A DNA stretch of 64,000 nucleotides from Hymenobacter edaphi (lineage in GTDB: Bacteria > Bacteroidota > Bacteroidia > Cytophagales > Hymenobacteraceae), in the NCBI RefSeq assembly GCF_003258365.1, contig NZ_QHKM01000002.1:372001-436000 (forward strand). The letters are read 5' to 3'. The notes beneath the pieces were generated by a model. It was given only the letters and a program-made list of their open reading frames with translations. It was not told where the DNA came from and made no database searches. Below are positions 1-64,000 of this stretch, in pieces. Each line of letters starts with the position of its first letter. Position 1 is the first letter of the stretch. The translations under genes and the position numbers were made by a program.

Positions 1-1956
1 GGCGTGCGGCTGGAGCTGCTGGTAACCGCGCTCGAAGCCCAGCCCGCCGCCCGGCAGCAGCAGTTTGCCCAGCTGCTGGCCCTGCTCGACAGCCCGCTGC
101 TGGGGTTGAGCTGGGGCGGCCCGCCGCGGCGTTTCGGGGCCCTGAACGCGGCCCAGCGCGAAACGCTGCTGCAGCGCTGGTCGCGCAGCCCGCTGCCGCC
201 GCTGCGGCAGGGCTTTCAGGCCCTGCGCAAGCTGCTTACGTTCCTGTTCTACGCCGACTCCACGCCCGCCGCGCCCAACCCCGCCTGGGCCGCCATCGGC
301 TACCCCGGGCCGCTGGCCGGCGCCGAGGCCCTGGCCGATACGCCGCGCCCGCTGCCCACGCTCCGGCCCGCGCAGGACGTGCACTACAGCTGCGAGGTGC
401 TGGTCATCGGCAGCGGGGCCGGCGGGGGCGTGGTGGCCGGCGAGCTGGCCGCTGCGGGCCACCACGTGCTGGTGCTCGAAAAAGGGCCCTACTGCCACGG
501 CTGCGACTTCACCCAGCGCGAAGCCGACATGATCGGGCAGCTCTACGACGCGCGCGGCACCCTGGGCACCACCGACGGCGGCGTGACGCTGCTGGCCGGC
601 TCCTGCCTGGGCGGCGGCACCACCGTCAACTGGGCCGGCTCGTTTCGCACGCCCGATTACGTGCTGCAGGAGTGGGCCCGGGAGCACGACGCGCCCCACT
701 TCACCCAGGCCTCCTTCCAGGCCAGCCTCGACGCGGTGACGCGGGCCCTGCACGTCAACACCGACTATGCGCGCCACAACGGCCAGAACCAGGCCCTGCT
801 CGACGGCTCGGCCCGCCTGGGCCAGCCCACCCGGCTGATTCCGCGCAACGAGCTGGGGCTGGACAGCTCTGACCGGCACTTCCGCGGCCTGGGCTTCAGC
901 ACCTTCGGCGACCAGTACGGCGTGAAGCAGGGCACGCTGAATACCTACCTGAAAACCGCCGCTGCCCACGGCGCCGACCTGCTGCCCAACACCGAAGTGA
1001 CGCACCTGACCCGGCAGGGCGGCCGCGTCGCCGGGGCCGAGGCCTGGCACACCACCGCCGACGGCCGCCGCGTGCGCGTGACGGTGCAGGCCCAGCGCGT
1101 GGTGGTGGCCGGCGGGGCCGTGCAAACGCCCGCGCTGCTGCTGCGCAGCGGCCTGCGCCACCCGCACCTGGGTCAGCACCTGCATTTGCACCCCACGGTG
1201 GCCGTCACGGGCATTTATCCGGAGCTGATCGAGCCCTGGTACGGCCCCAGCATGTCGGTGGTCAACGACTCCTGTACCCGCCTCGGCGGCTCCAACTTCG
1301 GCGCCAAAATTGAGACGCCGCCCGCCCACCTCGGGCTGATGGCCATGACCCTGCCCTGGACCTCCGGCGCCGCGCACAAGCGCCTGATGCTGCAGGCCGC
1401 GCACCTGGGCTCCTTCATTGTGCTGACGCGCGACCGGGACGGCGGCCGCGTGCGCGTCGACGGGCAGGGCCAGCCGCTGATCAGCTACCGCCTCAGCCGC
1501 TTCGACCGCACCAGCATGCTGACCGCCGTGCGCGCCGCCGCCGAAATCCACGCCGCGGCCGGGGCCCACACGGTGCTGCTGCCCCACGGCACGCTGCCCA
1601 CGCTACAAGTGCAGCAGGGCCGCATTCAGAACCCCGCCGTGCTCGACGGCCTGCCCGGCCTCGACTGGTCGCCCAACCGCTTCGGCCTCTACAGCGCCCA
1701 CCAGATGAGCACCTGCCGCATGGGCGGCCGCCGCCAAGACCACCCCACCAGCCCCAGCGGCGAAACCTACGAGCTGCGCGGCCTCTACGTAGCCGATGGC
1801 TCGGCCTTCCCGGCCTGCAGCGGCGTCAATCCCATGCTCACCATCATGGCCCTGGCCCACCACACCGCCCAGCACCTGAAGGCCGACCTGGCCGCCGACC
1901 GCAGCAGCTACCGCCCGGCGCAGCTGGTGCAGGGCGTATCCGAGGTGCGGCAGTAG
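1..1956 (+). CDS. GMC-family FAD-dependent oxidoreductase (5' end cut by window)
   Basis: The reading frame is open from the window edge, so the true start is probably upstream; a GTG at base 4 is the first possible start inside. A dinucleotide-binding motif (VLVIGSGAGGGVVAGELA) lies near residue 133. A C-terminal GMC signature follows, with YSAHQMSTCRMGG and then GLYVADGSAFPACSGVNPM. The order is that of glucose-methanol-choline oxidoreductases. The roughly 130-residue N-terminal segment and the STCRMG motif recall the long-chain alcohol oxidase branch. The substrate cannot be read from the sequence. The next gene, another flavoprotein, follows after 95 bp on the same strand, so the two may be co-transcribed. 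Confidence 0.88.
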   Translation, partial: GVRLELLVTALEAQPAARQQQFAQLLALLDSPLLGLSWGGPPRRFGALNAAQRETLLQRWSRSPLPPLRQGFQALRKLLTFLFYADSTPAAPNPAWAAIGYPGPLAGAEALADTPRPLPTLRPAQDVHYSCEVLVIGSGAGGGVVAGELAAAGHHVLVLEKGPYCHGCDFTQREADMIGQLYDARGTLGTTDGGVTLLAGSCLGGGTTVNWAGSFRTPDYVLQEWAREHDAPHFTQASFQASLDAVTRALHVNTDYARHNGQNQALLDGSARLGQPTRLIPRNELGLDSSDRHFRGLGFSTFGDQYGVKQGTLNTYLKTAAAHGADLLPNTEVTHLTRQGGRVAGAEAWHTTADGRRVRVTVQAQRVVVAGGAVQTPALLLRSGLRHPHLGQHLHLHPTVAVTGIYPELIEPWYGPSMSVVNDSCTRLGGSNFGAKIETPPAHLGLMAMTLPWTSGAAHKRLMLQAAHLGSFIVLTRDRDGGRVRVDGQGQPLISYRLSRFDRTSMLTAVRAAAEIHAAAGAHTVLLPHGTLPTLQVQQGRIQNPAVLDGLPGLDWSPNRFGLYSAHQMSTCRMGGRRQDHPTSPSGETYELRGLYVADGSAFPACSGVNPMLTIMALAHHTAQHLKADLAADRSSYRPAQLVQGVSEVRQ

Positions 1957-2051
1957 CCCGGGGCGAGGCTGCACTGCCGGGCTACTGCTGGGGCTGTTCC
2001 CGTCCGGCATCGGTTTTTCGCCGTTCCTTTGCGGCCGATCAACGCTGCGCC

Positions 2052-3140
2052 ATGCCCCTGACCACCGCTCCCGCCCCGGCCGACTACCGCACCGATACGC
2101 TCGTCATTGGCGCGGGGCAGGCGGGGCTGGCCGCCGCCTACTACCTGCAGCGGGCGGGCGAGGCCTGCCTCCTCGTTGATGCGGCCGCGGCGGTGGGGCA
2201 GCAGTGGGCCACGCGCTACGATTCGCTGCGGCTGTTTTCGCCGGCCTGGGCCAGCGGCCTGCCGGGGCTGCCCTGGCCCGGCCCGCGCCTGCGCTACCCC
2301 GCCAAGGACGAAGCCGCCGCCTACCTGCGCCACTACGCCGCGCACTTCGACTTCGCCATTCACCTGAACCAGGCCGTGGTGCACCTCGGCCGCCCCGCCG
2401 GGGCCGACTTCGAAGCCCGCACCGCCGCCGGCACCCGCTACTGGGCCCGGCGCGTGATAGTGTGCACCGGCGGCTACGCGGCGCCCCGCGTGCCCGCCTG
2501 GGCTGCCGCGCTGCCGCCCGCCGTGGCGCAGCTGCACAGCAGCGCCTACCGCCGCCCCGCCCAGCTGTCCGGCGCGGGGCCCGTGGCCGTGGTGGGCAGC
2601 GGCAATTCGGCCCTGCAGATTGCTGCCGACCTGGCCACCACCGGCCGCCCCGTCTACGCCGCCTTCGACGAGCGCACCGGCGCCATGCCCAACAACACCC
2701 TGATGTGGGCCACCCTGGAGGCCACGGGCCTGATGCGGGCCTCGCGCCACGGCCTGCTGGGCGGCTGGATGCGGCGGCAGCCCGAGCCCGTAGTGGCCGG
2801 CGACCTGCGCCGCCTGCGCGGCTTTCCCAACGTGCGCTTCATCGGGCGGGCCCGGGGCGCCGATGGGGCCTGCCTGCAGGGCGAAGCCCACACCACGCCC
2901 GCGCTGGCGGCCGTGGTGTGGGCTACCGGCTTCCGGCCCGATTATGCCTGGATCGAGCTGCCGGCCTTCGACGCCGAGGGGCAGCCGCGGCACCACCGGG
3001 GCCTGAGCGTGGTACCGGGGCTGGCTTTCCTCGGGCTGCCCTGGCTCAACAGCCGTAGCTCGGCCCTGATGGGCGGCGCCGGCCGCGACGCTCACCGCGT
3101 GGTAACCGGCCTTTTGGGCTCCGAAACTACAATCGTCTGA
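2052..3140 (+). CDS. Flavin-containing monooxygenase-like NAD(P)/FAD oxidoreductase
   Basis: A 362-residue protein with two Rossmann motifs. The FAD site is GAGQAGLAAAYYLQRAG near residue 22 and the NAD(P)H site is VAVVGSGNSALQIAADLA near residue 180. A late ATGFRPDY motif is typical of single-component flavin monooxygenases (FMO/YUCCA/CzcO type). FMO enzymes oxygenate small nucleophiles or ketones, but the substrate here is unknown. It starts with ATG 95 bp after the GMC oxidoreductase and may be in the same transcript. A two-step oxidation (alcohol, then carbonyl or heteroatom) is conceivable but is inference only. Confidence 0.85.
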   Translation: MPLTTAPAPADYRTDTLVIGAGQAGLAAAYYLQRAGEACLLVDAAAAVGQQWATRYDSLRLFSPAWASGLPGLPWPGPRLRYPAKDEAAAYLRHYAAHFDFAIHLNQAVVHLGRPAGADFEARTAAGTRYWARRVIVCTGGYAAPRVPAWAAALPPAVAQLHSSAYRRPAQLSGAGPVAVVGSGNSALQIAADLATTGRPVYAAFDERTGAMPNNTLMWATLEATGLMRASRHGLLGGWMRRQPEPVVAGDLRRLRGFPNVRFIGRARGADGACLQGEAHTTPALAAVVWATGFRPDYAWIELPAFDAEGQPRHHRGLSVVPGLAFLGLPWLNSRSSALMGGAGRDAHRVVTGLLGSETTIV

Positions 3141-3185
3141 AAAAAACGAAACTAGTCGTAGCCTAGTCGAGTTAAAGTGAGTACT

Positions 3186-3193
3186 TTGGCCAG
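3186..3193 (+). promoter_or_regulatory. Possible TAnnTTTG-like -7 box of a small transcript
   Basis: TACTTTGG resembles the Bacteroidota -7 element with one spacer base fewer than consensus. It lies 29 bp before a 34-codon ORF whose end is followed by an intrinsic terminator. No convincing -33 box was seen. Confidence 0.35.
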
Positions 3194-3221
3194 TAGGCTT
3201 TCACTTTTTTTGTACTCTTTC

Positions 3222-3326
3222 ATGACGCTGAATTCGCTCGCCGAACAACTGGCCGCGCTGCTGAACCGCCTCCTGGGTGGCCGCAAACCTCAGCTCCAGC
3301 CGGTCCCGGTTCGCGCTGGTCGCTAA
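3222..3326 (+). CDS. Candidate 34-residue small protein
   Basis: ATG to TAA encodes 34 residues beginning MTLNSLAEQLAALLNRLLGG and ending in a basic proline-rich tail (KPQLQPVPVRAGR). The first 20 residues would form an amphipathic leucine-rich helix. It sits between a possible -7 box (3186) and a clean terminator (3352-3382), which makes an independent short mRNA plausible. There is no Shine-Dalgarno sequence, which is usual in this phylum. No known family is recognised; the alternative is a non-coding RNA of about 180 nt. Confidence 0.4.
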   Translation: MTLNSLAEQLAALLNRLLGGRKPQLQPVPVRAGR

Positions 3327-3351
3327 CGCCGGATTTCCTGTTCGCATCCTC

Positions 3352-3382
3352 AGCCCCGCCGGTTCGCCCGCGGGGCTTTTTT
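3352..3382 (+). terminator. Intrinsic terminator after the small ORF
   Basis: AGCCCCG and CGGGGCT form a 7-bp stem around a 12-nt loop, followed directly by a T run. Confidence 0.7.
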
Positions 3383-3417
3383 GCGCCCAGCCCCCGGCTG
3401 CCTACCCGCCAAACGCA

Positions 3418-3453
3418 GCGCGGGCGGCCTCCCCGAAGAGAAGCCGCCCGCGC
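3418..3453 (-). terminator. GC-rich hairpin 3' of the 3475-3855 gene
   Basis: GCGCGGGCGGC pairs with GCCGCCCGCGC around a 14-nt loop just past the minus-strand stop codon. No long T run follows, so it may only stabilise the 3' end. Confidence 0.4.
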
Positions 3454-3474
3454 CGTTGGGAGCAGTAAAGCCGG

Positions 3475-3855
3475 TTAGCGAATCACCAGCTTGCGCATGA
3501 CGCTGTTGTTGTCTGCGTCGATTTTGATGTAATACAGGCCGCTGGCGAAGCGCCCCAGGTCGAGGGTGCGGGTGAAGCGGTTGTCCAGCTCGGTGATGGT
3601 TTCGCGGTACACCACGGTGCCAATCACGTTCAGCACGCGCAGCTCGGTCTTGCGACCCTCGAAACCAGTCACGGAAATATGCACCACGCCCGAGCTGGGA
3701 TTGGGGTACACCACGATGTTTTTCTCGTCGGAGGACGCGGCGGCGCGAGGCGCGCTCTGGCGCACGGCGGGCGCCGCCGTTACGGGCAAACTGCTTTGCA
3801 GGCAGCACAGGCTAAAAGCAGTTACCAGGAAACCGTATAGTAGCTGTTTGGACAT
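3475..3855 (-). CDS. Small T9SS type A sorting-domain protein
   Basis: The start is taken at the ATG giving MSKQLLYGFLVTAFSLCC, a signal peptide; the frame stays open upstream but would bury this signal. The mature protein is almost only a Por-type C-terminal sorting domain: VVYPNPSSGVVHISV near residue 48, the middle strand NVIGTVVYRETI, and the end LASGLYYIKI-type then RKLVIR. At 126 residues it carries practically no cargo domain. The T9SS would export it and attach it to the cell surface. It could be a truncated remnant of a larger cargo protein or a genuine small surface protein. Confidence 0.75.
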   Translation of the reverse strand: MSKQLLYGFLVTAFSLCCLQSSLPVTAAPAVRQSAPRAAASSDEKNIVVYPNPSSGVVHISVTGFEGRKTELRVLNVIGTVVYRETITELDNRFTRTLDLGRFASGLYYIKIDADNNSVMRKLVIR

Positions 3856-3931
3856 AAGGAAGCCTAAGGTGTTGAGGCGTCGGAAGTGGGAAAGGAGCTG
3901 ACGGACGCCGCGTCGGAACACAAAACGTCCG

Positions 3932-3939
3932 CAAAAGTA
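3932..3939 (-). promoter_or_regulatory. Minus-strand TACTTTTG -7 box
   Basis: CAAAAGTA on the plus strand is TACTTTTG read on the minus strand, a full match to TAnnTTTG. It lies 77 bp upstream of the ATG of the 3475-3855 gene. The nearest TTG-type -33 box is spaced 24 bp away, wider than usual. Confidence 0.45.
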
Positions 3940-4052
3940 ACGGCTTATTCTGAAATAAGTTATCAAAATATAGTGCTTGCACAGTAGCTTTCCGACAATC
4001 GCACAATAATTCCGGCCGAATCAACGTTTTTCCTCGCTTAATCCCCGCCTGT

Positions 4053-5195
4053 TTGCTGACTTCTGCCGCTGCGGCCAATTGTGATATTCTAATTATTGGC
4101 GGCGGACTGGCCGGCCTCACCGCAGCCCTCGACCTGGCGGCGCGCGGCTGGGCGGTGACGGTGGTGGAGCGGCGGCATTACCCTTTCCACCGCGTCTGCG
4201 GCGAGTACGTGTCGAACGAGGTGCTGCCTTACCTGCGCCGCCTCGGCGCCGACCCGGCCCCGCTGCAGCCCGCCCGCATCGGGCGTTTTCAGCTGACGGC
4301 GCCCAGTGGCCGCAGCCTCACGGCCCCGCTCGACCTCGGCGGCTTCGGCGTGAGCCGCTACGCGCTCGATGAGTTTCTGCACCAGCGGGCCGTGGCGCGA
4401 GGCGTGCAGTTCCGGCTCGGGGCCACCGCGGCCGATGTGCAGTTCGACGCCGCGGCCGACCTGTTCCGGGTGACGCTGGCCGGCGGCGAAGGGCTGACGG
4501 CCCGCGTGGTGCTGGGCGCCTACGGCAAGCGCGCCACCCTGGACCGGCAGCTGGACCGCGCCTTTTTCCGGCAACGCTCGCCCTACGTGGGCATCAAGTA
4601 CCACCTGCGGCTGGATTTTCCACGGGACCTGATTGCCCTGCACAACTTCGCTGACGGCTACGCGGGCCTCTCGGCGGTGGAAGACGGGCGCTACTGCTTC
4701 TGCTACCTTACCACCCGCGAGCAGCTGCGCCGCCACGGCAGCATTCCGGCCCTGGAAACCGAGGTGCTGGCCCGGAATCCGCACCTGCGCGCGGTGCTGA
4801 CGGCGGCCGAGCGGCTGTACGCGGCGCCGGAGGTCATCAACGAAATTTCCTTCGCCCCGAAAACCTGCGTGGAGCAGCACGTGCTCATGTGCGGCGACGC
4901 GGCCGGCCTCATCGCCCCCCTCTGCGGCAACGGCATGGCCATGGCCCTGCACGGCGCCGCCCTGGCCGCCCGCCACACCGAGGCCTTTCTGCGCGGCGAG
5001 CTGACGCGCCCGGCCCTGGAAGCGGCCTACACCCGCGACTGGCACCGGCACTTCGCCGGCCGGCTGCGCGTGGGGCGCTGGGTGCAGGGCCTGTTCGGCG
5101 GGCCGCGCCTCACCGACGCGGTGGTGGGCACGTTGCGCCACGCGCCGGTCGTGGTGCAGGCGCTGATGCGCCGGACGCACGGCCGGCCCTTTTAG
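4053..5195 (+). CDS. FAD-dependent oxidoreductase of the geranylgeranyl reductase type
   Basis: 380 residues starting at TTG; no in-frame ATG precedes the FAD motif. The N-terminal IIGGGLAGLTAALDLAARG is the Rossmann motif, followed by RRHYPFHRVCGEYVS, a group-2 flavoprotein hallmark. The second FAD motif is CGDAAGLIAPLCGNGMAMA near residue 283. Family members reduce double bonds or hydroxylate and halogenate aromatic or lipid substrates. It lies directly upstream of a type III polyketide synthase and a methyltransferase. In Bacteroidota this trio recurs as a small polyketide cluster, so a tailoring role on the polyketide product is the best inference. Confidence 0.85.
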   Translation: MLTSAAAANCDILIIGGGLAGLTAALDLAARGWAVTVVERRHYPFHRVCGEYVSNEVLPYLRRLGADPAPLQPARIGRFQLTAPSGRSLTAPLDLGGFGVSRYALDEFLHQRAVARGVQFRLGATAADVQFDAAADLFRVTLAGGEGLTARVVLGAYGKRATLDRQLDRAFFRQRSPYVGIKYHLRLDFPRDLIALHNFADGYAGLSAVEDGRYCFCYLTTREQLRRHGSIPALETEVLARNPHLRAVLTAAERLYAAPEVINEISFAPKTCVEQHVLMCGDAAGLIAPLCGNGMAMALHGAALAARHTEAFLRGELTRPALEAAYTRDWHRHFAGRLRVGRWVQGLFGGPRLTDAVVGTLRHAPVVVQALMRRTHGRPF

Positions 5196-5219
5196 CGGCG
5201 GGTGAGTGGATAAACCAGA

Positions 5220-5421
5220 GCGTCATCCGGAGCTGCCGGTGAAGGACCTTTTTCAAGCCCTGCACGCCGTGCAGATCAATGCTTCGGCACTTTTTGCCGA
5301 TAGCACCGCGCCAGCCCCAAAGCGCAGCCCGGACCCGGATGGTTGGGCGTTGGTGGCTGCGCTTTTGGGGCTGGCGCGGGTGGAGCGGGTGGGGCTGCGC
5401 TGGCGGCCCAGGATGACGGGC
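5220..5421. repeat. Degenerate nested palindromic element
   Basis: The outer ends GCGTCATCCGGAGC and the reverse-complement-like CCAGGATGACG resemble the perfect ends of the element at 55179-55362. Inside, GCCAGCCCCAAAGCGCAGCC (5310-5329) pairs with 5355-5375. The right arm shares GCGTTGGTGGCTGCGCTTTT with the core of the 55 kb element. It fills the space between the FAD reductase and the polyketide synthase and looks like an older, decayed copy. Confidence 0.7.
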
Positions 5422-5491
5422 ATTTTTGTCCGCCCCTCTGCTCATCCCAACATCTATTCATCCATTCTCCTTTTGCGTATACTGCCCCTGC

Positions 5492-6607
5492 ATGACCACC
5501 AGCTACCTCAGCGCCATCGGCACGGCAACGCCGGCGCATCGGCTTTCCCAGCCGCAGATTGCCGAATTCATGGCCCGCGCGCATGGGATGGACGAAGCGG
5601 GCACGCGCAAGCTGCGGGCCATTTACCGGATGTCGGGCATCGGCTACCGCCACACGGTGCTGCCCGATTACGGCCGACAGGAGGGCGACTACACCTTCTT
5701 CCCGAACACCGCCGACCTGGAGCCTTTTCCCACGGTGGGGGCGCGCATGCGGGTGTACCGCCGCGAGGCGCTGCCCCTGGCCGCCGAAGCCGCGCTGGAT
5801 TGCCTGCGCCAGGCCCCCGAAATTGACCCGTTGACGATAACGCACCTGGTGTCGGTGAGCTGCACGGGCATGTACGCGCCGGGCCTCGACATCGAGCTGG
5901 TGCAGCACCTGGGCCTGCGCCCCGACGTGCAGCGCACCTGCGTGAACTTCATGGGCTGCTACGCGGCCTTCAACGCACTGAAGCTGGCCGACGCCTTCTG
6001 CCGCGCCAACCCGCGCGCCCGGGTGCTGGTGGTGTGCACCGAGCTGTGCACCCTGCACTTTCAGAAGCGCACCGAAGAAGACCACCTCGTGGCCAACGCC
6101 CTGTTCGGGGACGGGGCCTCGGCGGCGCTGGTGCTGGGCCAGCCCGCCGCCGGCCGGCCCAACCTGGAGCTAGCCGCCTTCCACTGCGGCCTGGAGCCCG
6201 ACGGGCAGGCCGACATGGCCTGGCACGTCAACGACTTCGGCTTCGAGATGACGCTGTCGAGCTACGTGCCGCGGCTGGTGAAGCAGGGCATCCGCAAGCT
6301 CACCGAGGGCCTGTTGCGCCACCTGCCCGTGCGCCTGCCCGACGTGCGCCACTTCGCCATTCACCCCGGCGGCCGGCGCATTCTGGAGGCCATCGAGCAG
6401 GAGCTGGGCCTCACGCCGGCCGACAACCGCCACGCCTACAAAGTGCTGCACGAAGTCGGCAACCTCTCCTCGGCTACCGTGCTCTTCGTGCTGCGCGAGC
6501 TGCAGCAGCACCTGCTCCCGGCCGACGACGGTGCCCCGGTGCTCAGCTTCGCCTTCGGCCCCGGCCTGACGCTGGAAGCCATGCTGCTGCGGGTAGCGTA
6601 TGCCTAA
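5492..6607 (+). CDS. Type III polyketide synthase (chalcone synthase-like)
   Basis: 371 residues from the ATG giving MTTSYLSAIGTATP; upstream in-frame codons carry no family similarity. The catalytic triad is visible: Cys155 in VNFMGCYAAF, His291 in FAIHPGGRRI and Asn324 in VGNLSSATV. Length fits the family (350-400). Such homodimeric enzymes condense malonyl-CoA onto an acyl-CoA starter and cyclise the chain to pyrones, resorcinols or phloroglucinols. The product cannot be predicted. The neighbouring FAD reductase and methyltransferase suggest a reduced or methylated aromatic polyketide. A palindromic repeat lies just upstream, so the promoter is unclear. Confidence 0.93.
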   Translation: MTTSYLSAIGTATPAHRLSQPQIAEFMARAHGMDEAGTRKLRAIYRMSGIGYRHTVLPDYGRQEGDYTFFPNTADLEPFPTVGARMRVYRREALPLAAEAALDCLRQAPEIDPLTITHLVSVSCTGMYAPGLDIELVQHLGLRPDVQRTCVNFMGCYAAFNALKLADAFCRANPRARVLVVCTELCTLHFQKRTEEDHLVANALFGDGASAALVLGQPAAGRPNLELAAFHCGLEPDGQADMAWHVNDFGFEMTLSSYVPRLVKQGIRKLTEGLLRHLPVRLPDVRHFAIHPGGRRILEAIEQELGLTPADNRHAYKVLHEVGNLSSATVLFVLRELQQHLLPADDGAPVLSFAFGPGLTLEAMLLRVAYA

Positions 6608-6721
6608 AAGTTAGGGAGGGTATGTAGGGTAAGCGTTTAGGAGTTTCTGTCCTGACAACGCCTGAACGCCTGCCCTGCTTAACTCATACCCTCCTAAACT
6701 CCTGCCCCCATACCCTATTTC

Positions 6722-7444
6722 ATGCCTGACTTCGCGCGGCGCTCCGATCAGGCGGAGCTGATGGACGACCTGACGCTGGCCTCGGAGGCGCTGCGGCAAA
6801 ACCTCGACGAGCTGGAAATCATCAACACCCGGCTGGGCGGCTACGCGGTGGTGACCCGGGCGCTGGCGCGGCTGACGCAGCGGCGGCCGGCGCGGCCCCT
6901 GCAAATCGTGGACGTGGGCAGCGGCGGCGGCGACACCCTGCGCCACCTGGCGCGCTGGGCCCGGCGGCAGCGGCTGCCCGTCGAGCTGGTGGGCGTCGAC
7001 GCCAACGCGTTCATGGTGGACTACGCGGCCCGGCGCAGCACCGACTTCGCCGAAATCAGCTTTGTGCAGCAGGATATCTTCGCCGCGGAATTTGCCCGGC
7101 GCCGGCCCGACATCATCACCAGCAGTTTGTTTTGCCACCATTTCAGCGACGAGCAGCTGGTGCAGATGCTGCGCCAGTGGCAGCAGCAGGCGCGGGTGGC
7201 CGTGGTGGTGAACGACCTGCACCGCCACCCGCTGGCCTACCACAGCATCCGCTGGCTCACACGGCTGCTGGGCGGCTCGTACCTGGTGCAGCACGACGCG
7301 CCGCTGTCGGTGCTGCGGGCCTTCCGCCGCCCCGACTGGCAGCGGCTGCTGGCCCGGGCCGGCATAGCTCAGTACGAATTGCGCTGGTGCTGGGCCTTTC
7401 GCTGGCAGCTGGTGCTGCCCGCCGCTTCCGCCGACGCGGGCTGA
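6722..7444 (+). CDS. SAM-dependent class I methyltransferase
   Basis: 240 residues. Motif I is IVDVGSGGGDTLRHLARWA near residue 62, followed by an acidic residue after the second strand (VGVDANAFM) and a motif near DIITSSLFCHHF. This is a methyltransferase-25-like Rossmann fold. It is the third gene of the polyketide cluster, 114 bp after the synthase. The spacer contains an imperfect inverted repeat built around GGGAGGGTATG. The likely substrate is the polyketide product, by position only. Confidence 0.85.
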   Translation: MPDFARRSDQAELMDDLTLASEALRQNLDELEIINTRLGGYAVVTRALARLTQRRPARPLQIVDVGSGGGDTLRHLARWARRQRLPVELVGVDANAFMVDYAARRSTDFAEISFVQQDIFAAEFARRRPDIITSSLFCHHFSDEQLVQMLRQWQQQARVAVVVNDLHRHPLAYHSIRWLTRLLGGSYLVQHDAPLSVLRAFRRPDWQRLLARAGIAQYELRWCWAFRWQLVLPAASADAG

Positions 7445-7448
7445 GCCG

Positions 7449-7456
7449 TACTTTTG
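7449..7456 (+). promoter_or_regulatory. TACTTTTG -7 box
   Basis: A full TAnnTTTG match 20 bp upstream of the ATG of the OmpA-like lipoprotein gene and just after the methyltransferase stop, so the lipoprotein probably has its own promoter. Confidence 0.55.
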
Positions 7457-7475
7457 GGTTCACCTCCGCCCCGTC

Positions 7476-7955
7476 ATGAAATCAACCCTGCTTTTTCTGA
7501 GCCTGGCCCTGCTGGGCTTCGCGGCCTGCCAATCGGACCACAAACCCGCCGCCGCGGCCGGCAGCCCCGAGCTGCGGAGCCGGCCGACGCCCGAGGGCCT
7601 GGCCTACACGCTGCCCGCCGACCAGCTGTTTCGCGGGGCCGAGGGCGAAGTCAGCGACCAGGCCGCCGCGCGCCTGACCCCGCTGGCCGAGCAGATCCGG
7701 AAGCAGGAAGCCAAGCAGCTCATCATTCGCTGCTACACCGACGACCAGGGCGACGAGGGCAAAAACCTGGCCCTGTCGCAGAAACGGGCGCAGTCGGTGG
7801 CGGAATGGCTGCGCACCCACGGCGTGGAGGCCCCGGCCGAGCAGCAGGGCATGGGCGAAGCCAACCCCGCCGTGCCCAACGCCCAGGCCGACGGCACGCC
7901 CGACCCCGCCGGGCAGGCCCAGAACCGGCGCATCGAGGTGGTGGTGCTGAAGTAG
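7476..7955 (+). CDS. OmpA-family lipoprotein
   Basis: 159 residues with a lipoprotein signal (LLGFAAC, cleaved before Cys19). The C-terminal half is an OmpA/MotB peptidoglycan-binding fold: IIRCYTDDQGDEGKNLALSQ, KRAQSVAEWLRTHG and QNRRIEVVVLK. The conserved Asp and Arg that hold diaminopimelate are present in TDDQG and NRRIEV. It would anchor the outer membrane to the cell wall. It has its own TACTTTTG box and is convergent with the next gene. Confidence 0.85.
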   Translation: MKSTLLFLSLALLGFAACQSDHKPAAAAGSPELRSRPTPEGLAYTLPADQLFRGAEGEVSDQAAARLTPLAEQIRKQEAKQLIIRCYTDDQGDEGKNLALSQKRAQSVAEWLRTHGVEAPAEQQGMGEANPAVPNAQADGTPDPAGQAQNRRIEVVVLK

Positions 7956-7965
7956 CGCCCCGTCC

Positions 7966-8925
7966 TCAACCCCACAGCTCGGCGGCCACCCGGAAAGTGT
8001 TGGCGTGCGCCTCCACGATGTCGGCCACGCGCTCGGAGTAGCCGCCGCCCATGCACACCACCACCGGCAGCCGGTGGCGGTGGCACAGCTCCAGCACCAG
8101 CCGGTCGCGCTGGCGGCAGCCCTCGCGCGTGAGGCTCAGGTGCCCCAGCTTGTCGGTGGCCAGCACATCCACGCCGGCGAGGTAAAACACGAATTCGGGC
8201 TGCGCCGCGTCGAGGAGGCGCGGGAGCGTATCGGCCAGCAGGCGCAGGTACGCGGCGTCGTCGGTGCCGTCGGGCAGGGGCAGGTCCAGATCCGACTGCT
8301 CCTTGCGGGCCGGGTAGTTGCGCCCGCCGTGCATCGAGAAGGTAAACACCCGCGGCTCGTGGCGAAACAGCGCGGCCGTGCCGTTGCCCTGGTGCACGTC
8401 GAGGTCGACGATGAGCACCCTGCCGATGCCTTCGTGGCGCAGCAGGTAGTTGGCCGCCACGGCCTGGTCGTTGAGCAGGCAAAATCCCTCGCCGCGGGCG
8501 GCAAAGGCGTGGTGGGTACCGCCGGCCACGTTCAGGGCCACGCCGGTGTGGCGGGCCAGCCGGGCGCACTGCACCGTGCCGCCCAGAATGGCCACCTCGC
8601 GCTCCACCAGCTGCGCCGACCACGGAAAGCCCGTGGCGCGCTCTTCCGGCCGGGTGAGCTGGCCGTGGCGGAGGCGGTGGTAGTAGCCGGCCTCGTGGGT
8701 TTCGAGAATGTACTTCTCGGGCAGCGGGGTGGGGGCAAACAGGCTTTCCTCGGGCAGCGTGCCCTCGCGCACAAGCTGCTCGGGCAGCAGCTCGTACTTG
8801 AGCATGGGAAAGCGGTGGCCCAGCGGCAGCGGGTGGGCGTAGAGCGGTGCCCAGGCTACGGGCAGCAGGTGGGGCAGAACGGCGGGCAGGGGAAGCGTCA
8901 CAACGAGCAACAACCGCAAAACCAC
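7966..8925 (-). CDS. Histone deacetylase family protein (AcuC/HDAC-like)
   Basis: 319 residues as given. Class I/II HDAC motifs are complete: LNVAGGTHHAFAARGEGFC holds the His pair, LIVDLDVHQGNGTA holds the zinc ligands Asp and His, and YLAGVDVLATDKLGHL holds the third ligand. Prokaryotic relatives deacetylate small molecules such as acetylpolyamines or acetylated enzymes. The start is uncertain: the first usable codon is GTG at 8925, but homology begins around LLPVAWAPLY, about 20 residues in. It follows the 8939-9337 gene by 13 bp, so the two probably form an operon. Confidence 0.88.
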   Translation of the reverse strand: MVLRLLLVVTLPLPAVLPHLLPVAWAPLYAHPLPLGHRFPMLKYELLPEQLVREGTLPEESLFAPTPLPEKYILETHEAGYYHRLRHGQLTRPEERATGFPWSAQLVEREVAILGGTVQCARLARHTGVALNVAGGTHHAFAARGEGFCLLNDQAVAANYLLRHEGIGRVLIVDLDVHQGNGTAALFRHEPRVFTFSMHGGRNYPARKEQSDLDLPLPDGTDDAAYLRLLADTLPRLLDAAQPEFVFYLAGVDVLATDKLGHLSLTREGCRQRDRLVLELCHRHRLPVVVCMGGGYSERVADIVEAHANTFRVAAELWG

Positions 8926-8938
8926 CGCCGGGGTTGCG

Positions 8939-9337
8939 CTACCGCGTCAGCAGCCACTGCACGGCCGCGGGCTCGTCGTCGAAGTAGCGGTAGGTCAGGT
9001 TCAGGTCGCGGCCCTGGGTGGTGACGGCGGCCGTGGCCAGGCGGGCAAACACGTCGTGGGCCTGCAGCACGGCCCCGTAGCGGTAGCCGCCCTCGGCAAC
9101 GGCCGCCGGCAGCCACTGCTGCGTCATGTGCTGCTGCTCGGAAGCCGAAAAGGGCTGCATCAGGCGCTGATCCACGAGCAACCGGCCATCGGGGCGGCGG
9201 GCCAGCAGGCGCGTGACGTGGCCCAGCAAGGCGCGCAGCTCGTCTTCGCTGCGCTGGCCGGCGAAATAAGTCAGACGGGCAAAGCCGGCCGGATCATCGC
9301 TGATGCGGCCGGCCCGGTTTTCAAAATAAAGACGCAA
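8939..9337 (-). CDS. Conserved small protein, SpoIIAA/STAS-like
   Basis: 132 residues starting at TTG (LRLYFENRAGRISDD). An in-frame TTG further upstream lies inside the TACTTTTG promoter box at 9362-9369 and is therefore rejected as start. The pattern of a short N-terminal strand, mid-protein LVDQRLMQPFS and terminal YRYFDDEPAAVQWLLTR resembles Bacteroidota SpoIIAA-like (STAS/SEC14 fold) proteins; this is weak fold-level recognition. It is the first gene of a probable operon with the HDAC-like gene. Function unknown. Confidence 0.65.
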   Translation of the reverse strand: MRLYFENRAGRISDDPAGFARLTYFAGQRSEDELRALLGHVTRLLARRPDGRLLVDQRLMQPFSASEQQHMTQQWLPAAVAEGGYRYGAVLQAHDVFARLATAAVTTQGRDLNLTYRYFDDEPAAVQWLLTR

Positions 9338-9361
9338 GGAAACGCAGGAAGTAAAGAGCCG

Positions 9362-9369
9362 CAAAAGTA
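9362..9369 (-). promoter_or_regulatory. Minus-strand TACTTTTG -7 box
   Basis: CAAAAGTA on the plus strand gives an exact TAnnTTTG match on the minus strand, 24 bp upstream of the chosen TTG start at 9337. It sets the likely transcription start near 9355. Confidence 0.55.
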
Positions 9370-9415
9370 ACCGGCAATGGCCTCAAATGGTTGGCCGCGC
9401 ACGGCGGCAGGCAGC

Positions 9416-9688
9416 TCAGTCGGGGGCCGACAGGGCGGCCCGCAGCTCCTGGTCGGCCACGGTGCAGAAGTACTCGCGGGCCATGGTCAGATCGGCCTCG
9501 GCCACGCAGTGGGCATGGGCGGGCGACTGGCTGCGCGCCGCACAGCCGCATTCGCAGATGAAAAGCAGGGTGGCGGGGGTGAGGGCCGCCGGCGTCAGGT
9601 GCGGGCGAAGCTCCTGGACGTAGTTCTGTACCCACCGGGTATAGTGGTACAGGCCCACGGCGGACCGCAGGTCATAGGGCGTTAGCAT
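9416..9688 (-). CDS. Hypothetical 90-residue cysteine-containing protein
   Basis: Starts at ATG 9688 (MLTPYDLRSAVGLYHYTRWV). A cluster CECGC near residue 45 plus Cys61 and Cys75 could bind a metal or form disulfides. No signal peptide and no known family recognised. The frame continues far upstream, but that part has the arginine/proline-rich look of non-coding sequence. Confidence 0.5.
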   Translation of the reverse strand: MLTPYDLRSAVGLYHYTRWVQNYVQELRPHLTPAALTPATLLFICECGCAARSQSPAHAHCVAEADLTMAREYFCTVADQELRAALSAPD

Positions 9689-9943
9689 GCAGGCAACAGG
9701 TGTGTGAGGAGGGCGCGGGGTACCGGAGTACCGCGCAATATAAATCCTTGGGGGAGGATGTTGGATAATTCGGGACGGCCGGGGGCGATTATTTGGCCGG
9801 GCCGGGTCCGCGGGCCCGCAGGCCCGGCCGAAGCACCGGGGCGGACCGGCCGATAGCCTGTCACACAGCTGGGCTTTTCTTCCTTTTTCCCGCCCCACCG
9901 ACCGGCGTACTTGGCGCTTCATCCTTTTTCAACCCAACACATT

Positions 9944-11278
9944 ATGAAGCATCCGTATCCGTACCTGTTTTGCCTGCTGCTGGCCCTCTGGCTGGCACCA
10001 CGCCCCGGCCACGCGCAGTTCGACCCGAACCAGCCGGTCCTGATCAGAAGCATGGGCGGCGGCCCCACGGCCCTGGTCGTGCCGCCCACGCCGAATAACG
10101 ATAACATGGTGCAGGCGGGGGCGCGCGTCGACCGCCTCGTCATCGGCGGCAACGGCGTCGACGGGCTGGCCAACCAGCAGTGGTACCTCCGGCCGGTGAC
10201 GAACCAACCCGGCCGGTACTGGATTGAGAACCGCAACAGCCAACAGGCGCTGCGCATGTCCAACACGGTCTATTGGGACGGCACGCAGTCGTTGCGGCAG
10301 CCGATAGAACAACAGCCCAAGTCGACGACCGACCTGAACCAGCACTGGAAGATCCAGGACGTGCCGCCTACTGATCCGGATTACCCCAGCTACTACATCA
10401 TCAACGCGAGCAACGACAAGTACCTGGTGGGCCTCGGGCCGACCGGCCAGGGCACCACGGTGGAGGCGGCCAACCCCATTCTCATCGATTCGCGGTGGAA
10501 ATGGTACTTCCCGGCCGTGAGCATCCCGAAGGGGCCCAAGTTCGACGGGGTGTTTACGCTCAACAACGTCAATGCCAACCAGGGCTTCCCCAACAACAGC
10601 CCGAAGGTGGCCATGCAGGTGTACCAGAAAAGCCTGTCGCCGAGCGCCCGCATCGAACAGGGCAACGACATCGGCATTGGCTCGCAGCAGTGGCAGCTGG
10701 TGGGCAACAGCATGCCCGGCCCCTTTGCCATCTACAACCGCGCCAGCGGCTTGGTGCTCCAGCTGTACATGGGCAGCATGGCCGCCGGCGCCAAGCTCGA
10801 ACAGGGCCAATACCTGGCTGGGGAGGTCACCCAGCAGTGGTACCTCGATGAGGTAACGACGCCCGGGGCCGCAGCCTCCATGTACCGCATCTCGACGGGC
10901 AACGGCCGGAGCATTCAGGTGGAGGGGCAGGCCTCCATTCCCGGCGCGCGCATGGAAATCGGGGACTACATCGGCATCAATTCCCAGAAGTGGTACATCA
11001 CCTTCTTCAGCCAGAACCGCGGCACCAATGCGGCGGACGCCCCGGCGGCGGCCCCGGCCCTGGCCGTGTACCCCAACCCGGCCACTGACCTGGTGACGGT
11101 CTTCTGCCCCGGCACGACGCGGCAGGCGACGCTCACGGTCACGACCCTGGAAGGCAAGCAGCTGCTGCGCCAGCCCTACACCGGTACCGTCGACGTGAAG
11201 TCGTTGCCGGCCGGGCTGTACGTGCTCACGGTGCGGGACGGGGAGCAGGTATTCCGCCAGAAATTTGCCAAGCAGTAA
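9944..11278 (+). CDS. Secreted ricin-type beta-trefoil protein with T9SS sorting domain
   Basis: 444 residues from the ATG giving MKHPYPYLFCLLLALWL, a signal peptide ending near GHAQ. Repeated QxW motifs (NQQWYL, NQHWKI, SQQWQL, TQQWYL, SQKWYI) mark ricin-B-like lectin repeats, arranged as about two beta-trefoils (residues 20-180 and 190-350). The end is a type A sorting domain: ALAVYPNPATDLVTV, then LPAGLYVLTVRDG and FRQKFAKQ. The protein should be exported by the T9SS and bind carbohydrate at the surface or outside. No catalytic domain is present. It is 48 bp from the next T9SS gene, a probable co-transcript. Confidence 0.85.
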   Translation: MKHPYPYLFCLLLALWLAPRPGHAQFDPNQPVLIRSMGGGPTALVVPPTPNNDNMVQAGARVDRLVIGGNGVDGLANQQWYLRPVTNQPGRYWIENRNSQQALRMSNTVYWDGTQSLRQPIEQQPKSTTDLNQHWKIQDVPPTDPDYPSYYIINASNDKYLVGLGPTGQGTTVEAANPILIDSRWKWYFPAVSIPKGPKFDGVFTLNNVNANQGFPNNSPKVAMQVYQKSLSPSARIEQGNDIGIGSQQWQLVGNSMPGPFAIYNRASGLVLQLYMGSMAAGAKLEQGQYLAGEVTQQWYLDEVTTPGAAASMYRISTGNGRSIQVEGQASIPGARMEIGDYIGINSQKWYITFFSQNRGTNAADAPAAAPALAVYPNPATDLVTVFCPGTTRQATLTVTTLEGKQLLRQPYTGTVDVKSLPAGLYVLTVRDGEQVFRQKFAKQ

Positions 11279-11326
11279 GCCGGTTTCGCCTGGCTTCGAA
11301 CACGCGACCTGACTGGCTTACTGCTC

Positions 11327-13021
11327 ATGAAAAGAATCCTACTGCCGGCGTTGTGCGCCGCGCTGCTGGTGCCGGGCCCGGGCAAGGCCCAGCACCGCCC
11401 GTATGCCGATCCGTACCAGGGGGCCGCCTCGCAGGAGTGGGGCGCATCCAAGAACCCGCAGGCAAAACTACCGGCGCCCGCCGGGCCGGCTGCCTCGGCG
11501 GGCAAGGTGATTGGGACGTGCAACTTTGTGGTCAACGGCGAGTTTGAGACCCAGAAAGTGACGTATCTCCAGGGCTCGGGGAGCAACATCTACAATCCGT
11601 CCGACCCCAATTCGCGGGACGAGCTGGCCTACTGGTTTTCGCCCAATCCGTGGTCACCAGACCACCTGGCAACCAATTCTCCCGTCGGGTACGATGCCAA
11701 CCCCGCGTCGGCGTATGGGGGCGCGTTTATCCCGTACAACTACAATTCAGCGGCCCGAAACGGTTGTCTGGGCCTGATCAACCGCCCGGATGTGCGGTAC
11801 GGCTTTTTCCCTTATTGCGAATACGCCACGGAAGTCATTGCCTCGCCGCTGCGGGGCGACAAATACTACTACGCCAGCATGCAGGTGTACAGCGGCAGCA
11901 AGTCGCAGTGGGCCACACGCCTGGGCATTGACATTGCCGTCGACAACCCTACCAACTACTACAACTACCCTACTTCCGGGGCCCGCTTCGTGGTGATGAC
12001 CCCGGCCGGATGCGGCATTCGCAGCGCCGGGGTGGTGCAGGCCTCGCAATGGGAGCGGGTGTCCGGCAAGTTTCAAGGCATTGCGGGCGCCAAGTACCTG
12101 ACCATCGGCAACTTCGATCCGCAGGATCAATGGCAGCTGGTAAGGCCTTCGGCATTTCTCGACATGTCCTACCATTTCATCGACCACGTGGAGGTGTACG
12201 AGATACCGGAAGCGGCCCCCGCAGGTGCCAGCACCGGTTGCACCGATGACCCCGTGGCCCTGGGGCAGGGCTGCCACATTCCCGGGGCGCAGTACGCCTG
12301 GACGGCCAGCCCCGACATCACGTTTTCGTCGACGGAGCTGCACCCGGTGGTCGACCCCGGGGTGACGACCACCTACACCCTGACGGTCACGCTACCGGAC
12401 GGCTCCACGCACACCAGTGCCACCACCGTGACGGTGTGCAACGTGTCGTGCCCGCAGATGTACGCCATCGACGTTGACGATTCGGAGTACTGCGACCAGG
12501 AGCGAATCTACCTGGTTCCCCATTTCGACCCCGGCCCTTTCGACCCGAACTACGTGGGCACGTCGGGGCTGAGCTACACGGCCAGCGGCGACATCGGCGG
12601 CGGCAGCTGGGTGCAGTACTCGCCCGCTACGGGCCGGCCCAGCGTCGTCATCGTGCCGCTTTACGGCCGCGTGCAAACGTATTTCACGGTCGAAATCACC
12701 TACCACTACGCCACGGGCTGCACGGCCTCCTACACCTACACCAACGGGTGGAATTCCCAGTACTGCCAGGGCCTGCGCCCGCCCAGCGTATCGCCTAATC
12801 CAGCCGCTTCGCACCTCACCATCGAGGCCCCGCCGGCGGCGGCCGCTGCAGCCCCGGTGCAGGTACGCCTCTACAACAGCTATGGCCGTCTGGTCAGGCA
12901 AGGCACCAGCCAGGCCGGCCAGCTCAGCCTGGATGTGCAGGAGCTGCCCAACGGCATCTACTACGTGAAAGGAGGAGCGGGCAAGCAGGCGTGGTCCAAA
13001 GCCGTGGAGGTGCGGCACTGA
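11327..13021 (+). CDS. Secreted T9SS cargo protein with PKD-like middle region
   Basis: 564 residues with a signal peptide (MKRILLPALCAALLVPGPGKAQ). The region CNFVVNGEFETQ to about residue 290 looks like a carbohydrate-binding or jelly-roll domain. Residues 300-370 read like a PKD-type domain (YAWTASPDITFSS, TTTYTLTVTLPDG). A sorting domain ends it: PPSVSPNPAASHLTIEA and LPNGIYYVKGG. Eight or more cysteines in the outer part suggest disulfides. No enzyme motif seen. A terminator follows at 13061. Confidence 0.8.
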   Translation: MKRILLPALCAALLVPGPGKAQHRPYADPYQGAASQEWGASKNPQAKLPAPAGPAASAGKVIGTCNFVVNGEFETQKVTYLQGSGSNIYNPSDPNSRDELAYWFSPNPWSPDHLATNSPVGYDANPASAYGGAFIPYNYNSAARNGCLGLINRPDVRYGFFPYCEYATEVIASPLRGDKYYYASMQVYSGSKSQWATRLGIDIAVDNPTNYYNYPTSGARFVVMTPAGCGIRSAGVVQASQWERVSGKFQGIAGAKYLTIGNFDPQDQWQLVRPSAFLDMSYHFIDHVEVYEIPEAAPAGASTGCTDDPVALGQGCHIPGAQYAWTASPDITFSSTELHPVVDPGVTTTYTLTVTLPDGSTHTSATTVTVCNVSCPQMYAIDVDDSEYCDQERIYLVPHFDPGPFDPNYVGTSGLSYTASGDIGGGSWVQYSPATGRPSVVIVPLYGRVQTYFTVEITYHYATGCTASYTYTNGWNSQYCQGLRPPSVSPNPAASHLTIEAPPAAAAAAPVQVRLYNSYGRLVRQGTSQAGQLSLDVQELPNGIYYVKGGAGKQAWSKAVEVRH

Positions 13022-13060
13022 GCAAACCTGCTGGTTGGAGTATACTCCTGCATGCCTCGC

Positions 13061-13094
13061 AAAGCCCCAATCGCGCCAGCGGTTGGGGCTTTTG
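13061..13094 (+). terminator. Intrinsic terminator of the two T9SS genes
   Basis: AAGCCCCAATCG pairs with CGGTTGGGGCTT (one G-T) around a short loop, followed by TTTG. Confidence 0.75.
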
Positions 13095-13300
13095 TGGGTT
13101 AAAAAAGCTAGCGGATGAGCTGGTTTGCGGCCAATCCGGCAGGAGAGCAGGCCGTTGTGCGTCAGGCACGGTACGGCCCCGGCGGCGTGGCCTGCCGGCA
13201 GGTGGCCCTGCGGTGCAGCGGGGCCTGAGGTGTTGCGGCTCGGGCGGGCTCGGCTAGGCGCCGCCGGCTGCCCACCGCCGAAGCCGACGGGGCCATAAAT

Positions 13301-13334
13301 GAAAAATCCCCACTGCCGAAACCGGAGTGGGGAT
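13301..13334 (-). terminator. Terminator of tRNA-Val
   Basis: ATCCCCACT and AGTGGGGAT form a 9-bp stem. Read on the minus strand it is followed by a TTTTT run, just past the 3' end of the tRNA. Confidence 0.75.
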
Positions 13335-13339
13335 GCTGT

Positions 13340-13413
13340 GAAGCGTACTGGACTCGAACCAGTGACCTCCACCGTGTCAGGGTGGCGCTCTAAACCAACT
13401 GAGCTAACGCTCC
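13340..13413 (-). tRNA. tRNA-Val (GAC)
   Basis: The minus strand folds into a full cloverleaf of 74 nt. Acceptor GGAGCGT pairs with ACGCTTC, with one G-T pair. The D arm is GCTC/GAGC, the anticodon stem is CCACC/GGTGG with loop CTGACAC (anticodon GAC, valine), and the T arm is ACTGG/CCAGT with loop TTCGAGT. CCA is not encoded. A promoter and a terminator flank it. Confidence 0.93.
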
Positions 13414-13436
13414 GGACGGGGTATTGCCCGAAGGCA

Positions 13437-13468
13437 CAAACTTAATCCGGTAAGATAATGCGTTGCAA
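13437..13468 (-). promoter_or_regulatory. Promoter of tRNA-Val
   Basis: On the minus strand TTG (13466-13468) is followed after 21 bp by TAAGTTTG (13444-13437), a full TAnnTTTG match. The box ends 23 bp before the tRNA 5' end. Confidence 0.65.
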
Positions 13469-13609
13469 GGATTGGGTCAAGAAAATTTTTCGAAACGGGC
13501 CGGGAGGGCGTAACCCGAGGCCGCCGGGCTTAGTATAGAACCCTGCTAATGCGGCTGTAACCTCCTCAGGTCAATCAGCGGCAGCGCCTAACCCTCAAGT
13601 CTTTTCGCC

Positions 13610-14311
13610 ATGAAGAAAATTGCACTCATCTTGTCGCTGTGCGCCCTGTGCGGCGGCAGCGCCTTCGCCCAGCGCGGCGTCGAAGGCATCCGCAAATCGT
13701 CGGACTACCAGACCACCCCGGACTCGCGCAACAACGGGTTTGGCCTGAAAGGCGGCTGGAACGCCTCCACCATTCGCGGCGCCGAAAAGAATAACTATTC
13801 CGACGTGACGGCCCGCAACAACTTCCACGCCGGGGCCTACGCGCAGTTCGGCTTCTCGCCCCAGACCTCGCTGCAGGTGGAAGCCCTCTACAGCCGCCAG
13901 GGCTACAAGGCCGGCTCCGATTTCCGCACCACCAGCGCGGGCGCCCCGAACACGGCCAAGTACGAAACGCAGCTCGACTACGTGCAGGTGCCGGTGATGT
14001 TCGTCTACAACGTGGTCGACAACGTGAGCTTCCACGTGGGGCCGCAGGTGTCGCTGCTGGTCAACGCCAAGGAAAACAAGAACTCGGTGAACCTGGCCGA
14101 CCGCAACTACAGCTCGCTGGACTACGGCGCGGTGGGCGGCATCGAGGCGCGCGTCGGACCGGCCCGCATCGGGGGGCGCTACGTGCTGAGCCTGGGCGAC
14201 ATCTACAACGACCCGAAGATGGAAAACGGCGTGATGACGCCCGACAGCCGCATCGATAACATCAAAAACAGCGTGGTGCAGGTGTACGTGGGCTTCGGCT
14301 TCTCGCAATAG
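13610..14311 (+). CDS. Outer-membrane beta-barrel (porin-family) protein
   Basis: 233 residues with a signal peptide (MKKIALILSLCALCGGSAFAQ). The body is alternating short strands with glycine turns (NNGFGLKGGWNAS, GAYAQFGFSPQ, VEALYSRQGYK, VPVMFVYNVVDN, VHVGPQVSLLVNA-type, VQVYVGFGFSQ). It ends in an aromatic residue two from the C-terminus, typical of 8-stranded OMP_b-brl_2 barrels of Bacteroidota. Function unknown. Single gene with its own terminator. Confidence 0.85.
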   Translation: MKKIALILSLCALCGGSAFAQRGVEGIRKSSDYQTTPDSRNNGFGLKGGWNASTIRGAEKNNYSDVTARNNFHAGAYAQFGFSPQTSLQVEALYSRQGYKAGSDFRTTSAGAPNTAKYETQLDYVQVPVMFVYNVVDNVSFHVGPQVSLLVNAKENKNSVNLADRNYSSLDYGAVGGIEARVGPARIGGRYVLSLGDIYNDPKMENGVMTPDSRIDNIKNSVVQVYVGFGFSQ

Positions 14312-14343
14312 CCCCGCCCGCCGATTCAGCTTGCTGACCTCAG

Positions 14344-14375
14344 GAAGCCAGCCCCCGCACGGGCTGGCTTCTTTG
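14344..14375 (+). terminator. Intrinsic terminator after the beta-barrel gene
   Basis: AAGCCAGCCC and GGGCTGGCTT form a perfect 10-bp stem with a 6-nt loop, followed by CTTTG. Confidence 0.75.
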
Positions 14376-14437
14376 TGCGCCGGTAGTACCTTGGCGGCCC
14401 CGGACCGCATTCCTCCCACGCTTCGCCACGCCACCCT

Positions 14438-14947
14438 ATGCCGGCTTCCGCCACCGCCGCCCTCGATGCGCTGAACCAGCAACGTGAGCTGCTGACCCAG
14501 CAGGGCATGGGCCTGCTGGGCGCCTGGGCCCTGCTGAACCTGCTGCTGAGCGGCTGGCTGGTAGCGCGCCCCGGGCGCGGCACGGCCCGGCACCACTTCC
14601 ACCTGATGAACGTGGCCTGGGGCGCCGTCAATGCGGTCATTGCCACCTGGGGTATTGTGCAGGCGCAGCCGCTGCACGCGGCGGGTCGCACCCTGGCCGC
14701 CAGCCTGCGGGCGCAGTTTGAGCTGGAAAAGCTGCTGCTGCTCAACACCGGCCTCGACGTGGCCTACCTCGCCGCCGGCGCCTGGCTGCTGGCCCGGGCG
14801 ACGCGGGGCGCGGAGCCACGCCCCGAGCGGCTGCGGGGCTTCGGGCAGGCGGTACTGCTGCAGGGGGCGTTTCTGCTGGCGTTTGATGCGGGGCTGTACG
14901 GGGTGCTGCACCGCCTGGCGGGGGCGCTGCTGGCGCTGGTGCCGTGA
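14438..14947 (+). CDS. Integral membrane protein, four predicted helices
   Basis: 169 residues without an N-terminal signal. Four hydrophobic stretches are visible: LLGAWALLNLLLSGWLVA, the region around WGAVNAVIATWGIV, VAYLAAGAWLLA, and VLLQGAFLLAFDAGLYGVL. It resembles uncharacterised Bacteroidota membrane families of the same size (perhaps DUF6992). A TACCTTGG box at about 14386 could be its promoter. Function unknown. Confidence 0.7.
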   Translation: MPASATAALDALNQQRELLTQQGMGLLGAWALLNLLLSGWLVARPGRGTARHHFHLMNVAWGAVNAVIATWGIVQAQPLHAAGRTLAASLRAQFELEKLLLLNTGLDVAYLAAGAWLLARATRGAEPRPERLRGFGQAVLLQGAFLLAFDAGLYGVLHRLAGALLALVP

Positions 14948-14968
14948 GGTGCGGCGGGCCCCAAATAA

Positions 14969-15004
14969 CAACCGCCCGGCCGCAGGAGCGGTCGGGCGGT
15001 TGCC
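14969..15004. terminator. Bidirectional terminator between convergent genes
   Basis: AACCGCCCG pairs with CGGGCGGTT, with an inner CGC/GCG stem, between the membrane-protein gene (plus) and the PfpI-type gene (minus). Confidence 0.6.
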
Positions 15005-15029
15005 TTAAAGAGTGAGGCGCTTGGGGCAA

Positions 15030-15584
15030 TTACTTGCCGCCAATCTTCTCAATTAATGTTTGGTTAAACGCAGGCAGGTCGTTAGGGTTACGGCTGGTTA
15101 CCAGGTTGCCGTCGACGACGACTTCCGCGTCTTCCCAGCGGCCGCCGGCGTTTTTGATGTCGGTTTTCAGGCTAGCCCAGCTGGTCACGTTCTTGCCGCG
15201 CAGCACGTCGGCCTCCACCAGCAGCCAGGGGCCGTGGCAGATGGCGCCCACCACCTTGCCGGCGCGCACGAAATCGGCGGCAAACTGCACGGCCTTGGGC
15301 TCGGTGCGCAGGATGTCGGGGTTCATCTGCCCGCCGGGCAGCACCAGCGCGTCGTAGTCGGCGGGTTTGGCCTCGTCCAGCGTTTTGTCGACGCTGACTT
15401 TGTCGCCCCAGTCCTTCTGGTCCCAGCCCTTGATGGAGCCGCTCTTGAGCGACACGATGTCGACCTCGGCGCCGGCATCCTTGAGGGCTTTGACGGGTTT
15501 TTCCAGCTCCGATTGCTCGAAGCCGTCGGTGGCCAGTACGGCTATGTGTTTGCCCTTCAGCGGGTCGTTACCAAAAATGCTCAT
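15030..15584 (-). CDS. DJ-1/PfpI-family protein (class I amidotransferase-like)
   Basis: 184 residues from the ATG giving MSIFGNDPLKGKHIAVLATD; upstream frame is non-coding in character. The nucleophile elbow is VVGAICHGPWLL, with the Glu at FEQSELEKP, matching the YhbO/PfpI branch of the DJ-1 superfamily. Members act as glyoxalase III/deglycase-type enzymes or general stress proteins. Cytosolic. The gene upstream is a thioesterase on the same strand. Confidence 0.9.
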   Translation of the reverse strand: MSIFGNDPLKGKHIAVLATDGFEQSELEKPVKALKDAGAEVDIVSLKSGSIKGWDQKDWGDKVSVDKTLDEAKPADYDALVLPGGQMNPDILRTEPKAVQFAADFVRAGKVVGAICHGPWLLVEADVLRGKNVTSWASLKTDIKNAGGRWEDAEVVVDGNLVTSRNPNDLPAFNQTLIEKIGGK

Positions 15585-15702
15585 GGCGGCAGGGTGTTTT
15601 GGGAGTAGGGTAGAAACGAAAACCGGAACCGCCCGCAGGGGCCGGTTCCGGTTCCGGCTTAACGGCAAATGCCGCGGCGGGGTTGTTCGGGGCGCGGCGG
15701 GC

Positions 15703-16236
15703 CTATTCGTCGGGGTGGCCCGCCGCCTTGCGCTGCTGCTTGAAGTGGCGGCGCAGCTCGTGCACGCGCTCATCGAAGCCGTCGGGGTCGTAGTTGATGT
15801 CCTCCACGTCGAGCTGGTCGAGCAGGTCCATCAGCGCGTCGGTGTGCTCGGCGCGCTTGCCGGTGGTCAGGCTCACGTAGGCCATTTCCGACCAGAGCAG
15901 GGCCTTCAGGCGCAGCCCGTCGGCATCGAGCATCAGCATTTCCACCACCAGGCGCGAGTTGTCGAAGTGAATCAGCTGGGTGCGAATGAGCACCTGCTCG
16001 GCGTGGTTGGCGGGCTTGAGGTAGCTCAGGTGGTGCTTGGTAATCACCCAGGCGGCCTGCTGCTCGCGGGCCAGCTGGCCCAGGTTCAGGGCGTAGTGGC
16101 GCAGCACGTGGTCCTCGCGGGCGTTGAGGAAGTAATCGAGGTAGCGGGCGTTGTTGAGGTGGCCCAGCTGGTCACAGTCCTGGAAATAGATGCGGTGGCG
16201 CGACTCGGGGGTGCGCACCAGGGCAGGCGTGGTCAT
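15703..16236 (-). CDS. Acyl-CoA thioesterase (4HBT hotdog fold)
   Basis: 177 residues from the ATG giving MTTPALVRTPESRHRIYFQD. The motif DCDQLGHLNNARYLDYF holds the catalytic Asp of 4-hydroxybenzoyl-CoA-type thioesterases, followed by a helix and strands (VITKHHLSYLKPANHAEQV). A charged C-terminal tail rich in Arg, His and Lys extends it by about 25 residues. Likely cleaves acyl-CoA; chain length unknown. Confidence 0.85.
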   Translation of the reverse strand: MTTPALVRTPESRHRIYFQDCDQLGHLNNARYLDYFLNAREDHVLRHYALNLGQLAREQQAAWVITKHHLSYLKPANHAEQVLIRTQLIHFDNSRLVVEMLMLDADGLRLKALLWSEMAYVSLTTGKRAEHTDALMDLLDQLDVEDINYDPDGFDERVHELRRHFKQQRKAAGHPDE

Positions 16237-16314
16237 AGGCGGCGGGAACAGATGCGGCCGCAAGGTACGCGAATGCACCGCGGGCGTGGCCCGGCGCGGG
16301 CGGTGGCGTTGGGG

Positions 16315-16854
16315 TTACCCTTTCTGGCCGGTGCACTGGCGCTGCACCGCGCGCAGGCGGCGCACCACCTCGGCCACCTCGATTTCGCTGGTGGTGTAGA
16401 GGGGCAGGGTGATGGCGTCGATGCCCGACTTGCTGCCTCCCTTGGCGGCCGGGCGGCGCAGCAGCTTCAGGTCGTAGTGGGCCGGGTCGGTGGCTTCGGC
16501 TTTCACCAGCGAGTAGCTCACGGCCCCGATTTCGCTCCAGTCCAGGCCCAGGTTCAGCTCGAACTCCACCTTGTCGTTGGTTTTGGCCGCCCAGCTGCTG
16601 CCGTTTTTGCTGTTGCTCACCGAAATGTTGAGCGAGCCGGGCTGGTCGGCCGCGCGGTACTTGCGCACGGTCTGGCGCACGCCGCACTCGGCCAGCGACA
16701 CCCGCACTTCGGCCGGATCCTCCGGCTTGGGGTCGATGAGCAGGCGATTAAGCTGTTTGGTCAGGGCCTGCACCTCGGCGGCCGGGGCCTGGGCGGCGGC
16801 GCTGCCGGCGGCCAGCAGAACGAGGGCCAGGGGGGTAAGAAGCAGTTTGAACAT
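16315..16854 (-). CDS. Hypothetical exported protein
   Basis: 179 residues with a signal peptide (LLLTPLALVLLAAGSAAAQ). The mature part has two cysteines (Cys58 region AECGVRQ and Cys near the end RQCTGQKG) and alternating polar strands. No family recognised. Stand-alone between a thioesterase gene and a DUF3616-like gene, all on the minus strand. Confidence 0.7.
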   Translation of the reverse strand: MFKLLLTPLALVLLAAGSAAAQAPAAEVQALTKQLNRLLIDPKPEDPAEVRVSLAECGVRQTVRKYRAADQPGSLNISVSNSKNGSSWAAKTNDKVEFELNLGLDWSEIGAVSYSLVKAEATDPAHYDLKLLRRPAAKGGSKSGIDAITLPLYTTSEIEVAEVVRRLRAVQRQCTGQKG

Positions 16855-16976
16855 AGCAACAAGCAGGGCCGTGCGGGTGACGCGGGGCTTCGACCTGGCA
16901 CGAACAGGCGGAAACCACGGCGTCAGATGCGAACGACCCCGCGGGGGTTGCCTGCGGGGCCGCTGCCTGCCCGACT

Positions 16977-18095
16977 TTAATTGCCGCTCGTCGGTTTGCG
17001 CCGCTTCGGCAGGGCAAAGACGTCGGCCAGCACGGCGTCGGCGGCGGGCTTGCGGGCCGCAGTGGGCGTGTCGAATACGCAGAGCACGTGTCGCTCATCG
17101 AGCACGGCCATGCCCTCGGCGCGGTCGTGGCCGGGGCGGTGCGGCACGTCGAACAGCCGCTGCAGGCGCTCGGGGTGGTGCAGGGTGTGGGCGGCGTGCG
17201 GGCCGAGCATGTCGGGCCAGCGGTACACGGCAATGGCGCCGTCGAGGTCCATGGTGGGGCCGGCCAGCAGGTACAGGTCGCGCCCGAGCAGGCGCAGCTC
17301 GCGCAGGCCCATGCCGCCCAAGTCCAGGAAGTGCTTGTGGTAGCGGTTGGCGGTGCCCGGCAGCTTGGCCAGGTGCAGGTTGCCGTGCCGGTCGGGCTGC
17401 GGGTGCAGCTCCAGCACCACGGCCCAGCCGCGCAGCACCGGGCCGCGCAGGCCCACAAACACGCGCCCGTCGGGCGTGGCTGCCAGGCCTTCGATGTCGA
17501 AGCCGTTGTCTTTGCCGGGGATGGCGAGGAAGGGCGCCAGGTGCTCGTCGCGGCGCAGCAGGTGCAGCAGCTCGTTGGCCGCCCCGTGGGGGCGCAGGGC
17601 GGCCGCATACAGAAAGTGGCCGGGCCGCGCGGGGTCGGGGGCGGTGCGGTGCAGGGTGAAGTCGCCGGTGGCGGGGTCAGGCAGCAGGGGCACGCGGGCC
17701 AGCAGGTAGCGGTTGGCTTCGGCTTCCACCACGGCCAACTTGCCGAGCTGTTTGGGCTGGTCGGGGTGGTCGGGCTTGGGGGCTTTGCGCTTGCGGCTGT
17801 GCGAGCCGATCAGCCAGAGGTAGTGCCCGGCCTCGGCCAGACCCTCGATGTCGACTTCCTGCTCGGGGCCGCCGGGTAGCTCCAGCAGGTCGGCCAGCCG
17901 AAACGAGGCGTGCTGGCCGAACGAGCCGTCGGGCTGCCGGCGTAGGCGCTCCAGCGAGGTGCTTTCGTCGCCGGCCAGCCAGAGGTTGTCGCCCGTCAGC
18001 AGCACCGACGACAGGCCGTCGCGCACGTGCTTGCCGGCCGCGTTGTGGCTGTGCTGCGGGTCGAAGCGCAGGGCGCAGGTGTGAGTTCGGGGCAT
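16977..18095 (-). CDS. DUF3616-like protein
   Basis: 372 residues, no signal peptide. Repeated blade-like segments contain DIEGLA (EVDIEGLAEAGHYLWLIGS and FDIEGLAATPDGRVFVGLR) and a late GMAVLDERHVLCVFD, as in DUF3616 proteins, which are predicted beta-propellers. A lysine-rich insert (SRKRKAPKPDHPD) separates two blades. Function unknown. It lies 13 bp after the 18109-18534 lipoprotein gene on the same strand, so co-transcription is likely. Confidence 0.78.
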   Translation of the reverse strand: MPRTHTCALRFDPQHSHNAAGKHVRDGLSSVLLTGDNLWLAGDESTSLERLRRQPDGSFGQHASFRLADLLELPGGPEQEVDIEGLAEAGHYLWLIGSHSRKRKAPKPDHPDQPKQLGKLAVVEAEANRYLLARVPLLPDPATGDFTLHRTAPDPARPGHFLYAAALRPHGAANELLHLLRRDEHLAPFLAIPGKDNGFDIEGLAATPDGRVFVGLRGPVLRGWAVVLELHPQPDRHGNLHLAKLPGTANRYHKHFLDLGGMGLRELRLLGRDLYLLAGPTMDLDGAIAVYRWPDMLGPHAAHTLHHPERLQRLFDVPHRPGHDRAEGMAVLDERHVLCVFDTPTAARKPAADAVLADVFALPKRRKPTSGN

Positions 18096-18108
18096 GGCCG
18101 GGGAGGGA

Positions 18109-18534
18109 TTAGTTGGCCCGCTGCTCGCGCAGCTTCTGCTGAATCTGAGGCTTGCGCTGCTGGTACAACTGATACTGGGCCGGCGTCATGATCTGCTTGA
18201 GCTGGCCTTCGGAGGTGGTATTGATGCGGCGCAGGGCGCTGCCCAGGCCGGCCTTGTCGGTGCCGTACTTGGCCTGCGCGGCGTTGACCTGCTCCACGGT
18301 GGCGGCCAGCACCTGGCGGATGCGCTGGGTCTGGTCGTCGCGCAGCTTCAGCTCGTCGGCCATGACGGCGGCCAGGTCGCGCACGTTTTCGCGGCGGATT
18401 TCCTCGGCGGAGCGGGTTTCGGCGGCGGTGCTGGTGGCCGCGGCCTCGCGCTGGGCGCGGCGGCGGCGGGCGCAGCTAGTGGCCAGGGTAACTATCAGCA
18501 GCAGAGCCAGCAGCCAGAATCGGGGGCGCAACAT
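18109..18534 (-). CDS. Small lipoprotein, Spy/LTXXQ-like helical
   Basis: 141 residues from the ATG giving MLRPRFWLLALLLIVTLATSC; Cys21 is the lipidation site. The mature part is helical and charged, with a repeat-like layout (ELKLRDDQTQRIRQVL and IMTPAQYQLYQQRKP) reminiscent of periplasmic Spy/CpxP-type proteins. This is a fold-level guess. An arginine-rich stretch (ARRRRAQ) directly follows the lipid anchor. Confidence 0.65.
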   Translation of the reverse strand: MLRPRFWLLALLLIVTLATSCARRRRAQREAAATSTAAETRSAEEIRRENVRDLAAVMADELKLRDDQTQRIRQVLAATVEQVNAAQAKYGTDKAGLGSALRRINTTSEGQLKQIMTPAQYQLYQQRKPQIQQKLREQRAN

Positions 18535-18605
18535 AACGGAGCAGGGAGAAGGAGGTGTGGGCGTGCATACGCGAAAACGGCCGGCGGGTGGCGCCGGGGG
18601 CGGGG

Positions 18606-21600
18606 TTAGTCGGCCAGATACTCGTGGCTGAGCTGGGCCATTACCTGCTCCAGGGCCGCGCACACCTGCTCCGTGAGGGCGGCCAGCTGCTCCGGGGGCG
18701 GCCCCCCGGGCTGGGCGGCGGCCTCCAGCTCGCGCAGCCCGGGCAGCAGCGCGTGCAGCCCCAACCCGCCCACCGAGCTTTTCAGGAAATGTGCTTTGTC
18801 GGCCAGGCCCGGCCAGCTGTGCTCGGCTGCGTGGCGGCGCATCTGCTCGAGCACGGGCGGCGTGGTGCGCACAAACAGCCCCACCATGTGGCGCAGAAAG
18901 GTCGCGTCGGCGGCGGCGAGGCGGCGCAGCGGGGCCAGGTCGAGCGTGGGCGGGGCCTGCGGCTCGGCCGGCTCCGCCTCCTGCGGGGCCAGCAGGTGCT
19001 GCAGGGTGGTGAGCAGCCGGCTTTCCTGAAACGGCTTGGAAATGTAGCCCACAAAGCCCGCCTGCCGGCAGCGGGCAGCCTCGCCGGGCAGGGCGTGGGC
19101 CGTGAGGGCCACCACGGGCGTGCGGGCGCGCTGCGCGTCGGGGTGGGCCTGCATCCGGCGGGCGGCCGTCACGCCGTCCATGCCCGGCATCTGAATGTCC
19201 ATCAGCACCGCGTCGTAGCGCTGCTGGTCGAACAGCTCCAGGGCCTGCAGGCCGTTGACGGCGGTATCCACGGTGGCGCCCCAGCCGCGCAGCAGCGTGG
19301 CGGCCAGCAGCTGGTTCACGGGGTTGTCCTCGGCCAGCAGCACCCGGCTGCCGGGCGGCAGGCCGGCGGCCGGGGCGGCATAGGCGGCCGCCGGCTCCTG
19401 CACCGTCCCGGCCTCCTCGGCCGGCGGCAGGGGCAGCTCCACGTGGAAGGTGCTGCCCTGCCCCGGGGTGCTTTCGGCCCAGAGGTGCCCGCCCAGCAGC
19501 TCGGCCAGCCCGCGGCTGATGCTCAGGCCCAGGCCCGAGCCCCCAAACTCGCGCGCAGTGCTGGCCGAGGCCTGCGTGAACGGCTCGAACATGCTGGCCA
19601 GCTGGTGCGTGGCAATGCCGATGCCCGTGTCCTGCACCGCGAGGTGAAACGTGACGGCCGCCTGCCCGTCGGCCACCCAGTGGCCGCTGAGCGTGACCCG
19701 GCCCTGGGTCGTAAACTTAATGGCGTTGCCGAGCAGGTTCAGCAGGATCTGGCGCAGGCGGTGCGGGTCGCCGAGCACCCGCACCGGCTCGGGCGCCGCG
19801 GGCAGCTCCAGCAGCAGCTGAATCTGCTTTTCGGTGGCGCGCAGCTGCAGGCTGTCGAGCGTGTCGCGCAGCAGGGCGTAGAGGTCGAAGGGAATGTACT
19901 CCAGGCGCAGCTTGCCGGCCCCCAGCTGCGCCGCCGACAGCACGTCGTTGATGACCACCAGCAGGTGGTCGGCCGACTGCCGGATCAGTGTCAGGTAGTG
20001 GGCCTGGGTAGCGTCGAGGGGGCTACGGGCCAGCAGGCCGGCCATGCCCAGGATGCCGTTGAGCGGGGTGCGCACCTCGTGGCTCATGTTGGCCAGGAAT
20101 TCCTGCTTCACGCGGGCGTTTTCTTCGGCCGCTTCCTTGGCCGCGCGCAGGGCCTGCTGCACCCGCTTCAGCTCGGTGATGTTGCTGTCGACGCCGAGCA
20201 CCAGCACTTCCCCGTCGCCCTGCACGAAGGGGCGCTTGATGCTGTGGAAACAGAGCACGTCGCCGTCGGCGCGGATAAAGGTTTCTTCCAGCGCCAGGTG
20301 GGTGCCGGTCTGAATGACTTCCCGGTCCTGGGCGCGGTAGCGGACCACGGTGTCGGGGTCCTGGTGCAGCGCTTCGATGGTGCGGCCGATCAGGTCTTCC
20401 ACCGTCAGCCCGAACAGATCGGCCGTGGCCTGGTTGGCCAGCACGTAGCGGCCCCGGCTGTCCTTGAGGTACACCAGGTGGGGTACCGAGTCGATAACCT
20501 GCCGCACCAGGCGGCTTTGCTCGGCCGTGCGGGCGCGGGCCCGCTGCCGCTCGGCTTCGTCGTGCTTCTGCCGGGTCACGTCCTCGCCCGAGCCGATGAT
20601 TTCGCGGGGGCGGCCGTCGGGGTCGCGGGCAAACACGCTCTCGCGCACCCGCAGCCAGTACACCGAGCCGTCGCGGTGGCGCAGGCGGTACTCGGTGGTG
20701 AGCAGCACGCCGTCAGCCGCCTGCTGCAAGGCTTGGTGGTGAGCCTGTACCACCGGCAGGTCGTCGGGCAGCACCATGTGGCCGAACATGTCGATGCCCA
20801 AGGCCTGTAGGTCGCTTTCGGAGTAGCCCAGCACGCTGAACACCTGCTGGTTGCAGTAGATGTTGCGGCCTTCCTGCAGGTCGTAGAGGTAGATGATGTT
20901 GGGCACCGTATCGGCCACGCGCGCCAGGAAGTGACGGCTGCGGGCCAGCTCCTCGGTGGCGCGGTGGCGCTCGGTCACGTCCTCGGCCGAGCCCACCACC
21001 TGCCGCACCCGGCCCATGTCGCCGCGGTCAAACACCGTGATTTTGATTAGTAGCCAGCGCCAGGTGCCGTCGCGGTGCTGCATCCGGATTTCGGCCTCCA
21101 GCAGGCCGCCGTCGGCCAGGGTCGGGTACTGGCCGAAGGTGTTGACAAGCAGGGGCACATCGTCGGGGTGTACGAGCGTGCGCATGGCGCCGGGCGGGAG
21201 GCGCTGCAGCTCGGTCGGCGCGTAGCCGAGCACGATTTCCGCCTGGTCGTTGCAGTAGAGCAGGCGGCGCTGCAACATGTCGTACAGGAACACCAGGGTG
21301 GGCAGCGTGTCGTTGATGCGGGCCAGCAGGTGCTGGCTGCGGCGCAGCTCGGCCTCGGCCCGGCGCCGCACGCTGATGTCGGTCAGGTACACGTTGGCCC
21401 CGCCCTGAGCCGGCAGCGGTACCACCGTCCAGATGTAAAAGTGCCCGGCCAGGGAGTACTCGGTGGTGCGGGGGCGCTGCTCGGCCACCGCATCGGCAAT
21501 GTGCTGGCGCAGAAACGCGGCGGTTTCGTGGTTGGCCGGGTCGGCCAGGGCCGCGCGCACGGGCCCGGCGGCCGCGTTGGCGTAGCGCAGCTCGCCCCGC

Positions 21601-22196
21601 AGGTCGGCCGTCAGGATGGGGTTCGGGCTCTGCTCCGACAGCTCCGACAGCTGCTGAATGCGCCGCTGGGCGTGGTGTTGCCGGGTCACGTCCTCGTAGT
21701 TCCACAGGTGCAGCGCCACCGCCGGGCCGTGGTGCAGCGGCAGGTAGTGGCCCTGCACCACGCGCCCGTCGCGCAGGTGGAAGGTGGGCTGCCCGGCTTG
21801 GGCCGGGTCGGCAATGGCGCGGTCAACCCAGGCGGCAAAGGCCGCCGCATCGACGGGCGGATTGGCGGCGCGGGCCAGCACCGCGGCGGTGGGCAGGCCC
21901 GGCAGGGCCGCCGGCGCGTCGGGCAGGCCCAGCAGGTCGCACAGCAGCTGGTTGGCCAGGGCCACCTGCCGGGTGGGCGTTTCGGCCAGCACGGCGGTGG
22001 GCAGCGTTTGCAGCAGCAGGCTGAGCTGGGCGGCCGTGGCCGTGCGCTGCTGCTCCACTTGCTGCTGCAGGGCCGCCAGCTGGGCCTGGGCGGCGGCCAG
22101 CTGCTGCTCGGCCAGCTGGCGGGCGTGGCGGTCCTGGGCCCAGCGGCGGACGCGGACCAGTTGGTGGCGGTGGAGGCGGACGGAGTCAGGACGCAT
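18606..22196 (-). CDS. Hybrid sensor histidine kinase with five PAS domains, receiver and HPt
   Basis: 1196 residues. An N-terminal coiled coil (20-55) is followed by PAS-like domains at about 55-175, 180-285, 285-410, 420-545 and 565-690. The kinase core has His706 in [10 protein letters not shown] and an ATP-binding domain ending in GSGLGLSIS (near 889). A receiver domain follows with Asp1000 ([12 protein letters not shown]) and a C-terminal HPt with His1136 ([11 protein letters not shown]). No transmembrane segment is present, so it senses in the cytosol through its PAS domains. It lies 37 bp downstream of the sigma-54-type response regulator. His-Asp-His-Asp phosphorelay to that regulator is the natural inference. 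Confidence 0.92.
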
Positions 22197-22233
22197 AGGC
22201 AGGGCACGGATAAGGGCGCGGCGGCGCCGCGGC

Positions 22234-23595
<1,362 letters not shown>

Positions 23596-23916
23596 GTGTG
23601 GGGGTGGTCGACCCGCTGCTCAGCCAAAAGCCAAAGCCGCGGGCGTGGGAATGGGTGATTCCCGGTGAGTTTGTTTTCCGACGTTGCAATAGGGGCAAAA
23701 GGGCGCGTGCCGCTAGTATAGGGCATTCCGGGCAGGCTACCAACTATTCCCAAAATGGGACTACTATTCCAGCCACAGGAAAATATTAGTTTTTGTATAT
23801 AATCGTAACGTCCTGATAGTTAGGGTGTATTTTCTGATAAAGGCCTGGCGGCCATAGAATTGCCAATTGCGCTACATGCCGAACAAAAACCCGTCGGCTG
23901 ATACACCTGCGCAATT
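23596..23916. other. Divergent intergenic region, AT-rich right half
   Basis: 321 bp between the response regulator (minus) and a T9SS protein gene (plus). The right half is clearly AT-rich. CGGCCATAGAATTGCC at 23849-23864 keeps GG and GC 12 bp apart as in -24/-12 sigma-54 promoters and lies 53 bp before the ATG, but the match outside these pairs is weak. No gene seen. Confidence 0.35.
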
Positions 23917-26082
23917 ATGAAACATCTTGTCTCACTGCTGACTAACGCGGTCAAATGCCTGTTGCTGGGAGTAGCAGCGGGCGTGGCCGGCCCGGCCTTG
24001 GAAGCGGCCGCGCAAACGACTCCGGTCCCGTATTATTCCAAATTTGCGACGCCCACTGCGCCGACCCAATACAGCGTGCAGCGCAACGGCGTGCTGTGCG
24101 TCGGCTGCGGCGTGGCCAACCCCGACCGGGCCGCCGACAACAGCCTCACCAACTACGCCACGGTGCAGCAGAGCGTGGGCGCCGGCAACCGCGCCGCCGT
24201 GCGGCTGAGCCTGAACGGTGCGGCCCCGGCCCTGTACCGCGTGGGCGCCGTGGTGGGCAACGGCACCGCCCTCAACGCCAGTGCCCTGGATGCCATTGTG
24301 CTGCGCTCCTACCGCAGCGGGGTGCTGCAGGAAACGCGGCTGGCCAGCGCCGCGGGCGTGACGGCCACTACCCTGGCCGACGGCCGCACCCAGCTGGACT
24401 TCATCAGCCAATACGCCGTGGACCAGCTGGAAGTGGAAGCCACCATCGTGCTGAACGTGCTCAACACGCTGGACGTGTACTACGCCTACGCCGTACCGGC
24501 CAACGTGGTGACCACCGCCACCGGCTACCTTTCGCGCTTGGCGGCGGCCACGGCCAGCGACTACGCGGCCACGGCCTCGAGTGGCCTGACCTGCCTGAAC
24601 TCCGGGGTGACGAACCCGCTCAACGCCGTCACGCCCTCGCTCACCGACAACGCTACCCTGCACGTGACGGGCATTGGCTGCCAGGCGGCGCTGCAAGTGA
24701 AGCTGGAGGGCAGCGCCCCGGCGGGCTATCAGGCCGGCTTTGTGATTGGCAGCGGCGGCCTGCTGGACCTGAACGTGCTCAGCAGCCTCCAAATCAAAAC
24801 GTACCAAAACGGCGTGCTGCAGGAAACCGGCTCGGCTGCCAACCTGCTCGACCTGAAGCTGCTGCCCGATGGCAAGTACCAGGTGAGCTTCCGCACCAGC
24901 CAGCCCTTCGACCACGTGGAGCTGGAGAAAACCGGCCTGCTGGGCCTGCTCGACGACCTGCAGGTGTACTACGGCTTCGGCATCGAGCCCCGGGCGTTTG
25001 AGGACCAGGAGCCCATCCTGTCGGACTTCGCGGCGGGCCAGACCGGCGGCAACTACCAGACCGGCGGTAACTGCCCCAGCTGCATCAGCAACCCGGAGCG
25101 GGCGGCCGATGCCTCGCTGAGCAACTACGCGCAGATCAACTTCCCGACCATCAGCCTGGGCGGCTCGCAGCGCCTGCGCCTGCGCGTAAACGGCGACGCC
25201 AACGCCGGCAACCGCGCCGGGGTGGCCCTGAGCTTCAACAACGGCCTGCTAAGCACCAGCCTGCTGAGCAACGTGACGCTGCGCACCTACGCGGCCGACG
25301 GGACCTTCCTGGAAAGCGCCAGCGGCAATAGCCTGCTGAGCACCGGCCTGCTGGGCGGCGGCGCGCAGGAAATCGGGTTTATGACCACCCAGGATTTTGA
25401 GTGGGTGGAAGTGGAAATCAATAACGGCATCGGGCTGGGCAGCAACGCGCAGATTTACTACGCCTTCGCCGACGACCCGGTGCAGGGCTTCCCGAGCACC
25501 ATCACGCCGCCTACGGTGCTGCCGGTGGAGCTGCGCGCCTTCCAGGCCGCCGCGGCTGCCGCGGCCGTGGAGCTGAAGTGGGAAACGGCTATGGAGAAAA
25601 ACAGCAGCTACTTTGCCGTGGAGCGCGCCACCGCGGCCGACGGCGGCTTTGTGGAAATCGGCCGCGTGCCGGCTGCCGGCAACAGCACCTCCCTGCGCCG
25701 CTACGCCACCCGCGACGCCGAAGCTGCCCGCCTCGCCGCCGGCCTGCTCTATTACCGCCTGCGCCAAGTCGACCACGACGGCGCGACCAGCTACTCCGAC
25801 GTGCAGGCCGTGCGCTGGCAGCCCAAAGCCGCCGCCGCGCTGCTGCTCTACCCCAACCCCGCCACCGACGTGGCCAGCGTGCAGCTGAGCACCGGCCTGC
25901 CCGTCGAGGGCAGCGTGCTCTGCATCTACACCACCCGCGGCCAGCTGGTGCGCCGCCAGCCGCTGGCACCCAAGTCGGCCAGCCTCACCGTGAAAGGCCT
26001 GCCCGCCGGTCTCTACCAGGTGGTGCTGCTCGACGCCCAAGGGCAGCGCGTGGCCAACGAGCGGCTGAGCGTGGTGCGCTAA
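23917..26082 (+). CDS. Secreted T9SS protein with three internal repeats
   Basis: 721 residues with a long signal peptide ending near EAAAQ. Three copies of a roughly 165-residue beta-rich repeat are visible, each opening with a cysteine motif: CVGCGVANPDRAADNSL, CLNSGVTNPLNAVTPSL and CPSCISNPERAADASL. Each then gives a long strand series ending in a VYY/IYYAF motif. A fibronectin-like or linker segment (LPVELRAFQAAAA, VELKWETAMEKNS) leads to the sorting domain (LLLYPNPATDVASVQL, GLPAGLYQVVLLDA). The segment before the tail is the usual pre-tail module of T9SS cargo. No enzyme motif; a surface adhesin or structural role is plausible. Confidence 0.82.
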   Translation: MKHLVSLLTNAVKCLLLGVAAGVAGPALEAAAQTTPVPYYSKFATPTAPTQYSVQRNGVLCVGCGVANPDRAADNSLTNYATVQQSVGAGNRAAVRLSLNGAAPALYRVGAVVGNGTALNASALDAIVLRSYRSGVLQETRLASAAGVTATTLADGRTQLDFISQYAVDQLEVEATIVLNVLNTLDVYYAYAVPANVVTTATGYLSRLAAATASDYAATASSGLTCLNSGVTNPLNAVTPSLTDNATLHVTGIGCQAALQVKLEGSAPAGYQAGFVIGSGGLLDLNVLSSLQIKTYQNGVLQETGSAANLLDLKLLPDGKYQVSFRTSQPFDHVELEKTGLLGLLDDLQVYYGFGIEPRAFEDQEPILSDFAAGQTGGNYQTGGNCPSCISNPERAADASLSNYAQINFPTISLGGSQRLRLRVNGDANAGNRAGVALSFNNGLLSTSLLSNVTLRTYAADGTFLESASGNSLLSTGLLGGGAQEIGFMTTQDFEWVEVEINNGIGLGSNAQIYYAFADDPVQGFPSTITPPTVLPVELRAFQAAAAAAAVELKWETAMEKNSSYFAVERATAADGGFVEIGRVPAAGNSTSLRRYATRDAEAARLAAGLLYYRLRQVDHDGATSYSDVQAVRWQPKAAAALLLYPNPATDVASVQLSTGLPVEGSVLCIYTTRGQLVRRQPLAPKSASLTVKGLPAGLYQVVLLDAQGQRVANERLSVVR

Positions 26083-26107
26083 GCCGCCCGCCGACGCCCG
26101 AAAAACA

Positions 26108-26144
26108 CCCACGGCCCGACTTCCTGCGAAGTCGGGCCGTGGCT
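26108..26144. terminator. Hairpin between convergent genes
   Basis: CCACGGCCCGACTT pairs perfectly with AAGTCGGGCCGTGG around 6 nt. It could terminate from either side, although T runs are short. Confidence 0.6.
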
Positions 26145-26230
26145 TGTATAAGTAATAATAAGCAGGCGCTTAGCGAAGGATTGATCAGCTAACAAGAAGG
26201 GTGCAACAGGGGCGAAAAACCGAGCAAAAG

Positions 26231-27907
26231 CTAGCGCGTCGTGCGCAGCAGGCGCATGGCGGGCCCCCCGGAAGCGGGGCGGGCCAGGTACACGCCGGCG
26301 GGCAGGCCGGGGCGGGGCGTCCAGGTGAGGGTGGCTTCGGCACCGGGGCCGGCGGGCACGGGCAGGCGCTCCACCACGCGGCCCAACTGGTCGGTGATGA
26401 GCACCTGCGCCCCGGCCTGCTGCGGGCGCGGCAGCGAGAAGCGCACCTGCTCGGCGAAGGGGTTGGGGAAGGCGCTCAGGGCCGGCTGCTGCCGCGCCGC
26501 ATGGGTGGCAGTGGGGCGGGCGGGCACGGCCCGTAGCACCAGTACAAAATTCTGGGCGCCGCGCAGGGGGCAGGCGTTGTCCACCACCTGCACCGGGATG
26601 CGGTACGTGCGGCCGATAACGTCGAAGTCGGGGCGCAGGCGCACCTGCAGCACGGGGGCGCTGGTGCCGTTGCTGCTCACCGAAACGGGGGCGGCCGGAG
26701 CGCCGGGGTTGGTGTACATGCTCGGGTAGAGCGGGTCGGCCGGGGTGGCGAACGTCACCGTCAGCAGGTCGTTGGGGTTCGGGTCGCTGAGGGTGAACGA
26801 GGCGGTGGTTTGTCCCGGCCACGGGCATTCCACCACCAGCGAATCGGTGGGCGTGCCGGCCACGCTGGGCAGGTTGGGCACCTGGTTGCCCCCACAGTCC
26901 GTCACGATGACGATGATGTCGCGGCGCACCGAGCCGACGAGGTAGTAGCGGCCGTTGAGGCGGCGGTACTCCGTCACCTTGCCTATCACCGAGTACTTGT
27001 TGTTAGCCGGTACGTTGGCGTCGTAGAAAGAAGGCGTAAAGGTCGCGCTGCCGGTGGTCGGGTTGAAATTGAACGAGGGCACCAGCGTGAGCACCGGGCA
27101 GGAGCCGGTGGTGTTGAACGAGGGAATCGGGAACGTGGGCGAATAGGTAAGATTGGTCGGAAACACCGGCACGCAGGGCGGCCCCGGTATCGGGACGACC
27201 TGCGGCAGCACCTTGTAGAACATCGGCTGGTTGCAGCCTTCCAGGGGACGGTCCAGGCTGTACACCAGCGAGTCGCCGTCGGGTTCAAACGCGCTGAAGC
27301 TAAGCGTGGTGCGCTGCTGGTAGCAGGTAAAGGGTATCGGCACGTTCTGATCGGAGTACTGCGGCGAGGTGTTGGTGACGGTTTGCGTGGTGCCGCCGGC
27401 CAGCGTGAGCTGGTTGTTCAGCGTGGCTTCCAGGTACAGGTCGCCGGAGGTGTTGGGGGCCACGTTGGCCAGCGCGGGCCGGGCGTTTTCCGTCACGCTC
27501 AGCGTCCACGACGGGGCGGGCGGCAGCGTTACCACCGCTTCGTACTTCGCGGTTTGGTAATTGGGCCGGCCGGTCGTCGAGCAGCTGTTGTCGGCGGCGT
27601 TGCAGTAGGGGGAGCCGAAAGTCAGTAAACCGCGCGAGAGGGTGGCCGTGAAGTTGCGCGAGTCGTTGCTGCTGCAGGCCGTCGTGACCGTACCAACCCG
27701 GCAGCTCAAAGTTAGCTGGGCCGGCGCGTCGATGCCGCTGCAGTCGCGGAAGAAGCGGCAGGTTACCCGGTAGCGGTTGGGCTGGGAGGCCGTGCCCACG
27801 TATTCGTAGGTCAGCTGCCCGCCCAGGGCGTGCGAGGCGCGGGCGGCCGGCGCGTGCAGCAGCAGCCAGCCGCTCAGTACCAAAAGGAAGCGTAAACAAG
27901 ATTTCAT
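26231..27907 (-). CDS. Secreted T9SS protein, tandem paralog 1
   Basis: 558 residues with a signal peptide (LLVLSGWLLLHAPAARASHA). The N-terminal motif HALGGQLTYEYVGTASQPN and the later EPDGDSLVYSLDRPLEGC and YRRLNGRYYLVGSVRRD resemble the N-terminal region of Bacteroidota gliding-motility-associated surface proteins. Multiple cysteines (VGTVTTACSSND, NSCSTTG) fit disulfides. A sorting domain ends it (SAFPNPFAEQVRFSL, LPAGVYLARPASG). It is third in transcription order of a three-gene tandem array with 41-50 bp spacers. Its last 70 codons are almost identical in DNA to those of paralog 2. Confidence 0.85.
   Translation of the reverse strand: MKSCLRFLLVLSGWLLLHAPAARASHALGGQLTYEYVGTASQPNRYRVTCRFFRDCSGIDAPAQLTLSCRVGTVTTACSSNDSRNFTATLSRGLLTFGSPYCNAADNSCSTTGRPNYQTAKYEAVVTLPPAPSWTLSVTENARPALANVAPNTSGDLYLEATLNNQLTLAGGTTQTVTNTSPQYSDQNVPIPFTCYQQRTTLSFSAFEPDGDSLVYSLDRPLEGCNQPMFYKVLPQVVPIPGPPCVPVFPTNLTYSPTFPIPSFNTTGSCPVLTLVPSFNFNPTTGSATFTPSFYDANVPANNKYSVIGKVTEYRRLNGRYYLVGSVRRDIIVIVTDCGGNQVPNLPSVAGTPTDSLVVECPWPGQTTASFTLSDPNPNDLLTVTFATPADPLYPSMYTNPGAPAAPVSVSSNGTSAPVLQVRLRPDFDVIGRTYRIPVQVVDNACPLRGAQNFVLVLRAVPARPTATHAARQQPALSAFPNPFAEQVRFSLPRPQQAGAQVLITDQLGRVVERLPVPAGPGAEATLTWTPRPGLPAGVYLARPASGGPAMRLLRTTR
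26243..26453 (-). repeat. Near-identical 211-bp segment, copy 1
   Basis: Matches 27964-28174 with four differences counted by eye, all silent. It encodes the sorting domain of paralog 1. Confidence 0.9.
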
Positions 27908-27957
27908 AGGCAGTACAGGTGAAAAAATGATGGAAGCAGTGACGGTCGATAGAGCGG

Positions 27958-29652
27958 CTAGCGGCGCAGCAGGCGCATGGCGGGCCCCCCAGAAGCGGGG
28001 CGGGCCAGGTACACGCCGGCGGGCAGGCCGGGGCGGGGCGTCCAGGTGAGGGTGGCTTCGGCGCCGGGGCCGGCGGGCACGGGCAGGCGCTCCACCACGC
28101 GGCCCAGCTGGTCGGTGATGAGCACCTGCGCCCCGGCCTGCTGCGGGCGCGGCAGCGAGAAGCGTACCTGCTCGTTGAAGGGGTTCGGGAAAACGCTCAG
28201 CCCCGCGCGTAACTGCTCCGCGTGGGCAGCCGCGGTACGAGCAGGCACCACGCGAATTACCAACATGTTATGCTGCACGATCTTAACGGGGCAGCCGTTG
28301 TCTTCTACCCGCAAGGAAATGCGGAAGGTGCGGCCCAGCAGCGTAGCCGCCGGGCGCAAGCGCACCTGCAATACCGGCGCCGCGGTGCCGTTGCCTACGA
28401 TAGTCAGCGGCACAGTTGTGTTGCCCGAGGCGTACAGGCTTAAGTAAGTATCCAGGTCGATGTTATGCGTGGCCGTCAGCGTCAGCCGGTCACCGGGGTT
28501 GGGGTCGGTAAAGTGGAAATCGGCGGAAGTCGTCGTTAGCACCGGGCTTTCCACCACCAGCGAGTCGGTAACAGGGCCGGCGGTGCCCGCGCTGGTGCCG
28601 GGTGGGTTGGGCGCTTGGTTGCCCCCACAGTCGGTCACGACCACCATCATGTCGCGGCGCACCGAGCCGACGAGGTAGTAGCGGCCGTTGAGGCGGCGGT
28701 ACTCCGTCACTTTGCCTATCACCAGATAGCGGTTGTTGGCCGGCACGTTGGCGTCGTAGAAGTAAGGCGTAAAGGTGGCGCTGCCGGTGTTGGCGTTGAG
28801 GTAAAACGAGGGTATGGCCACCCGCACCGGACAGGTACCGGTGAAAGTGAACGAGGGCAGTGGAAAAGTGGGCAGGAAGAAGCTGCTGGTACTGGTCGGC
28901 AGCACCGCCACGCAGGGTGGGGTGGTTGATACTATAATCACTGCGCCACCTAGAGAAGGCGTATACCGCATCGGCTGATTGCAGCCTTCGAGGGCGCGGT
29001 CCAGGCTGTATACCAGCGAGTCGCCGTCGGGCTCGGTGGCCGAAAACGACAGGGAGCTGCGTTGTTGTGGGCAGGCAAACGGGACCGGCGCGTTCTGCTC
29101 GGAATATTGCGGCGAGGTGTTGGTGATGGTTTGCGTGGTGCCGCCGGCCAGCGTGAGCTGGTTGTTCAGCGTGGCTTCCAGGTACAGGTCGCCGAGCGTG
29201 TTGGGGGCCACGTTGGCCAGCGTTGGGCGGGCGTTTTCCGTCACGCTCAGCGTCCACGAGGGAGCGGGCGGCAGCGTTACCACCGCTTCGTACTTAGCCG
29301 TTTCGTAGTTGAAGCGCCCGGCAATGGCTCCGCAGGTATTGCCGAGGCTGGCGCAATACGGCTCGCCACCAATAATCTGGCCGCGCACGAGCGTGGCCCC
29401 GAAGTCGCGCGGGTCGTTGCTGCGGCAGGCGGTAGTGGGCGTGCCCACCCGGCAGCTCACCAACAGTGCAGTAGGAAGGGTGCCACCACATTCCCGAATC
29501 ATCATGGCGGTTACCCGGTAGCGGTTGGGCTGGGAGGCCGTGCCCACGTATTCGTAGGTCAGCTGTCCGCCTATAGCGTGCGAGGCGCGAGCGGCCTGAG
29601 CACTCAGCAGCAGGCCCCCCAGAAACACAAGAAACCGTACGTATTGGCTCAT
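27958..29652 (-). CDS. Secreted T9SS protein, tandem paralog 2
   Basis: 564 residues, same architecture as paralog 1: signal peptide, HAIGGQLTYEYVGTASQPN, a cysteine-containing N-terminal domain (TACRSNDPRDFG), EPDGDSLVYSLDRALEGC, YRRLNGRYYLVGSVRRD, then the sorting domain. The first and last thirds are far more alike than the middle, where the two proteins differ clearly (for example PSFTFTGTCPVRVAIPS against FNTTGSCPVLTLVPS). That mosaic points to gene conversion. Same transcript as its neighbours by spacing. Confidence 0.85.
   Translation of the reverse strand: MSQYVRFLVFLGGLLLSAQAARASHAIGGQLTYEYVGTASQPNRYRVTAMMIRECGGTLPTALLVSCRVGTPTTACRSNDPRDFGATLVRGQIIGGEPYCASLGNTCGAIAGRFNYETAKYEAVVTLPPAPSWTLSVTENARPTLANVAPNTLGDLYLEATLNNQLTLAGGTTQTITNTSPQYSEQNAPVPFACPQQRSSLSFSATEPDGDSLVYSLDRALEGCNQPMRYTPSLGGAVIIVSTTPPCVAVLPTSTSSFFLPTFPLPSFTFTGTCPVRVAIPSFYLNANTGSATFTPYFYDANVPANNRYLVIGKVTEYRRLNGRYYLVGSVRRDMMVVVTDCGGNQAPNPPGTSAGTAGPVTDSLVVESPVLTTTSADFHFTDPNPGDRLTLTATHNIDLDTYLSLYASGNTTVPLTIVGNGTAAPVLQVRLRPAATLLGRTFRISLRVEDNGCPVKIVQHNMLVIRVVPARTAAAHAEQLRAGLSVFPNPFNEQVRFSLPRPQQAGAQVLITDQLGRVVERLPVPAGPGAEATLTWTPRPGLPAGVYLARPASGGPAMRLLRR
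27964..28174 (-). repeat. Near-identical 211-bp segment, copy 2
   Basis: Partner of 26243-26453; encodes the sorting domain of paralog 2. Confidence 0.9.
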
Positions 29653-29693
29653 AGGAACGAATGGTTAATGGCTGGTATTTCTAACGCGAGCGG

Positions 29694-31400
29694 CTAGCGG
29701 CGCAGCAGGCGCAGCGTCTGGCCGCTGCCGGCCACGCGGGCTAGGTACACGCCGGCCGGCAGCGGCTCGGCGGGCCGCCAGGTCGTTGTGGCGGAGCCAT
29801 CGGCCGTCGGCCGCAGCAGCAGCTCGGCTACCACCTGGCCCAGCACGTTGCTCACCACCAGGCGCGTCGGGCCGGTGGCGCCGGCCACCCGGAACGTGAC
29901 GGCCTCGGCGAAGGGATTGGGCGAGGCCGTGGTCAGGCTGGGCGCGGCGGCGCGGGCCGTGCCCAGCACGCGTTGCCCCACCTTGAACCGGATGACCGCC
30001 CGGTGGATGCCCCCCACCGGGCAGTTGTTATCCTCGGCACGCACCGCCGCCAGGTACGTGCCGGGGAGCTGCGTGGCCGGGGGCGAGAAGGTAAGCCCTA
30101 ACTGGTTGAGCGTAGCGGTATTGGCCTGGAAGGCGCCCGCCGGTACCGGGACGGGGCCCTGGAGCAGCGGCGTCGAAAAGCTGAGCTGGTGCGCGCCGTC
30201 GGGGTCGGTGCCCGTCAGCAGCACGCTCACGGTCTGGCCCGGTGCCACCCGCACCGTATCGGTCAGGGCTACAGTCTGCACCCCGTTGTCGACGCGCATG
30301 GCCGGGTTGATCTGCGGCGCGTGGTTGGCAAACTGGTACTGCTCGCAGTCGATGATGACCACCAGCATGTTGCGCGTCATGCTCCCGACTTCGTAGTAGG
30401 CGCCGTTCAGGCGGCGGTACTCCGTCACCTTGCCCGCCACCACGTAGCGGTTGCGGGCGCGGTCGGCCACGGTGGCCTCCGGGTAATACACGCTGGAATG
30501 AAAGGTGAAGGCGCTCGTGTGGCTATAGAATTGCCAGCTGGGCAGGCCGGTGCGCGTCGGGCAGCTGCCCGTCAGCACGTAGCTGGGCAGCGGAAACGCG
30601 GCGGAGTAGCTGGTGGCGCCCGCCGGCAGCTGCGCCTGGCACGGCTGGCCCGCCGGGTCGTTGGGCAGCGGCAGCAGCCCGCCCGGCGCGAAGGACTGGT
30701 ACACGACCGGCGTGTTGCACGCGGTCAGCGGGGCGACGAGGTCGTAGGCCAGCGAGTCGCCGTCGGGCTCAAAGGATGAGAAGGAGAGGGTGCTGCGCTG
30801 ATTGCGGCACACCACGAACGTCGGCGCGTCCTGGTTCAGGTACTGCGTGCTGGTGTTGACGACTGTTCGCGTCGCCCCGTTCACCACCAGCTGATTGCGC
30901 AGCGTGGCTTCTAGGTACAGGGGCTGGGCGGCGGCGTTCTGCACATTGGCCAGCGCCGGCCGGCAGCAGGCTTCCCAGCTGAGCGTCCATTCGGCGGCGG
31001 GCGGCAGCGTCACCACGGCCTCGTAGTACGTCTCTTCGTAGTTGAAGGGGGCGTTCGGGTCGCACTGGTTCACGTTCGGCACCGGGTTGATGGTGCAGTA
31101 GGGGTGCCCGATGGTGGTAGTGGCAGTGCGGGTGAGCGTGGCCGTGAAATTGCGCGTGTCGGTGCTGGCGCAGGCCGTCTGGGGCGGGCCGACGCGGCAG
31201 CTCAGCGTTTCGGTCGGGTTGAAGGCCGCGCCGGCGCAGTCGCGCTGCAGGCGCAGGCGCACCCGGTACTGATTGGGAGTTGTGCCGAACAGGGTTTCGT
31301 AAGTCAGCTCGCCCGTTAAGAATTGGGCTGCCTGCCCCGATAAGGGGAGCAGGCAGCAGAGCACGAACAATGGCAACACGCGGAGTAGGGGTTGAATCAT
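29694..31400 (-). CDS. Secreted T9SS protein, tandem paralog 3
   Basis: 568 residues from the ATG giving MIQPLLRVLPLFVLCCLL, a signal peptide. It follows the same plan (FLTGELTYETLFGTTPNQYR, LSFSSFEPDGDSLAYDL, YRRLNGAYYEVGSMTRN, sorting domain TASPNPFAEAVTF and LPAGVYLARVAGSG). It is clearly diverged from the other two along its whole length. First gene of the array in the direction of transcription, so the array promoter should lie in 31401-31560; no clear box was found there. Confidence 0.83.
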   Translation of the reverse strand: MIQPLLRVLPLFVLCCLLPLSGQAAQFLTGELTYETLFGTTPNQYRVRLRLQRDCAGAAFNPTETLSCRVGPPQTACASTDTRNFTATLTRTATTTIGHPYCTINPVPNVNQCDPNAPFNYEETYYEAVVTLPPAAEWTLSWEACCRPALANVQNAAAQPLYLEATLRNQLVVNGATRTVVNTSTQYLNQDAPTFVVCRNQRSTLSFSSFEPDGDSLAYDLVAPLTACNTPVVYQSFAPGGLLPLPNDPAGQPCQAQLPAGATSYSAAFPLPSYVLTGSCPTRTGLPSWQFYSHTSAFTFHSSVYYPEATVADRARNRYVVAGKVTEYRRLNGAYYEVGSMTRNMLVVIIDCEQYQFANHAPQINPAMRVDNGVQTVALTDTVRVAPGQTVSVLLTGTDPDGAHQLSFSTPLLQGPVPVPAGAFQANTATLNQLGLTFSPPATQLPGTYLAAVRAEDNNCPVGGIHRAVIRFKVGQRVLGTARAAAPSLTTASPNPFAEAVTFRVAGATGPTRLVVSNVLGQVVAELLLRPTADGSATTTWRPAEPLPAGVYLARVAGSGQTLRLLRR

Positions 31401-31627
31401 TGGGCAAGCGGTTAGCGTGAGGGATAATGCCACCCACAAAACTGGGTGGAGCGGCGGAGGACAATAGGCTTATTTCCGCAGCCGAACCACGTGTTGCAAA
31501 GACTAGGCCAAAAGGTTCCATTTTTAGTTAAAATAAATTGAATTGTATATTTAGAAGAAGCTACCTTGCGTCATACTATGGTAACAGCTCCGTAACCCGG
31601 GCTTAACCTCCTGACGCGGAGCGGTTG

Positions 31628-31636
31628 CCAATTTTG
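31628..31636 (+). promoter_or_regulatory. Weak -7-like box before the nuclease gene
   Basis: CCAATTTTG resembles TAnnTTTG with one changed base and lies about 33 bp upstream of the nuclease ATG. Low confidence. Confidence 0.3.
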
Positions 31637-31668
31637 CTCCTCTCTTTCTCCACCAAACACCTATTTTG

Positions 31669-32556
31669 ATGAAAGCAACGCTTACCCGCGTTGGTGCCCT
31701 GCTGTTGCTGGGTGCCCTGGCCGCCTCCTGCGCCAAGCAGGACCTGGTACAGCCCAAGGCCGATGACCTGCAGGCCAACAGCCAGGAAGCTGATGCCACG
31801 CGCGACAGCAACCTCGCCCTGGGCAACCCCAGCGGCGCCGTCGCCAGCACCTCCTACCCGACGAACTACCTGATGTCCAAGTCGCAGTACACCCTCTCGT
31901 ACCACCGCGACCGGGGCGTGCCCAACTGGGTGTCGTGGCACCTGAGCTCGGCCTGGGTTGGCTCGACGGCCCGCCAGGACAACTTCGCCGCCGACGCCAC
32001 CCTGCCCTCGGGCTGGTACCGCGTGAGCACCGGCAGCTACACCGGCTCAGGCTTCGACCGCGGCCACAACTGCCCCTCGGCCGACCGCACCGGCTCGGTG
32101 GCCGACAACTCGGCCACGTTCCTGATGACCAACATGATGCCCCAGGCGCCCAACAACAACCAGCGCGCCTGGGCCAACCTCGAAAACTACTGCCGCACCC
32201 TCATCAACGCCGGCAACGAGCTGTACATCATCTGCGGCTCGTACGGCACCGGCGGCACCGGCTCGGCCGGGTACAAAACCACCCTCGATGCCGGCCGCGT
32301 AACCGTGCCCAAGCGCTGCTGGAAGGTTATCGTGGTGCTGCCCGAGGGCTCGTCCGACGCCAGCCGCGTGAGCACCAGCACCCGCGTCATTGCCATCGAC
32401 ACGCCCAACGACAACTCGCTGCTGACCACCTGGGGCTCCTACCGCACCTCGGTCGACGCCATCGAATCGGCCACCGGCTACAACATCCTCTCCAGCGTGT
32501 CGTCGACGGTACAGAGCACCATCGAGTCGCGCGTTGACAACGGCCCGACGAGCTGA
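31669..32556 (+). CDS. DNA/RNA non-specific endonuclease, lipoprotein
   Basis: 295 residues. The lipoprotein signal LLLLGALAASC is cleaved before Cys22. The nuclease core has the betabetaalpha-metal motif DRGHNCPSADRT, with the catalytic His in DRGH, followed by MTNMMPQAPNNNQRAW-type sequence that supplies the metal-binding Asn, as in Serratia-type nucleases. It would degrade extracellular DNA or RNA from the outer-membrane surface. Probably used for phosphate and nucleotide scavenging or biofilm turnover. Single gene with a strong terminator. Confidence 0.93.
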   Translation: MKATLTRVGALLLLGALAASCAKQDLVQPKADDLQANSQEADATRDSNLALGNPSGAVASTSYPTNYLMSKSQYTLSYHRDRGVPNWVSWHLSSAWVGSTARQDNFAADATLPSGWYRVSTGSYTGSGFDRGHNCPSADRTGSVADNSATFLMTNMMPQAPNNNQRAWANLENYCRTLINAGNELYIICGSYGTGGTGSAGYKTTLDAGRVTVPKRCWKVIVVLPEGSSDASRVSTSTRVIAIDTPNDNSLLTTWGSYRTSVDAIESATGYNILSSVSSTVQSTIESRVDNGPTS

Positions 32557-32573
32557 GTTGAGCGCAGTTGCCG

Positions 32574-32616
32574 CAACAGAAAGGGCGACCCGCACTACGG
32601 GTCGCCCTTTCTGTTG
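32574..32616 (+). terminator. Strong intrinsic terminator after the nuclease gene
   Basis: A perfect 19-bp stem, CAACAGAAAGGGCGACCCG with its complement, around a 5-nt loop (CACTA). Confidence 0.8.
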
Positions 32617-32960
32617 CATGTTTATGTGAGCGGCGCGGGAGCGGTAAACGAACGGCCGCGCCGGGCAGTATGCGGCGCAGGAAAGTAGAACGCGGCCCGC
32701 GCTACGCGGTGCACCGAAGCGGGGCTGCAGTTCCGATCTGAGAGGCCCTGGCCGGCGCTCAGGCCCGCCCACGGCGGGCGGGCGAAAGTCGGAAGCGGGG
32801 AGAACGGCCGGTGACGGGCACGGCTGTGGGGGCGCCGTGGCAGGACGGCCCGGACGAGCCTGGCCAAGCAGTGGCGGTGCGGCGCGAAGGCCGAGCTTCC
32901 GGCAAGATTATGAATCTGTTACGTTTTGCGCGGTGCCGTGTCGGGCCTCACCGCGCCCCG
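32617..32960. other. GC-rich non-coding stretch with hairpins
   Basis: No convincing coding frame. Several self-complementary segments occur, for example GAAC near 32687 with GTTC near 32731 enclosing GCGGCCC/GGGGC-type pairing, and GCCCGCC/GGCGGGC near 32764-32782. It does not match the conserved cores of RNase P RNA, tmRNA, 6S or SRP RNA as far as can be judged by eye. Function unknown. Confidence 0.3.
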
Positions 32961-33036
32961 TACTTTTGCGGCGGTGAGTGAGTGACGCATCGCCCAAACA
33001 ACAGCCGCGAAAGGCCACGCTCCGGGGTGGCCTTTT
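32961..33036 (+). ncRNA. Candidate short RNA with promoter box and terminator
   Basis: A full TACTTTTG box (32961-32968) is followed 41 bp later by AAAGGCCAC/GTGGCCTTT (33010-33036), a 9-bp stem ending in TTTT. The resulting transcript would be about 60 nt and has no ORF. No -33 box at normal spacing. It could instead be the leader of the acyltransferase gene at 33170. Confidence 0.35.
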
Positions 33037-33169
33037 GCTTTGGCGGGCCGGGCCGAAAAGTCAGGGCCCGGGGCGTTTTGGTTTGGGGGCGCGGCGGCGG
33101 CGGCGGTATTTCGGCAGCAGATAACAATATGATAATCCGGTCATAACGCCGGACTAACTGCTGCTGCCG

Positions 33170-34978
33170 ATGTTTGAGCAACTCCCTACCGCCGCTGTTC
33201 CCGGGCCCCTGGCCCTGCTCGATATGCTCTCCGCCAACCTTCCTCTGCCCGCCGGATTTGGGGGCCGCTCGCGCGCTGCGCTGCGGCCCGTGCTGCAGCG
33301 CTTCACGCACCTGCGCGAGCTGCAGCGCCTCTACGAGCAAGCCGCCGAGCTGACGGGCCTGGAGTTCGTGGCCGCCATCCTGCAGCGTCTGCAGATTACG
33401 GTGGAGTACGACGCGGCCGAGCTGCGCCGCGTGCCCGCCGCCGGCGCCTTCATCGCCGTGGCCAACCACCCGAGCGGCATGCTCGACGGGCTGGTGCTGC
33501 TGCACGTGCTGGGCCAGGCCCGCCCCGAGCTGCGCACCGTGGCCAACGAGCTGCTGGCCCCGCTGCTGCCCCAGCTGCACCAGCAGTTCGTGCTGGTGCG
33601 CCCCGACGCCGCCGACGCCCCGCGCAACGTGCCCGGCCTGCGCCGCCTGCTGGAGTTTCTGCACAACGACGTGCCGCTGCTGCTCTTCCCGGCCGGCGAG
33701 GTGGCCCACCGCCACGCCCCGTTCGGGCCCGTGGAAGAGTCGGCCTGGCACCCCACGGCGGGGCGGCTGGTGCGGGCGGCGCGGCTGCCGGTGCTGCCGG
33801 TGTGGGTGAGCGGGCACAACAGCCGCTCGTTCGATTGGCTGGGCCTGGTGCACCCGCTGCTGCGCACGGCCCGGCTGCCCGCCGAATTGCTTAACAAGCG
33901 CGGCCACACCGTACACGTGCGCATTGGGCAGCCGGTGGGCCCGCAGGAGCTGCACCAGCTGCCCCCCGACGCCCAAATGCCCTACCTGCGGGCCCGGGTG
34001 CACGCGCTGGCGCCGGCTACGCTTAGCCGCTCGGCCGCGCTGCTGGCCCCGCTCAAGCAGGCGGCGGCGGCGCCGGTGGGCGTGGTGGCCGAAACCCACC
34101 CCGCGCTCATCGAAGCCGACCTGGCGGCGCTGCGCCCGGCCCGGCGCCTGGTGCAGAGCCGGCAGTGGGAGGTGTACGTGGCCAGGAAAAAGGAAATACC
34201 GCACGTGCTGCGCGAAATCGGGCGGCTGCGCGAGCTGACCTTCCGCCGCGAGGGCGAAGGCACCCAGCAGGCCATCGACCTCGATGCGCACGACGACTAC
34301 TACCGCCACCTGTTCGTGTACGACCGGGCGGCGCGCCGGCTGGTGGCCGCTTACCGCATCGGGCCGGGGCGGGCCATTCTGCGCCAGCACGGGCGGCGCG
34401 GGTTTTACCTGAACGCGCTGTTTCGGCTGCAGAAGGGCCTGAAACCGCTGCTGCGCCAGTCCCTGGAGCTGGGCCGCTCTTTCGTGCGCGAGGAGTACCA
34501 GCGCCAGCCCATGCCGCTGGCCCTGCTCTGGAAGGGCATTGCCGCCTACCTCGGCCAGCACCCCGAGTACCGCTACCTGATCGGGCCGGTGAGCATCAGC
34601 AACCGCTTTACCCCGGCCTCCAAGGGCGCCATGGTCGATTTTATTCGCCGCCACTGTTTCGATGCGGAGCTGGCCGCGCACGTGCGGCCGCGCAAGCAGT
34701 TTCGCTACCGCCCGCTGGATGCCGCCGAGCGCCCCGGCGTGCTGCAGACCGGCGTCGACAGCATCGACGCGCTGGGCCGGCTGGTGGCCAGCATCGAGCC
34801 CCGCGGCTTGGGCATTCCCACGCTGCTGCGCCAGTACGTGCGCCTGAACGCCCGCTTTATCGGCTTCAACGTGGATCCGGCCTTCAGCAACTCCCTCGAC
34901 GGGTTCATCGTGCTCGACGCGGCCGAGCTGCCCGAGCGGGCGCACCGCCTGCTGGAGCGGCTGCCAGCGCAAGGGTGA
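33170..34978 (+). CDS. Bifunctional acyltransferase, OlsF-like (PlsC + OlsB-type GNAT)
   Basis: 602 residues. The N-terminal half is a PlsC-type O-acyltransferase with NHPSGMLDG (His100, Asp106), then LLLFPAGEVAHRH (the GEV/EGT-like motif). The C-terminal half (from about residue 330) resembles the hemolysin/OlsB acyl-ACP N-acyltransferase family, with YRIGPGRAIL, GRSFVREEYQ and YRYLIGPVSISNRF. This fusion is known from OlsF, which makes ornithine lipids by N- then O-acylation; related enzymes make glycine lipids. So a membrane aminolipid is the predicted product, but the amino acid is not determinable here. Confidence 0.85.
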   Translation: MFEQLPTAAVPGPLALLDMLSANLPLPAGFGGRSRAALRPVLQRFTHLRELQRLYEQAAELTGLEFVAAILQRLQITVEYDAAELRRVPAAGAFIAVANHPSGMLDGLVLLHVLGQARPELRTVANELLAPLLPQLHQQFVLVRPDAADAPRNVPGLRRLLEFLHNDVPLLLFPAGEVAHRHAPFGPVEESAWHPTAGRLVRAARLPVLPVWVSGHNSRSFDWLGLVHPLLRTARLPAELLNKRGHTVHVRIGQPVGPQELHQLPPDAQMPYLRARVHALAPATLSRSAALLAPLKQAAAAPVGVVAETHPALIEADLAALRPARRLVQSRQWEVYVARKKEIPHVLREIGRLRELTFRREGEGTQQAIDLDAHDDYYRHLFVYDRAARRLVAAYRIGPGRAILRQHGRRGFYLNALFRLQKGLKPLLRQSLELGRSFVREEYQRQPMPLALLWKGIAAYLGQHPEYRYLIGPVSISNRFTPASKGAMVDFIRRHCFDAELAAHVRPRKQFRYRPLDAAERPGVLQTGVDSIDALGRLVASIEPRGLGIPTLLRQYVRLNARFIGFNVDPAFSNSLDGFIVLDAAELPERAHRLLERLPAQG

Positions 34979-35045
34979 GGTATCTGCGTTTTTCGTTGTT
35001 GGTTATTCGTTTTTCGGATCGGGCTTCAGCCTAAGCCAAAAAACG

Positions 35046-35082
35046 AAAAACGGCCCGGAGCAGCTGCTCCGGGCCGTTTTTG
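35046..35082. terminator. Bidirectional terminator
   Basis: CGGCCCGGAGCAG/CTGCTCCGGGCCG, a 13-bp stem without loop bases beyond the turn, flanked by A and T runs on both sides, between convergent genes. Confidence 0.85.
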
Positions 35083-35099
35083 TTAATAGCCAGACCAGC

Positions 35100-35678
35100 T
35101 TAGTTGCCGGCGCTTTCCGAGGCGGGCAGGCCCACGCTGCCGTCTTCGGCCGTCGGAATCTGGTTCATGTACGAGCGGAAGCTCATGGCAATGTCGCTGG
35201 CCACGGCGTTGGCCTGGGCCCGCACGCGCCGGTCATTTTTGGTTTTGTCGTTGTTTTTCTCGGCGCGCAGCAGCGAGAGGTACGCGTCGAGGCTGACCAG
35301 CTGGCCCGGCTGCTGGGCATCGGGAATGACGCGGAAGTTGCTCACGCTGTAGGTGTAGCCCTGGTCGGTGGCCTTGAAGTTGAAGTCGAAGCGGGCGGTG
35401 CGCTCCAGGTTCTGGCCTTTGTTGTCGACGGGCTTGAGCTTGATGGTGCCCTGCACGCTCACAGTGCCGGTGGCTGCGTCCGACACGAAGTTGGTTTTGG
35501 GGCCGTAGGCGAAGTGGTGGTCGGCCCAGTCGTTGGCGCGGGCGTGCAGGGTGGGCTGGCCGTAGTTTTCGGCGGGCACGCGCTCGGTGTATTCCACCGG
35601 GGCGTCATCGGTTTGCGCGGCGGCCGGGAAGGCCAGCAGCGCGAAAAGCATTCCGAGCAGGGGTAGGAGTCGCTTCAT
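35100..35678 (-). CDS. Exported DUF4468-like protein
   Basis: 192 residues from the ATG giving MKRLLPLLGMLFALLAFPAAAQ. The mature region YTERVPAENYGQPTLHARAND followed by WADHHFAYG and VSVQGTIKL, then GYTYSVSNFRVIP, fits the Bacteroidota DUF4468 (TBP-like fold) pattern. Function unknown; periplasmic by signal peptide. Confidence 0.75.
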   Translation of the reverse strand: MKRLLPLLGMLFALLAFPAAAQTDDAPVEYTERVPAENYGQPTLHARANDWADHHFAYGPKTNFVSDAATGTVSVQGTIKLKPVDNKGQNLERTARFDFNFKATDQGYTYSVSNFRVIPDAQQPGQLVSLDAYLSLLRAEKNNDKTKNDRRVRAQANAVASDIAMSFRSYMNQIPTAEDGSVGLPASESAGN

Positions 35679-35799
35679 AGTGCAGCAGGAAGGCAATGGT
35701 GAAGGCTTGGAAATGTGCTGTGCAAAACTCGGGAGTAACCGCCGGGGCCGGGTTACGGTTCTGTTAGCAAAACATGACCGATTACCCGAAGCGCAGGGG

Positions 35800-36075
35800 C
35801 TATTCCCGCGAATTTGAATGAAAGTTAATCATCGATTTTGGATTATTTCCATCAATGGTAATTTTCAACAAACTATCCATTTCCATCGGGGATTAGTAAA
35901 AAATGCAATCCTTTGCGGGTGCGGAGGGTTGAGGTAATGACCGGGTAAAGAGCTGTAAATTATTGGTTAGCAAATCAATGGGCCTGGAATGGTACGCGTG
36001 GTGCCCGTTCTTTGATAATATAAGAGCGAAGCGCCGCTAACATTTTCGTAACACAAGAAATATTCTCCGTCCTGC
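35800..36075. other. AT-rich intergenic island
   Basis: Markedly AT-rich against the surrounding DNA, with short A/T runs and no coding frame. It precedes a good promoter at 36076-36105. Nothing else recognised. Confidence 0.5.
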
Positions 36076-36105
36076 TTGCGGTGTATCAGAACTTGGATAC
36101 TTTTG
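36076..36105 (+). promoter_or_regulatory. Promoter TTGC-N18-TACTTTTG
   Basis: TTGC (36076-36079) and TACTTTTG (36098-36105) are spaced 18 bp, one of the best matches to the Bacteroidota housekeeping promoter in the window. It drives the leader described next. Confidence 0.65.
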
Positions 36106-36111
36106 CGACGT

Positions 36112-36262
36112 GCTTCTCCACAATCAACATAAGATGAAGCGCAGAACCGCCGCTCCGCCGGTTCTGCACCGGGGTCGAAACCCGTTCCCTGCCGTTGATT
36201 TCGTTTCGTTTTTCGGTTTTTGCCTCGTTGGCCGCCCGGTTGTTACCGGAGCGGTTTTTTTG
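36112..36262 (+). ncRNA. Leader RNA with phenylalanine-rich ORF and internal terminator
   Basis: From the predicted start, a short leader reaches ATG 36134 (MKRRTAAPP...). The frame carries four Phe codons within seven (DFVSFFGFC, 36200-36220). Eleven bases later comes a terminator hairpin CCGCCCGGT/ACCGGAGCGG (36232-36254) with seven T. An earlier perfect stem GCAGAACCG/CGGTTCTGC (36141-36167) could be an alternative structure. The layout is that of an attenuator or a free small RNA. The next ORF starts at 36340. Confidence 0.4.
36232..36261 (+). terminator. Terminator within the leader
   Basis: A 9-bp stem with one bulged A, a TGTT loop and a T7 tail. Confidence 0.7.
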
Positions 36263-36339
36263 TGTCCGCTCACGTCGGATGCCGGGGCCGGCAGCTGGCT
36301 CCGCTAACACCCTTCACGCCCCATAACCCTCTTCATCTA

Positions 36340-36699
36340 GTGGTGAAACAACCCCTCGCACCCGCCAGAGTTCGGAACGACAACCTGACTGTGACGCCCG
36401 AGCGCGTAGCCGTGATTAAAGAGGGGGACGCCATGCTGCGCGGGGCCCGTCGGTCCGCGCAGGACAACGGCTTCACGGGCGGGCACAACGTGCCCCGCAC
36501 CGGGGGACTAACCGCTGCCTGCGAAAACACCGACACGCTGTTCCCCCTCGACGGGCACCTGGACTGCCACCAGGGGCACGACGTGAAGGGGCACTCGGCT
36601 GCCGGCATCGGCCGGGCCCGCGTGGCGCAGCGCAGCCTGGGCCAGACGGACATCCGCCGCTGCGTACCCTTCCTGACCAACCGTGACAGCGCCAGCTAG
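36340..36699 (+). CDS. Hypothetical 119-residue protein
   Basis: The frame from GTG 36340 (or ATG 36433 for an 88-residue form) has the strong GC third-position bias of neighbouring genes, so it is probably coding. It contains GFTGGHNVPRTGG, ENTDTLFPLDGHLDCHQGHD and VKGHSAAGIGRARVAQRS. The product is rich in Gly, Arg and His, with three cysteines and no signal or membrane segment. I do not recognise the family. It lies behind an attenuator-like leader and is closed by a terminator. Confidence 0.5.
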   Translation: MVKQPLAPARVRNDNLTVTPERVAVIKEGDAMLRGARRSAQDNGFTGGHNVPRTGGLTAACENTDTLFPLDGHLDCHQGHDVKGHSAAGIGRARVAQRSLGQTDIRRCVPFLTNRDSAS

Positions 36700-36713
36700 T
36701 GCTGCCGCCCGCA

Positions 36714-36745
36714 GAAGGCCCGGTGTGATGCCGGGCCTTTTGTTT
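36714..36745 (+). terminator. Intrinsic terminator
   Basis: AAGGCCCGG/CCGGGCCTT, a 9-bp stem followed by TTTGTTTTG. Confidence 0.8.
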
Positions 36746-37163
36746 TGGGCTGGCGCCGGTTTAGCAAAACCGAAGTGAGCGTAACCGACGCCCCGTATAA
36801 AACCGTTTTCCAGCCTGCCTCAACATCCTCCATAACCTCAACGACAAGGCGCCACACGCCGGCGGAAAGCCGGCTTGATGGCGGGCACCGGTTCAGCCGC
36901 CCGCGCGGCTGAACCGGCGCCAGTCGGGGCCCGCTCCCGATGCCAATCTGCCATTTTTCTTCCTGGCTCAGCCTGTACGCAGCGCCAGCGGAGTGAAGAC
37001 CCCACCAACAGTACGTATGACGGCTGTGAGTTCCGTTTTGCGAGGCCAGCCGAGGCATCTGTGCCGACTAAGTCGGGCAAATTCGGTGAGCACAAAGGCG
37101 CCCGCGGCAGCGGCGCAGGTGCTTCGGCCGGCTTCGCAGAACGCGCGGCCAACGGCTGGGGGC
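36746..37163. other. Intergenic region with one palindrome
   Basis: No supported gene. A perfect inverted repeat CCGGTTCAGCCGC with its complement lies at about 36887-36916. The rest has no visible structure. Confidence 0.4.
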
Positions 37164-37172
37164 TTTTCTTTG
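37164..37172 (+). promoter_or_regulatory. Possible -7 box of the pyr genes
   Basis: TTTTCTTTG resembles TAnnTTTG (T for A) 40 bp upstream of the pyrD-like ATG. Confidence 0.35.
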
Positions 37173-37211
37173 CACAGGCTAACCGCCCGAACCAGCTAGC
37201 CCCCACGCCCT

Positions 37212-38078
37212 ATGCAACTCGGACCTTCCCTTACGCTGCAGAATCCCGTGTGCCTCGCCGCTGCCCCCTGGCAGCTGCCCGACGGCCTCGGCTACGAGCA
37301 CCTCGGTGCCATTTTTACCAAGACGGTCATCATGGAACCCCGCCCCGGTCGGGGCGAGGGCATCATCAAAGTGGCTGATGCCTCCCTGCTGAACACCACC
37401 GACCGCCGCACCGACGGCGCCGAGCAGCTGGTGCAGGAGCACCTGCCGCACCTGCGGCGTCACAACGTGCCCGTGCTGGTGAGCATCACCGCTCCCGGCA
37501 TCCCCGGATTCCGGAAAATTGCCCGCTACCTGGCCCGCGAAGCCGCTGGTCAGATTGCCGGGGTGGAGGTGTACATCAGCAGCGCCAGCACCGAGAAAGG
37601 CTTCGAGCTGACGCCGCGCTTCGTGCGCGAGGCCGTGGAGGCGGTGCGCAACGAGCTGGGCCCCGACGCGGCCCTCATCGTGAAGCTGCCGCCCTGGCCC
37701 GACCACGTGCGCGCCCTGGCCCTGGCCGCCCAGCAAGGCGGCGCCACCGCCCTGGCGGCCTCCAACCTGCTCAAGGCCCTGCACCTGCCCGACGCCGGGG
37801 ACCCGATTCTGGGCGGCCTCTCGGGCGAGGCGCTGCGGCCCATTGCCCTGCGCTGCGTGTACGAGCTGGCCCACGACGAGAATATCAAGCTGCCGGTCAT
37901 CGGCACCGGCGGCATCTTCACCGCTCAGCACGTGCGCGACTACCTGCGCTGCGGCGCCGCGGCCGTGCAGGTAGCCACGGGCGAGTGGCTGGAGCCCGGC
38001 CTCACCGCCCGCCTGGCCACTGAGTGGGACGAAACCTCTTCTTCCGTAACCGAACCCCAAGCCGCATGGAACAGCTAA
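37212..38078 (+). CDS. pyrD: Dihydroorotate dehydrogenase, class 1 (divergent active site)
   Basis: 288 residues of TIM-barrel type with class 1 features: IFTKTVIMEPRPG near the N-terminus, LGGLSGEALRPIALRCVYE and IGTGGIFTAQHVRDYL. The pathway step is dihydroorotate to orotate, FMN-dependent and cytosolic. The usual NxSCPN loop with the catalytic Cys or Ser is replaced by VEVYISSASTEKG, and the NTL motif by ASNLL. So activity or partner protein may differ. It overlaps pyrF by 13 bp, and pyrE follows, which supports the pyrimidine assignment by context. Confidence 0.8.
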   Translation: MQLGPSLTLQNPVCLAAAPWQLPDGLGYEHLGAIFTKTVIMEPRPGRGEGIIKVADASLLNTTDRRTDGAEQLVQEHLPHLRRHNVPVLVSITAPGIPGFRKIARYLAREAAGQIAGVEVYISSASTEKGFELTPRFVREAVEAVRNELGPDAALIVKLPPWPDHVRALALAAQQGGATALAASNLLKALHLPDAGDPILGGLSGEALRPIALRCVYELAHDENIKLPVIGTGGIFTAQHVRDYLRCGAAAVQVATGEWLEPGLTARLATEWDETSSSVTEPQAAWNS

Positions 38079-38836
38079 CCCGCCGCGCCCAGACGGCCAA
38101 CTCCCTGCTCTGCGTGGGCCTCGACCCCGTCGGGGAGAACGTGGAAGCCCAGCTGCAGCGCGTGGTGGCCGAAACCGCCGAGTACGCCGCCGGCTTCAAG
38201 CCCAACCTGGCCTTCTTCCTGGCCCGCCCCGACGGCGTGGCCCTGCTGCAGCGCCTGCGTGAGTGGATTCCCCAGGGCGTGCCGATGATTCTCGACGGCA
38301 AGTTCGGCGACATTGCCAACACCGCCGAGCGGTACGCCGCCTTTGCCTACGACGTCATCGGCGCCGATGGCGTGACGGTGAACCCCTACATGGGCGAGGA
38401 CGCCATTCTGCCCTTCGCCCGGCCCGGCAAGGCCGTGTTCGTGCTGGCCAAAACCTCCAACAAGCCCGTGCATTCCTGGCAGGATCAGGAGCTGGTGAAG
38501 GGCGGCACCGTCAGCGACTTTTCGGCCGACGTGGTGCAGACCTTGACCCACGAGCATCCCGGCCTCGGGCTGGTAGTGGGCGCTACCAACCCGGCCGCCC
38601 TCGGCCACCTGCGGCAGCGCTGCCCCGAGCTGTGGTTCCTGGTGCCCGGCGTGGGCGCCCAGGGCGGCGACCTGGCCGCCACCGTGCAGGCCGGCTGCCG
38701 CCAATCCGACGGCCTCGGCGTGCTCATCAATACTTCCCGTGCCCTGTGGCAGGCCGCCGAGCCCGGCGCTGCTGCCCGCGACCTAACTTTCCAGATCAAT
38801 GCCCTACGCGCCGAGCGACTTTCAGCAACAATTTGA
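38066..38836 (+). CDS. pyrF: Orotidine 5'-phosphate decarboxylase (type 2)
   Basis: 256 residues from the ATG giving MEQLTRRAQTANSLLCVGLD. LDGKFGDIANTAERYA holds the catalytic Lys79-Asp82 pair of the long (type 2) OMP decarboxylases. PGVGAQGGD is the phosphate-binding motif. It makes UMP from OMP. It overlaps pyrD by 13 bp and pyrE by 38 bp, indicating translational coupling. Confidence 0.95.
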   Translation: MEQLTRRAQTANSLLCVGLDPVGENVEAQLQRVVAETAEYAAGFKPNLAFFLARPDGVALLQRLREWIPQGVPMILDGKFGDIANTAERYAAFAYDVIGADGVTVNPYMGEDAILPFARPGKAVFVLAKTSNKPVHSWQDQELVKGGTVSDFSADVVQTLTHEHPGLGLVVGATNPAALGHLRQRCPELWFLVPGVGAQGGDLAATVQAGCRQSDGLGVLINTSRALWQAAEPGAAARDLTFQINALRAERLSATI

Positions 38837-39416
38837 GCAGCAGCTCCGGGGTGAAGACGCCCTGCTGAGCGGCCACTTCCGCCTTTCCTCCGGCCTGCAC
38901 TCCGACACCTACGTGCAGTGCGCCCGCTTCCTGCGCCGCCCCGATCTGGCCGCCCCCGCCCTCGGCGTGCTGGCCGACCTGATCCGCGAAGCCGGCCTGC
39001 AGCCCGATGTGGTAGTCGGGCCCGCCATGGGCGGCGTGGTGGTCAGCTACGAGCTGGCCCGACAGCTGGCGGTGCCGGGCATCTTCACCGAGCGCGACGC
39101 CGATACCAAGATGACGTTGCGCCGGGGCTTTACCCTGGAGCCCGGCCAGCGGGTTATCATCGCCGAAGACGTGGTGACGACCGGCAAATCGACCATGGAA
39201 GTAGCCGTGGTGTTGCGCGCCATGGGGGTGGAAGTGCTCGGCGTGGCCTGTTTGATCGACCGGACGGGCGGGCAGCACGGGCTGGATTTCCCGCTGTTTG
39301 CGCTGCTACCGGTGCAGGCGGCCACGTATCAGCCGGAAAATTGCCCGCTGTGCGCCAAGGGTATTCCGGCCGTCAAGCCCGGAAGTCGGCCCGATGCGGT
39401 GCCGGCCATTGGGTAA
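38799..39416 (+). CDS. pyrE: Orotate phosphoribosyltransferase
   Basis: 205 residues with the PRPP-binding motif VIIAEDVVTTGKS near residue 120. The lysine and arginine loop TKMTLRRGF and the early SSGLHSDTYVQC are typical of OPRTases. Makes OMP from orotate and PRPP. The ATG lies within the end of pyrF; a later start would remove the conserved N-terminal helix. Confidence 0.94.
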   Translation: MPYAPSDFQQQFEQQLRGEDALLSGHFRLSSGLHSDTYVQCARFLRRPDLAAPALGVLADLIREAGLQPDVVVGPAMGGVVVSYELARQLAVPGIFTERDADTKMTLRRGFTLEPGQRVIIAEDVVTTGKSTMEVAVVLRAMGVEVLGVACLIDRTGGQHGLDFPLFALLPVQAATYQPENCPLCAKGIPAVKPGSRPDAVPAIG

Positions 39417-39440
39417 GGTCGGCGGGAGTCCTTACCTTTG
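39409..39440 (+). promoter_or_regulatory. Promoter TTGG-N20-TACCTTTG before purL leader
   Basis: TTGG (39409-39412) and TACCTTTG (39433-39440) match the -33/-7 pattern. The box overlaps the end of pyrE and is 540 bp upstream of purL. Confidence 0.55.
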
Positions 39441-39446
39441 CATCTC

Positions 39447-39848
39447 CTTCGCTACTCTGTGCAACGAAGTCTCTCTCATACCAACCCCTCGCTGACCCGA
39501 ACGACGCTGCTGGCCGACTTCGACAGCATGTGGCGCGGCAGCGCGCTCTTCAGCGTAGCCGCGGGGCATCGTCTCGACATCATGCGGGGCGAGGTGGAGG
39601 AGCGAATAGCCGAGCGCGCGACGCAGCTGCGCGCTGCCACTCAGCCGCCGCACAGCGAATCATCTGCGGGTATTTCCGACTTACGAAAGCAGCTGCGAAA
39701 ACCCGTAGCTGCGCCGTTCGGAAACTACCTGGGAGACAACTGCGAAGTACATTCTGCTGATTCTGACCGGAGCCCGGCTCCGCAACCTCGTGTAAGCCGC
39801 CTCGTGGCCCGTTCGTCGGGCGCGGGGCGGCTTACCGCGTTTTTGGGT
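39447..39848 (+). other. Long leader or small unassigned transcript upstream of purL
   Basis: About 400 bp between a good promoter and an intrinsic terminator (39792-39845). An open frame from 39438 has coding-like GC bias only in the middle (about 39480-39640) and runs past the terminator, so it is not accepted as a gene. It could be a decayed gene, a non-coding RNA or an attenuating leader. Confidence 0.35.
39792..39845 (+). terminator. Terminator upstream of purL
   Basis: GTAAGCCGCC/GGCGGCTTAC, a perfect 10-bp stem, with GCGTTTTT following. Confidence 0.65.
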
Positions 39849-39978
39849 TGTAGCGCGGGCTTGGCTGACGCCTTCCTTCGATTGAGCCCGCGTCCTTTTG
39901 ATAGTAACTCTAAACCTCCGTGCGTCCGTCGTTCTGCGACAACCGTGCGGGCACACGCGGGCTGAAGCCCGCGCTACA
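39849..39978. repeat. Palindromic element ending at the purL start
   Basis: Perfect 14-bp terminal inverted repeats, TGTAGCGCGGGCTT and AAGCCCGCGCTACA, bound a 130-bp element with a second internal GCGGGCT/AGCCCGC hairpin. The right end is 4 bp before the TTG start of purL. It is related in sequence to the GTAGCGCG repeat at 53753. Confidence 0.75.
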
Positions 39979-39982
39979 TGCT

Positions 39983-42900
39983 TTGAGTAACACCGCCTCC
40001 CATACCATCCAACTGATTCCGCGCCCCGGCCAGCACGACGGCGAAGGCGCCCGCGTGGCCGAAGCCGCCCGGCGGCACCTGCACCTGCACACCGGCGCGG
40101 TACAAACCAGCGCCGTGTACACCGTGCGCTACCCGCTGACCGCGGCGCAGCTCCAGAGCTTCGCCGCCCAGTGCCTGCAGGACCCGCTGCTCAACGACGC
40201 GGCGCTGGACCAGTGGGCCGTAGCGCCCGAGTTCAAAAGCTACATCCTGGTAGCGAAAGGCCCTGGCGTGACGGACGACGAAGGCACCTCGGCCCAGAAC
40301 GCGCTGCAGGACTTTCTCGGCCTGGACCTGGACATCCGCACCCAGCACATTTTCAGCAAGCGGCTGTATCTGCTGGAAAAGGAGCTGCCGGAAACCGACC
40401 TGCGTCACCTGGCCGAAGAGCTGCTCGGCAACAAGCTCATCAACCGCTTCGTGGTGGGCCACACCGCCCAGGGCATCCGCGACTTCACGCCCCAGCCCGG
40501 CGGCGGGGCTGACTCGACCACCCACACCATCCGGCTGGAGCACCTGACGGATGAAGAATTGGTGCAGCTGTCGAAGGAGAACGTGTACGCGCTGAACCTG
40601 GAGGAAATGCAGGCCATCCGGGACCATTTCTACGCTCCCGCGACGCAGATCAGCCGCGCCGAGGCCGGCCTGACGCCCGACCCGACGGACTGCGAGCTGG
40701 AAATCCTGGCCCAGACCTGGTCAGAGCACTGCAAGCACAAGGAATTCGCGGCCGTCATCCGCTACCGCAACGCCGTCACGGGCGAGGAAAAGGAAGTCGA
40801 CGGGTTGTTCAAAACCTATATCAAAGGCGCCACGTCCGAAGTCGACCGGCTCTTGCGCGCCAACGGCAACGACTGGCTGATCAAGGTGTTTTCGGACAAC
40901 GCCGGCGCGGTGCGCATCAATAAGGACTCGTTGTTCGTCTGGAAGGTCGAAACCCACAACTCGCCCTCGGCCATCGACCCGTACGGCGGGGCCATTACCG
41001 GCATCCTGGGCAACAACCGCGACCCGCTGGCTACCGGCATCGGCGGCGCGCGGCTGCTCTTCAATACCAACGTGCTCTGCTTCGGCCCGCCGAACTGGTC
41101 GGGGCCGCTGCTGACGGGGCAGCTGCACCCGCGCCGGGTGTTCGAGGGCGTGCGCAAGGGCATCGAGGACGGCGGCAACAAATCGGGCGTGCCGACGGTG
41201 AACGGCGCCATCGTGTTCGATGAGCGGTACCGCGGCAAGCCGCTGGTGTACTGCGGCACCGGCGCCGTGCTGCCCATGCAGCTCGACGGCAAAGACGCCT
41301 GGGAGAAAATTATCGACGCCGGGGACCGGATCATTATGGCCGGCGGCCGGGTGGGCAAGGACGGCATCCACGGCGCTACCTTCAGCAGCATCGAGCTGGA
41401 CGAAGCCGCGCCGGCCACGGCCGTGCAGATTGGTTCGCCCATCACGCAGAAGCTGGCCATGGACTTCCTGCTGCTGGCTACCCGCCGCGGCCTGATCAAG
41501 TGCAGCACCGATAACGGCGCGGGCGGCCTGTCCTCCTCGGTGGGCGAGCTGGCCGGCATCAGCGGCGGCGCCACGGTGGAGCTGGAAAAAGTGCCCTTGA
41601 AGTACCCCGGCCTGCGTCCCTGGGAGATTTTCCTGTCGGAGTCGCAGGAGCGGTTTACGCTGGTGGTAGAGCCCAGTAAGCTCGCGGAGCTAAACGCATT
41701 GGCCGCCGAGATGGAAGTGGAGCTGTCGGACATCGGGCAGTTCACCGACAACGGCCGCCTGGACGTGACCTTCGACGGGCAGCCGGTAGCCTCGCTGGCC
41801 CTGGAATTCCTGCACGAGGGCGTGCCGCGCAAGGTGCTCGACGCGGAGTGGCAGCTGCCGACTTTGCACGAGCCCAAGCTGCCCGCTTCGCTCGACGCCA
41901 CGGACCTGCTGATCAAGCTGCTCGGGGCGCTGAACATCTGCTCCCGCGAGGCGGTGATTCGGCAGTACGACCACGAGGTGAAAGGCCGGACTGTCGTCAA
42001 GCCCCTGATGGGCCGCACCGGCCAGGCCCCGCAGGACGCGGCCGTGGTGCAGTTCAACTTCGAGTCGTGGGAAGGCGTGGCGGTGAGCAACGGCATTCTG
42101 CCGCGCTACGGCGACATCGACCCCTACCAGATGTCGGCCGGCGCCTTCGATGAGGCCGTGCGCCAGATAATTTCTGTCGGCGGCAAGCTGCCCAACCTGA
42201 CCCCCGGCGACGGGATTTTCTGGTCGGTCAACGACAACTTCTGCGTGCCCGACTCGGTGTACGACCCCGTGACCAACCCCGACGGCAAGCAGAAGCTGGC
42301 GGCCCTGGTGCAGCTCTGCGAGGCCCTGCGCGACATGTGCGTGGCTTACCACATTCCGCTGACCTCGGGCAAGGACTCGATGAAAAACGACTTCAAGGCC
42401 GACGGACAGAAGATTTCGGTGCCGCCCACGGTGCTGTATTCGATGACCGCCCTGATGCCCGACGTGCGCCGCGCCGTAACGTCCGACTTCAAAGCCGCTG
42501 GCGACGTCGTCTACCTGCTCGGTGACACCTACGACGAGCTGGGCGGCTCGGAGCTGTACCACCTCTTCGGCGAGCTGGGCCAGAACGTGCCCCGCGTGCG
42601 CCCCGAGCAGGCCAAGGAGTTGTACCAGAAAGTAAGCGAGGCCCACGAGCAGAACCTGATTCTATCCTGCCACGACCTGTCGGACGGCGGCTTGGCCGTA
42701 GCCGTGGCCGAAAGCCTGTTCGGCGACGATAACCTCGGCGCCGAGCTGACCCTGGCAGGCGCGCTGCCGGCCCCGACCGAGCTGTTTTCGGAAAGCCACT
42801 CGCGCTTCGTGGCCACCGTGGCCCCGGAGGACGTGGTAGCTTTCGAGGCGCTGATGAACGGCCGTGCCACCCGCCTCGGTATCGTGACGGACAACGGCCG

Positions 42901-43024
42901 TCTGGTGATTCGTCACCAGGATAAGACGGTGGTAGACGCTGCTACGGCTGATCTGCGCGAAGCCTGGAGCAATGGTCCGGTTAACCGCGTCATGGCCGGC
43001 GAAGAACTAACCCTGCAAGCTTAG
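39983..43024 (+). CDS. purL: Phosphoribosylformylglycinamidine synthase, PurS-PurL fusion without glutaminase
   Basis: 1013 residues from TTG 39983; the frame upstream lies inside a palindromic repeat. Residues 1-165 look like tandem PurS-type units (TSAQNALQDFLGLDLDIR, LLGNKLINRFVVG). The synthase body follows with CELEILAQTWSEHCKHKEF, KVETHNSPSAIDPYGGAITG and a second AIR-synthase-like half. It converts FGAR to FGAM with ammonia from PurQ. Long PurL proteins normally carry the glutaminase domain at the C-terminus; here it is a separate downstream gene. First gene of the purine run. Confidence 0.93.
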   Translation: MSNTASHTIQLIPRPGQHDGEGARVAEAARRHLHLHTGAVQTSAVYTVRYPLTAAQLQSFAAQCLQDPLLNDAALDQWAVAPEFKSYILVAKGPGVTDDEGTSAQNALQDFLGLDLDIRTQHIFSKRLYLLEKELPETDLRHLAEELLGNKLINRFVVGHTAQGIRDFTPQPGGGADSTTHTIRLEHLTDEELVQLSKENVYALNLEEMQAIRDHFYAPATQISRAEAGLTPDPTDCELEILAQTWSEHCKHKEFAAVIRYRNAVTGEEKEVDGLFKTYIKGATSEVDRLLRANGNDWLIKVFSDNAGAVRINKDSLFVWKVETHNSPSAIDPYGGAITGILGNNRDPLATGIGGARLLFNTNVLCFGPPNWSGPLLTGQLHPRRVFEGVRKGIEDGGNKSGVPTVNGAIVFDERYRGKPLVYCGTGAVLPMQLDGKDAWEKIIDAGDRIIMAGGRVGKDGIHGATFSSIELDEAAPATAVQIGSPITQKLAMDFLLLATRRGLIKCSTDNGAGGLSSSVGELAGISGGATVELEKVPLKYPGLRPWEIFLSESQERFTLVVEPSKLAELNALAAEMEVELSDIGQFTDNGRLDVTFDGQPVASLALEFLHEGVPRKVLDAEWQLPTLHEPKLPASLDATDLLIKLLGALNICSREAVIRQYDHEVKGRTVVKPLMGRTGQAPQDAAVVQFNFESWEGVAVSNGILPRYGDIDPYQMSAGAFDEAVRQIISVGGKLPNLTPGDGIFWSVNDNFCVPDSVYDPVTNPDGKQKLAALVQLCEALRDMCVAYHIPLTSGKDSMKNDFKADGQKISVPPTVLYSMTALMPDVRRAVTSDFKAAGDVVYLLGDTYDELGGSELYHLFGELGQNVPRVRPEQAKELYQKVSEAHEQNLILSCHDLSDGGLAVAVAESLFGDDNLGAELTLAGALPAPTELFSESHSRFVATVAPEDVVAFEALMNGRATRLGIVTDNGRLVIRHQDKTVVDAATADLREAWSNGPVNRVMAGEELTLQA

Positions 43025-43030
43025 GAGGTG
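43023..43030 (+). promoter_or_regulatory. Strong Shine-Dalgarno sequence of purQ
   Basis: AGGAGGTG begins inside the purL stop codon and lies 6 bp before ATG 43037. Such strong sites are rare in this window. It decides the ATG over the GTG at 43028, which lies inside it. Confidence 0.65.
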
Positions 43031-43036
43031 GAGACG

Positions 43037-43972
43037 ATGAGCAATCAAGCAGAAAACTTGGCAACGCAGATGGCCGACAGCACCGCTGCCGAACAACCGA
43101 ACAACGAACAACGCGTCCACGCCCTCGTGCTGACCGGCTTCGGCATCAACTGCGAGGAAGAGCTGGCCGCCGCTTACCGGCTGGCGGGCGGGGCGGCCAC
43201 CATCGTGCACTTTAATGAAGTGCTCGGCGGCCAGACCAGCATCCACGACTACGACGTGCTCAACTTCCCCGGGGGCTTTTCCTTCGGCGACGATTTGGGT
43301 TCCGGCGTGGTCATGGCCAACAAGGTGCGCTTCCGCAAGCTGCCCTCGGGCCGTACGCTGCTCGAGGAAATCGGCGCCTTTATCCAGGCCGGCGGCTACG
43401 TGGTGGGCATCTGCAACGGCTTCCAGATGCTGGTGAAAATGGGCCTCCTGCCCGATTTCGCCGGCCAGCAGGAGCGCGAAGTGACCCTGACCCACAACGC
43501 CTCGGGCCGCTACGAAGACCGGTGGGTGCGCCTGGCGGTGAACCCCAACAACCGCTCCCCCTTCCTTAAGGGGCTGACTTCGCTGGAAGTGCCCGTGCGC
43601 CACGGCGAAGGCCGCCTAGTCATCCGCGACGAGCAAGTCCGCAGCCGCATCCTGGCCGAGGGCCTGAACTGCCTGACCTACTGCGATACGACCGGCTGCG
43701 AAACCGCCGTGTACCCGCTGAACCCCAACGGCGCCGAGCTGAACTGCGCCGGCCTCAGCGACACCACCGGCCACGTTTTCGGCCTGATGCCGCACCCCGA
43801 GGCCTTCCTCTCGCTCTACAACCACCCCGACTGGGCCCGGCGCAAGCGCCTCGACCCCACGCTGTCGGAGGAAGGCGACGGGCTGAAGCTGTTCCGCAAC
43901 ATCGTGGAGCACATCCGCCAGACGCGCGCCGCGCAGCCCACCGAGGCTACTGCCAACCAAGTTTCTCTCTAG
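43037..43972 (+). CDS. purQ: FGAM synthase glutaminase subunit
   Basis: 311 residues, longer than small-type PurQ (about 225). Class I amidotransferase triad: nucleophile Cys in VVGICNGFQMLVK, and the His/Glu pair in GLMPHPEAFLSL. The C-terminal part (YNHPDWARRKRL... GLKLFRNIVEHIR) matches the end of the glutaminase domain of large PurL enzymes. So it is the separated C-terminal domain rather than a small-type subunit. A 35-residue Gln/Asn/Ala-rich N-terminal extension precedes the domain. It starts 12 bp after purL behind a strong ribosome binding site. Confidence 0.92.
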   Translation: MSNQAENLATQMADSTAAEQPNNEQRVHALVLTGFGINCEEELAAAYRLAGGAATIVHFNEVLGGQTSIHDYDVLNFPGGFSFGDDLGSGVVMANKVRFRKLPSGRTLLEEIGAFIQAGGYVVGICNGFQMLVKMGLLPDFAGQQEREVTLTHNASGRYEDRWVRLAVNPNNRSPFLKGLTSLEVPVRHGEGRLVIRDEQVRSRILAEGLNCLTYCDTTGCETAVYPLNPNGAELNCAGLSDTTGHVFGLMPHPEAFLSLYNHPDWARRKRLDPTLSEEGDGLKLFRNIVEHIRQTRAAQPTEATANQVSL

Positions 43973-43995
43973 CCTAGCATTCGACGCTTAGCGCC

Positions 43996-44943
43996 ATGAA
44001 CACGCTCCCGCAATTCAACACGCCCCAGCTCGAACTGCTGCACCGCGGCAAAGTCCGCGACTCGTTCCGCGTGCCCTCGGGCGAGCGGCTTATCGTCGTG
44101 ACGGACCGCCTCTCGGCCTTCGACTCGGTGCTGGAAACCGCCATTCCCTACAAAGGCGCCGTGCTCAACGGCCTGGCCGATTTCTGGTTCGATAAAACCC
44201 GCGACATCGTGCCCAACCACGTTATCCGCGTGGTCGACCCGAACGCCATGCTGGTGAAGGAGGCCGCGCCGATTCGCGTGGAAATGGTGGTGCGCGGCTA
44301 CCTCACCGGCTCCATGCTGCGCGGCTACCTACAGGGCCAGCGCACCTTCTCGGGCGTGGCGGTGCCCGACGGGCTGACCAAGCACCAGCGCTTCCCCGAG
44401 CCCCTCGTGACGCCGACTACCAAGGAGGAATCCGACCGCGAAATCACGCCGGAAAACCTGGTTTCGGAGGGCTGGGTGTCGGCCGAGCTGTACGAGCGGA
44501 TGCGCGTAGTGGCCCTGCAGCTGTTCAACTTCGCTTCGGCGTGGATGGCCGAGCGCGGCATTATCCTGGTCGACACCAAGTACGAGTTTGGGCTGCTGAA
44601 CGGGGAGCTGATTCTCATCGACGAAATCCACACGCCCGACTCCTCGCGCTTCTGGGACGCGGCCGACTACGCCACGAATCCTGAAGAGGCCACCCAGATG
44701 GACAAGGAGTACATCCGCCAGTGGCTGATTGCCCACAAAGTCGACGGTAAGTACCCCACGGCCCTCACGCCGGAAGTAACCGCCGAAGCTGCCCGCCGCT
44801 ACCTCGACATCTACCAGCGCATCACCGGGCAGCCCCTGGCCGCCGCCGCCGATACCAACGTGAACGTGCCCGCCCGCCTGGTGCAGAACCTGGTGAAGGA
44901 AGGCTTCATGCAGGACGCGCCGGTGGAGCAGCTGAACGGATGA
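43996..44943 (+). CDS. purC: SAICAR synthetase
   Basis: 315 residues. LLHRGKVRDSFRVPSGERL is the N-terminal signature, with VRGYLTGSMLRGY in the middle and LVDTKYEFGLLNG before the metal-binding LIDEIHTPDSSRFW. It joins CAIR and aspartate. The 315-residue form is the longer type also seen in eukaryotes and many Bacteroidota. Its stop overlaps the next start by 4 bp (ATGA). Confidence 0.96.
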   Translation: MNTLPQFNTPQLELLHRGKVRDSFRVPSGERLIVVTDRLSAFDSVLETAIPYKGAVLNGLADFWFDKTRDIVPNHVIRVVDPNAMLVKEAAPIRVEMVVRGYLTGSMLRGYLQGQRTFSGVAVPDGLTKHQRFPEPLVTPTTKEESDREITPENLVSEGWVSAELYERMRVVALQLFNFASAWMAERGIILVDTKYEFGLLNGELILIDEIHTPDSSRFWDAADYATNPEEATQMDKEYIRQWLIAHKVDGKYPTALTPEVTAEAARRYLDIYQRITGQPLAAAADTNVNVPARLVQNLVKEGFMQDAPVEQLNG

Positions 44944-45302
44944 ATATAGAAGCGGTAGGCCAGCAGTACGCTCTCAACGACGGTGAAATTCGCGCCGTCG
45001 AGCTAAGCCTGCGCTACGGTGGGTCCGCCGCCTCCAACGCTTCCGTGCAGCTGCGGGTGCGCAAGCTGATTTCGAAGAATAAATACGAAAGCTGTTTGCT
45101 GACGCTGGAGCTGAGCGGCGTAACAAAGGCGCTGATTGATGAAGATTTCACCACTGGCGTCTACTATTCGGACATCGTTCTAACCGAGCTTAGCAATGGG
45201 TTGTTCTACCTCTCGCTCGACCCGTTTGGCAACTCCGGCAAGCCGCACGAAAAGGACAACCTAGTATTAGTAGCCCAACGTCTGACCATCCACGAAGCAT
45301 GA
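44940..45302 (+). CDS. Hypothetical protein within the purine operon
   Basis: 120 residues, start overlapping the purC stop (ATGA), stop overlapping the next start. Mixed strands, one central cysteine (YESCLLTLELSG), no signal peptide or membrane helix. Codon use includes more AT-ending codons than purC or purD. Not recognised. The tight coupling argues that it is expressed, but its role in purine synthesis is unknown. Confidence 0.65.
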   Translation: MNIEAVGQQYALNDGEIRAVELSLRYGGSAASNASVQLRVRKLISKNKYESCLLTLELSGVTKALIDEDFTTGVYYSDIVLTELSNGLFYLSLDPFGNSGKPHEKDNLVLVAQRLTIHEA

Positions 45303-46162
45303 GCTGCCCGCTGACGCTATTCGCCTCGCACCCCGCCGACCGGCAGGCCCGACCGCTGCTCGATGAGCTGTCGGCCCAACTCGGGGCGCGTTTCGGCGGC
45401 GACGGGCGCGACTCGTTTCAGAACTGGGTGGACGACAACCGGCATATCTTCCTGCTGGCGTTGTCCGGTAAGGAAGTTGTGGGTTGCGGGGCCGTGCGCC
45501 CGATTACTGACTCGGTAGGGGAGGTGAAGCGCATGTACGCCAAGCACCCCGGTCAGGGCATCGGTAGCATGGTATTGGCCGGGCTGGAAGCCTCGGCGCG
45601 GCGCGCTGGCTACACCGAGCTATGGCTGGAAACCCGCGTAGCCAACGCGGAAGCCTGCCGCTTCTACGAGCAGCGCGGCTACCAGCGCATCGAGAACTAT
45701 GGCAAGTACACTGGGCGCGCCAACGCTGCCTGCTTCGGCAAGCGGCTGGACTCGGCTGCGGTTACTGAAACGTACGCGGAGCAGTTGGTTGGCCTGTACA
45801 TCGAAGCTTACAACGACATCGAAGTGGCCGACATGGTAGCCTGCCTGCACCCGGAGGTGACGTTTGAAAATGTATCCGCCGGTGAGGTCACGTTTCGCAC
45901 CGAAGGCAAAGCCGCATTTGCTGCGCAGGCCGAGCAAGCCAAGTGGTGGTTTATGGAGCGGAATCAGCACATCAAAGCCTTTCGCTTCGAAAACAACCGC
46001 GCCGAAATTGACATCAACTACTTCGCCATTACTGCTGGAGCATTGCCGGAAGGCGTGCAATTGCCTGCCGGTTTGGCTACCAGTACCATCATAGAACTTA
46101 CCGGCCGCTCGGTTTTTACGTTCCGCGACGGACTTATTGCCACCATTCAGGATATCAGCTAG
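45299..46162 (+). CDS. GNAT acetyltransferase fused to a SnoaL-like domain
   Basis: 287 residues. Residues 1-150 form a GNAT domain: VVGCGAVRPITDSVGEVKRM, the acetyl-CoA loop KHPGQGIGSMVLAGLEA, and LETRVANAEACRFYEQRGY. Residues 160-287 read as a SnoaL/NTF2-like fold (GLYIEAYNDIEVADMVACLHP, FRTEGKAAFAAQAEQ, IELTGRSVFTFRDGLIATIQ). The fusion is unusual. It is translationally coupled to the preceding gene and 24 bp before purD. Substrate unknown. Confidence 0.8.
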   Translation: MSCPLTLFASHPADRQARPLLDELSAQLGARFGGDGRDSFQNWVDDNRHIFLLALSGKEVVGCGAVRPITDSVGEVKRMYAKHPGQGIGSMVLAGLEASARRAGYTELWLETRVANAEACRFYEQRGYQRIENYGKYTGRANAACFGKRLDSAAVTETYAEQLVGLYIEAYNDIEVADMVACLHPEVTFENVSAGEVTFRTEGKAAFAAQAEQAKWWFMERNQHIKAFRFENNRAEIDINYFAITAGALPEGVQLPAGLATSTIIELTGRSVFTFRDGLIATIQDIS

Positions 46163-46186
46163 CCCGTAACCCAACCTCTTTGACCC

Positions 46187-47485
46187 TTGGCAACTCCTAT
46201 CACCCATATCGTCCTTCTCGGCAGCGGCGCCCGCGAACATGCCCTGGCCTGGAAACTCACCCAGGACGGCGCCCGCGTGCACGTACTGCCCGGCGGCGCC
46301 GGCATCCCCGGCTCGGTGCCCGGCATCAGCGCCACCGATTTCCCAGCTATCCAGCAGTTCTGCCAGGAGCACGACGTAAAACTCATCGTCGTCGGCCCTG
46401 AGGCCCCGCTGGCGGCGGGCGTGGCCGACTACTTCGAGGGCTCCGATATCCGCGTGTTTGGCCCGCGCAAGGCGGCCGCCGTGCTGGAAAGCTCCAAGGT
46501 GTGGTCGAAGGACTTCATGCGCCGCCACGGCGTGGCCACCGGCCGCGCCTGGACGTTCCGCTCCGACCAGCTGGAGCAGGCCCGCGCCGCCGCCGCCGAC
46601 TTGCAGGGCCACGCCGTGCTGAAATACGACGGTCTGGCCGCCGGCAAGGGCGTGTGGGTGTGCTCCTCGGAAGCTGAGTTTGAAACCGCCCTGCAGGAAA
46701 TGCAGGCCCTGGCCCCGGCCGGTCACGACTGGTACTCTTTCCTGGTCGAGGAAAAGCTCACCGGCCCCGAAATCAGCATCATCGGCCTGACTGACGGCAA
46801 GACCATGCGCCTGCTCAGCCCCTCGCAGGACCACAAGCAGCTGCTGGCCGGCGACCAGGGCCCCAACACCGGCGGCATGGGCGCCTACTGCCCCGTGCCC
46901 TTCGCCGACGACAACGTGCTGGCGCTGGTGCGCGAAGTCATCATCGAGCCGACCCTGCGCGGCCTGCGCACCGAAGGGCTGCCGTTTATGGGCTTCCTTT
47001 ACTTCGGCATCATGCTCACGCCCACCGGCCCCAAGCTGCTGGAATACAACGTGCGCCTCGGTGACCCGGAAGCCCAGGTGCTGCTGGCCTCGCTGAGCAG
47101 CAGCCTGGTCGACATCATCACCGCCGCGCTGGATGGCCGCCTCGCCGAAGTGGGCGTGCGGCAGAAGCCGGGCTCCTTCGTGGGCGTGGTGCTGGCCTCC
47201 GGCGGCTACCCCGCCGCGCAGTTCCCCACCGGCTTTGCCATCGACGGCATCGACGCCGTGACGCCCGCCACGCTGGTGTTCCAGGGCGGCACCAAGCGCA
47301 ACGATGCCGGCCAGCTCATCACCAGCGGCGGCCGGGTGCTGACGGTGGTAGCCGGCGGCCCCGACCTGGAAGTAGCCGTGGAGCGTGCCTACGCCGAAGT
47401 CAAGAAGGTGACGTTCCAGGACGCCTACTACCGCACCGACATCGGCCAGCGCCCCACCCCGGAGCTGGTCGGCCAAGCCCAGTAA
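46187..47485 (+). CDS. purD: Phosphoribosylamine-glycine ligase
   Basis: 432 residues from TTG 46187 (start of MATPITHIVLLGSGAREHALAW). The N-terminal GSGAREHALAWKL and ATP-grasp motifs HAVLKYDGLAAGKGVWV and NTGGMGAYCPVPF are all present, with LLEYNVRLGDPEAQVLL near the end of the ATP-grasp domain. Makes GAR. Overlaps purN by one base. Confidence 0.96.
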   Translation: MATPITHIVLLGSGAREHALAWKLTQDGARVHVLPGGAGIPGSVPGISATDFPAIQQFCQEHDVKLIVVGPEAPLAAGVADYFEGSDIRVFGPRKAAAVLESSKVWSKDFMRRHGVATGRAWTFRSDQLEQARAAAADLQGHAVLKYDGLAAGKGVWVCSSEAEFETALQEMQALAPAGHDWYSFLVEEKLTGPEISIIGLTDGKTMRLLSPSQDHKQLLAGDQGPNTGGMGAYCPVPFADDNVLALVREVIIEPTLRGLRTEGLPFMGFLYFGIMLTPTGPKLLEYNVRLGDPEAQVLLASLSSSLVDIITAALDGRLAEVGVRQKPGSFVGVVLASGGYPAAQFPTGFAIDGIDAVTPATLVFQGGTKRNDAGQLITSGGRVLTVVAGGPDLEVAVERAYAEVKKVTFQDAYYRTDIGQRPTPELVGQAQ

Positions 47486-48249
47486 TGATGACGGAAACGA
47501 CCCCGCGCGAATCGTTCAACGATAGTGGTACTACGACTCAAAGTCGTAGTACCACTTCGTCCGCGCCGTCTGGCTCCCCCTCGACTGTTGAGGAGAGGGG
47601 GCCGGGGGGTGAGGCGCAATCGGCCGCGCCGAAAGCCCGCCTCGCCATCCTGCTCTCCGGCCGCGGCTCCAACATGCTGGCCTTGGCCCGCGAGGTGCGC
47701 GAAGGCGTGCTGCAAGGCTTGGCCGAGGTTGCCGTGGTGTTCAGCAACATCCCCGAAGCCGCCGGTCTGCCAAGCGCCGCCGAGCTGGGCTACGCCACCG
47801 CCAGCATCGACTCCCGCGGCCGGAAGCGCGCCGAGTTTGATGCCGAGGTAGTGGCGAAGCTGCAGCAGTTTCAGCCCGACTACGTGGTGCTGGCCGGCTA
47901 CATGCGCATTCTGTCGCCGACGTTCATCCGGGCGTTTGCGGGCCGGATCATCAACATCCACCCCGCCGACACCCACCAGCACCAAGGGCTGCACGCCTAC
48001 GACTGGGCCTGGGAAAACCGCCTGCCCGAAACGAAAATCACCGTCCACCTCGTTGACGAGGGGCTCGACACCGGCCCCGTGCTGGCCCAGGCGCCCGTCG
48101 ACCTGCGCGGCGCTGATTCCCTGGCAGAGGTGGAGCGCCGCGGTCTGGCCGTGGAGCACCGCTTCTACGCCGACACCCTGGCCCGCCTCATCCGGGGCGA
48201 GCTGCCCGCCGAAACACCCACTCCTGCCGCCACTGCCGCCCCGCAGTAG
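47485..48249 (+). CDS. purN: Phosphoribosylglycinamide formyltransferase with repeat-derived N-terminus
   Basis: 254 residues. The enzyme proper starts near residue 50 (LAILLSGRGSNMLALA) and contains the catalytic Asn-His region IINIHPADTHQHQGLHAYD and the Asp motif VHLVDEGLDTGPVLAQ. Length of the core fits PurN (about 200). The first 50 residues are Ser/Thr/Pro-rich and coded by DNA that is a 15-bp-stem hairpin plus a second palindromic stretch. Internal starts are not obvious, so the extension may be translated. Second non-essential tail at the C-terminus. Confidence 0.9.
   Translation: MMTETTPRESFNDSGTTTQSRSTTSSAPSGSPSTVEERGPGGEAQSAAPKARLAILLSGRGSNMLALAREVREGVLQGLAEVAVVFSNIPEAAGLPSAAELGYATASIDSRGRKRAEFDAEVVAKLQQFQPDYVVLAGYMRILSPTFIRAFAGRIINIHPADTHQHQGLHAYDWAWENRLPETKITVHLVDEGLDTGPVLAQAPVDLRGADSLAEVERRGLAVEHRFYADTLARLIRGELPAETPTPAATAAPQ
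47524..47556. repeat. Perfect hairpin inside the purN 5' end
   Basis: AGTGGTACTACGACT, CAA loop, then the exact complement. A further CCCCCTC/GAGGGGG pair follows at about 47577-47608. Both keep the purN frame open. Confidence 0.85.
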
Positions 48250-48325
48250 CTCCCCATTTTCCCTCTCAAGCCCACCCCAGCTTCGTCGGCCTGACAACCG
48301 GCTCACTGACAACTGACAACTCGAT

Positions 48326-49828
48326 ATGTGCGGAATCGTTGGTTTTTTCGGCCCGGATGATGTCGTTGGCGACATCGTCGTCGGCCTCACCGCTCTGCAG
48401 CACCGCGGGCAGGATGCCGCCGGCATTGCCTCGTTCGACGGCAACTTTCATTTGCACAAGGGCAACGGGCTGATCAACGACGTGTTCAAGCCCAAGCACC
48501 TGAAGAAGCTGAAGGGCAACATCGGCATCGGCCACGCGCGCTACACCACCCAGGGCTCCGGCGACGCCGAGCTGGCCCAGCCCTTCACCACCAGCTACCC
48601 CTTCGGGCTGGCCATGGTACACAACGGCAACGTCATCAACTTCCGCTCGGCCGCCAAGCGCCTGCACGAGAAGTACCACGTGCTGCCCAAGACCAGTAAC
48701 GACCTGGAGCTGATCATGTACACCTTCGCCTCGGAGCTGCGCCTGAAAAACCTGGACGCGCTGTCGGTGGTAGACATTTTCGACGCGGTGGAAACCACGC
48801 AGGAGCTGGTGAAGGGCGCCTACGCCACCATCACCATCATTGCCGGCCACGGACTGCTGGCCTTCAACGACCCGCACGGCATCCGTCCGCTCGTCATGGG
48901 CCGCCGCGACACGCCCGACGGGCCGGTTTTCGCCTTCGCCTCCGAGTCGACCTGCTTCGACTACCTGGAGTTCGACCTGGTGGAAAACATCGGCCCCGGG
49001 CAGGCGGTGTTTATCGACAAGGACTTCAAGGTGCACCACAAGAATCCGCCGGCCAAGCCCAAGGCCTTCTGCGTGTTCGAGCACATCTACTTCGCCCGCG
49101 AGGACTCCGTTATCCACGGCCGGCTGGTGGCCCGGGAGCGGGTGCGCCTGGGCAAGATGCTGGCCCGCAAGGTGATGGAAGCCGGTCTGGAGCCCGACAT
49201 GGTTATCGACGTGCCTTCTTCGGGCTACTTCGCGGCGTCCGGACTGGCCGAGGCCATCGGGGTGCCGTACCGCCGGGCTTTGGTGAAAAACAACCACATG
49301 GGCCGCTCGTTTATCGTGAGCAGCCAGGCCGGCCGGGAGGACGTGGTGAAGAAGAAGCTGAATCCCATCCGCGAGTTTGTGGAAGGCAAGAAAATTGCCG
49401 TGGTCGACGACAGCATCGTGCGCGGCACCACCTCGCGGCGCATCGTGCGCATCCTGCGCGAAGCCGGGGCTACGGAGGTATACTTCATTTCCAGCGCGCC
49501 GCCCATCATTTCGCCCTGTATCTACGGCATCGACATGGCCATGAGCACCGAGCTGATTGCGGCCAACTACACCGAAGAGGAAATCTGCCGCTACATCGAG
49601 GCCGACAAGGTGATTTACCAGTCGCTGGAAGACTTGCAGACGCTGTTCGGCGAGGAAAAAGGCCACGGCGGCAGCTGCTTTGCCTGCTTCTCGGGCCAGT
49701 ACCCCACCGGCGACGTGACCAAGTACCTGCGCCACATTCAGGAAGAGCGCACCAGCCACCGCAAGGAGGAAAAGGACAAATCCGCCAACTCCGTCAGCGC
49801 CAAAGCCCCGGCTCCGACCGAGCACTAA
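48326..49828 (+). CDS. purF: Amidophosphoribosyltransferase (Fe-S type)
   Basis: 500 residues. It begins MCGIVGFFG, so Cys2 is the glutaminase nucleophile exposed by Met removal. The PRPP motif is VVDDSIVRGTTSRR (359-372). Four cysteines at 249 (KAFCVFEHIYF), 398 (SPCIYGIDM), 451 and 454 (SCFACFSGQYP) match the iron-sulfur ligands of the Bacillus-type enzyme. Makes phosphoribosylamine, the committed step. The usual short propeptide of Fe-S-type enzymes is absent. Confidence 0.96.
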   Translation: MCGIVGFFGPDDVVGDIVVGLTALQHRGQDAAGIASFDGNFHLHKGNGLINDVFKPKHLKKLKGNIGIGHARYTTQGSGDAELAQPFTTSYPFGLAMVHNGNVINFRSAAKRLHEKYHVLPKTSNDLELIMYTFASELRLKNLDALSVVDIFDAVETTQELVKGAYATITIIAGHGLLAFNDPHGIRPLVMGRRDTPDGPVFAFASESTCFDYLEFDLVENIGPGQAVFIDKDFKVHHKNPPAKPKAFCVFEHIYFAREDSVIHGRLVARERVRLGKMLARKVMEAGLEPDMVIDVPSSGYFAASGLAEAIGVPYRRALVKNNHMGRSFIVSSQAGREDVVKKKLNPIREFVEGKKIAVVDDSIVRGTTSRRIVRILREAGATEVYFISSAPPIISPCIYGIDMAMSTELIAANYTEEEICRYIEADKVIYQSLEDLQTLFGEEKGHGGSCFACFSGQYPTGDVTKYLRHIQEERTSHRKEEKDKSANSVSAKAPAPTEH

Positions 49829-49846
49829 GCTGCCGGAAAAATATGA

Positions 49847-49951
49847 ACGTCATGCTGAGCCTGTCGAAGCATTTCTACCGCTTCGTTGAGTTTAGTATCT
49901 GGCGAAGCGGTAGAGATGCTTCGACAGGCGGACACCAGATGGAGCATGACG
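49847..49951. repeat. Palindromic element between purF and purM
   Basis: The left end AACGTCATGCTGAGCCTGTC and the right end (with GGAGCATGACG) are reverse-complementary over most of 40 bp. The centre is CGAAG-rich (GAAGCGGTAGAGATGCTTCG-type). Same end motif, CGTCAT(C/G)CTGAGC, as the elements at 5220 and 55179. Confidence 0.8.
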
Positions 49952-49979
49952 CCCTCCGATAATCGTTCAACCACTCGCC

Positions 49980-51098
49980 ATGAGCCAGACTACCGCCGCT
50001 TCCGACCTCAAAGCAACCGCCGGCTACTCCATCGAAGAAGGCAACGCCGCCTCGCGCAACGCCTACAACTGGGCCAAGAAAACCTTCAGCACCCGCGTCG
50101 GCAAGCCCGGGGAGCCGGCCCAAGACCTGGAAGGCGGCTTCTCCAACGAAATCCGCTTCGGCAATGAGCGCCTGGGCATCGGCTCCGACGGCATCGGCAC
50201 CAAAATCGAAGTGGCCGAGCGCGTGGACCGCTACGACACGCTGGGCCACGACCTGATTGCCATGGTGGCCGACGACCTGGTGGTAGCCGGCTTCATCCCG
50301 ACGAACCTGTCGAACATCATCGACGTGAACACGCTGAACTACGAAGTGGTGGACGAGCTGATGCGCGGCCTGCACGACGCGGCGCAGTTCAGCTCCATTG
50401 CCGTGACGGGCGGGGAAATTGCCGAGCTGGGCAACCGTATCGGCGGCTACCCCGGCGCCCGCATGAACTTCAACTGGTGCTCCACCGCCGTGGGCGTGCT
50501 GCACCCCAGCCTCGAAAAACCGCTCAGCGGGGCCAACGTGCGCGCCGGGCAGGCCGTGGTGGCGCTTCGTTCGCCCTCGTTCCGCTCCAACGGCTACTCC
50601 CTGGCCCGCCGCGTCCTCACCAAAGCCTTCGGGGAAGAGTGGCACAAAGCGTCTTACTCCGGCGCCGATGCCGACGTAATGGGCGCCACCTGGGGCGAGG
50701 TGATGCTGGCCCCCTCGCTCATCTTCGCGCCCGGCGTCACGGCCGTGCTCGATGCGGGCCTGCCCTTGCACGCAGCCGCGCACATCACCGGCGGCGGCGT
50801 GGCCGACAACTTCAAGCGCGTGCTGAAATCGGGCGTCGGGGCCGAGCTGGACAACCTCTTCGCGCCGCTGCCCGCCATGAGCCAGCTGGCCGAGCTGGGC
50901 GGCATCAGCCCCGCCGATGCCTACCTGTACTGGAACATGGGCAACGGCATGCTACTGGTCACCGACGCCGACCAGGCCGAGGCCGTAGCCGCCGAGCTGA
51001 CCGCCAAAGGTTACGCCGCCCAGGTGGCCGGCCGCATCATCAGCGAGCCGACGATTACGCTGAAAGTGGGCGCCGGGGAGCTGCGCTACGATATCTAG
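49980..51098 (+). CDS. purM: Phosphoribosylformylglycinamidine cyclo-ligase (AIR synthetase)
   Basis: 372 residues. GSDGIGTKIEVAERVDRYDTLG and MVADDLVVAGFIPTNL are the ATP-binding motifs, and HITGGGVADNFKRVLKSG is the C-terminal signature. Makes AIR. The sequence shows the Bacteroidota variant with a longer N-terminus (IEEGNAASRNAYNWAKKTF). Last gene of the purine run, separated from purF by a palindromic element. Confidence 0.93.
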   Translation: MSQTTAASDLKATAGYSIEEGNAASRNAYNWAKKTFSTRVGKPGEPAQDLEGGFSNEIRFGNERLGIGSDGIGTKIEVAERVDRYDTLGHDLIAMVADDLVVAGFIPTNLSNIIDVNTLNYEVVDELMRGLHDAAQFSSIAVTGGEIAELGNRIGGYPGARMNFNWCSTAVGVLHPSLEKPLSGANVRAGQAVVALRSPSFRSNGYSLARRVLTKAFGEEWHKASYSGADADVMGATWGEVMLAPSLIFAPGVTAVLDAGLPLHAAAHITGGGVADNFKRVLKSGVGAELDNLFAPLPAMSQLAELGGISPADAYLYWNMGNGMLLVTDADQAEAVAAELTAKGYAAQVAGRIISEPTITLKVGAGELRYDI

Positions 51099-51125
51099 GC
51101 CCGCGCATCCTGTTGCCGCCTCGAA

Positions 51126-51164
51126 CCGGGCCGACCAGTCACGTACTGGTCGGCCCGGCTGTTT
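51126..51164 (+). terminator. Terminator of the purine operon
   Basis: CCGGGCCGACCAGT/ACTGGTCGGCCCGG, a perfect 14-bp stem, followed by CTGTTTT. Confidence 0.85.
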
Positions 51165-51575
51165 TGAGGTTGGGTGCTGGACGCTCGGTTCGGGTACTTG
51201 ATGGTCGGTTGATCCGACGCGGCAGGCAGGGCCCTTGAAACGTTCTGCGCAGCCCTGGATGCCAGCCGTCGGGCACCCGGCGGAAGGCGCATCGTCCTTG
51301 ACGCGCTGCCAACGGGGGCTGCCGCACCGCGCAGGGACCGAACTTCCTAAACCGGCCGCTGCAGTACTGGTTTAGCGTGGCTTACCCCAGCTGAAAAGCC
51401 GGCGGGCAGGGCACGGCTACCGGCTCAAAATACCCGGAAGTGGGTATTTCAGCGGCCTTTGGATTGAAATAGGTTTGTTCTGCATACTGCCTGGAGCTCA
51501 GCCACCAGACCAAAAACGGGGCGAAGCCGAAAAGCCTTATGAGTAGGACCTCTAGTTCCCCTTTCTCCACCGCGC
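51165..51575. other. Intergenic region
   Basis: No supported gene, promoter box or repeat was found between the purM terminator and the membrane-protein gene. Confidence 0.4.
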
Positions 51576-52043
51576 ATGATTAAAACTGTACTAAACGCCG
51601 CTGCTTTGCTGGTGGGCCTGACCGGCCTCTTCTTCAAGGCCAGCCACTGGGCCGGTGCCGACATCCTCATCCTGACTGGCTTCGTCTTGCTGCTGGTTTC
51701 GATTCTGGCTTTTACCGTTTCTGCCAATGCCGAAGCGGGCGTATCCGCCCCGCTGAACTACCTGATGGTGGGCGTGCTGACCGTGGGCGTCGTCAGTGCC
51801 TTGTTTCGCATGATGCACTGGCAAGGCGGCGCCATGCTGGGCGTCGTGATGGTGGCGCTGATGGTGCTGCTGTGCGTGATGCTGCTGGCCGGCAAAGGCA
51901 ACATCGGTGCCTCACGGCAGTTTCTGACGGTGACGTTTCTGTTCTTCACCCTGGTTTTCGCCTTCCTGGCCTTGCCCATGCGCCGGGCTGCTACCGCCGA
52001 AACGGCCGCTGCGCCGGCACCCATCGAAGTAACCGCGCAATAG
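51576..52043 (+). CDS. Small membrane protein related to GldL N-terminus
   Basis: 155 residues with four predicted helices. Two copies of a motif seen in GldL membrane helices occur: LFFKASHWAGADILI near residue 20 and LFRMMHWQGGAMLG near residue 69 (F[KR]xxHWxGa). GldL forms the inner-membrane motor of gliding and T9SS with GldM, but this protein lacks the long cytosolic part. So it is a paralog of the membrane half or an unrelated protein with the same helix-pair motif. Alanine-rich acidic tail. Confidence 0.65.
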   Translation: MIKTVLNAAALLVGLTGLFFKASHWAGADILILTGFVLLLVSILAFTVSANAEAGVSAPLNYLMVGVLTVGVVSALFRMMHWQGGAMLGVVMVALMVLLCVMLLAGKGNIGASRQFLTVTFLFFTLVFAFLALPMRRAATAETAAAPAPIEVTAQ

Positions 52044-52078
52044 GTTCCTGCACCCAATTACCGCCCACAAAACAAGAT

Positions 52079-52110
52079 GAGGCCCCGCGGATGCTGTTCC
52101 GCGGGGCCTC
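52079..52110 (-). terminator. Terminator of pncB
   Basis: GAGGCCCCGCGG/CCGCGGGGCCTC, a 12-bp stem. On the minus strand it is followed by a T-rich tail. Confidence 0.7.
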
Positions 52111-52136
52111 GCTGCGATATTGGGTACCGCCGGGGC

Positions 52137-53624
52137 TTACGCCGGCCGCTGCGGGCGGTGCTCCAGAATCAGCTGGGTGCGGAAGTCGTGCAGGCCTTTT
52201 TCCAGGCCCACCGGGTAAGTGTGCGGGTTCAGGAAGCGGCGGATACTCGGGTCGAGAGCGGTGACTTCCTGGCGGGCCTTCTGGCGGCTCTCGGCCAGGG
52301 TGGGCAGCTCCAGCACGCGCCGGCCCTGGCGGAACACCGGCTCCAGCAGCTCCCGAAACTCGGAGGACTGCACCGGGCGGCGGCGGGTGGCGTCGAGCGG
52401 GTCGACGATGGTGAGCTGCTCGGGCAGGGACTCGGCGGTGTTGTAGAGCATGTCGGCCACGGGCTTGCCGTCGGGGCCGAAAAAGCGGCGCACCTGCAGG
52501 ATGCCGGGGATGCTGGTCTTGGCAATCTGCTCGGAGAGCTTGATGCTGTACTGCCAGCCCGAACCGTCTTCCTTTTTCATAGCGGCCAGCTTGTACACGC
52601 CGCCCAGCGCCGGCTGGTCGTAGGCCGTCACGAGCTTGGTGCCGATGCCCCAGGTGTCGATGCGGGCGCCTTCCAGCTTGAGGGCGGTGACGAGCTGCTC
52701 GTCCAGGTCGTTGCTGGCCACGATGCGGACCTTGGGAAAGCCGGCCTCGTCGAGCAGCTTGCGGGCCTGCACGCTGAGGTAAGTCAGGTCGCCCGAATCC
52801 AGGCGAATGCCGCCCAGCTCGTGGCCCTCGGCGCGCAGGCGCTCGGCCACTTTGATGGCATTGCGCACGCCTTCCAGCGTGTCGTAGGTGTCGACCAGGA
52901 ACACCGAGTCGTCGGGGAAGGCGGCGGCGTACTTCTCGAAGGCCTCTTCCTCGCCTTCGAAGGCCATAACCCAGCTGTGGGCGTGGGTGCCGCGCACCGG
53001 GATGCCGAACTGCTGCCCGGCCAGCACGTTCGAAGTGCCGTCGGCCCCGCCGAGGTAGGCGGCGCGGGTAGCGGAGAGGCCGCCGTCGAAGCCCTGGGCG
53101 CGGCGCAGGCCAAACTCCAGAATCTGGTCGTTGGGCCCCACGGCTTCGCGGATGCGGGCGGCCTTGGTGGCAATCAGCGTCTGGAAATTGACCAGCGTGA
53201 GCAGGGCCGTTTCCACCAGCTGGGCCTGAATCAGCGGGCCCTGGATGCGCAGCAGCGGCTCGTTGCCGAACACCACCGTGCCCTCGGCCACCGCGTCGAC
53301 GTCGCAGGTGAAGCGCAGCTCGCGCAGGTAGTCGAGAAAACCCTGCTCGAACAGCGGCTGGCCCTTGCTGCCGCGCAGGCTGCCGAGGTAGGTCAGGTCG
53401 TCCTCCGAAAAGCGCAGGTTTTCCAGCCAGTCGACGGCGTAGGCCAGGCCGGCGGCCACGGCGTAGCCGCCCTGAAACGGGGCCTTGCGGAAGTAGAGGT
53501 GAAAGACGGCTTCGCGGTCCTGCATGCCCTGCCGCCAGTAGCCGTAGGCCATCGTGAGCTGGTAGAGGTCGGTGAGCAGGGTGAGCGAAGGGCGGTAAAG
53601 ACCCGAGAGGGGCTGTTCGGTCAT
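52137..53624 (-). CDS. pncB: Nicotinate phosphoribosyltransferase
   Basis: 495 residues. The N-terminus LLTDLYQLTMAYGYWRQGM and the catalytic His loop GTHAHSWVMAFEGE are signatures of the family; GGIRLDSGDLTYLS and IVASNDLDEQLV bind PRPP and the ring. It converts nicotinate to NAMN for NAD salvage. Length and order match the longer bacterial PncB branch. Divergent from the M28 peptidase gene. Confidence 0.95.
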   Translation of the reverse strand: MTEQPLSGLYRPSLTLLTDLYQLTMAYGYWRQGMQDREAVFHLYFRKAPFQGGYAVAAGLAYAVDWLENLRFSEDDLTYLGSLRGSKGQPLFEQGFLDYLRELRFTCDVDAVAEGTVVFGNEPLLRIQGPLIQAQLVETALLTLVNFQTLIATKAARIREAVGPNDQILEFGLRRAQGFDGGLSATRAAYLGGADGTSNVLAGQQFGIPVRGTHAHSWVMAFEGEEEAFEKYAAAFPDDSVFLVDTYDTLEGVRNAIKVAERLRAEGHELGGIRLDSGDLTYLSVQARKLLDEAGFPKVRIVASNDLDEQLVTALKLEGARIDTWGIGTKLVTAYDQPALGGVYKLAAMKKEDGSGWQYSIKLSEQIAKTSIPGILQVRRFFGPDGKPVADMLYNTAESLPEQLTIVDPLDATRRRPVQSSEFRELLEPVFRQGRRVLELPTLAESRQKARQEVTALDPSIRRFLNPHTYPVGLEKGLHDFRTQLILEHRPQRPA

Positions 53625-53752
53625 GGCGAAAAGCGGCAGTGGACGCTGAAAGGTACGGGAGTGGGCAGAATTTGGCTGGTTTTGCGAAACTGTGCGCGGC
53701 GCTGGCGCTGAAAGTGCCGATGCGCGACCGGGCTGTCAGCACCGTGCTGGTC

Positions 53753-53790
53753 GTAGCGCGAAACGTTGCTACGCGCTACAGCGCGTGCAA
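53753..53790. repeat. Short palindromic repeat upstream of the M28 gene
   Basis: GTAGCGCG (53753-53760) and CGCGCTAC (53772-53779), with a further CGTTGC/GCAACG pair. Related to the ends of the 39849 element. Confidence 0.65.
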
Positions 53791-53821
53791 CGCTCCGGGC
53801 GGCATCCGCTACTTTGCGCCT

Positions 53822-55153
53822 ATGAAACGACTCCTCCTGGGACTACTGCTGGCCAGCGCCGCGCACGCGGCCATCGGACAGAAAGCGGCCAAGCCCGCCA
53901 AAACGAAGATTGACGCCAAGCTGATTGAGCGCGTCGAGAAGACGCTGGCCGACGACAAGCTGCGCGGCCGGGCCCTGAACACCGGCGCCCCCGAGGCGGC
54001 GCAGTTTCTGGCCGGCGAGTTTAAGCGCATCGGGCTGCAGCCGCTGCCGGGGCTCACGTCGTTTGAGCAGTCGTTTCCGGCCTATGAAATCAGCACCCGC
54101 AGCCTGCAGGTGAGCGTGGGCGGCGTGGCCGTGCCGCGGGAAAACGTGGCCCTGCTGGCGGGGCAGGAGCAGCTGAGCTGGGCCAGCGGCCAGGCCGGTG
54201 CCCCGCGCGTGGTGGTGGTGGGTCCCCAGGCCGATTTTCGCAAGGAAGCCGGGCCGCTGATGCGCGCCAAGGAAAACGTGCTGGTGCTCATCGACCCAGC
54301 CCACGCCAACATCTTCAAGCGCCTGGCCGCGCAGGTGCAGCACAGCAACTTCCGCGCTGAGAAGCCCGAGCCGACCAGCGCCGCCTTCGTGCTGCTGACC
54401 GCCACGCCGACCGAAACCACGCCCTACCAGCTCACGGCCAGCACCAGCATCAAGCAGCTGGAAATCCGCAACGTGGTGGGCGTGCTGCCCGGCCGCGACA
54501 AGGCCAAAGCCGCCGAGCAGGTGGTCTTTTCCGCGCACTACGACCACATTGGCATCCTGCCCGCCGTGGCCGGCGACTCCATTGCCAACGGCGCCGACGA
54601 CGACGCCTCCGGCACCACGGCCGTGGTGGCCCTGGCCGAGCACTTCAAGAAAACCAAGCAGAACGCCCGCACGCTCATCTTCGTGGCCTTCACGGCCGAG
54701 GAAATCGGCGGCTTCGGCTCCCAGTACTTCAGCAAGCAGCTCGATCCGGCCAAAGTCGTGGCGATGTTCAACATCGAAATGATCGGCAAGGTGTCGAAAT
54801 TTGGCCCCGGCGCGGCCTTCATCACCGGCTTCGATAAGTCCGACTTCGGCCCGATTCTGCAGCGCAACCTGCAGGGCAGCACCTTCAAGTTCGAGCCCGA
54901 CCCGTACCCCGAGCAGCAGCTGTTCTACCGCTCCGACAACGCCACCCTGGCCCGCCTGGGCGTGCCCGCCCACAGCATCAGCACCGACCAGATTCCGACC
55001 GATAAGCTCTACCACTCCGTCGACGACGAGGTGGCAACGCTGGACCTGAAGAACATGACCGAAGTCATTCGGGCCATTGCCGTCAGCTCCCGCGGCATCG
55101 TGGCCGGCACCGATACGCCCACGCGCATCACGGACGCGGGGCAGCGGAAATAA
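53822..55153 (+). CDS. Secreted M28-family metallopeptidase
   Basis: 443 residues from the ATG giving MKRLLLGLLLASAAHAAIGQ, a signal peptide. M28 zinc ligands are complete: His239 in SAHYDHIG, Asp in GADDDASGT, the Glu pair in FTAEEIGGFGS, Asp-like position in FNIEMIG, and the terminal His in KLYHSVDDE. Likely an aminopeptidase in the periplasm or outside. A PA-like insertion lies between signal and catalytic domain. TACTTTG at 53810-53816 directly upstream could be the -7 box, leaving a very short leader. Confidence 0.92.
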   Translation: MKRLLLGLLLASAAHAAIGQKAAKPAKTKIDAKLIERVEKTLADDKLRGRALNTGAPEAAQFLAGEFKRIGLQPLPGLTSFEQSFPAYEISTRSLQVSVGGVAVPRENVALLAGQEQLSWASGQAGAPRVVVVGPQADFRKEAGPLMRAKENVLVLIDPAHANIFKRLAAQVQHSNFRAEKPEPTSAAFVLLTATPTETTPYQLTASTSIKQLEIRNVVGVLPGRDKAKAAEQVVFSAHYDHIGILPAVAGDSIANGADDDASGTTAVVALAEHFKKTKQNARTLIFVAFTAEEIGGFGSQYFSKQLDPAKVVAMFNIEMIGKVSKFGPGAAFITGFDKSDFGPILQRNLQGSTFKFEPDPYPEQQLFYRSDNATLARLGVPAHSISTDQIPTDKLYHSVDDEVATLDLKNMTEVIRAIAVSSRGIVAGTDTPTRITDAGQRK

Positions 55154-55178
55154 CAAGCGGCTGGCGGGTAACAGTCGA

Positions 55179-55362
55179 ACGTCATCCTGAGCCTTAGCGA
55201 AGGACCTTCCTCACACCCCGCACCGCCGTTACCAATAAAACACCAGCACTATTCCGATAGAACGATAAAAGCGCAGCCACCAACGTCAGGGCGTTGGTGG
55301 CTGCGCTTTTCAGTTGGGGCAGGGTGCGAGGAAGGTCCTTCGCTAAGGCTCAGGATGACGTT
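55179..55362. repeat. Nested perfect palindromic element
   Basis: Outer perfect 35-bp inverted repeats (55179-55213 and 55328-55362) begin with AACGTCATCCTGAGCC. A second perfect 19-bp pair, AAAAGCGCAGCCACCAACG and its complement (55267-55285, 55292-55310), is nested inside. It carries no ORF, so it is a non-autonomous repeat of the REP/MITE kind. It sits between convergent genes and may act as a terminator. Confidence 0.88.
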
Positions 55363-55384
55363 CTTTTTCATCAACCCATACGGT

Positions 55385-58054
55385 TCAGCTTTTAATCTGC
55401 CGGGTGATGGTTTCGTCGGTGATTTTATCGTCGTCGGCCAGCAGCAGGGCTTTGCTCAGAATGATGCTCAGGATGGCGTCGCCCTCGAAGGGGAGAAACA
55501 CGTCGGTAGCGGCCGTTTGCTTGGGGCTGCGGTCGGGCACGATGCAGAGGTATTGGTCGTTGGGCTCCATCAGGATGTTGCCCGAGCCCATGTGAATCTT
55601 GTAGGTGCGCAGCTTGCCGCGCACCACCAGGAACTTGTCCTGCACCTCGCTGACTTTGCCGATTTTCAGGCGCGGCACCAGGCGCTGCAGCACCAGCTTG
55701 CGGTTTTTGGCCACTTCCGACAGCTCGCCGAACGAGTAGCTTTCCCAGTAGTTGCGGTACTGCACCAGCCCGCCGCCGTCGCGCCAGAGCGGGTCGTTGC
55801 CGACGGAGGCCACGCCCACGAACAAATCCACGTCGCGCATGACTTCCGAGAAAACCAGCGGCGGAATGTCGGTGAGCGGCAGCGCGTCGTCGCCGTCGAG
55901 GCGGGTGAAGCGCAGCTGGTCGGTGCTGACGTAGTGCCAGATGCCGGTGTCGTTCCAGGCGCCGTCGGCATTGACTTCGCTCACCCAGAACTCGGCCCGC
56001 AGGTCGGGCGCCGGCAAGCTGAGCCGGGCCGCGTCCGATTCGTAGCCCTTGTCGTAGGCGCCCATCAGCGAGTAGCGCCAGCCGCGCAGCTTGGCCAGGG
56101 AGTTGAACTGGTGCTGCTTCAGAACGTGGGCCGCCATGCGGTTGGAGTAGGTGCGGGTGCGCTCCTCCGGCGGCGTAAGCAGGTACACCTCGCGGAAGGC
56201 CTGCTTGAGCGGCTGCCGCAGCTCCCGGCGCTCCAGCAGCCCGCGCCAGGCCAGCACCTCGTCGGTGGCGGCCAGCACCGGGTGCCAGAGCTGCACCTGC
56301 GCCTCGTCGGCGGGCGTGGGCACGGGCTTTTCCTGGGCGTCGTGCCAGGCGCCGTTCAGCCAGAGGGCGTCCGTGTGGGTGCCATCGGCGTGGTAGAAGC
56401 GCCAGATCAGCCGCTCGGCCAGCTGGTTTACCAGGCCGTGCTCCAGGTAGTACTGCCGAAACCAGCGGTAGGGCATCCGGCGGCCTTCCACGAAGCTGCG
56501 GTCGAGCCGGTCGCGCTGGGTGGTGTAGGTCTGCTGAGCCTGGGTCTGGTCGGCTTTCAGCTCCTTCAGCTCCTCGGCGTGGCTTTGTTTCAGCGCTGCC
56601 GGAGCCGATTTCAGGGCCTTGTCGCCCTTGTGCCAGCTCACGTCGGCCTTGCCGTCCGCGAGCTGCAATACCACGTGGTAGTTGCCGTAGTCGTAGTCGG
56701 CGCGGCCGTTGGTGAGCCCCGCCGTGGGCACGGCCATGTCCTCGATTTCGGCCGGCGTGACGCCCAGCTTTTCCGCCCCCTTCTCGATGTAGCGGCCGAT
56801 CAGCTCCTGCGTATTGGCCTGCCGCACCTTGGGGCGCAGGCGCGAGAGTTGGGCCACGCCCGGCAGCCCGCCCTGCGAGAGGGCCAGCAGGCAGGCGTTG
56901 CCCAGCCCCACGGCCAGCGGCCCGCGGCCCGGAATCTTGCGGTAGCACTTCTCGGTGAGGGCGGCCAGGTGCAGCAGTACGGCCGTATCGGCTAGCGGGC
57001 CGAGCGTCCAGGCCAGGGCCTTGCCCACGTTCAGGCTGGGCTCCTGCAGAAAGTCCCACGACGAGTAGGTGTAGGTGCTGTCGTCGTTGTAGGTGTGCGT
57101 GTGCTGCCGCTCCTCCACCGGCAGCGCGGCCAGCAGCCGCAGCCACGCGTCGCCCTGCCGGCGCACCTCGTCGGGGCCGATGGCCGTGACGGCCGCGTCG
57201 ACCTCCTTCAGGTACTTGGCCGAAGGCTGACCGCCGCTGGCTTTCTGCCAGGTTTGCAGCAGCTGCAGCCAGGGCCGGGTGCGGGCGTCGGCGGGGGCCA
57301 GGCCGTCCACGAATTCGTTGAGCGCCTGACCCAGGGCGTCGCCGTCGGGGAAGCGCACGGTCGGTAGGCCGGCGTCATCCTTGGCGCCCAGCAGCTCCTG
57401 CAGCTTCACCCGAACCTTGACGGCGTTGCCGCTGCCGTAGCCGCTGGTCTGGTCCTCGGTGGCGGCCAGCACCTGGCTCAGGTAGGCGGTCAGCTGCTCG
57501 TCGGGGCCGTGCTTTTTCAGGTGCTTTTCCAGCTGGTTCAGCGTCAGCAGCACCGGCATGGTGCGCAGCGCGTCGCCGATGTCGCCCGGCTTCTTGAATT
57601 CCAGCCCGTAGAGCTGCAGCAGCCGCTGCCAGGCGGCGGGGCTCAGCTCCAGCGTGGAGCGCAGCAGCTGTTGCAGCAGGCCTTCGAGCATATAGCGAAT
57701 CTGGTAATCCACCTCGCCGTAATGGTCGCGGCAAAAGCGGATGGCCTCGGCCGCGGCCAGGGTCAGGCGGCCCTTGTAGGCCGCGTCCTGCTCCCGAATG
57801 CCCTGGGCGTAGGCCGGCACGTCCAGCAGCTTCAGGTTGTAGTAGCTCATATCACGCTCCTCGATGTCGAGCAGCAGCTGCCGGAGGACCGGCTGCATTT
57901 CCTGGGCTTCGGCGCTGCCGCCGTTCAGCGCTTTTGCAAACTGGCGGGCTTTCTTCTGAGTAGCGGGCATGGTGGCAGAATTAGGAGAAATATCGGCAAA
58001 CAGCCGGGCCGCGGCATCCTGCGCGCGTTGCCACAGCTCGGTCCAGGCACTCAT
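55385..58054 (-). CDS. DUF4132 (MolR-like) protein
   Basis: 889 residues, no signal peptide. The C-terminal half has DUF4132 features (RRMPYRWFRQYYLEHGLV, LAERLIWRFYHADGTHTDALW, WVSEVNADGAWNDTG). The end motif HMGSGNILMEPNDQYLCIVPD matches the domain that follows DUF4132 in many members. The N-terminal 450 residues are helical. E. coli MolR is the named relative, but its proposed molybdate role is unproven; other relatives occur with MoxR-type ATPases in putative conflict systems. Here the upstream partner is a small MoaD-like protein 11 bp away. Confidence 0.82.
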   Translation of the reverse strand: MSAWTELWQRAQDAAARLFADISPNSATMPATQKKARQFAKALNGGSAEAQEMQPVLRQLLLDIEERDMSYYNLKLLDVPAYAQGIREQDAAYKGRLTLAAAEAIRFCRDHYGEVDYQIRYMLEGLLQQLLRSTLELSPAAWQRLLQLYGLEFKKPGDIGDALRTMPVLLTLNQLEKHLKKHGPDEQLTAYLSQVLAATEDQTSGYGSGNAVKVRVKLQELLGAKDDAGLPTVRFPDGDALGQALNEFVDGLAPADARTRPWLQLLQTWQKASGGQPSAKYLKEVDAAVTAIGPDEVRRQGDAWLRLLAALPVEERQHTHTYNDDSTYTYSSWDFLQEPSLNVGKALAWTLGPLADTAVLLHLAALTEKCYRKIPGRGPLAVGLGNACLLALSQGGLPGVAQLSRLRPKVRQANTQELIGRYIEKGAEKLGVTPAEIEDMAVPTAGLTNGRADYDYGNYHVVLQLADGKADVSWHKGDKALKSAPAALKQSHAEELKELKADQTQAQQTYTTQRDRLDRSFVEGRRMPYRWFRQYYLEHGLVNQLAERLIWRFYHADGTHTDALWLNGAWHDAQEKPVPTPADEAQVQLWHPVLAATDEVLAWRGLLERRELRQPLKQAFREVYLLTPPEERTRTYSNRMAAHVLKQHQFNSLAKLRGWRYSLMGAYDKGYESDAARLSLPAPDLRAEFWVSEVNADGAWNDTGIWHYVSTDQLRFTRLDGDDALPLTDIPPLVFSEVMRDVDLFVGVASVGNDPLWRDGGGLVQYRNYWESYSFGELSEVAKNRKLVLQRLVPRLKIGKVSEVQDKFLVVRGKLRTYKIHMGSGNILMEPNDQYLCIVPDRSPKQTAATDVFLPFEGDAILSIILSKALLLADDDKITDETITRQIKS

Positions 58055-58065
58055 CGGGCGCCGAA

Positions 58066-58461
58066 TCAGCCGCCGACCAGCGGGGTGAGCTTCACGAAGC
58101 TGGCCGTGGCGCCGGGCCCCAGCCAGATCTGCTCGTCGAGGCTTTCCACTTGCCGGTCGTTCACCAGGATAAAGTAGCCGTTCTGCTGAAAGGCCTCCAG
58201 CGCCCGGTACAGCTGCTTTTCGGCGTCGATGCGGTGGTGCTTTTTCAGCCGGTAGCCGTTGAGCACCCGCTCCGAGTCGGTGGGCTGCACCAGGCCCGCA
58301 AAGACGTCGTCGTTGCGCTGGTTGTAGGCGGCCACTTCCTGGCGCACGCGCTGCTCGATCAGCTCGCGCGCGGTAATGGTTTCCTGGCTCAGCTCCAGCG
58401 CCAGGCGGTGCAGCACGGCCCCGGTGGCCGTTTCGTCCTGAATCAGCAGGGTAGTTGTCAT
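58066..58461 (-). CDS. Small protein with MoaD/ubiquitin-like C-terminal half ending Gly-Gly
   Basis: 131 residues. Residues 95-131 (FILVNDRQVESLDEQIWLGP, then FVKLTPLVGG) align by eye with the end of MoaD, which has a VNQ turn, a GD loop and the terminal PPVTGG. The N-terminus (MTTTLLIQDETATGAVL, ETITARELIEQRV) fits the first strands and helix of a beta-grasp fold; a charged helical insert (about 46-92) separates the halves. In MoaD, ThiS and ubiquitin the terminal Gly is adenylated and carries sulfur or a target. It precedes the DUF4132 gene by 11 bp, so the two are one operon. No adenylating enzyme is seen nearby. Confidence 0.75.
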   Translation of the reverse strand: MTTTLLIQDETATGAVLHRLALELSQETITARELIEQRVRQEVAAYNQRNDDVFAGLVQPTDSERVLNGYRLKKHHRIDAEKQLYRALEAFQQNGYFILVNDRQVESLDEQIWLGPGATASFVKLTPLVGG

Positions 58462-58470
58462 GGCGTGTTT

Positions 58471-58485
58471 GCTAAATTATTTAGC
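58471..58485. promoter_or_regulatory. Palindrome upstream of the GG-protein gene
   Basis: GCTAAATTATTTAGC is a 15-bp perfect dyad 9 bp before the start codon, in an AT-rich patch. It could be an operator; GCTATTTAGC recurs near 58534. Confidence 0.4.
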
Positions 58486-58562
58486 TTTTTACTAATGTAC
58501 GACGTTTGGCCGAAACAGATGCACTCAGCCGCTGCTATTTAGCATTGACGGGCTGGGCCTTT

Positions 58563-58598
58563 GTTCGGTTCTGGTACCGGCCACCGGCAGAACCGAAC
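58563..58598. repeat. Inverted repeat upstream of the efflux operon
   Basis: GTTCGGTTCTG and CAGAACCGAAC, a perfect 11-bp pair around 14 bp, overlapping the activator-like motif at its right end. Confidence 0.7.
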
Positions 58599-58618
58599 AC
58601 AGTGTCCGGAACCGGACA
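58593..58618 (+). promoter_or_regulatory. Upstream activator-like site of the efflux operon
   Basis: CCGAACACAGTGTCCGG (58593-58609) recurs upstream of the ATPase gene (63182). It runs into a perfect palindrome TGTCCGGAACCGGACA (58603-58618). The palindrome starts 81 bp before the -24-like element, the usual distance for an NtrC-type enhancer site. Confidence 0.65.
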
Positions 58619-58683
58619 GGTTTTGCTGTGCTAATGGCGTAATTATTAATTGCTAATTACTGAATGTCAATTACTTACAAGTT

Positions 58684-58701
58684 TGGCATTGGGCTTGGCT
58701 A
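58684..58701 (+). promoter_or_regulatory. -24/-12-like promoter of the adaptor gene
   Basis: TGGCATTGGGCTTGGCTA has a TGGCA -24 half and TTGGC where sigma-54 promoters have TTGC; GG to GC is 13 rather than 12 bp. The same layout occurs at 63273. It lies 35 bp before ATG 58736 and confirms that start, because an upstream ATG at 58664 lies before the promoter. Confidence 0.55.
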
Positions 58702-58735
58702 CTATCCGGCAGAACCGACCCCAACCCGAACGAAA

Positions 58736-59980
58736 ATGGACAGAGCTATATCCTCCGCCACCCAGGCCAAACGCCGCCGCCAACGCTGGCTCGGGGCCAC
58801 GGCCGTGCTGCTGCTGCTGGCCGGCGCGCTGTGGGCCTTTCGCGGCGCGCTCAAGCCCAGCATCAGCTCGGCCGAGCTGCTGACGGCCCCGGTGGAAACC
58901 GGCGACGTGGAAGCCTCGCTCACGGCCACCGGCCTCGTCATCCCGGCCCACGAAGCGGTGGTGACCAGTCCCATCCAGTCGACCATCCGGCGGGTGCTGC
59001 TGACGGCCGGCGCCCGGGTGCAGCCGGGCCAGACCATCGTGGAGCTCGACAAGGAGCTGACCAGCACGGCCCTGGGCAAGCTGCAGGACGAGCAGCTGCA
59101 GAACCAGAACAAAAGCTCGGTGCTGCAGCTCTCCCTGGAGCGCAGCCTGAACGATTTGGAGTCGCAGGAGCAGGTGCAGCAGGAGAAGGTGCGCAGCCTG
59201 CAATCGGGCCTGCGCGACGAGCAGCACCTGCTCGGCATCGGCTCGGGCACGCCGGAAGCCGTGCGCCAGGCCGAGCTGAACCTGAAGATTGCCGAGCTGG
59301 AATTGCAGCGGGTGCGCCGGCAGATCCGCAACCAGCGCCAGAGCAACCAGGCCGATGAGCGCGGCCTGGGCTACACCATGCAGATTCAGCAGCGCAGCAT
59401 CAGCGAGCTGGCCGGCAAGCTGCGCCAGGCCAACATCAGCGCCGACCAGGCCGGGGTGCTCACCTGGGTCAACGAAGACATCGGCTCGACGGTGAACCAG
59501 GGCCAGGTCATTGCCCGCGTGGCCGATCTGTCGTCGTTCCGGGTGCGCGGCACCATCGCCGATACCTACGCCGACTCCCTGCACCTGGGCGACCCGGTGG
59601 TGGTGCGCCTGAACGGCACCGACCTGCGCGGCACCATCAGCTCGATCAGCCCGGCCGTGGAAAAGAACGTGGTGACCTTCTACGCCCAGCTCGACGACAA
59701 CCACCACCCCGCGCTGCGCGCCAACCTGCGGGCCGACGTGTTCGTGGTGACGCGGGCCCACCGGCAGGTGCTGCGCCTCAAAAACGGCCCCTTCTTCCAG
59801 GGCGGGCGCGAGCAGGTGGTGTTCGTGGTGCAGGACGGGCAGGCCGTGCGCCGCACCGTGCGCCTGGGCGACTCCAACTTCGACTACGTGCAGGTCGTGA
59901 GCGGCCTGCGCGCCGGCGAGCAGGTCGTCATCAGCGACACGAAGAACTACGAAGAAGCCCCCGCGCTGACGATTAAGTAG
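58736..59980 (+). CDS. HlyD-family efflux periplasmic adaptor
   Basis: 414 residues. A cytosolic basic start and one membrane helix (WLGATAVLLLLAGALWAF) are followed by the lipoyl half (TGLVIPAHEAVVTSPIQSTI, GARVQPGQTIVELDKE), a long coiled-coil hairpin (about residues 110-220), then the second lipoyl half (AGVLTWVNEDIGSTVNQGQV) and beta-barrel. It bridges an inner-membrane transporter to the TolC-type channel encoded next. The MacB/LolD-type ATPase gene at 63380 has the same promoter pattern, so the pump is probably of the ABC (MacAB-like) class. Confidence 0.92.
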   Translation: MDRAISSATQAKRRRQRWLGATAVLLLLAGALWAFRGALKPSISSAELLTAPVETGDVEASLTATGLVIPAHEAVVTSPIQSTIRRVLLTAGARVQPGQTIVELDKELTSTALGKLQDEQLQNQNKSSVLQLSLERSLNDLESQEQVQQEKVRSLQSGLRDEQHLLGIGSGTPEAVRQAELNLKIAELELQRVRRQIRNQRQSNQADERGLGYTMQIQQRSISELAGKLRQANISADQAGVLTWVNEDIGSTVNQGQVIARVADLSSFRVRGTIADTYADSLHLGDPVVVRLNGTDLRGTISSISPAVEKNVVTFYAQLDDNHHPALRANLRADVFVVTRAHRQVLRLKNGPFFQGGREQVVFVVQDGQAVRRTVRLGDSNFDYVQVVSGLRAGEQVVISDTKNYEEAPALTIK

Positions 59981-60094
59981 GCCGCCCTGCCGCCACCACA
60001 ATCGGCCCCCGAACACCTGAACGCCGCCCCACGGCCCGCTCCACCGCCACCGATGCACGTAACTGCCCAACGCTCTGCCCTGCCTTTCTGCGCT

Positions 60095-61630
60095 ATGAAA
60101 ACCCTCTCGTTTTACCTGGATGTGCTGCGGCTCTGGCTGCTGATGGTGAGCATCGTGGCCCTGCTGCTGCTGATTTTCGCCCCGAAGGTGCTGCTGGCCC
60201 AGGAGCTGCCCGCCGCCGGTCGGCCGCCCCAGGCCGTCCTGACTTTGCCGCAGGTCATCGACCTGACGCTGGTGCAGTCGGCGGTGGCCAAGCAGGCGCA
60301 CACCAACCGCGAAACGAGCCTCTGGCAATACCGCTCGTTCCGGGCCGACTACAAGCCGCTGCTGGCCATCGACGGGGTGCTGCCGAACTATTCGCGCACC
60401 ATTCTGGCCGTGCAGCAGCCCGACGGCACCACCAACTTCCGCTACGTGCGCATCAACACCTCCAACGTGGGCGCCACCGTCACGCAGGGCATCGGGCTGA
60501 CGGGCGGCAAGGTCACCGTGGGCAGCACCCTGCAGCGCTTCGACAGCTTCGAGGGCGCCGGGCAGCGGCTTTACAACAGCAACCCGGTAGCCATCGGCCT
60601 GAGCCAGCCCCTGGGCGGCTTCAACCAGCTGAGCTGGAACAAGCGCATCGAGCCGCTGCGCTACCAGGAAAGCCAGCGCCAGTACGTGGAGGAGCGCGAA
60701 ACCATTGCCCGGCGGGTCACGGAGCTGTACTTCGACGTGCTGCTGCAGCAGGTGAATGCCCAGGTGGCCCGCCAAAACCTGCGCGCCAGCGAGGAGCTGC
60801 TGCGCACCGGCCGCGAAAAAAGCAAGCTGGGCCGCCTGTCCGAAAACGACCTGCTGCTGCTGGAGCTGAACCTGCTGGGCGCCCGCCAGGCCGAAATGCA
60901 GGCCAGCGTGGATGCCCAGAACGCGGCCCTGCAGCTCAAGGGCTACACCGGCCTCACCATCGACCCCACGGCGGCCCTGGACGTGCCCGGCGCTGCCCCG
61001 CTGCCGGGCGTCACGCCGGCGGCAGCCCTGCAGCAGGCCCGGCAGTACCGCCGCGAGGGGCTCATGTTTCAGCGCCGCCTGCTGGAGGCCGACCGCAACG
61101 TGGCCCAGGTCAAGGGTACCACGGGCTTTCAGGCCAACCTGACGGCCTCCTTCGGCCTGACCAGCAGCGCCGAGCAGCTCTCCGGCTCCTACATCAACCC
61201 CGCCGACCAGCAGCAGGTGCGCCTGGGCTTCGCGGTGCCCATCGTGGACTGGGGCAAGACCCGCGCCGCCGTGAAAACCGCCGAGCTGGCCCGGCAGCAA
61301 GCCCGCGTGACCGTGGAGCAGGAGCAGCTGACCTTCGAGCAGTCGGTGCTCAGCCAGGCCGGGCAGGTGGACCTGCTGAACCAGCAGCTGCAGCTGGCCG
61401 CCCGCGCCGATACGCTGGCCCAGCGCCGCTACGACATTGCCCAGGCCACTTACAAAGTCGGCCGCATCACCCTCAACGACCTCAACATCGCCCAGGGCGA
61501 AAAGGACCGCGCCAAGCGCAGCTACGTGGCCGCCCTGCGCGCCTGCTGGGTGGCCTACTTCCAATTGCGCACCCTCACGCTCTACGACTTCGAGCGGCAG
61601 CAGCCGCTCGTGACGGCGCAGGCAGAGTAG
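60095..61630 (+). CDS. TolC-family outer-membrane efflux protein
   Basis: 511 residues from the ATG giving MKTLSFYLDVLRLWLLMVSI; a hydrophobic signal ends near VLLAQ. Two repeats of the TolC coiled-coil type follow (ERETIARRVTELYFDVLLQQV and LAQRRYDIAQATYKVGRITL), with barrel strands such as VGATVTQGIGLTG. Forms the exit channel of the pump. It lies 114 bp after the adaptor gene with no own promoter seen. A frame extension to 60053 is possible but would push the signal inward. Confidence 0.9.
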   Translation: MKTLSFYLDVLRLWLLMVSIVALLLLIFAPKVLLAQELPAAGRPPQAVLTLPQVIDLTLVQSAVAKQAHTNRETSLWQYRSFRADYKPLLAIDGVLPNYSRTILAVQQPDGTTNFRYVRINTSNVGATVTQGIGLTGGKVTVGSTLQRFDSFEGAGQRLYNSNPVAIGLSQPLGGFNQLSWNKRIEPLRYQESQRQYVEERETIARRVTELYFDVLLQQVNAQVARQNLRASEELLRTGREKSKLGRLSENDLLLLELNLLGARQAEMQASVDAQNAALQLKGYTGLTIDPTAALDVPGAAPLPGVTPAAALQQARQYRREGLMFQRRLLEADRNVAQVKGTTGFQANLTASFGLTSSAEQLSGSYINPADQQQVRLGFAVPIVDWGKTRAAVKTAELARQQARVTVEQEQLTFEQSVLSQAGQVDLLNQQLQLAARADTLAQRRYDIAQATYKVGRITLNDLNIAQGEKDRAKRSYVAALRACWVAYFQLRTLTLYDFERQQPLVTAQAE

Positions 61631-61644
61631 GGGAGAAGGGCGGG

Positions 61645-61702
61645 AAAACGACGGCCGCGCCCGGTCTGCTGAAAAGCGGGCCGGGCGCGGCCGTCGTTTC
61701 GG
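61645..61702 (+). terminator. Terminator after the TolC-type gene
   Basis: AACGACGGCCGCGCCCGG pairs with its complement at 61681-61698 around 16 nt, followed by TTTC. Confidence 0.75.
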
Positions 61703-61739
61703 GGCCGGCGGGGAGCAGGGCGGGTGGGAGCCGGAAGAG

Positions 61740-61805
61740 GGGCCGTAAAGTCTATTTATTGCATATAAAATATAAATACTTGTATTAAAATAATTATTCT
61801 TATCT
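61740..61805. other. AT-rich patch upstream of the lipoprotein gene
   Basis: A 60-bp run of almost only A and T, 100-160 bp before ATG 61903. Probably promoter-proximal; no clear -7 box. Confidence 0.4.
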
Positions 61806-61902
61806 TCCTTCTACTTCCGACCGAGCCTGGTCCGGGTGCCGTGTGCAGCCGGGGCCCCTGCTGCCTGTGTGCGTAGACCAACCCCCTTTTTTCCTCCCAA
61901 TC

Positions 61903-63033
61903 ATGCGTAGAATTAGCCTCGTCGTACTGGCAGTAGGCGCCCTGTGGGTGGCCGGCTGTCAGAAAACCGACCTTACCCCCCAACCAACACCTGATGCAAC
62001 CCTGAGCGCCGACGTCGCCACCTGCACGCCCGACGTCGTTACCTTCAACGACCTGACGGCCGGTACCCAGCCCGTATCGGTGGTGAGCAGCGGCGGCGTG
62101 ACGGTGGGCATCGAAGACGAAAACCCGCACTACGCCTACGACCGGGAGTCGGTGGTGTTCCGGAGCAGCGGCACGCTTTCCTCGCCCGAAGACGACGACC
62201 TGGGCAGCCCCAACGTCGCGTATGGCGGCATCGGGGTAGGCGCCGGCGGCGGCCCGCTGGCGCCCCTGGCCTTCCGAAATACCACGGCGCTGGGCAACAT
62301 CCTGGTGCTGCACAACTACAACGGCTACCAGTACCAGCAGCCGCTGGACCCGGCCATCGAGCCCAACGACGACGACTTCAACTCAACCGAAACGCCGGGC
62401 ACCATTGCCTTCAGCTTCAGCAGCCCCGTCACGGCCACGTCCATCACCATTATCGACAACGAGTACGAGTACAACAGCGAGCATGAGTACGGCTACGTGA
62501 AGCTGTACGTGAGCAAAGGCGGCGCGCAGATCGGGGGGCAATACAACTTCAGCGACGCCGGCCCCAACGGGGTGGAAGTCCTCAGCCTGGGCAACACGCC
62601 GGGCGTGGGCTACATCGAGGTAACCATCGGCGGCTCGGTGGGCCTGGATAACCTGCGCTTCTGCCGGCCCCCGGCCGGCCAATGCACCCGCACCCAGGGC
62701 TACTGGAAAAACCACGCCTGGCCGGTGCAGTCGCTGACGCTGGGCGGCACTTCCTACACCCGCACCCAGCTGCTGGCCATCCTGAACACGCCCGTGCGCG
62801 GCAACGGCCTCGTGGCGCTGGCCTACCAGCTGATTGCGGCCAAGCTGAACCTGGCCAGCGGCAGCGACGGCAGCGTGATTAGCGCCGACCTGGCCGCCGC
62901 CGATGCCGTGTTTGGGGGCAAAGACATGGCCGCCAGCCCGCTGCCCAGCGTGCCGACCGCCCAAACCAGTGCCCTGGCCGGCCGCCTCGACGACTACAAC
63001 AACGGCCGCACCGGGCCGGGCCACTGCGACTAA
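61903..63033 (+). CDS. Lipoprotein with a GYWKNH motif domain
   Basis: 376 residues from the ATG giving MRRISLVVLAVGALWVAGC; lipidation at Cys19. Residues 35-255 are a beta-sandwich-like domain (VVTFNDLTAGTQPVSVVSSG to VGLDNLRFCRPP), similar in style to choice-of-anchor type surface domains. Residues 258-376 hold CTRTQGYWKNHAWP, a motif of a widespread extracellular domain of unknown function. Outer-membrane lipoprotein, possibly surface exposed. It separates the TolC-type and ATPase genes but has its own terminators on both sides, so it is not part of the pump operon. Confidence 0.78.
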   Translation: MRRISLVVLAVGALWVAGCQKTDLTPQPTPDATLSADVATCTPDVVTFNDLTAGTQPVSVVSSGGVTVGIEDENPHYAYDRESVVFRSSGTLSSPEDDDLGSPNVAYGGIGVGAGGGPLAPLAFRNTTALGNILVLHNYNGYQYQQPLDPAIEPNDDDFNSTETPGTIAFSFSSPVTATSITIIDNEYEYNSEHEYGYVKLYVSKGGAQIGGQYNFSDAGPNGVEVLSLGNTPGVGYIEVTIGGSVGLDNLRFCRPPAGQCTRTQGYWKNHAWPVQSLTLGGTSYTRTQLLAILNTPVRGNGLVALAYQLIAAKLNLASGSDGSVISADLAAADAVFGGKDMAASPLPSVPTAQTSALAGRLDDYNNGRTGPGHCD

Positions 63034-63100
63034 GCCGCCCCAATGGCCGCGCCGGGCCGGACCCGCGTGGGCGGCCGCCCTACCATCTTACCGATATGCT

Positions 63101-63133
63101 GAAAAGGCCGGGCGCACAGTCCGGCCTTTTTTG
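63101..63133 (+). terminator. Terminator after the lipoprotein gene
   Basis: AAAAGGCCGG pairs with CCGGCCTTTT around 9 nt, with a T6 tail. Confidence 0.8.
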
Positions 63134-63181
63134 TGGCCGGGCCGGCCGGGTGCGCGGCGCCGGACAATCGGGCGGCTATTT

Positions 63182-63207
63182 CCGAACACCGTGTCCGGTT
63201 GTGGACA
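63182..63207 (+). promoter_or_regulatory. Upstream activator-like site of the ATPase gene
   Basis: CCGAACACCGTGTCCGG (63182-63198) differs by one base from the motif at 58593. It overlaps the imperfect palindrome TGTCCGGTTGTGGACA (63192-63207), which starts 81 bp before the -24-like element. Confidence 0.65.
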
Positions 63208-63272
63208 ATATTTCGCGGGCAGCAGGCGGGAGTATTGAGGTTATATAATTGATTTACTGAATTTTGCATAAA

Positions 63273-63290
63273 TGGCACGCCGCTTGGCTA
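63273..63290 (+). promoter_or_regulatory. -24/-12-like promoter of the ATPase gene
   Basis: TGGCACGCCGCTTGGCTA: the first seven bases are a perfect -24 half; the -12 half reads TTGGC as in the copy at 58684. It lies 90 bp before ATG 63380. Confidence 0.58.
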
Positions 63291-63379
63291 CCTCTATCCG
63301 GCCCGGTGCCTGATCCGCTCAAAACCGGACAGCGCGGCCTGCATCCGAAATTCTTTCTCAGCCAAACTCCCCCAGCCCT

Positions 63380-64000
<621 letters not shown>

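Follow-up and report, generated by a model that had tools for sequence, protein, structure and literature searches.

The locus and its two genes

Two adjacent genes were analysed on the minus strand of the window, that is, the whole 64,000-nucleotide stretch of DNA. The upstream gene (58066..58461) was defined from its ORF and sequence, and encodes a small protein of 131 amino acids ending in FVKLTPLVGG. The downstream gene (55385..58054, start ATG) was defined by ORF, Pfam and co-occurrence, and encodes a DUF4132 protein of 889 amino acids, hereafter the partner. The original prediction had described a 131-residue protein with a VGG end 11 bp upstream of an 889-residue DUF4132 gene, and both ORFs are present in this arrangement. 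An operator-like inverted repeat, TTGCTAA-N5-TTAG, lies at 58469..58484 (given on the plus strand), 8–23 bases upstream of the small gene's start codon.

Homologues of the small protein at 45–95% identity are encoded in 48 genome loci. Within 35 Hymenobacter genes, each of the last seven codons varies synonymously, while the residues they encode are all but fixed. Because of these homologues and of the synonymous variation in the tail codons, the small ORF is considered a real gene. Its tail, codons 125–131 (LTPLVGG; 58069..58089, minus strand), is the least variable segment of the protein, with a mean column entropy of 0.68 bits compared with 1.49–2.23 bits in six other segments (30 rows). 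The two terminal glycines (codons at 58069–58074, minus strand) were found in 65 of the 73 distinct homologues read, which come from six phyla: Bacteroidota, Planctomycetota, Deinococcota, Actinomycetota, Cyanobacteriota and Pseudomonadota. Judging from these sequences, chance is ruled out as the source of the Gly-Gly end. The prediction that this end is conserved thus holds for most of the family and fails in one branch, comprising six Bacteroidia members that end in [AST]G-x-[YL]-W (GxxW); a copy ending in GV and a truncated copy are the other exceptions. Among the matches listed, whose open frames span 131–204 amino acids, no small protein was fused to a partner.

The small protein had been predicted to have a MoaD/ubiquitin-like fold, and structure prediction agrees. 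The AlphaFold2 model (pLDDT 83.5, pTM 0.73) has a beta-grasp topology, with modelled elements E3-10, E16-24, H31-48, followed by an insert, and then E96-100, E111-113 and E119-124. Beyond residue 124 the tail is modelled without secondary structure, with a mean pLDDT of 76 for residues 121–130 and of 40 for residue 131. The best VIA match of the model is the MoaD subunit of human molybdopterin synthase (MOCS2A, 5mpo_A; Z 9.2, rmsd 2.7, 78 aligned), and ubiquitin-like folds dominate the VIA list; Z values of 7–8 are common. Foldseek gave no match below E 0.001 (best 2.2e-3). Searches of Pfam and NCBIfam gave no match over the cut-off for the small protein, and PADLOC and PDB sequences gave no match. 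The insert, residues 49–95, separates the first helix from the third core strand and is longer than its equivalent in MoaD.

The MoaD/ThiS proteins (PF02597) share with the small protein the beta-grasp fold, the free C-terminal Gly-Gly and the small stand-alone form. The small protein might, very improbably, be an ordinary MoaD/ThiS paralogue serving molybdopterin or thiamine synthesis, and adjoining a DUF4132 gene by accident; the name MolR, given to the E. coli DUF4132 protein YehI, would fit such a role. However, the PF02597 profile did not reach significance: weak ThiS matches were obtained in 3 of 28 members, the best with E 0.18, far below significance. Neither moa nor thi genes were seen in the loci read, and the small protein differs from MoaD/ThiS in having another constant partner, which is a DUF4132 protein in all six phyla.

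The partner carries three recognizable parts, all on the minus strand. A HEAT/ARM-like alpha-solenoid is predicted by the AlphaFold2 model at about residues 37–435 (56750..57946). It is followed by the DUF4132 domain (PF13569, residues 479–659, 56078..56620; E 4.6e-42, 144.4 bits) and by a C-terminal DUF7737 domain (PF24879, residues 782–887, 55394..55711; E 8.8e-40, 135.3 bits), both over the curated cut-offs of 27 bits. The DUF7737 domain had gone unnamed in the original prediction and is absent from the literature searched. Apart from Cys837 of this domain (codon 55544..55546), no well-conserved cysteine was found in the partner. The VIA fold search with the 889-residue model covered the helical N-terminal part and barely tested the DUF4132/DUF7737 half; it returned CAND1 and karyopherins (best Z 9.8, rmsd 7.0, 292 residues), and as these are helical repeats, the modelled resemblance may reflect just a common arrangement. 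PDB sequence searches returned nothing usable, the best E being 0.19 for the partner and 0.012, to ASA4, for its helical part. The model is poor around residue 837 (pLDDT below 50 for residues 839–858), and no catalytic site is visible in it.

The small protein is paired with DUF7737-bearing DUF4132 proteins

Co-occurrence showed that the predicted pairing of the small protein with DUF4132 is near-obligate. In Hymenobacteraceae, the same 32 of 150 genomes carry both the small protein and DUF4132, and in a sample of 296 Bacteroidota genomes the same eight carry both; two carriers are common to the two samples. Since the genome sets are identical in both samples, accidental adjacency of an ordinary MoaD/ThiS paralogue is very unlikely. 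Among 144 Planctomycetota genomes, 18 have DUF4132, ten have DUF7737 over the cut-off and ten have the small protein, with nine genomes common to the latter two sets; the one DUF7737 genome outside the overlap has its partner ORF beginning at base 70 of a contig. Thus, in Planctomycetota the small protein is restricted to those DUF4132 proteins that bear DUF7737. Two rows of a profile comparison of partners are excluded here, that of G519, which had no match, probably through a wrong reading frame, and L110, which may be truncated where its stretch ends; the direct DUF7737 search is used instead.

The linkage survives changes of gene order. In a Bacterioplanes locus the partner lies upstream, in one genome (G251) it lies upstream with one gene in between, and in another locus the pair is kept despite transposase genes between its members. 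No other constant neighbour was seen by eye in 13 non-Hymenobacter loci and eight further stretches. A counterexample was found in Acetobacter, where a DUF4132 protein with a DUF7737-like end has no such small gene adjoining. YehK of E. coli and the small genes that precede DUF4132 genes in Acetobacter and Burkholderia were considered as relatives; read by eye, none of them resembles the small protein. A phage-borne origin was also considered and rejected: neither protein was matched in INPHARED, and in IMG/VR, where only close relatives were sought, none was confirmed.

The operons of the YehI/MolR type (DUF4132, MoxR-type ATPase, DUF5682, VWA) share the DUF4132 domain with the partner. Unlike the pair, they gave no DUF7737 match in a control search and have no ubiquitin-like gene adjoining. 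MolR is described in PMC8533742 as LexA-regulated.

Damage-type operators and the homologous pair of Deinococcus

The inverted repeat TTGCTAA-N5-TTAG occurs within 120 bp upstream of the operon in 14 of 36 Hymenobacter loci, the window included; in the other 22, the searched form of the operator is missing. Only three other matches were present in 750 kb, two of them just before an umuD-umuC-like gene pair. In D. radiodurans, the homologous pair DR_A0165/DR_A0166 has an RDRM at -82, and in three other Deinococcus the same RDRM core is found at -91 and -92, along with a weaker site at -72. Damage-type operators therefore precede the operon in two phyla, in Deinococcus and in Hymenobacter. PMC8533742 places drA0165-drA0166 under DdrO-dependent control and reports that DRA0166 is induced by MMC. 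As the pair often stands behind switches of the DNA-damage type, it may be an undescribed stress-induced system of protein tagging.

DR_A0165 (SEP068184) matches the window protein with a tblastn E of 1e-4, at 31.5% identity over 76%. It ends in LAGG, and its gene immediately precedes one for a DUF4132 protein that has a DUF7737-type end, as in the window; this partner is 1626 amino acids long, compared with 889. DR_A0165 was published alone, as Deinococcus-specific, by authors who noted its likeness to the 5MPO (MoaD-type) and 3PO0 (SAMP1) structures; sections of the same paper report a rise in antioxidant capacity upon its deletion and describe binding of Trx1, not conjugation (PMC9650054). 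Those sections link DR_A0165 neither to the function of its DUF4132 neighbour, nor to a reactive GG end, nor to other phyla. In naming no known system of this sort, the original prediction stands for the two genes as a system, which was not found in the literature searched, and has to be corrected for the small protein, given this report of DR_A0165.

The terminal glycine and Cys837 are present or absent together

Cys837 was present in all 62 readable GG loci (two further GG loci were unreadable) and in none of the six GxxW loci, where the position is occupied by Ser (4), Asn (1) or Ala (1). Alignment of the partner core (residues 400–889) revealed 37 columns with an identity of 97% or more across the 65 cores outside the GxxW branch. 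Thirty of them are unchanged throughout the six GxxW cores, and only W551 and C837 are missing from all six. W551 was rejected as a second co-lost position, as it is also missing in a row that has both GG and Cys; C837 alone thus tracks GG. No other cysteine column exceeds 50% in the core, and no other reaches 90% in a 19-row alignment of full-length partners. On the side of the small protein, nine columns are conserved in the rows outside the GxxW branch, and G131 is the only one altered in all five aligned GxxW rows. The GxxW branch is informative because the cysteine of the partner is absent together with GG.

On the tree, Deinococcus, with a long partner, GG and Cys, stands beside the GxxW branch, inside a clade of long partners. 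On this tree, GG and Cys changed together once, which makes one phylogenetic observation, however sharp. A partner with Val at position 837 (genome G510) was placed, weakly (93/73), next to Deinococcus, so the cysteine may have gone more than once; the small gene of G510, if any, lies beyond the contig end (three genomes of that order were looked at). In the two Hymenobacter copies with a GV or a truncated end, GG is gone and the cysteine of the partner is retained.

These patterns bear on whether the link between the two proteins is covalent. Possibly, though rather improbably, the small protein is a noncovalent regulatory subunit, which binds the DUF7737 end and docks its tail in a groove, either as a fixed subunit or as a damage-induced switch. 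On this view, the docking tail would have two versions, GG and GxYW, and the groove would be lined by residue 837. Consistent with such docking, the pairing holds and the partner carries DUF7737 in both tail classes, and the additional residues in the GxxW tails show conservation, with a final W in all six, unlike a throw-away propeptide. The same reading accommodates the failure to find a linked E1 and the genome (G251) without any E1 match. However, an unmodified carboxyl end leaves unexplained why the second glycine and the cysteine are kept jointly from Deinococcus to Streptomyces. Moreover, Ser, found in four of six, is almost isosteric with Cys, and extra residues ending in Trp gain no space from the exchange.

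E1 enzymes and the proposed transfer to Cys837

A linked E1 gene, for which the original prediction had suggested a search, was not found near the pair wherever positions could be compared. According to the listed PF00899 matches of 32 family carriers and of seven carriers from a second list, the E1 nearest to the pair is in G428, at a distance of 69 kb and on the pair's own contig. The second list comprises 13 more carriers; reading of the stretches around the loci, where one doubtful frame was checked, revealed no E1. Elsewhere in the genome, an E1 (PF00899) is present in all 32 Hymenobacteraceae carriers and in 19 of the 20 carriers of the second list, one genome being probably common to the two lists; the exception is G251, which has a GxxW end. 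Among the 118 genomes of the family that lack the small protein, 98 likewise have an E1, as do G078, G150, G162 and G338, four of the five GxxW genomes searched. Hence, the presence of an E1 alone does not predict GG. No E2 or JAB gene was seen by eye beside the pair at the loci read.

Bacterial ubiquitin-like operon systems include Bil and type II CBASS. In the bacterial E1-E2-JAB operons described in Genome Biol 2006 R60, as at the locus here, a ubiquitin-like protein whose terminal glycine is conserved is encoded in a small operon. In contrast to these operons, the pair has no linked E1 that was found and no E2 or JAB gene that was seen, and PADLOC returned no match for either protein.

Tentatively, we favour a two-gene, damage-regulated ubiquitin-like module, in which a housekeeping E1 activates the small protein and the latter is handed to Cys837. 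The small protein would be a free MoaD/SAMP-like beta-grasp protein, translated with its C-terminal Gly-Gly already exposed. A MoeB/ThiF-type E1, encoded elsewhere, would adenylate the terminal glycine, and the small protein would then pass to Cys837 in the DUF7737 end through a thioester or another acyl-sulfur bond. The DUF4132 protein, with its HEAT-like solenoid in front, may thus be a receiver or transfer protein, E2/E3-like by role and unlike E2/E3 by sequence. It might either hand the small protein on or be switched by it. A wider and more doubtful version holds that DUF4132-DUF7737 proteins are new cysteine-bearing transfer proteins, which form a damage-induced tagging system with the GG protein across six phyla, and that the GxYW branch became noncovalent after joint loss of the glycine and the cysteine. 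As this branch lost both residues and one of its genomes (G251) has no E1 at all, a noncovalent role exists as well.

Archaeal SAMPs and Thermus TtuB are GG-ended beta-grasp proteins that both carry sulfur and conjugate, with one E1 for both functions. The Thermus protein TtuB is mentioned in PMC8832034. SAMP1 (3po0) matches the model of the small protein with Z 7.6 and rmsd 3.0 over 81 aligned residues. What sets the small protein apart from SAMPs and TtuB is its large dedicated partner, in which one cysteine is conserved, and the damage-type operators before the operon.

A role as sulfur carrier is unlikely. The small protein would receive a C-terminal thiocarboxylate from a MoeB-type E1 in trans, with sulfur passing through Cys837 as a persulfide or acyl-disulfide, and the recipient would be DUF4132 or a target such as a tRNA or a cofactor. 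MoaD and SAMP1 are among the closest folds, and the strongest E1 matches are in open frames of mostly about 360–440 amino acids, which would be the size of MoeB plus a domain. The binding of Trx1 to DR_A0165 (PMC9650054) points the same way, as does trxC, which is directly upstream of the pair in D. radiodurans, but it adjoins the pair there alone among four Deinococcus regions. Against this role, no recurring cofactor, thiamine or tRNA-thiolation gene was seen by eye beside the pair in the loci read, and the sporadic distribution (32/150, 8/296 and 10/144 genomes) together with the damage-type control is unlike a housekeeping pathway.

Ubiquitin-like tagging in bacteria is known mainly from E1/E2/JAB operons and from sulfur carriers doubling as modifiers. 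In the present pair, the GG protein lacks linked enzymes and is tied to one large partner, apparently via a single cysteine. If the link is covalent, as in the transfer to Cys837 that we propose, it would represent ubiquitin-like chemistry in a new arrangement and a modification of bacterial proteins at times of stress. Covalent or not, DUF4132/DUF7737 gain a testable role, and an 'orphan' Deinococcus peptide joins a family of six phyla. The residues on which the models differ are G131 of the small protein and C837 of the partner. The hosts with damage-type operators include the radiation-resistant Deinococcus, and Hymenobacter.

A ubiquitin-like protein encoded next to a DUF4132 gene

The small gene (58066-58461, minus strand) encodes 131 amino acids ending FVKLTPLVGG, and lies 11 bp from the gene of its partner, an 889-residue DUF4132 protein (55385-58054, minus strand); both open reading frames were confirmed with the coordinates, lengths and spacing of the original prediction. 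In a profile search the partner matched DUF4132 (PF13569) and, at its C-terminus, DUF7737 (PF24879). The small protein had no match over the cut-off among curated families and none among PDB sequences (best E in the profile search, 0.3), and ThiS was matched at noise level only, by 3 of 28 relatives.

An AlphaFold2 model of the small protein, built on 28 aligned relatives (pLDDT 83.5, pTM 0.73), comprises two strands, a short third strand, a long helix, an insert with two helices, three strands and a tail. Foldseek returned nothing under E 0.001 for this model, and most of the 50 rows listed were ubiquitin folds. In VIA-align, human MOCS2A (MoaD) ranked first, with 78 residues aligned at an rmsd of 2.7 and Z 9.2, followed by ubiquitin, NEDD8, SUMO, ISG15 and archaeal SAMP1 (Z 7.6). 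The model bears out the expected beta-grasp, with ubiquitin-type folds prevailing, MOCS2A the best of them, and a tail (residues 125-131) predicted to have no secondary structure (mean pLDDT 76 for residues 121-130 and 40 for the last residue).

Among the titles and abstract openings listed, with subscription papers and preprints outside the scope, we found no publication joining a ubiquitin-like protein to DUF4132; nor did the literature searched, within the same scope, mention DUF7737, whereas it names DUF4132 in 3 papers and SEP068184, the Deinococcus radiodurans homologue, in 2. We rate a Gly-Gly beta-grasp carrier or modifier as a known kind of protein, whereas the constant DUF4132 partner sets this one apart and is rated as new.

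The pairing mostly follows DUF7737

The proposed pairing held across genomes. The small protein and DUF4132 occurred in identical sets of genomes, 32 of 150 in Hymenobacteraceae and 8 of 296 in Bacteroidota, where a ninth DUF4132 match fell short of the cut-off and was a stop-containing fragment; two carriers are common to both samples. In 45 of 48 loci, the small gene is followed by a long open reading frame at a distance of -61 to +182 bp. The exceptions were L021, which reaches a contig end, L057, in which the DUF4132 partner lies upstream, and L058; a DUF4132 core was present in all loci but L021 and L058 (46/48). Another gene stands between the two in L097 (genome G251). In genome G039, transposase-like frames (DDE_3; L104:7029-8200) separate the small gene from a DUF4132 gene that is still open, and a second partner looks split into 264 and 629 aa (L103:4317-7013). 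Partners also look split or cut in Lyngbya (L048:10390-12966; 684 and 156 aa) and H. fodinae (L043:10384-11757; first frame 457 aa). Frameshifts, decay or assembly errors are suggested for L103, L048 and L043.

DUF4132 genes without an adjacent small gene were found in E. coli (yehI), Iodobacter, Burkholderia and Acetobacter. In the first three, the profile matches end before DUF7737, and no DUF7737 was found in E. coli, which alone among the control genomes carries DUF4132. Among 144 Planctomycetota genomes, 18 had DUF4132, 10 had DUF7737 over the cut-off and 10 had the small protein, the last two coinciding in 9. In the tenth DUF7737 genome (G510), the partner frame begins at base 70 of its contig, with the upstream gene out of view; the tenth small-protein genome (G533) has no DUF4132 match, and its small protein is a divergent orphan ending VAGG (L122:1834-2424). 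Eight of the nine DUF4132 genomes without the small protein had no DUF7737 over the cut-off, one of them (G540) having a weak match. By these profile matches, what distinguishes DUF4132 proteins with the small gene from those without it is mostly DUF7737. Acetobacter is a counter-example, with a DUF7737-like end and no such small gene adjacent.

The E. coli and Iodobacter genes are instead accompanied by ATPase, DUF5682 and VWA genes; loci L078 and L080 hold DUF7737-less DUF4132 in operons with MoxR-type ATPase, DUF5682 and VWA, a separate association. In Hymenobacter sp. H14-R3 (G024), three DUF4132 genes lie close to a single small gene (L038), and the genome as a whole has five DUF4132 matches to two small genes. 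Nonomuraea gerenzanensis (NZ_LT559118.1) has three partner-like places, the one read having the small gene beside it.

The glycine end and Cys837 changed together on one branch

The original prediction had taken the terminal Gly-Gly as a sign of activation or conjugation. The 73 distinct homologues that we read comprise those of 48 genome loci, the one in the window, two from G039, one from G272, 5 distant Bacteroidia, 4 Deinococcus, 9 further Planctomycetota and one each from Bacteroides, Nonomuraea and Novosphingobium. Gly-Gly ends 65 of the 73, including very divergent ones (LAGG in Deinococcus; LVGG and VAGG in Planctomycetota L119 and L120), but not the other eight, of which six are Bacteroidia ending [AST]G-x-[YL]-W (GxxW loci). 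The remaining two are Hymenobacter copies, one ending GV (L032:9992-10390) and one stopping prematurely after 102 aa (L041:9992-10300); decay is possible in both. Outside the GxxW members, no segment is better conserved than the tail (125-131), with a mean entropy of 0.68 bits against 1.49-2.23 elsewhere (30 rows); across 35 Hymenobacter genes, its codons differ with hardly any change of residue. One GxLW-type pair is carried on a Bacteroides finegoldii plasmid (L077:852-3033), where a rhomboid protease gene ends 8 bp upstream, which may be chance.

We compared the tail class with the partner residue aligned to Cys837 in 73 loci. Cysteine was present in 62 Gly-Gly loci, with 2 unreadable, and in both the GV and the truncated copy. 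The GxxW loci had Ser (4), Asn (1) or Ala (1), and G510, whose small-protein tail is not visible, had Val. In an alignment of the partner core (72 rows, residues 400-889), with the GxxW rows and G510 set aside, the remaining 65 rows have 37 columns with an identity of 97% or more. Thirty of these were identical in all six GxxW rows, and only W551 and C837 were missing from all six; W551 is also missing in locus L124, which keeps Gly-Gly and Cys. Among cysteine columns, C837 alone exceeds 50% in the core, and it alone reaches 90% or more in a 19-row full-length alignment (the single row lacking it, L048, has the Cys in its second frame). On the side of the small protein, 9 columns were conserved in 30 non-GxxW rows, and only G131 was changed in all five aligned GxxW rows.

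In a midpoint-rooted IQ-TREE phylogeny of the 72 partners, the six GxxW partners formed one branch (support 99/90), adjoined by Deinococcus (Gly-Gly, Cys) and G510 (100/99 for the three together). G554, with Gly-Gly and Cys, fell outside this group but inside the long-partner clade. L124 and other long branches call for caution against a finer reading. On this tree the joint change is one event, and the simplest reading would have Gly-Gly and Cys837 ancestral and lost jointly in the GxxW members, with a possible further Cys loss in G510.

The strongest point for a covalent relationship is this joint change, which affects a single residue in each protein. We tentatively propose, as a plausible scheme somewhat short of probable, that the small protein would be activated in trans by an E1, would form a thioester on Cys837, and would be transferred or act as a switch during the DNA-damage response. 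The strongest point for a rival view, with the tail as a noncovalent docking element, is that the GxxW branch has kept its partnership after the chemistry had gone; we hold such docking to be less likely. Less likely still, the small protein could be a sulfur carrier working through Cys837.

E1 genes in carrier genomes

For activation in trans, E1-type genes (PF00899) matched in 130 of 150 Hymenobacteraceae genomes, comprising all 32 carriers and 98 of 118 non-carriers, and in 19 of 20 carriers of a second list, which probably overlaps the first by one genome (G463 ~ G369). A linked E1, as looked for after the original prediction, was not found: among listed matches with comparable positions the nearest was 69 kb away (G428), and none was seen on reading the stretches around the pair in 13 second-list carriers with unmapped contigs. 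In the window genome, the E1 and the pair lie on different contigs (C11 and C21). G251, the only carrier lacking an E1, is complete in one contig, and its small protein has the tail SGAYW; E1 genes are present, however, in four further GxxW carriers. This distribution agrees with, and does not prove, use of a housekeeping E1 by Gly-Gly members and no need of one in GxxW members.

Damage-type operators in two phyla

In D. radiodurans, the sequence record shows the pair as DR_A0165 (the small gene) and DR_A0166 (DUF4132, 1626 aa) adjoining trxC, in the order of DR_A0164-A0166 in PMC9650054. PMC8533742 places an RDRM at -83 before DRA0165, and reports strong induction of the drA0165-drA0166 operon on DdrO depletion and an increase of DRA0166 protein after mitomycin C. 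In PMC9650054, deletion of DR_A0165 (SEP068184) raised total antioxidant capacity, catalase activity and katA mRNA, and the protein is cytoplasmic, pulls down Trx1, and is termed Deinococcus-specific and RDRM-less. We found the published RDRM exactly, at -82 by our count, before DR_A0165 (L070, upstream of 4962). In three other Deinococcus, the identical 15-base core lies at -91 and -92, with a weaker site at -72. These sites support PMC8533742 over PMC9650054 on this point.

In Hymenobacter, the motif TTGCTAA-N5-TTAG precedes the small gene by no more than 120 bp in 14 of 36 loci, one of them in the window, and in the form searched was not found in the other 22. The rest of the 750 kb held 3 matches, two of them together just before umuD-like (Peptidase_S24) and umuC-like (IMS) genes in L024. 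The RDRM and the Hymenobacter motif are different operators, and together they indicate putative damage-type control of the pair in two phyla. The umuD-umuC-like genes of L024 (7900-9751; H. jeongseonensis) lie directly 5' of the small gene, as does a Peptidase_S24 gene at a second locus of the same strain (L040:8883-9770).
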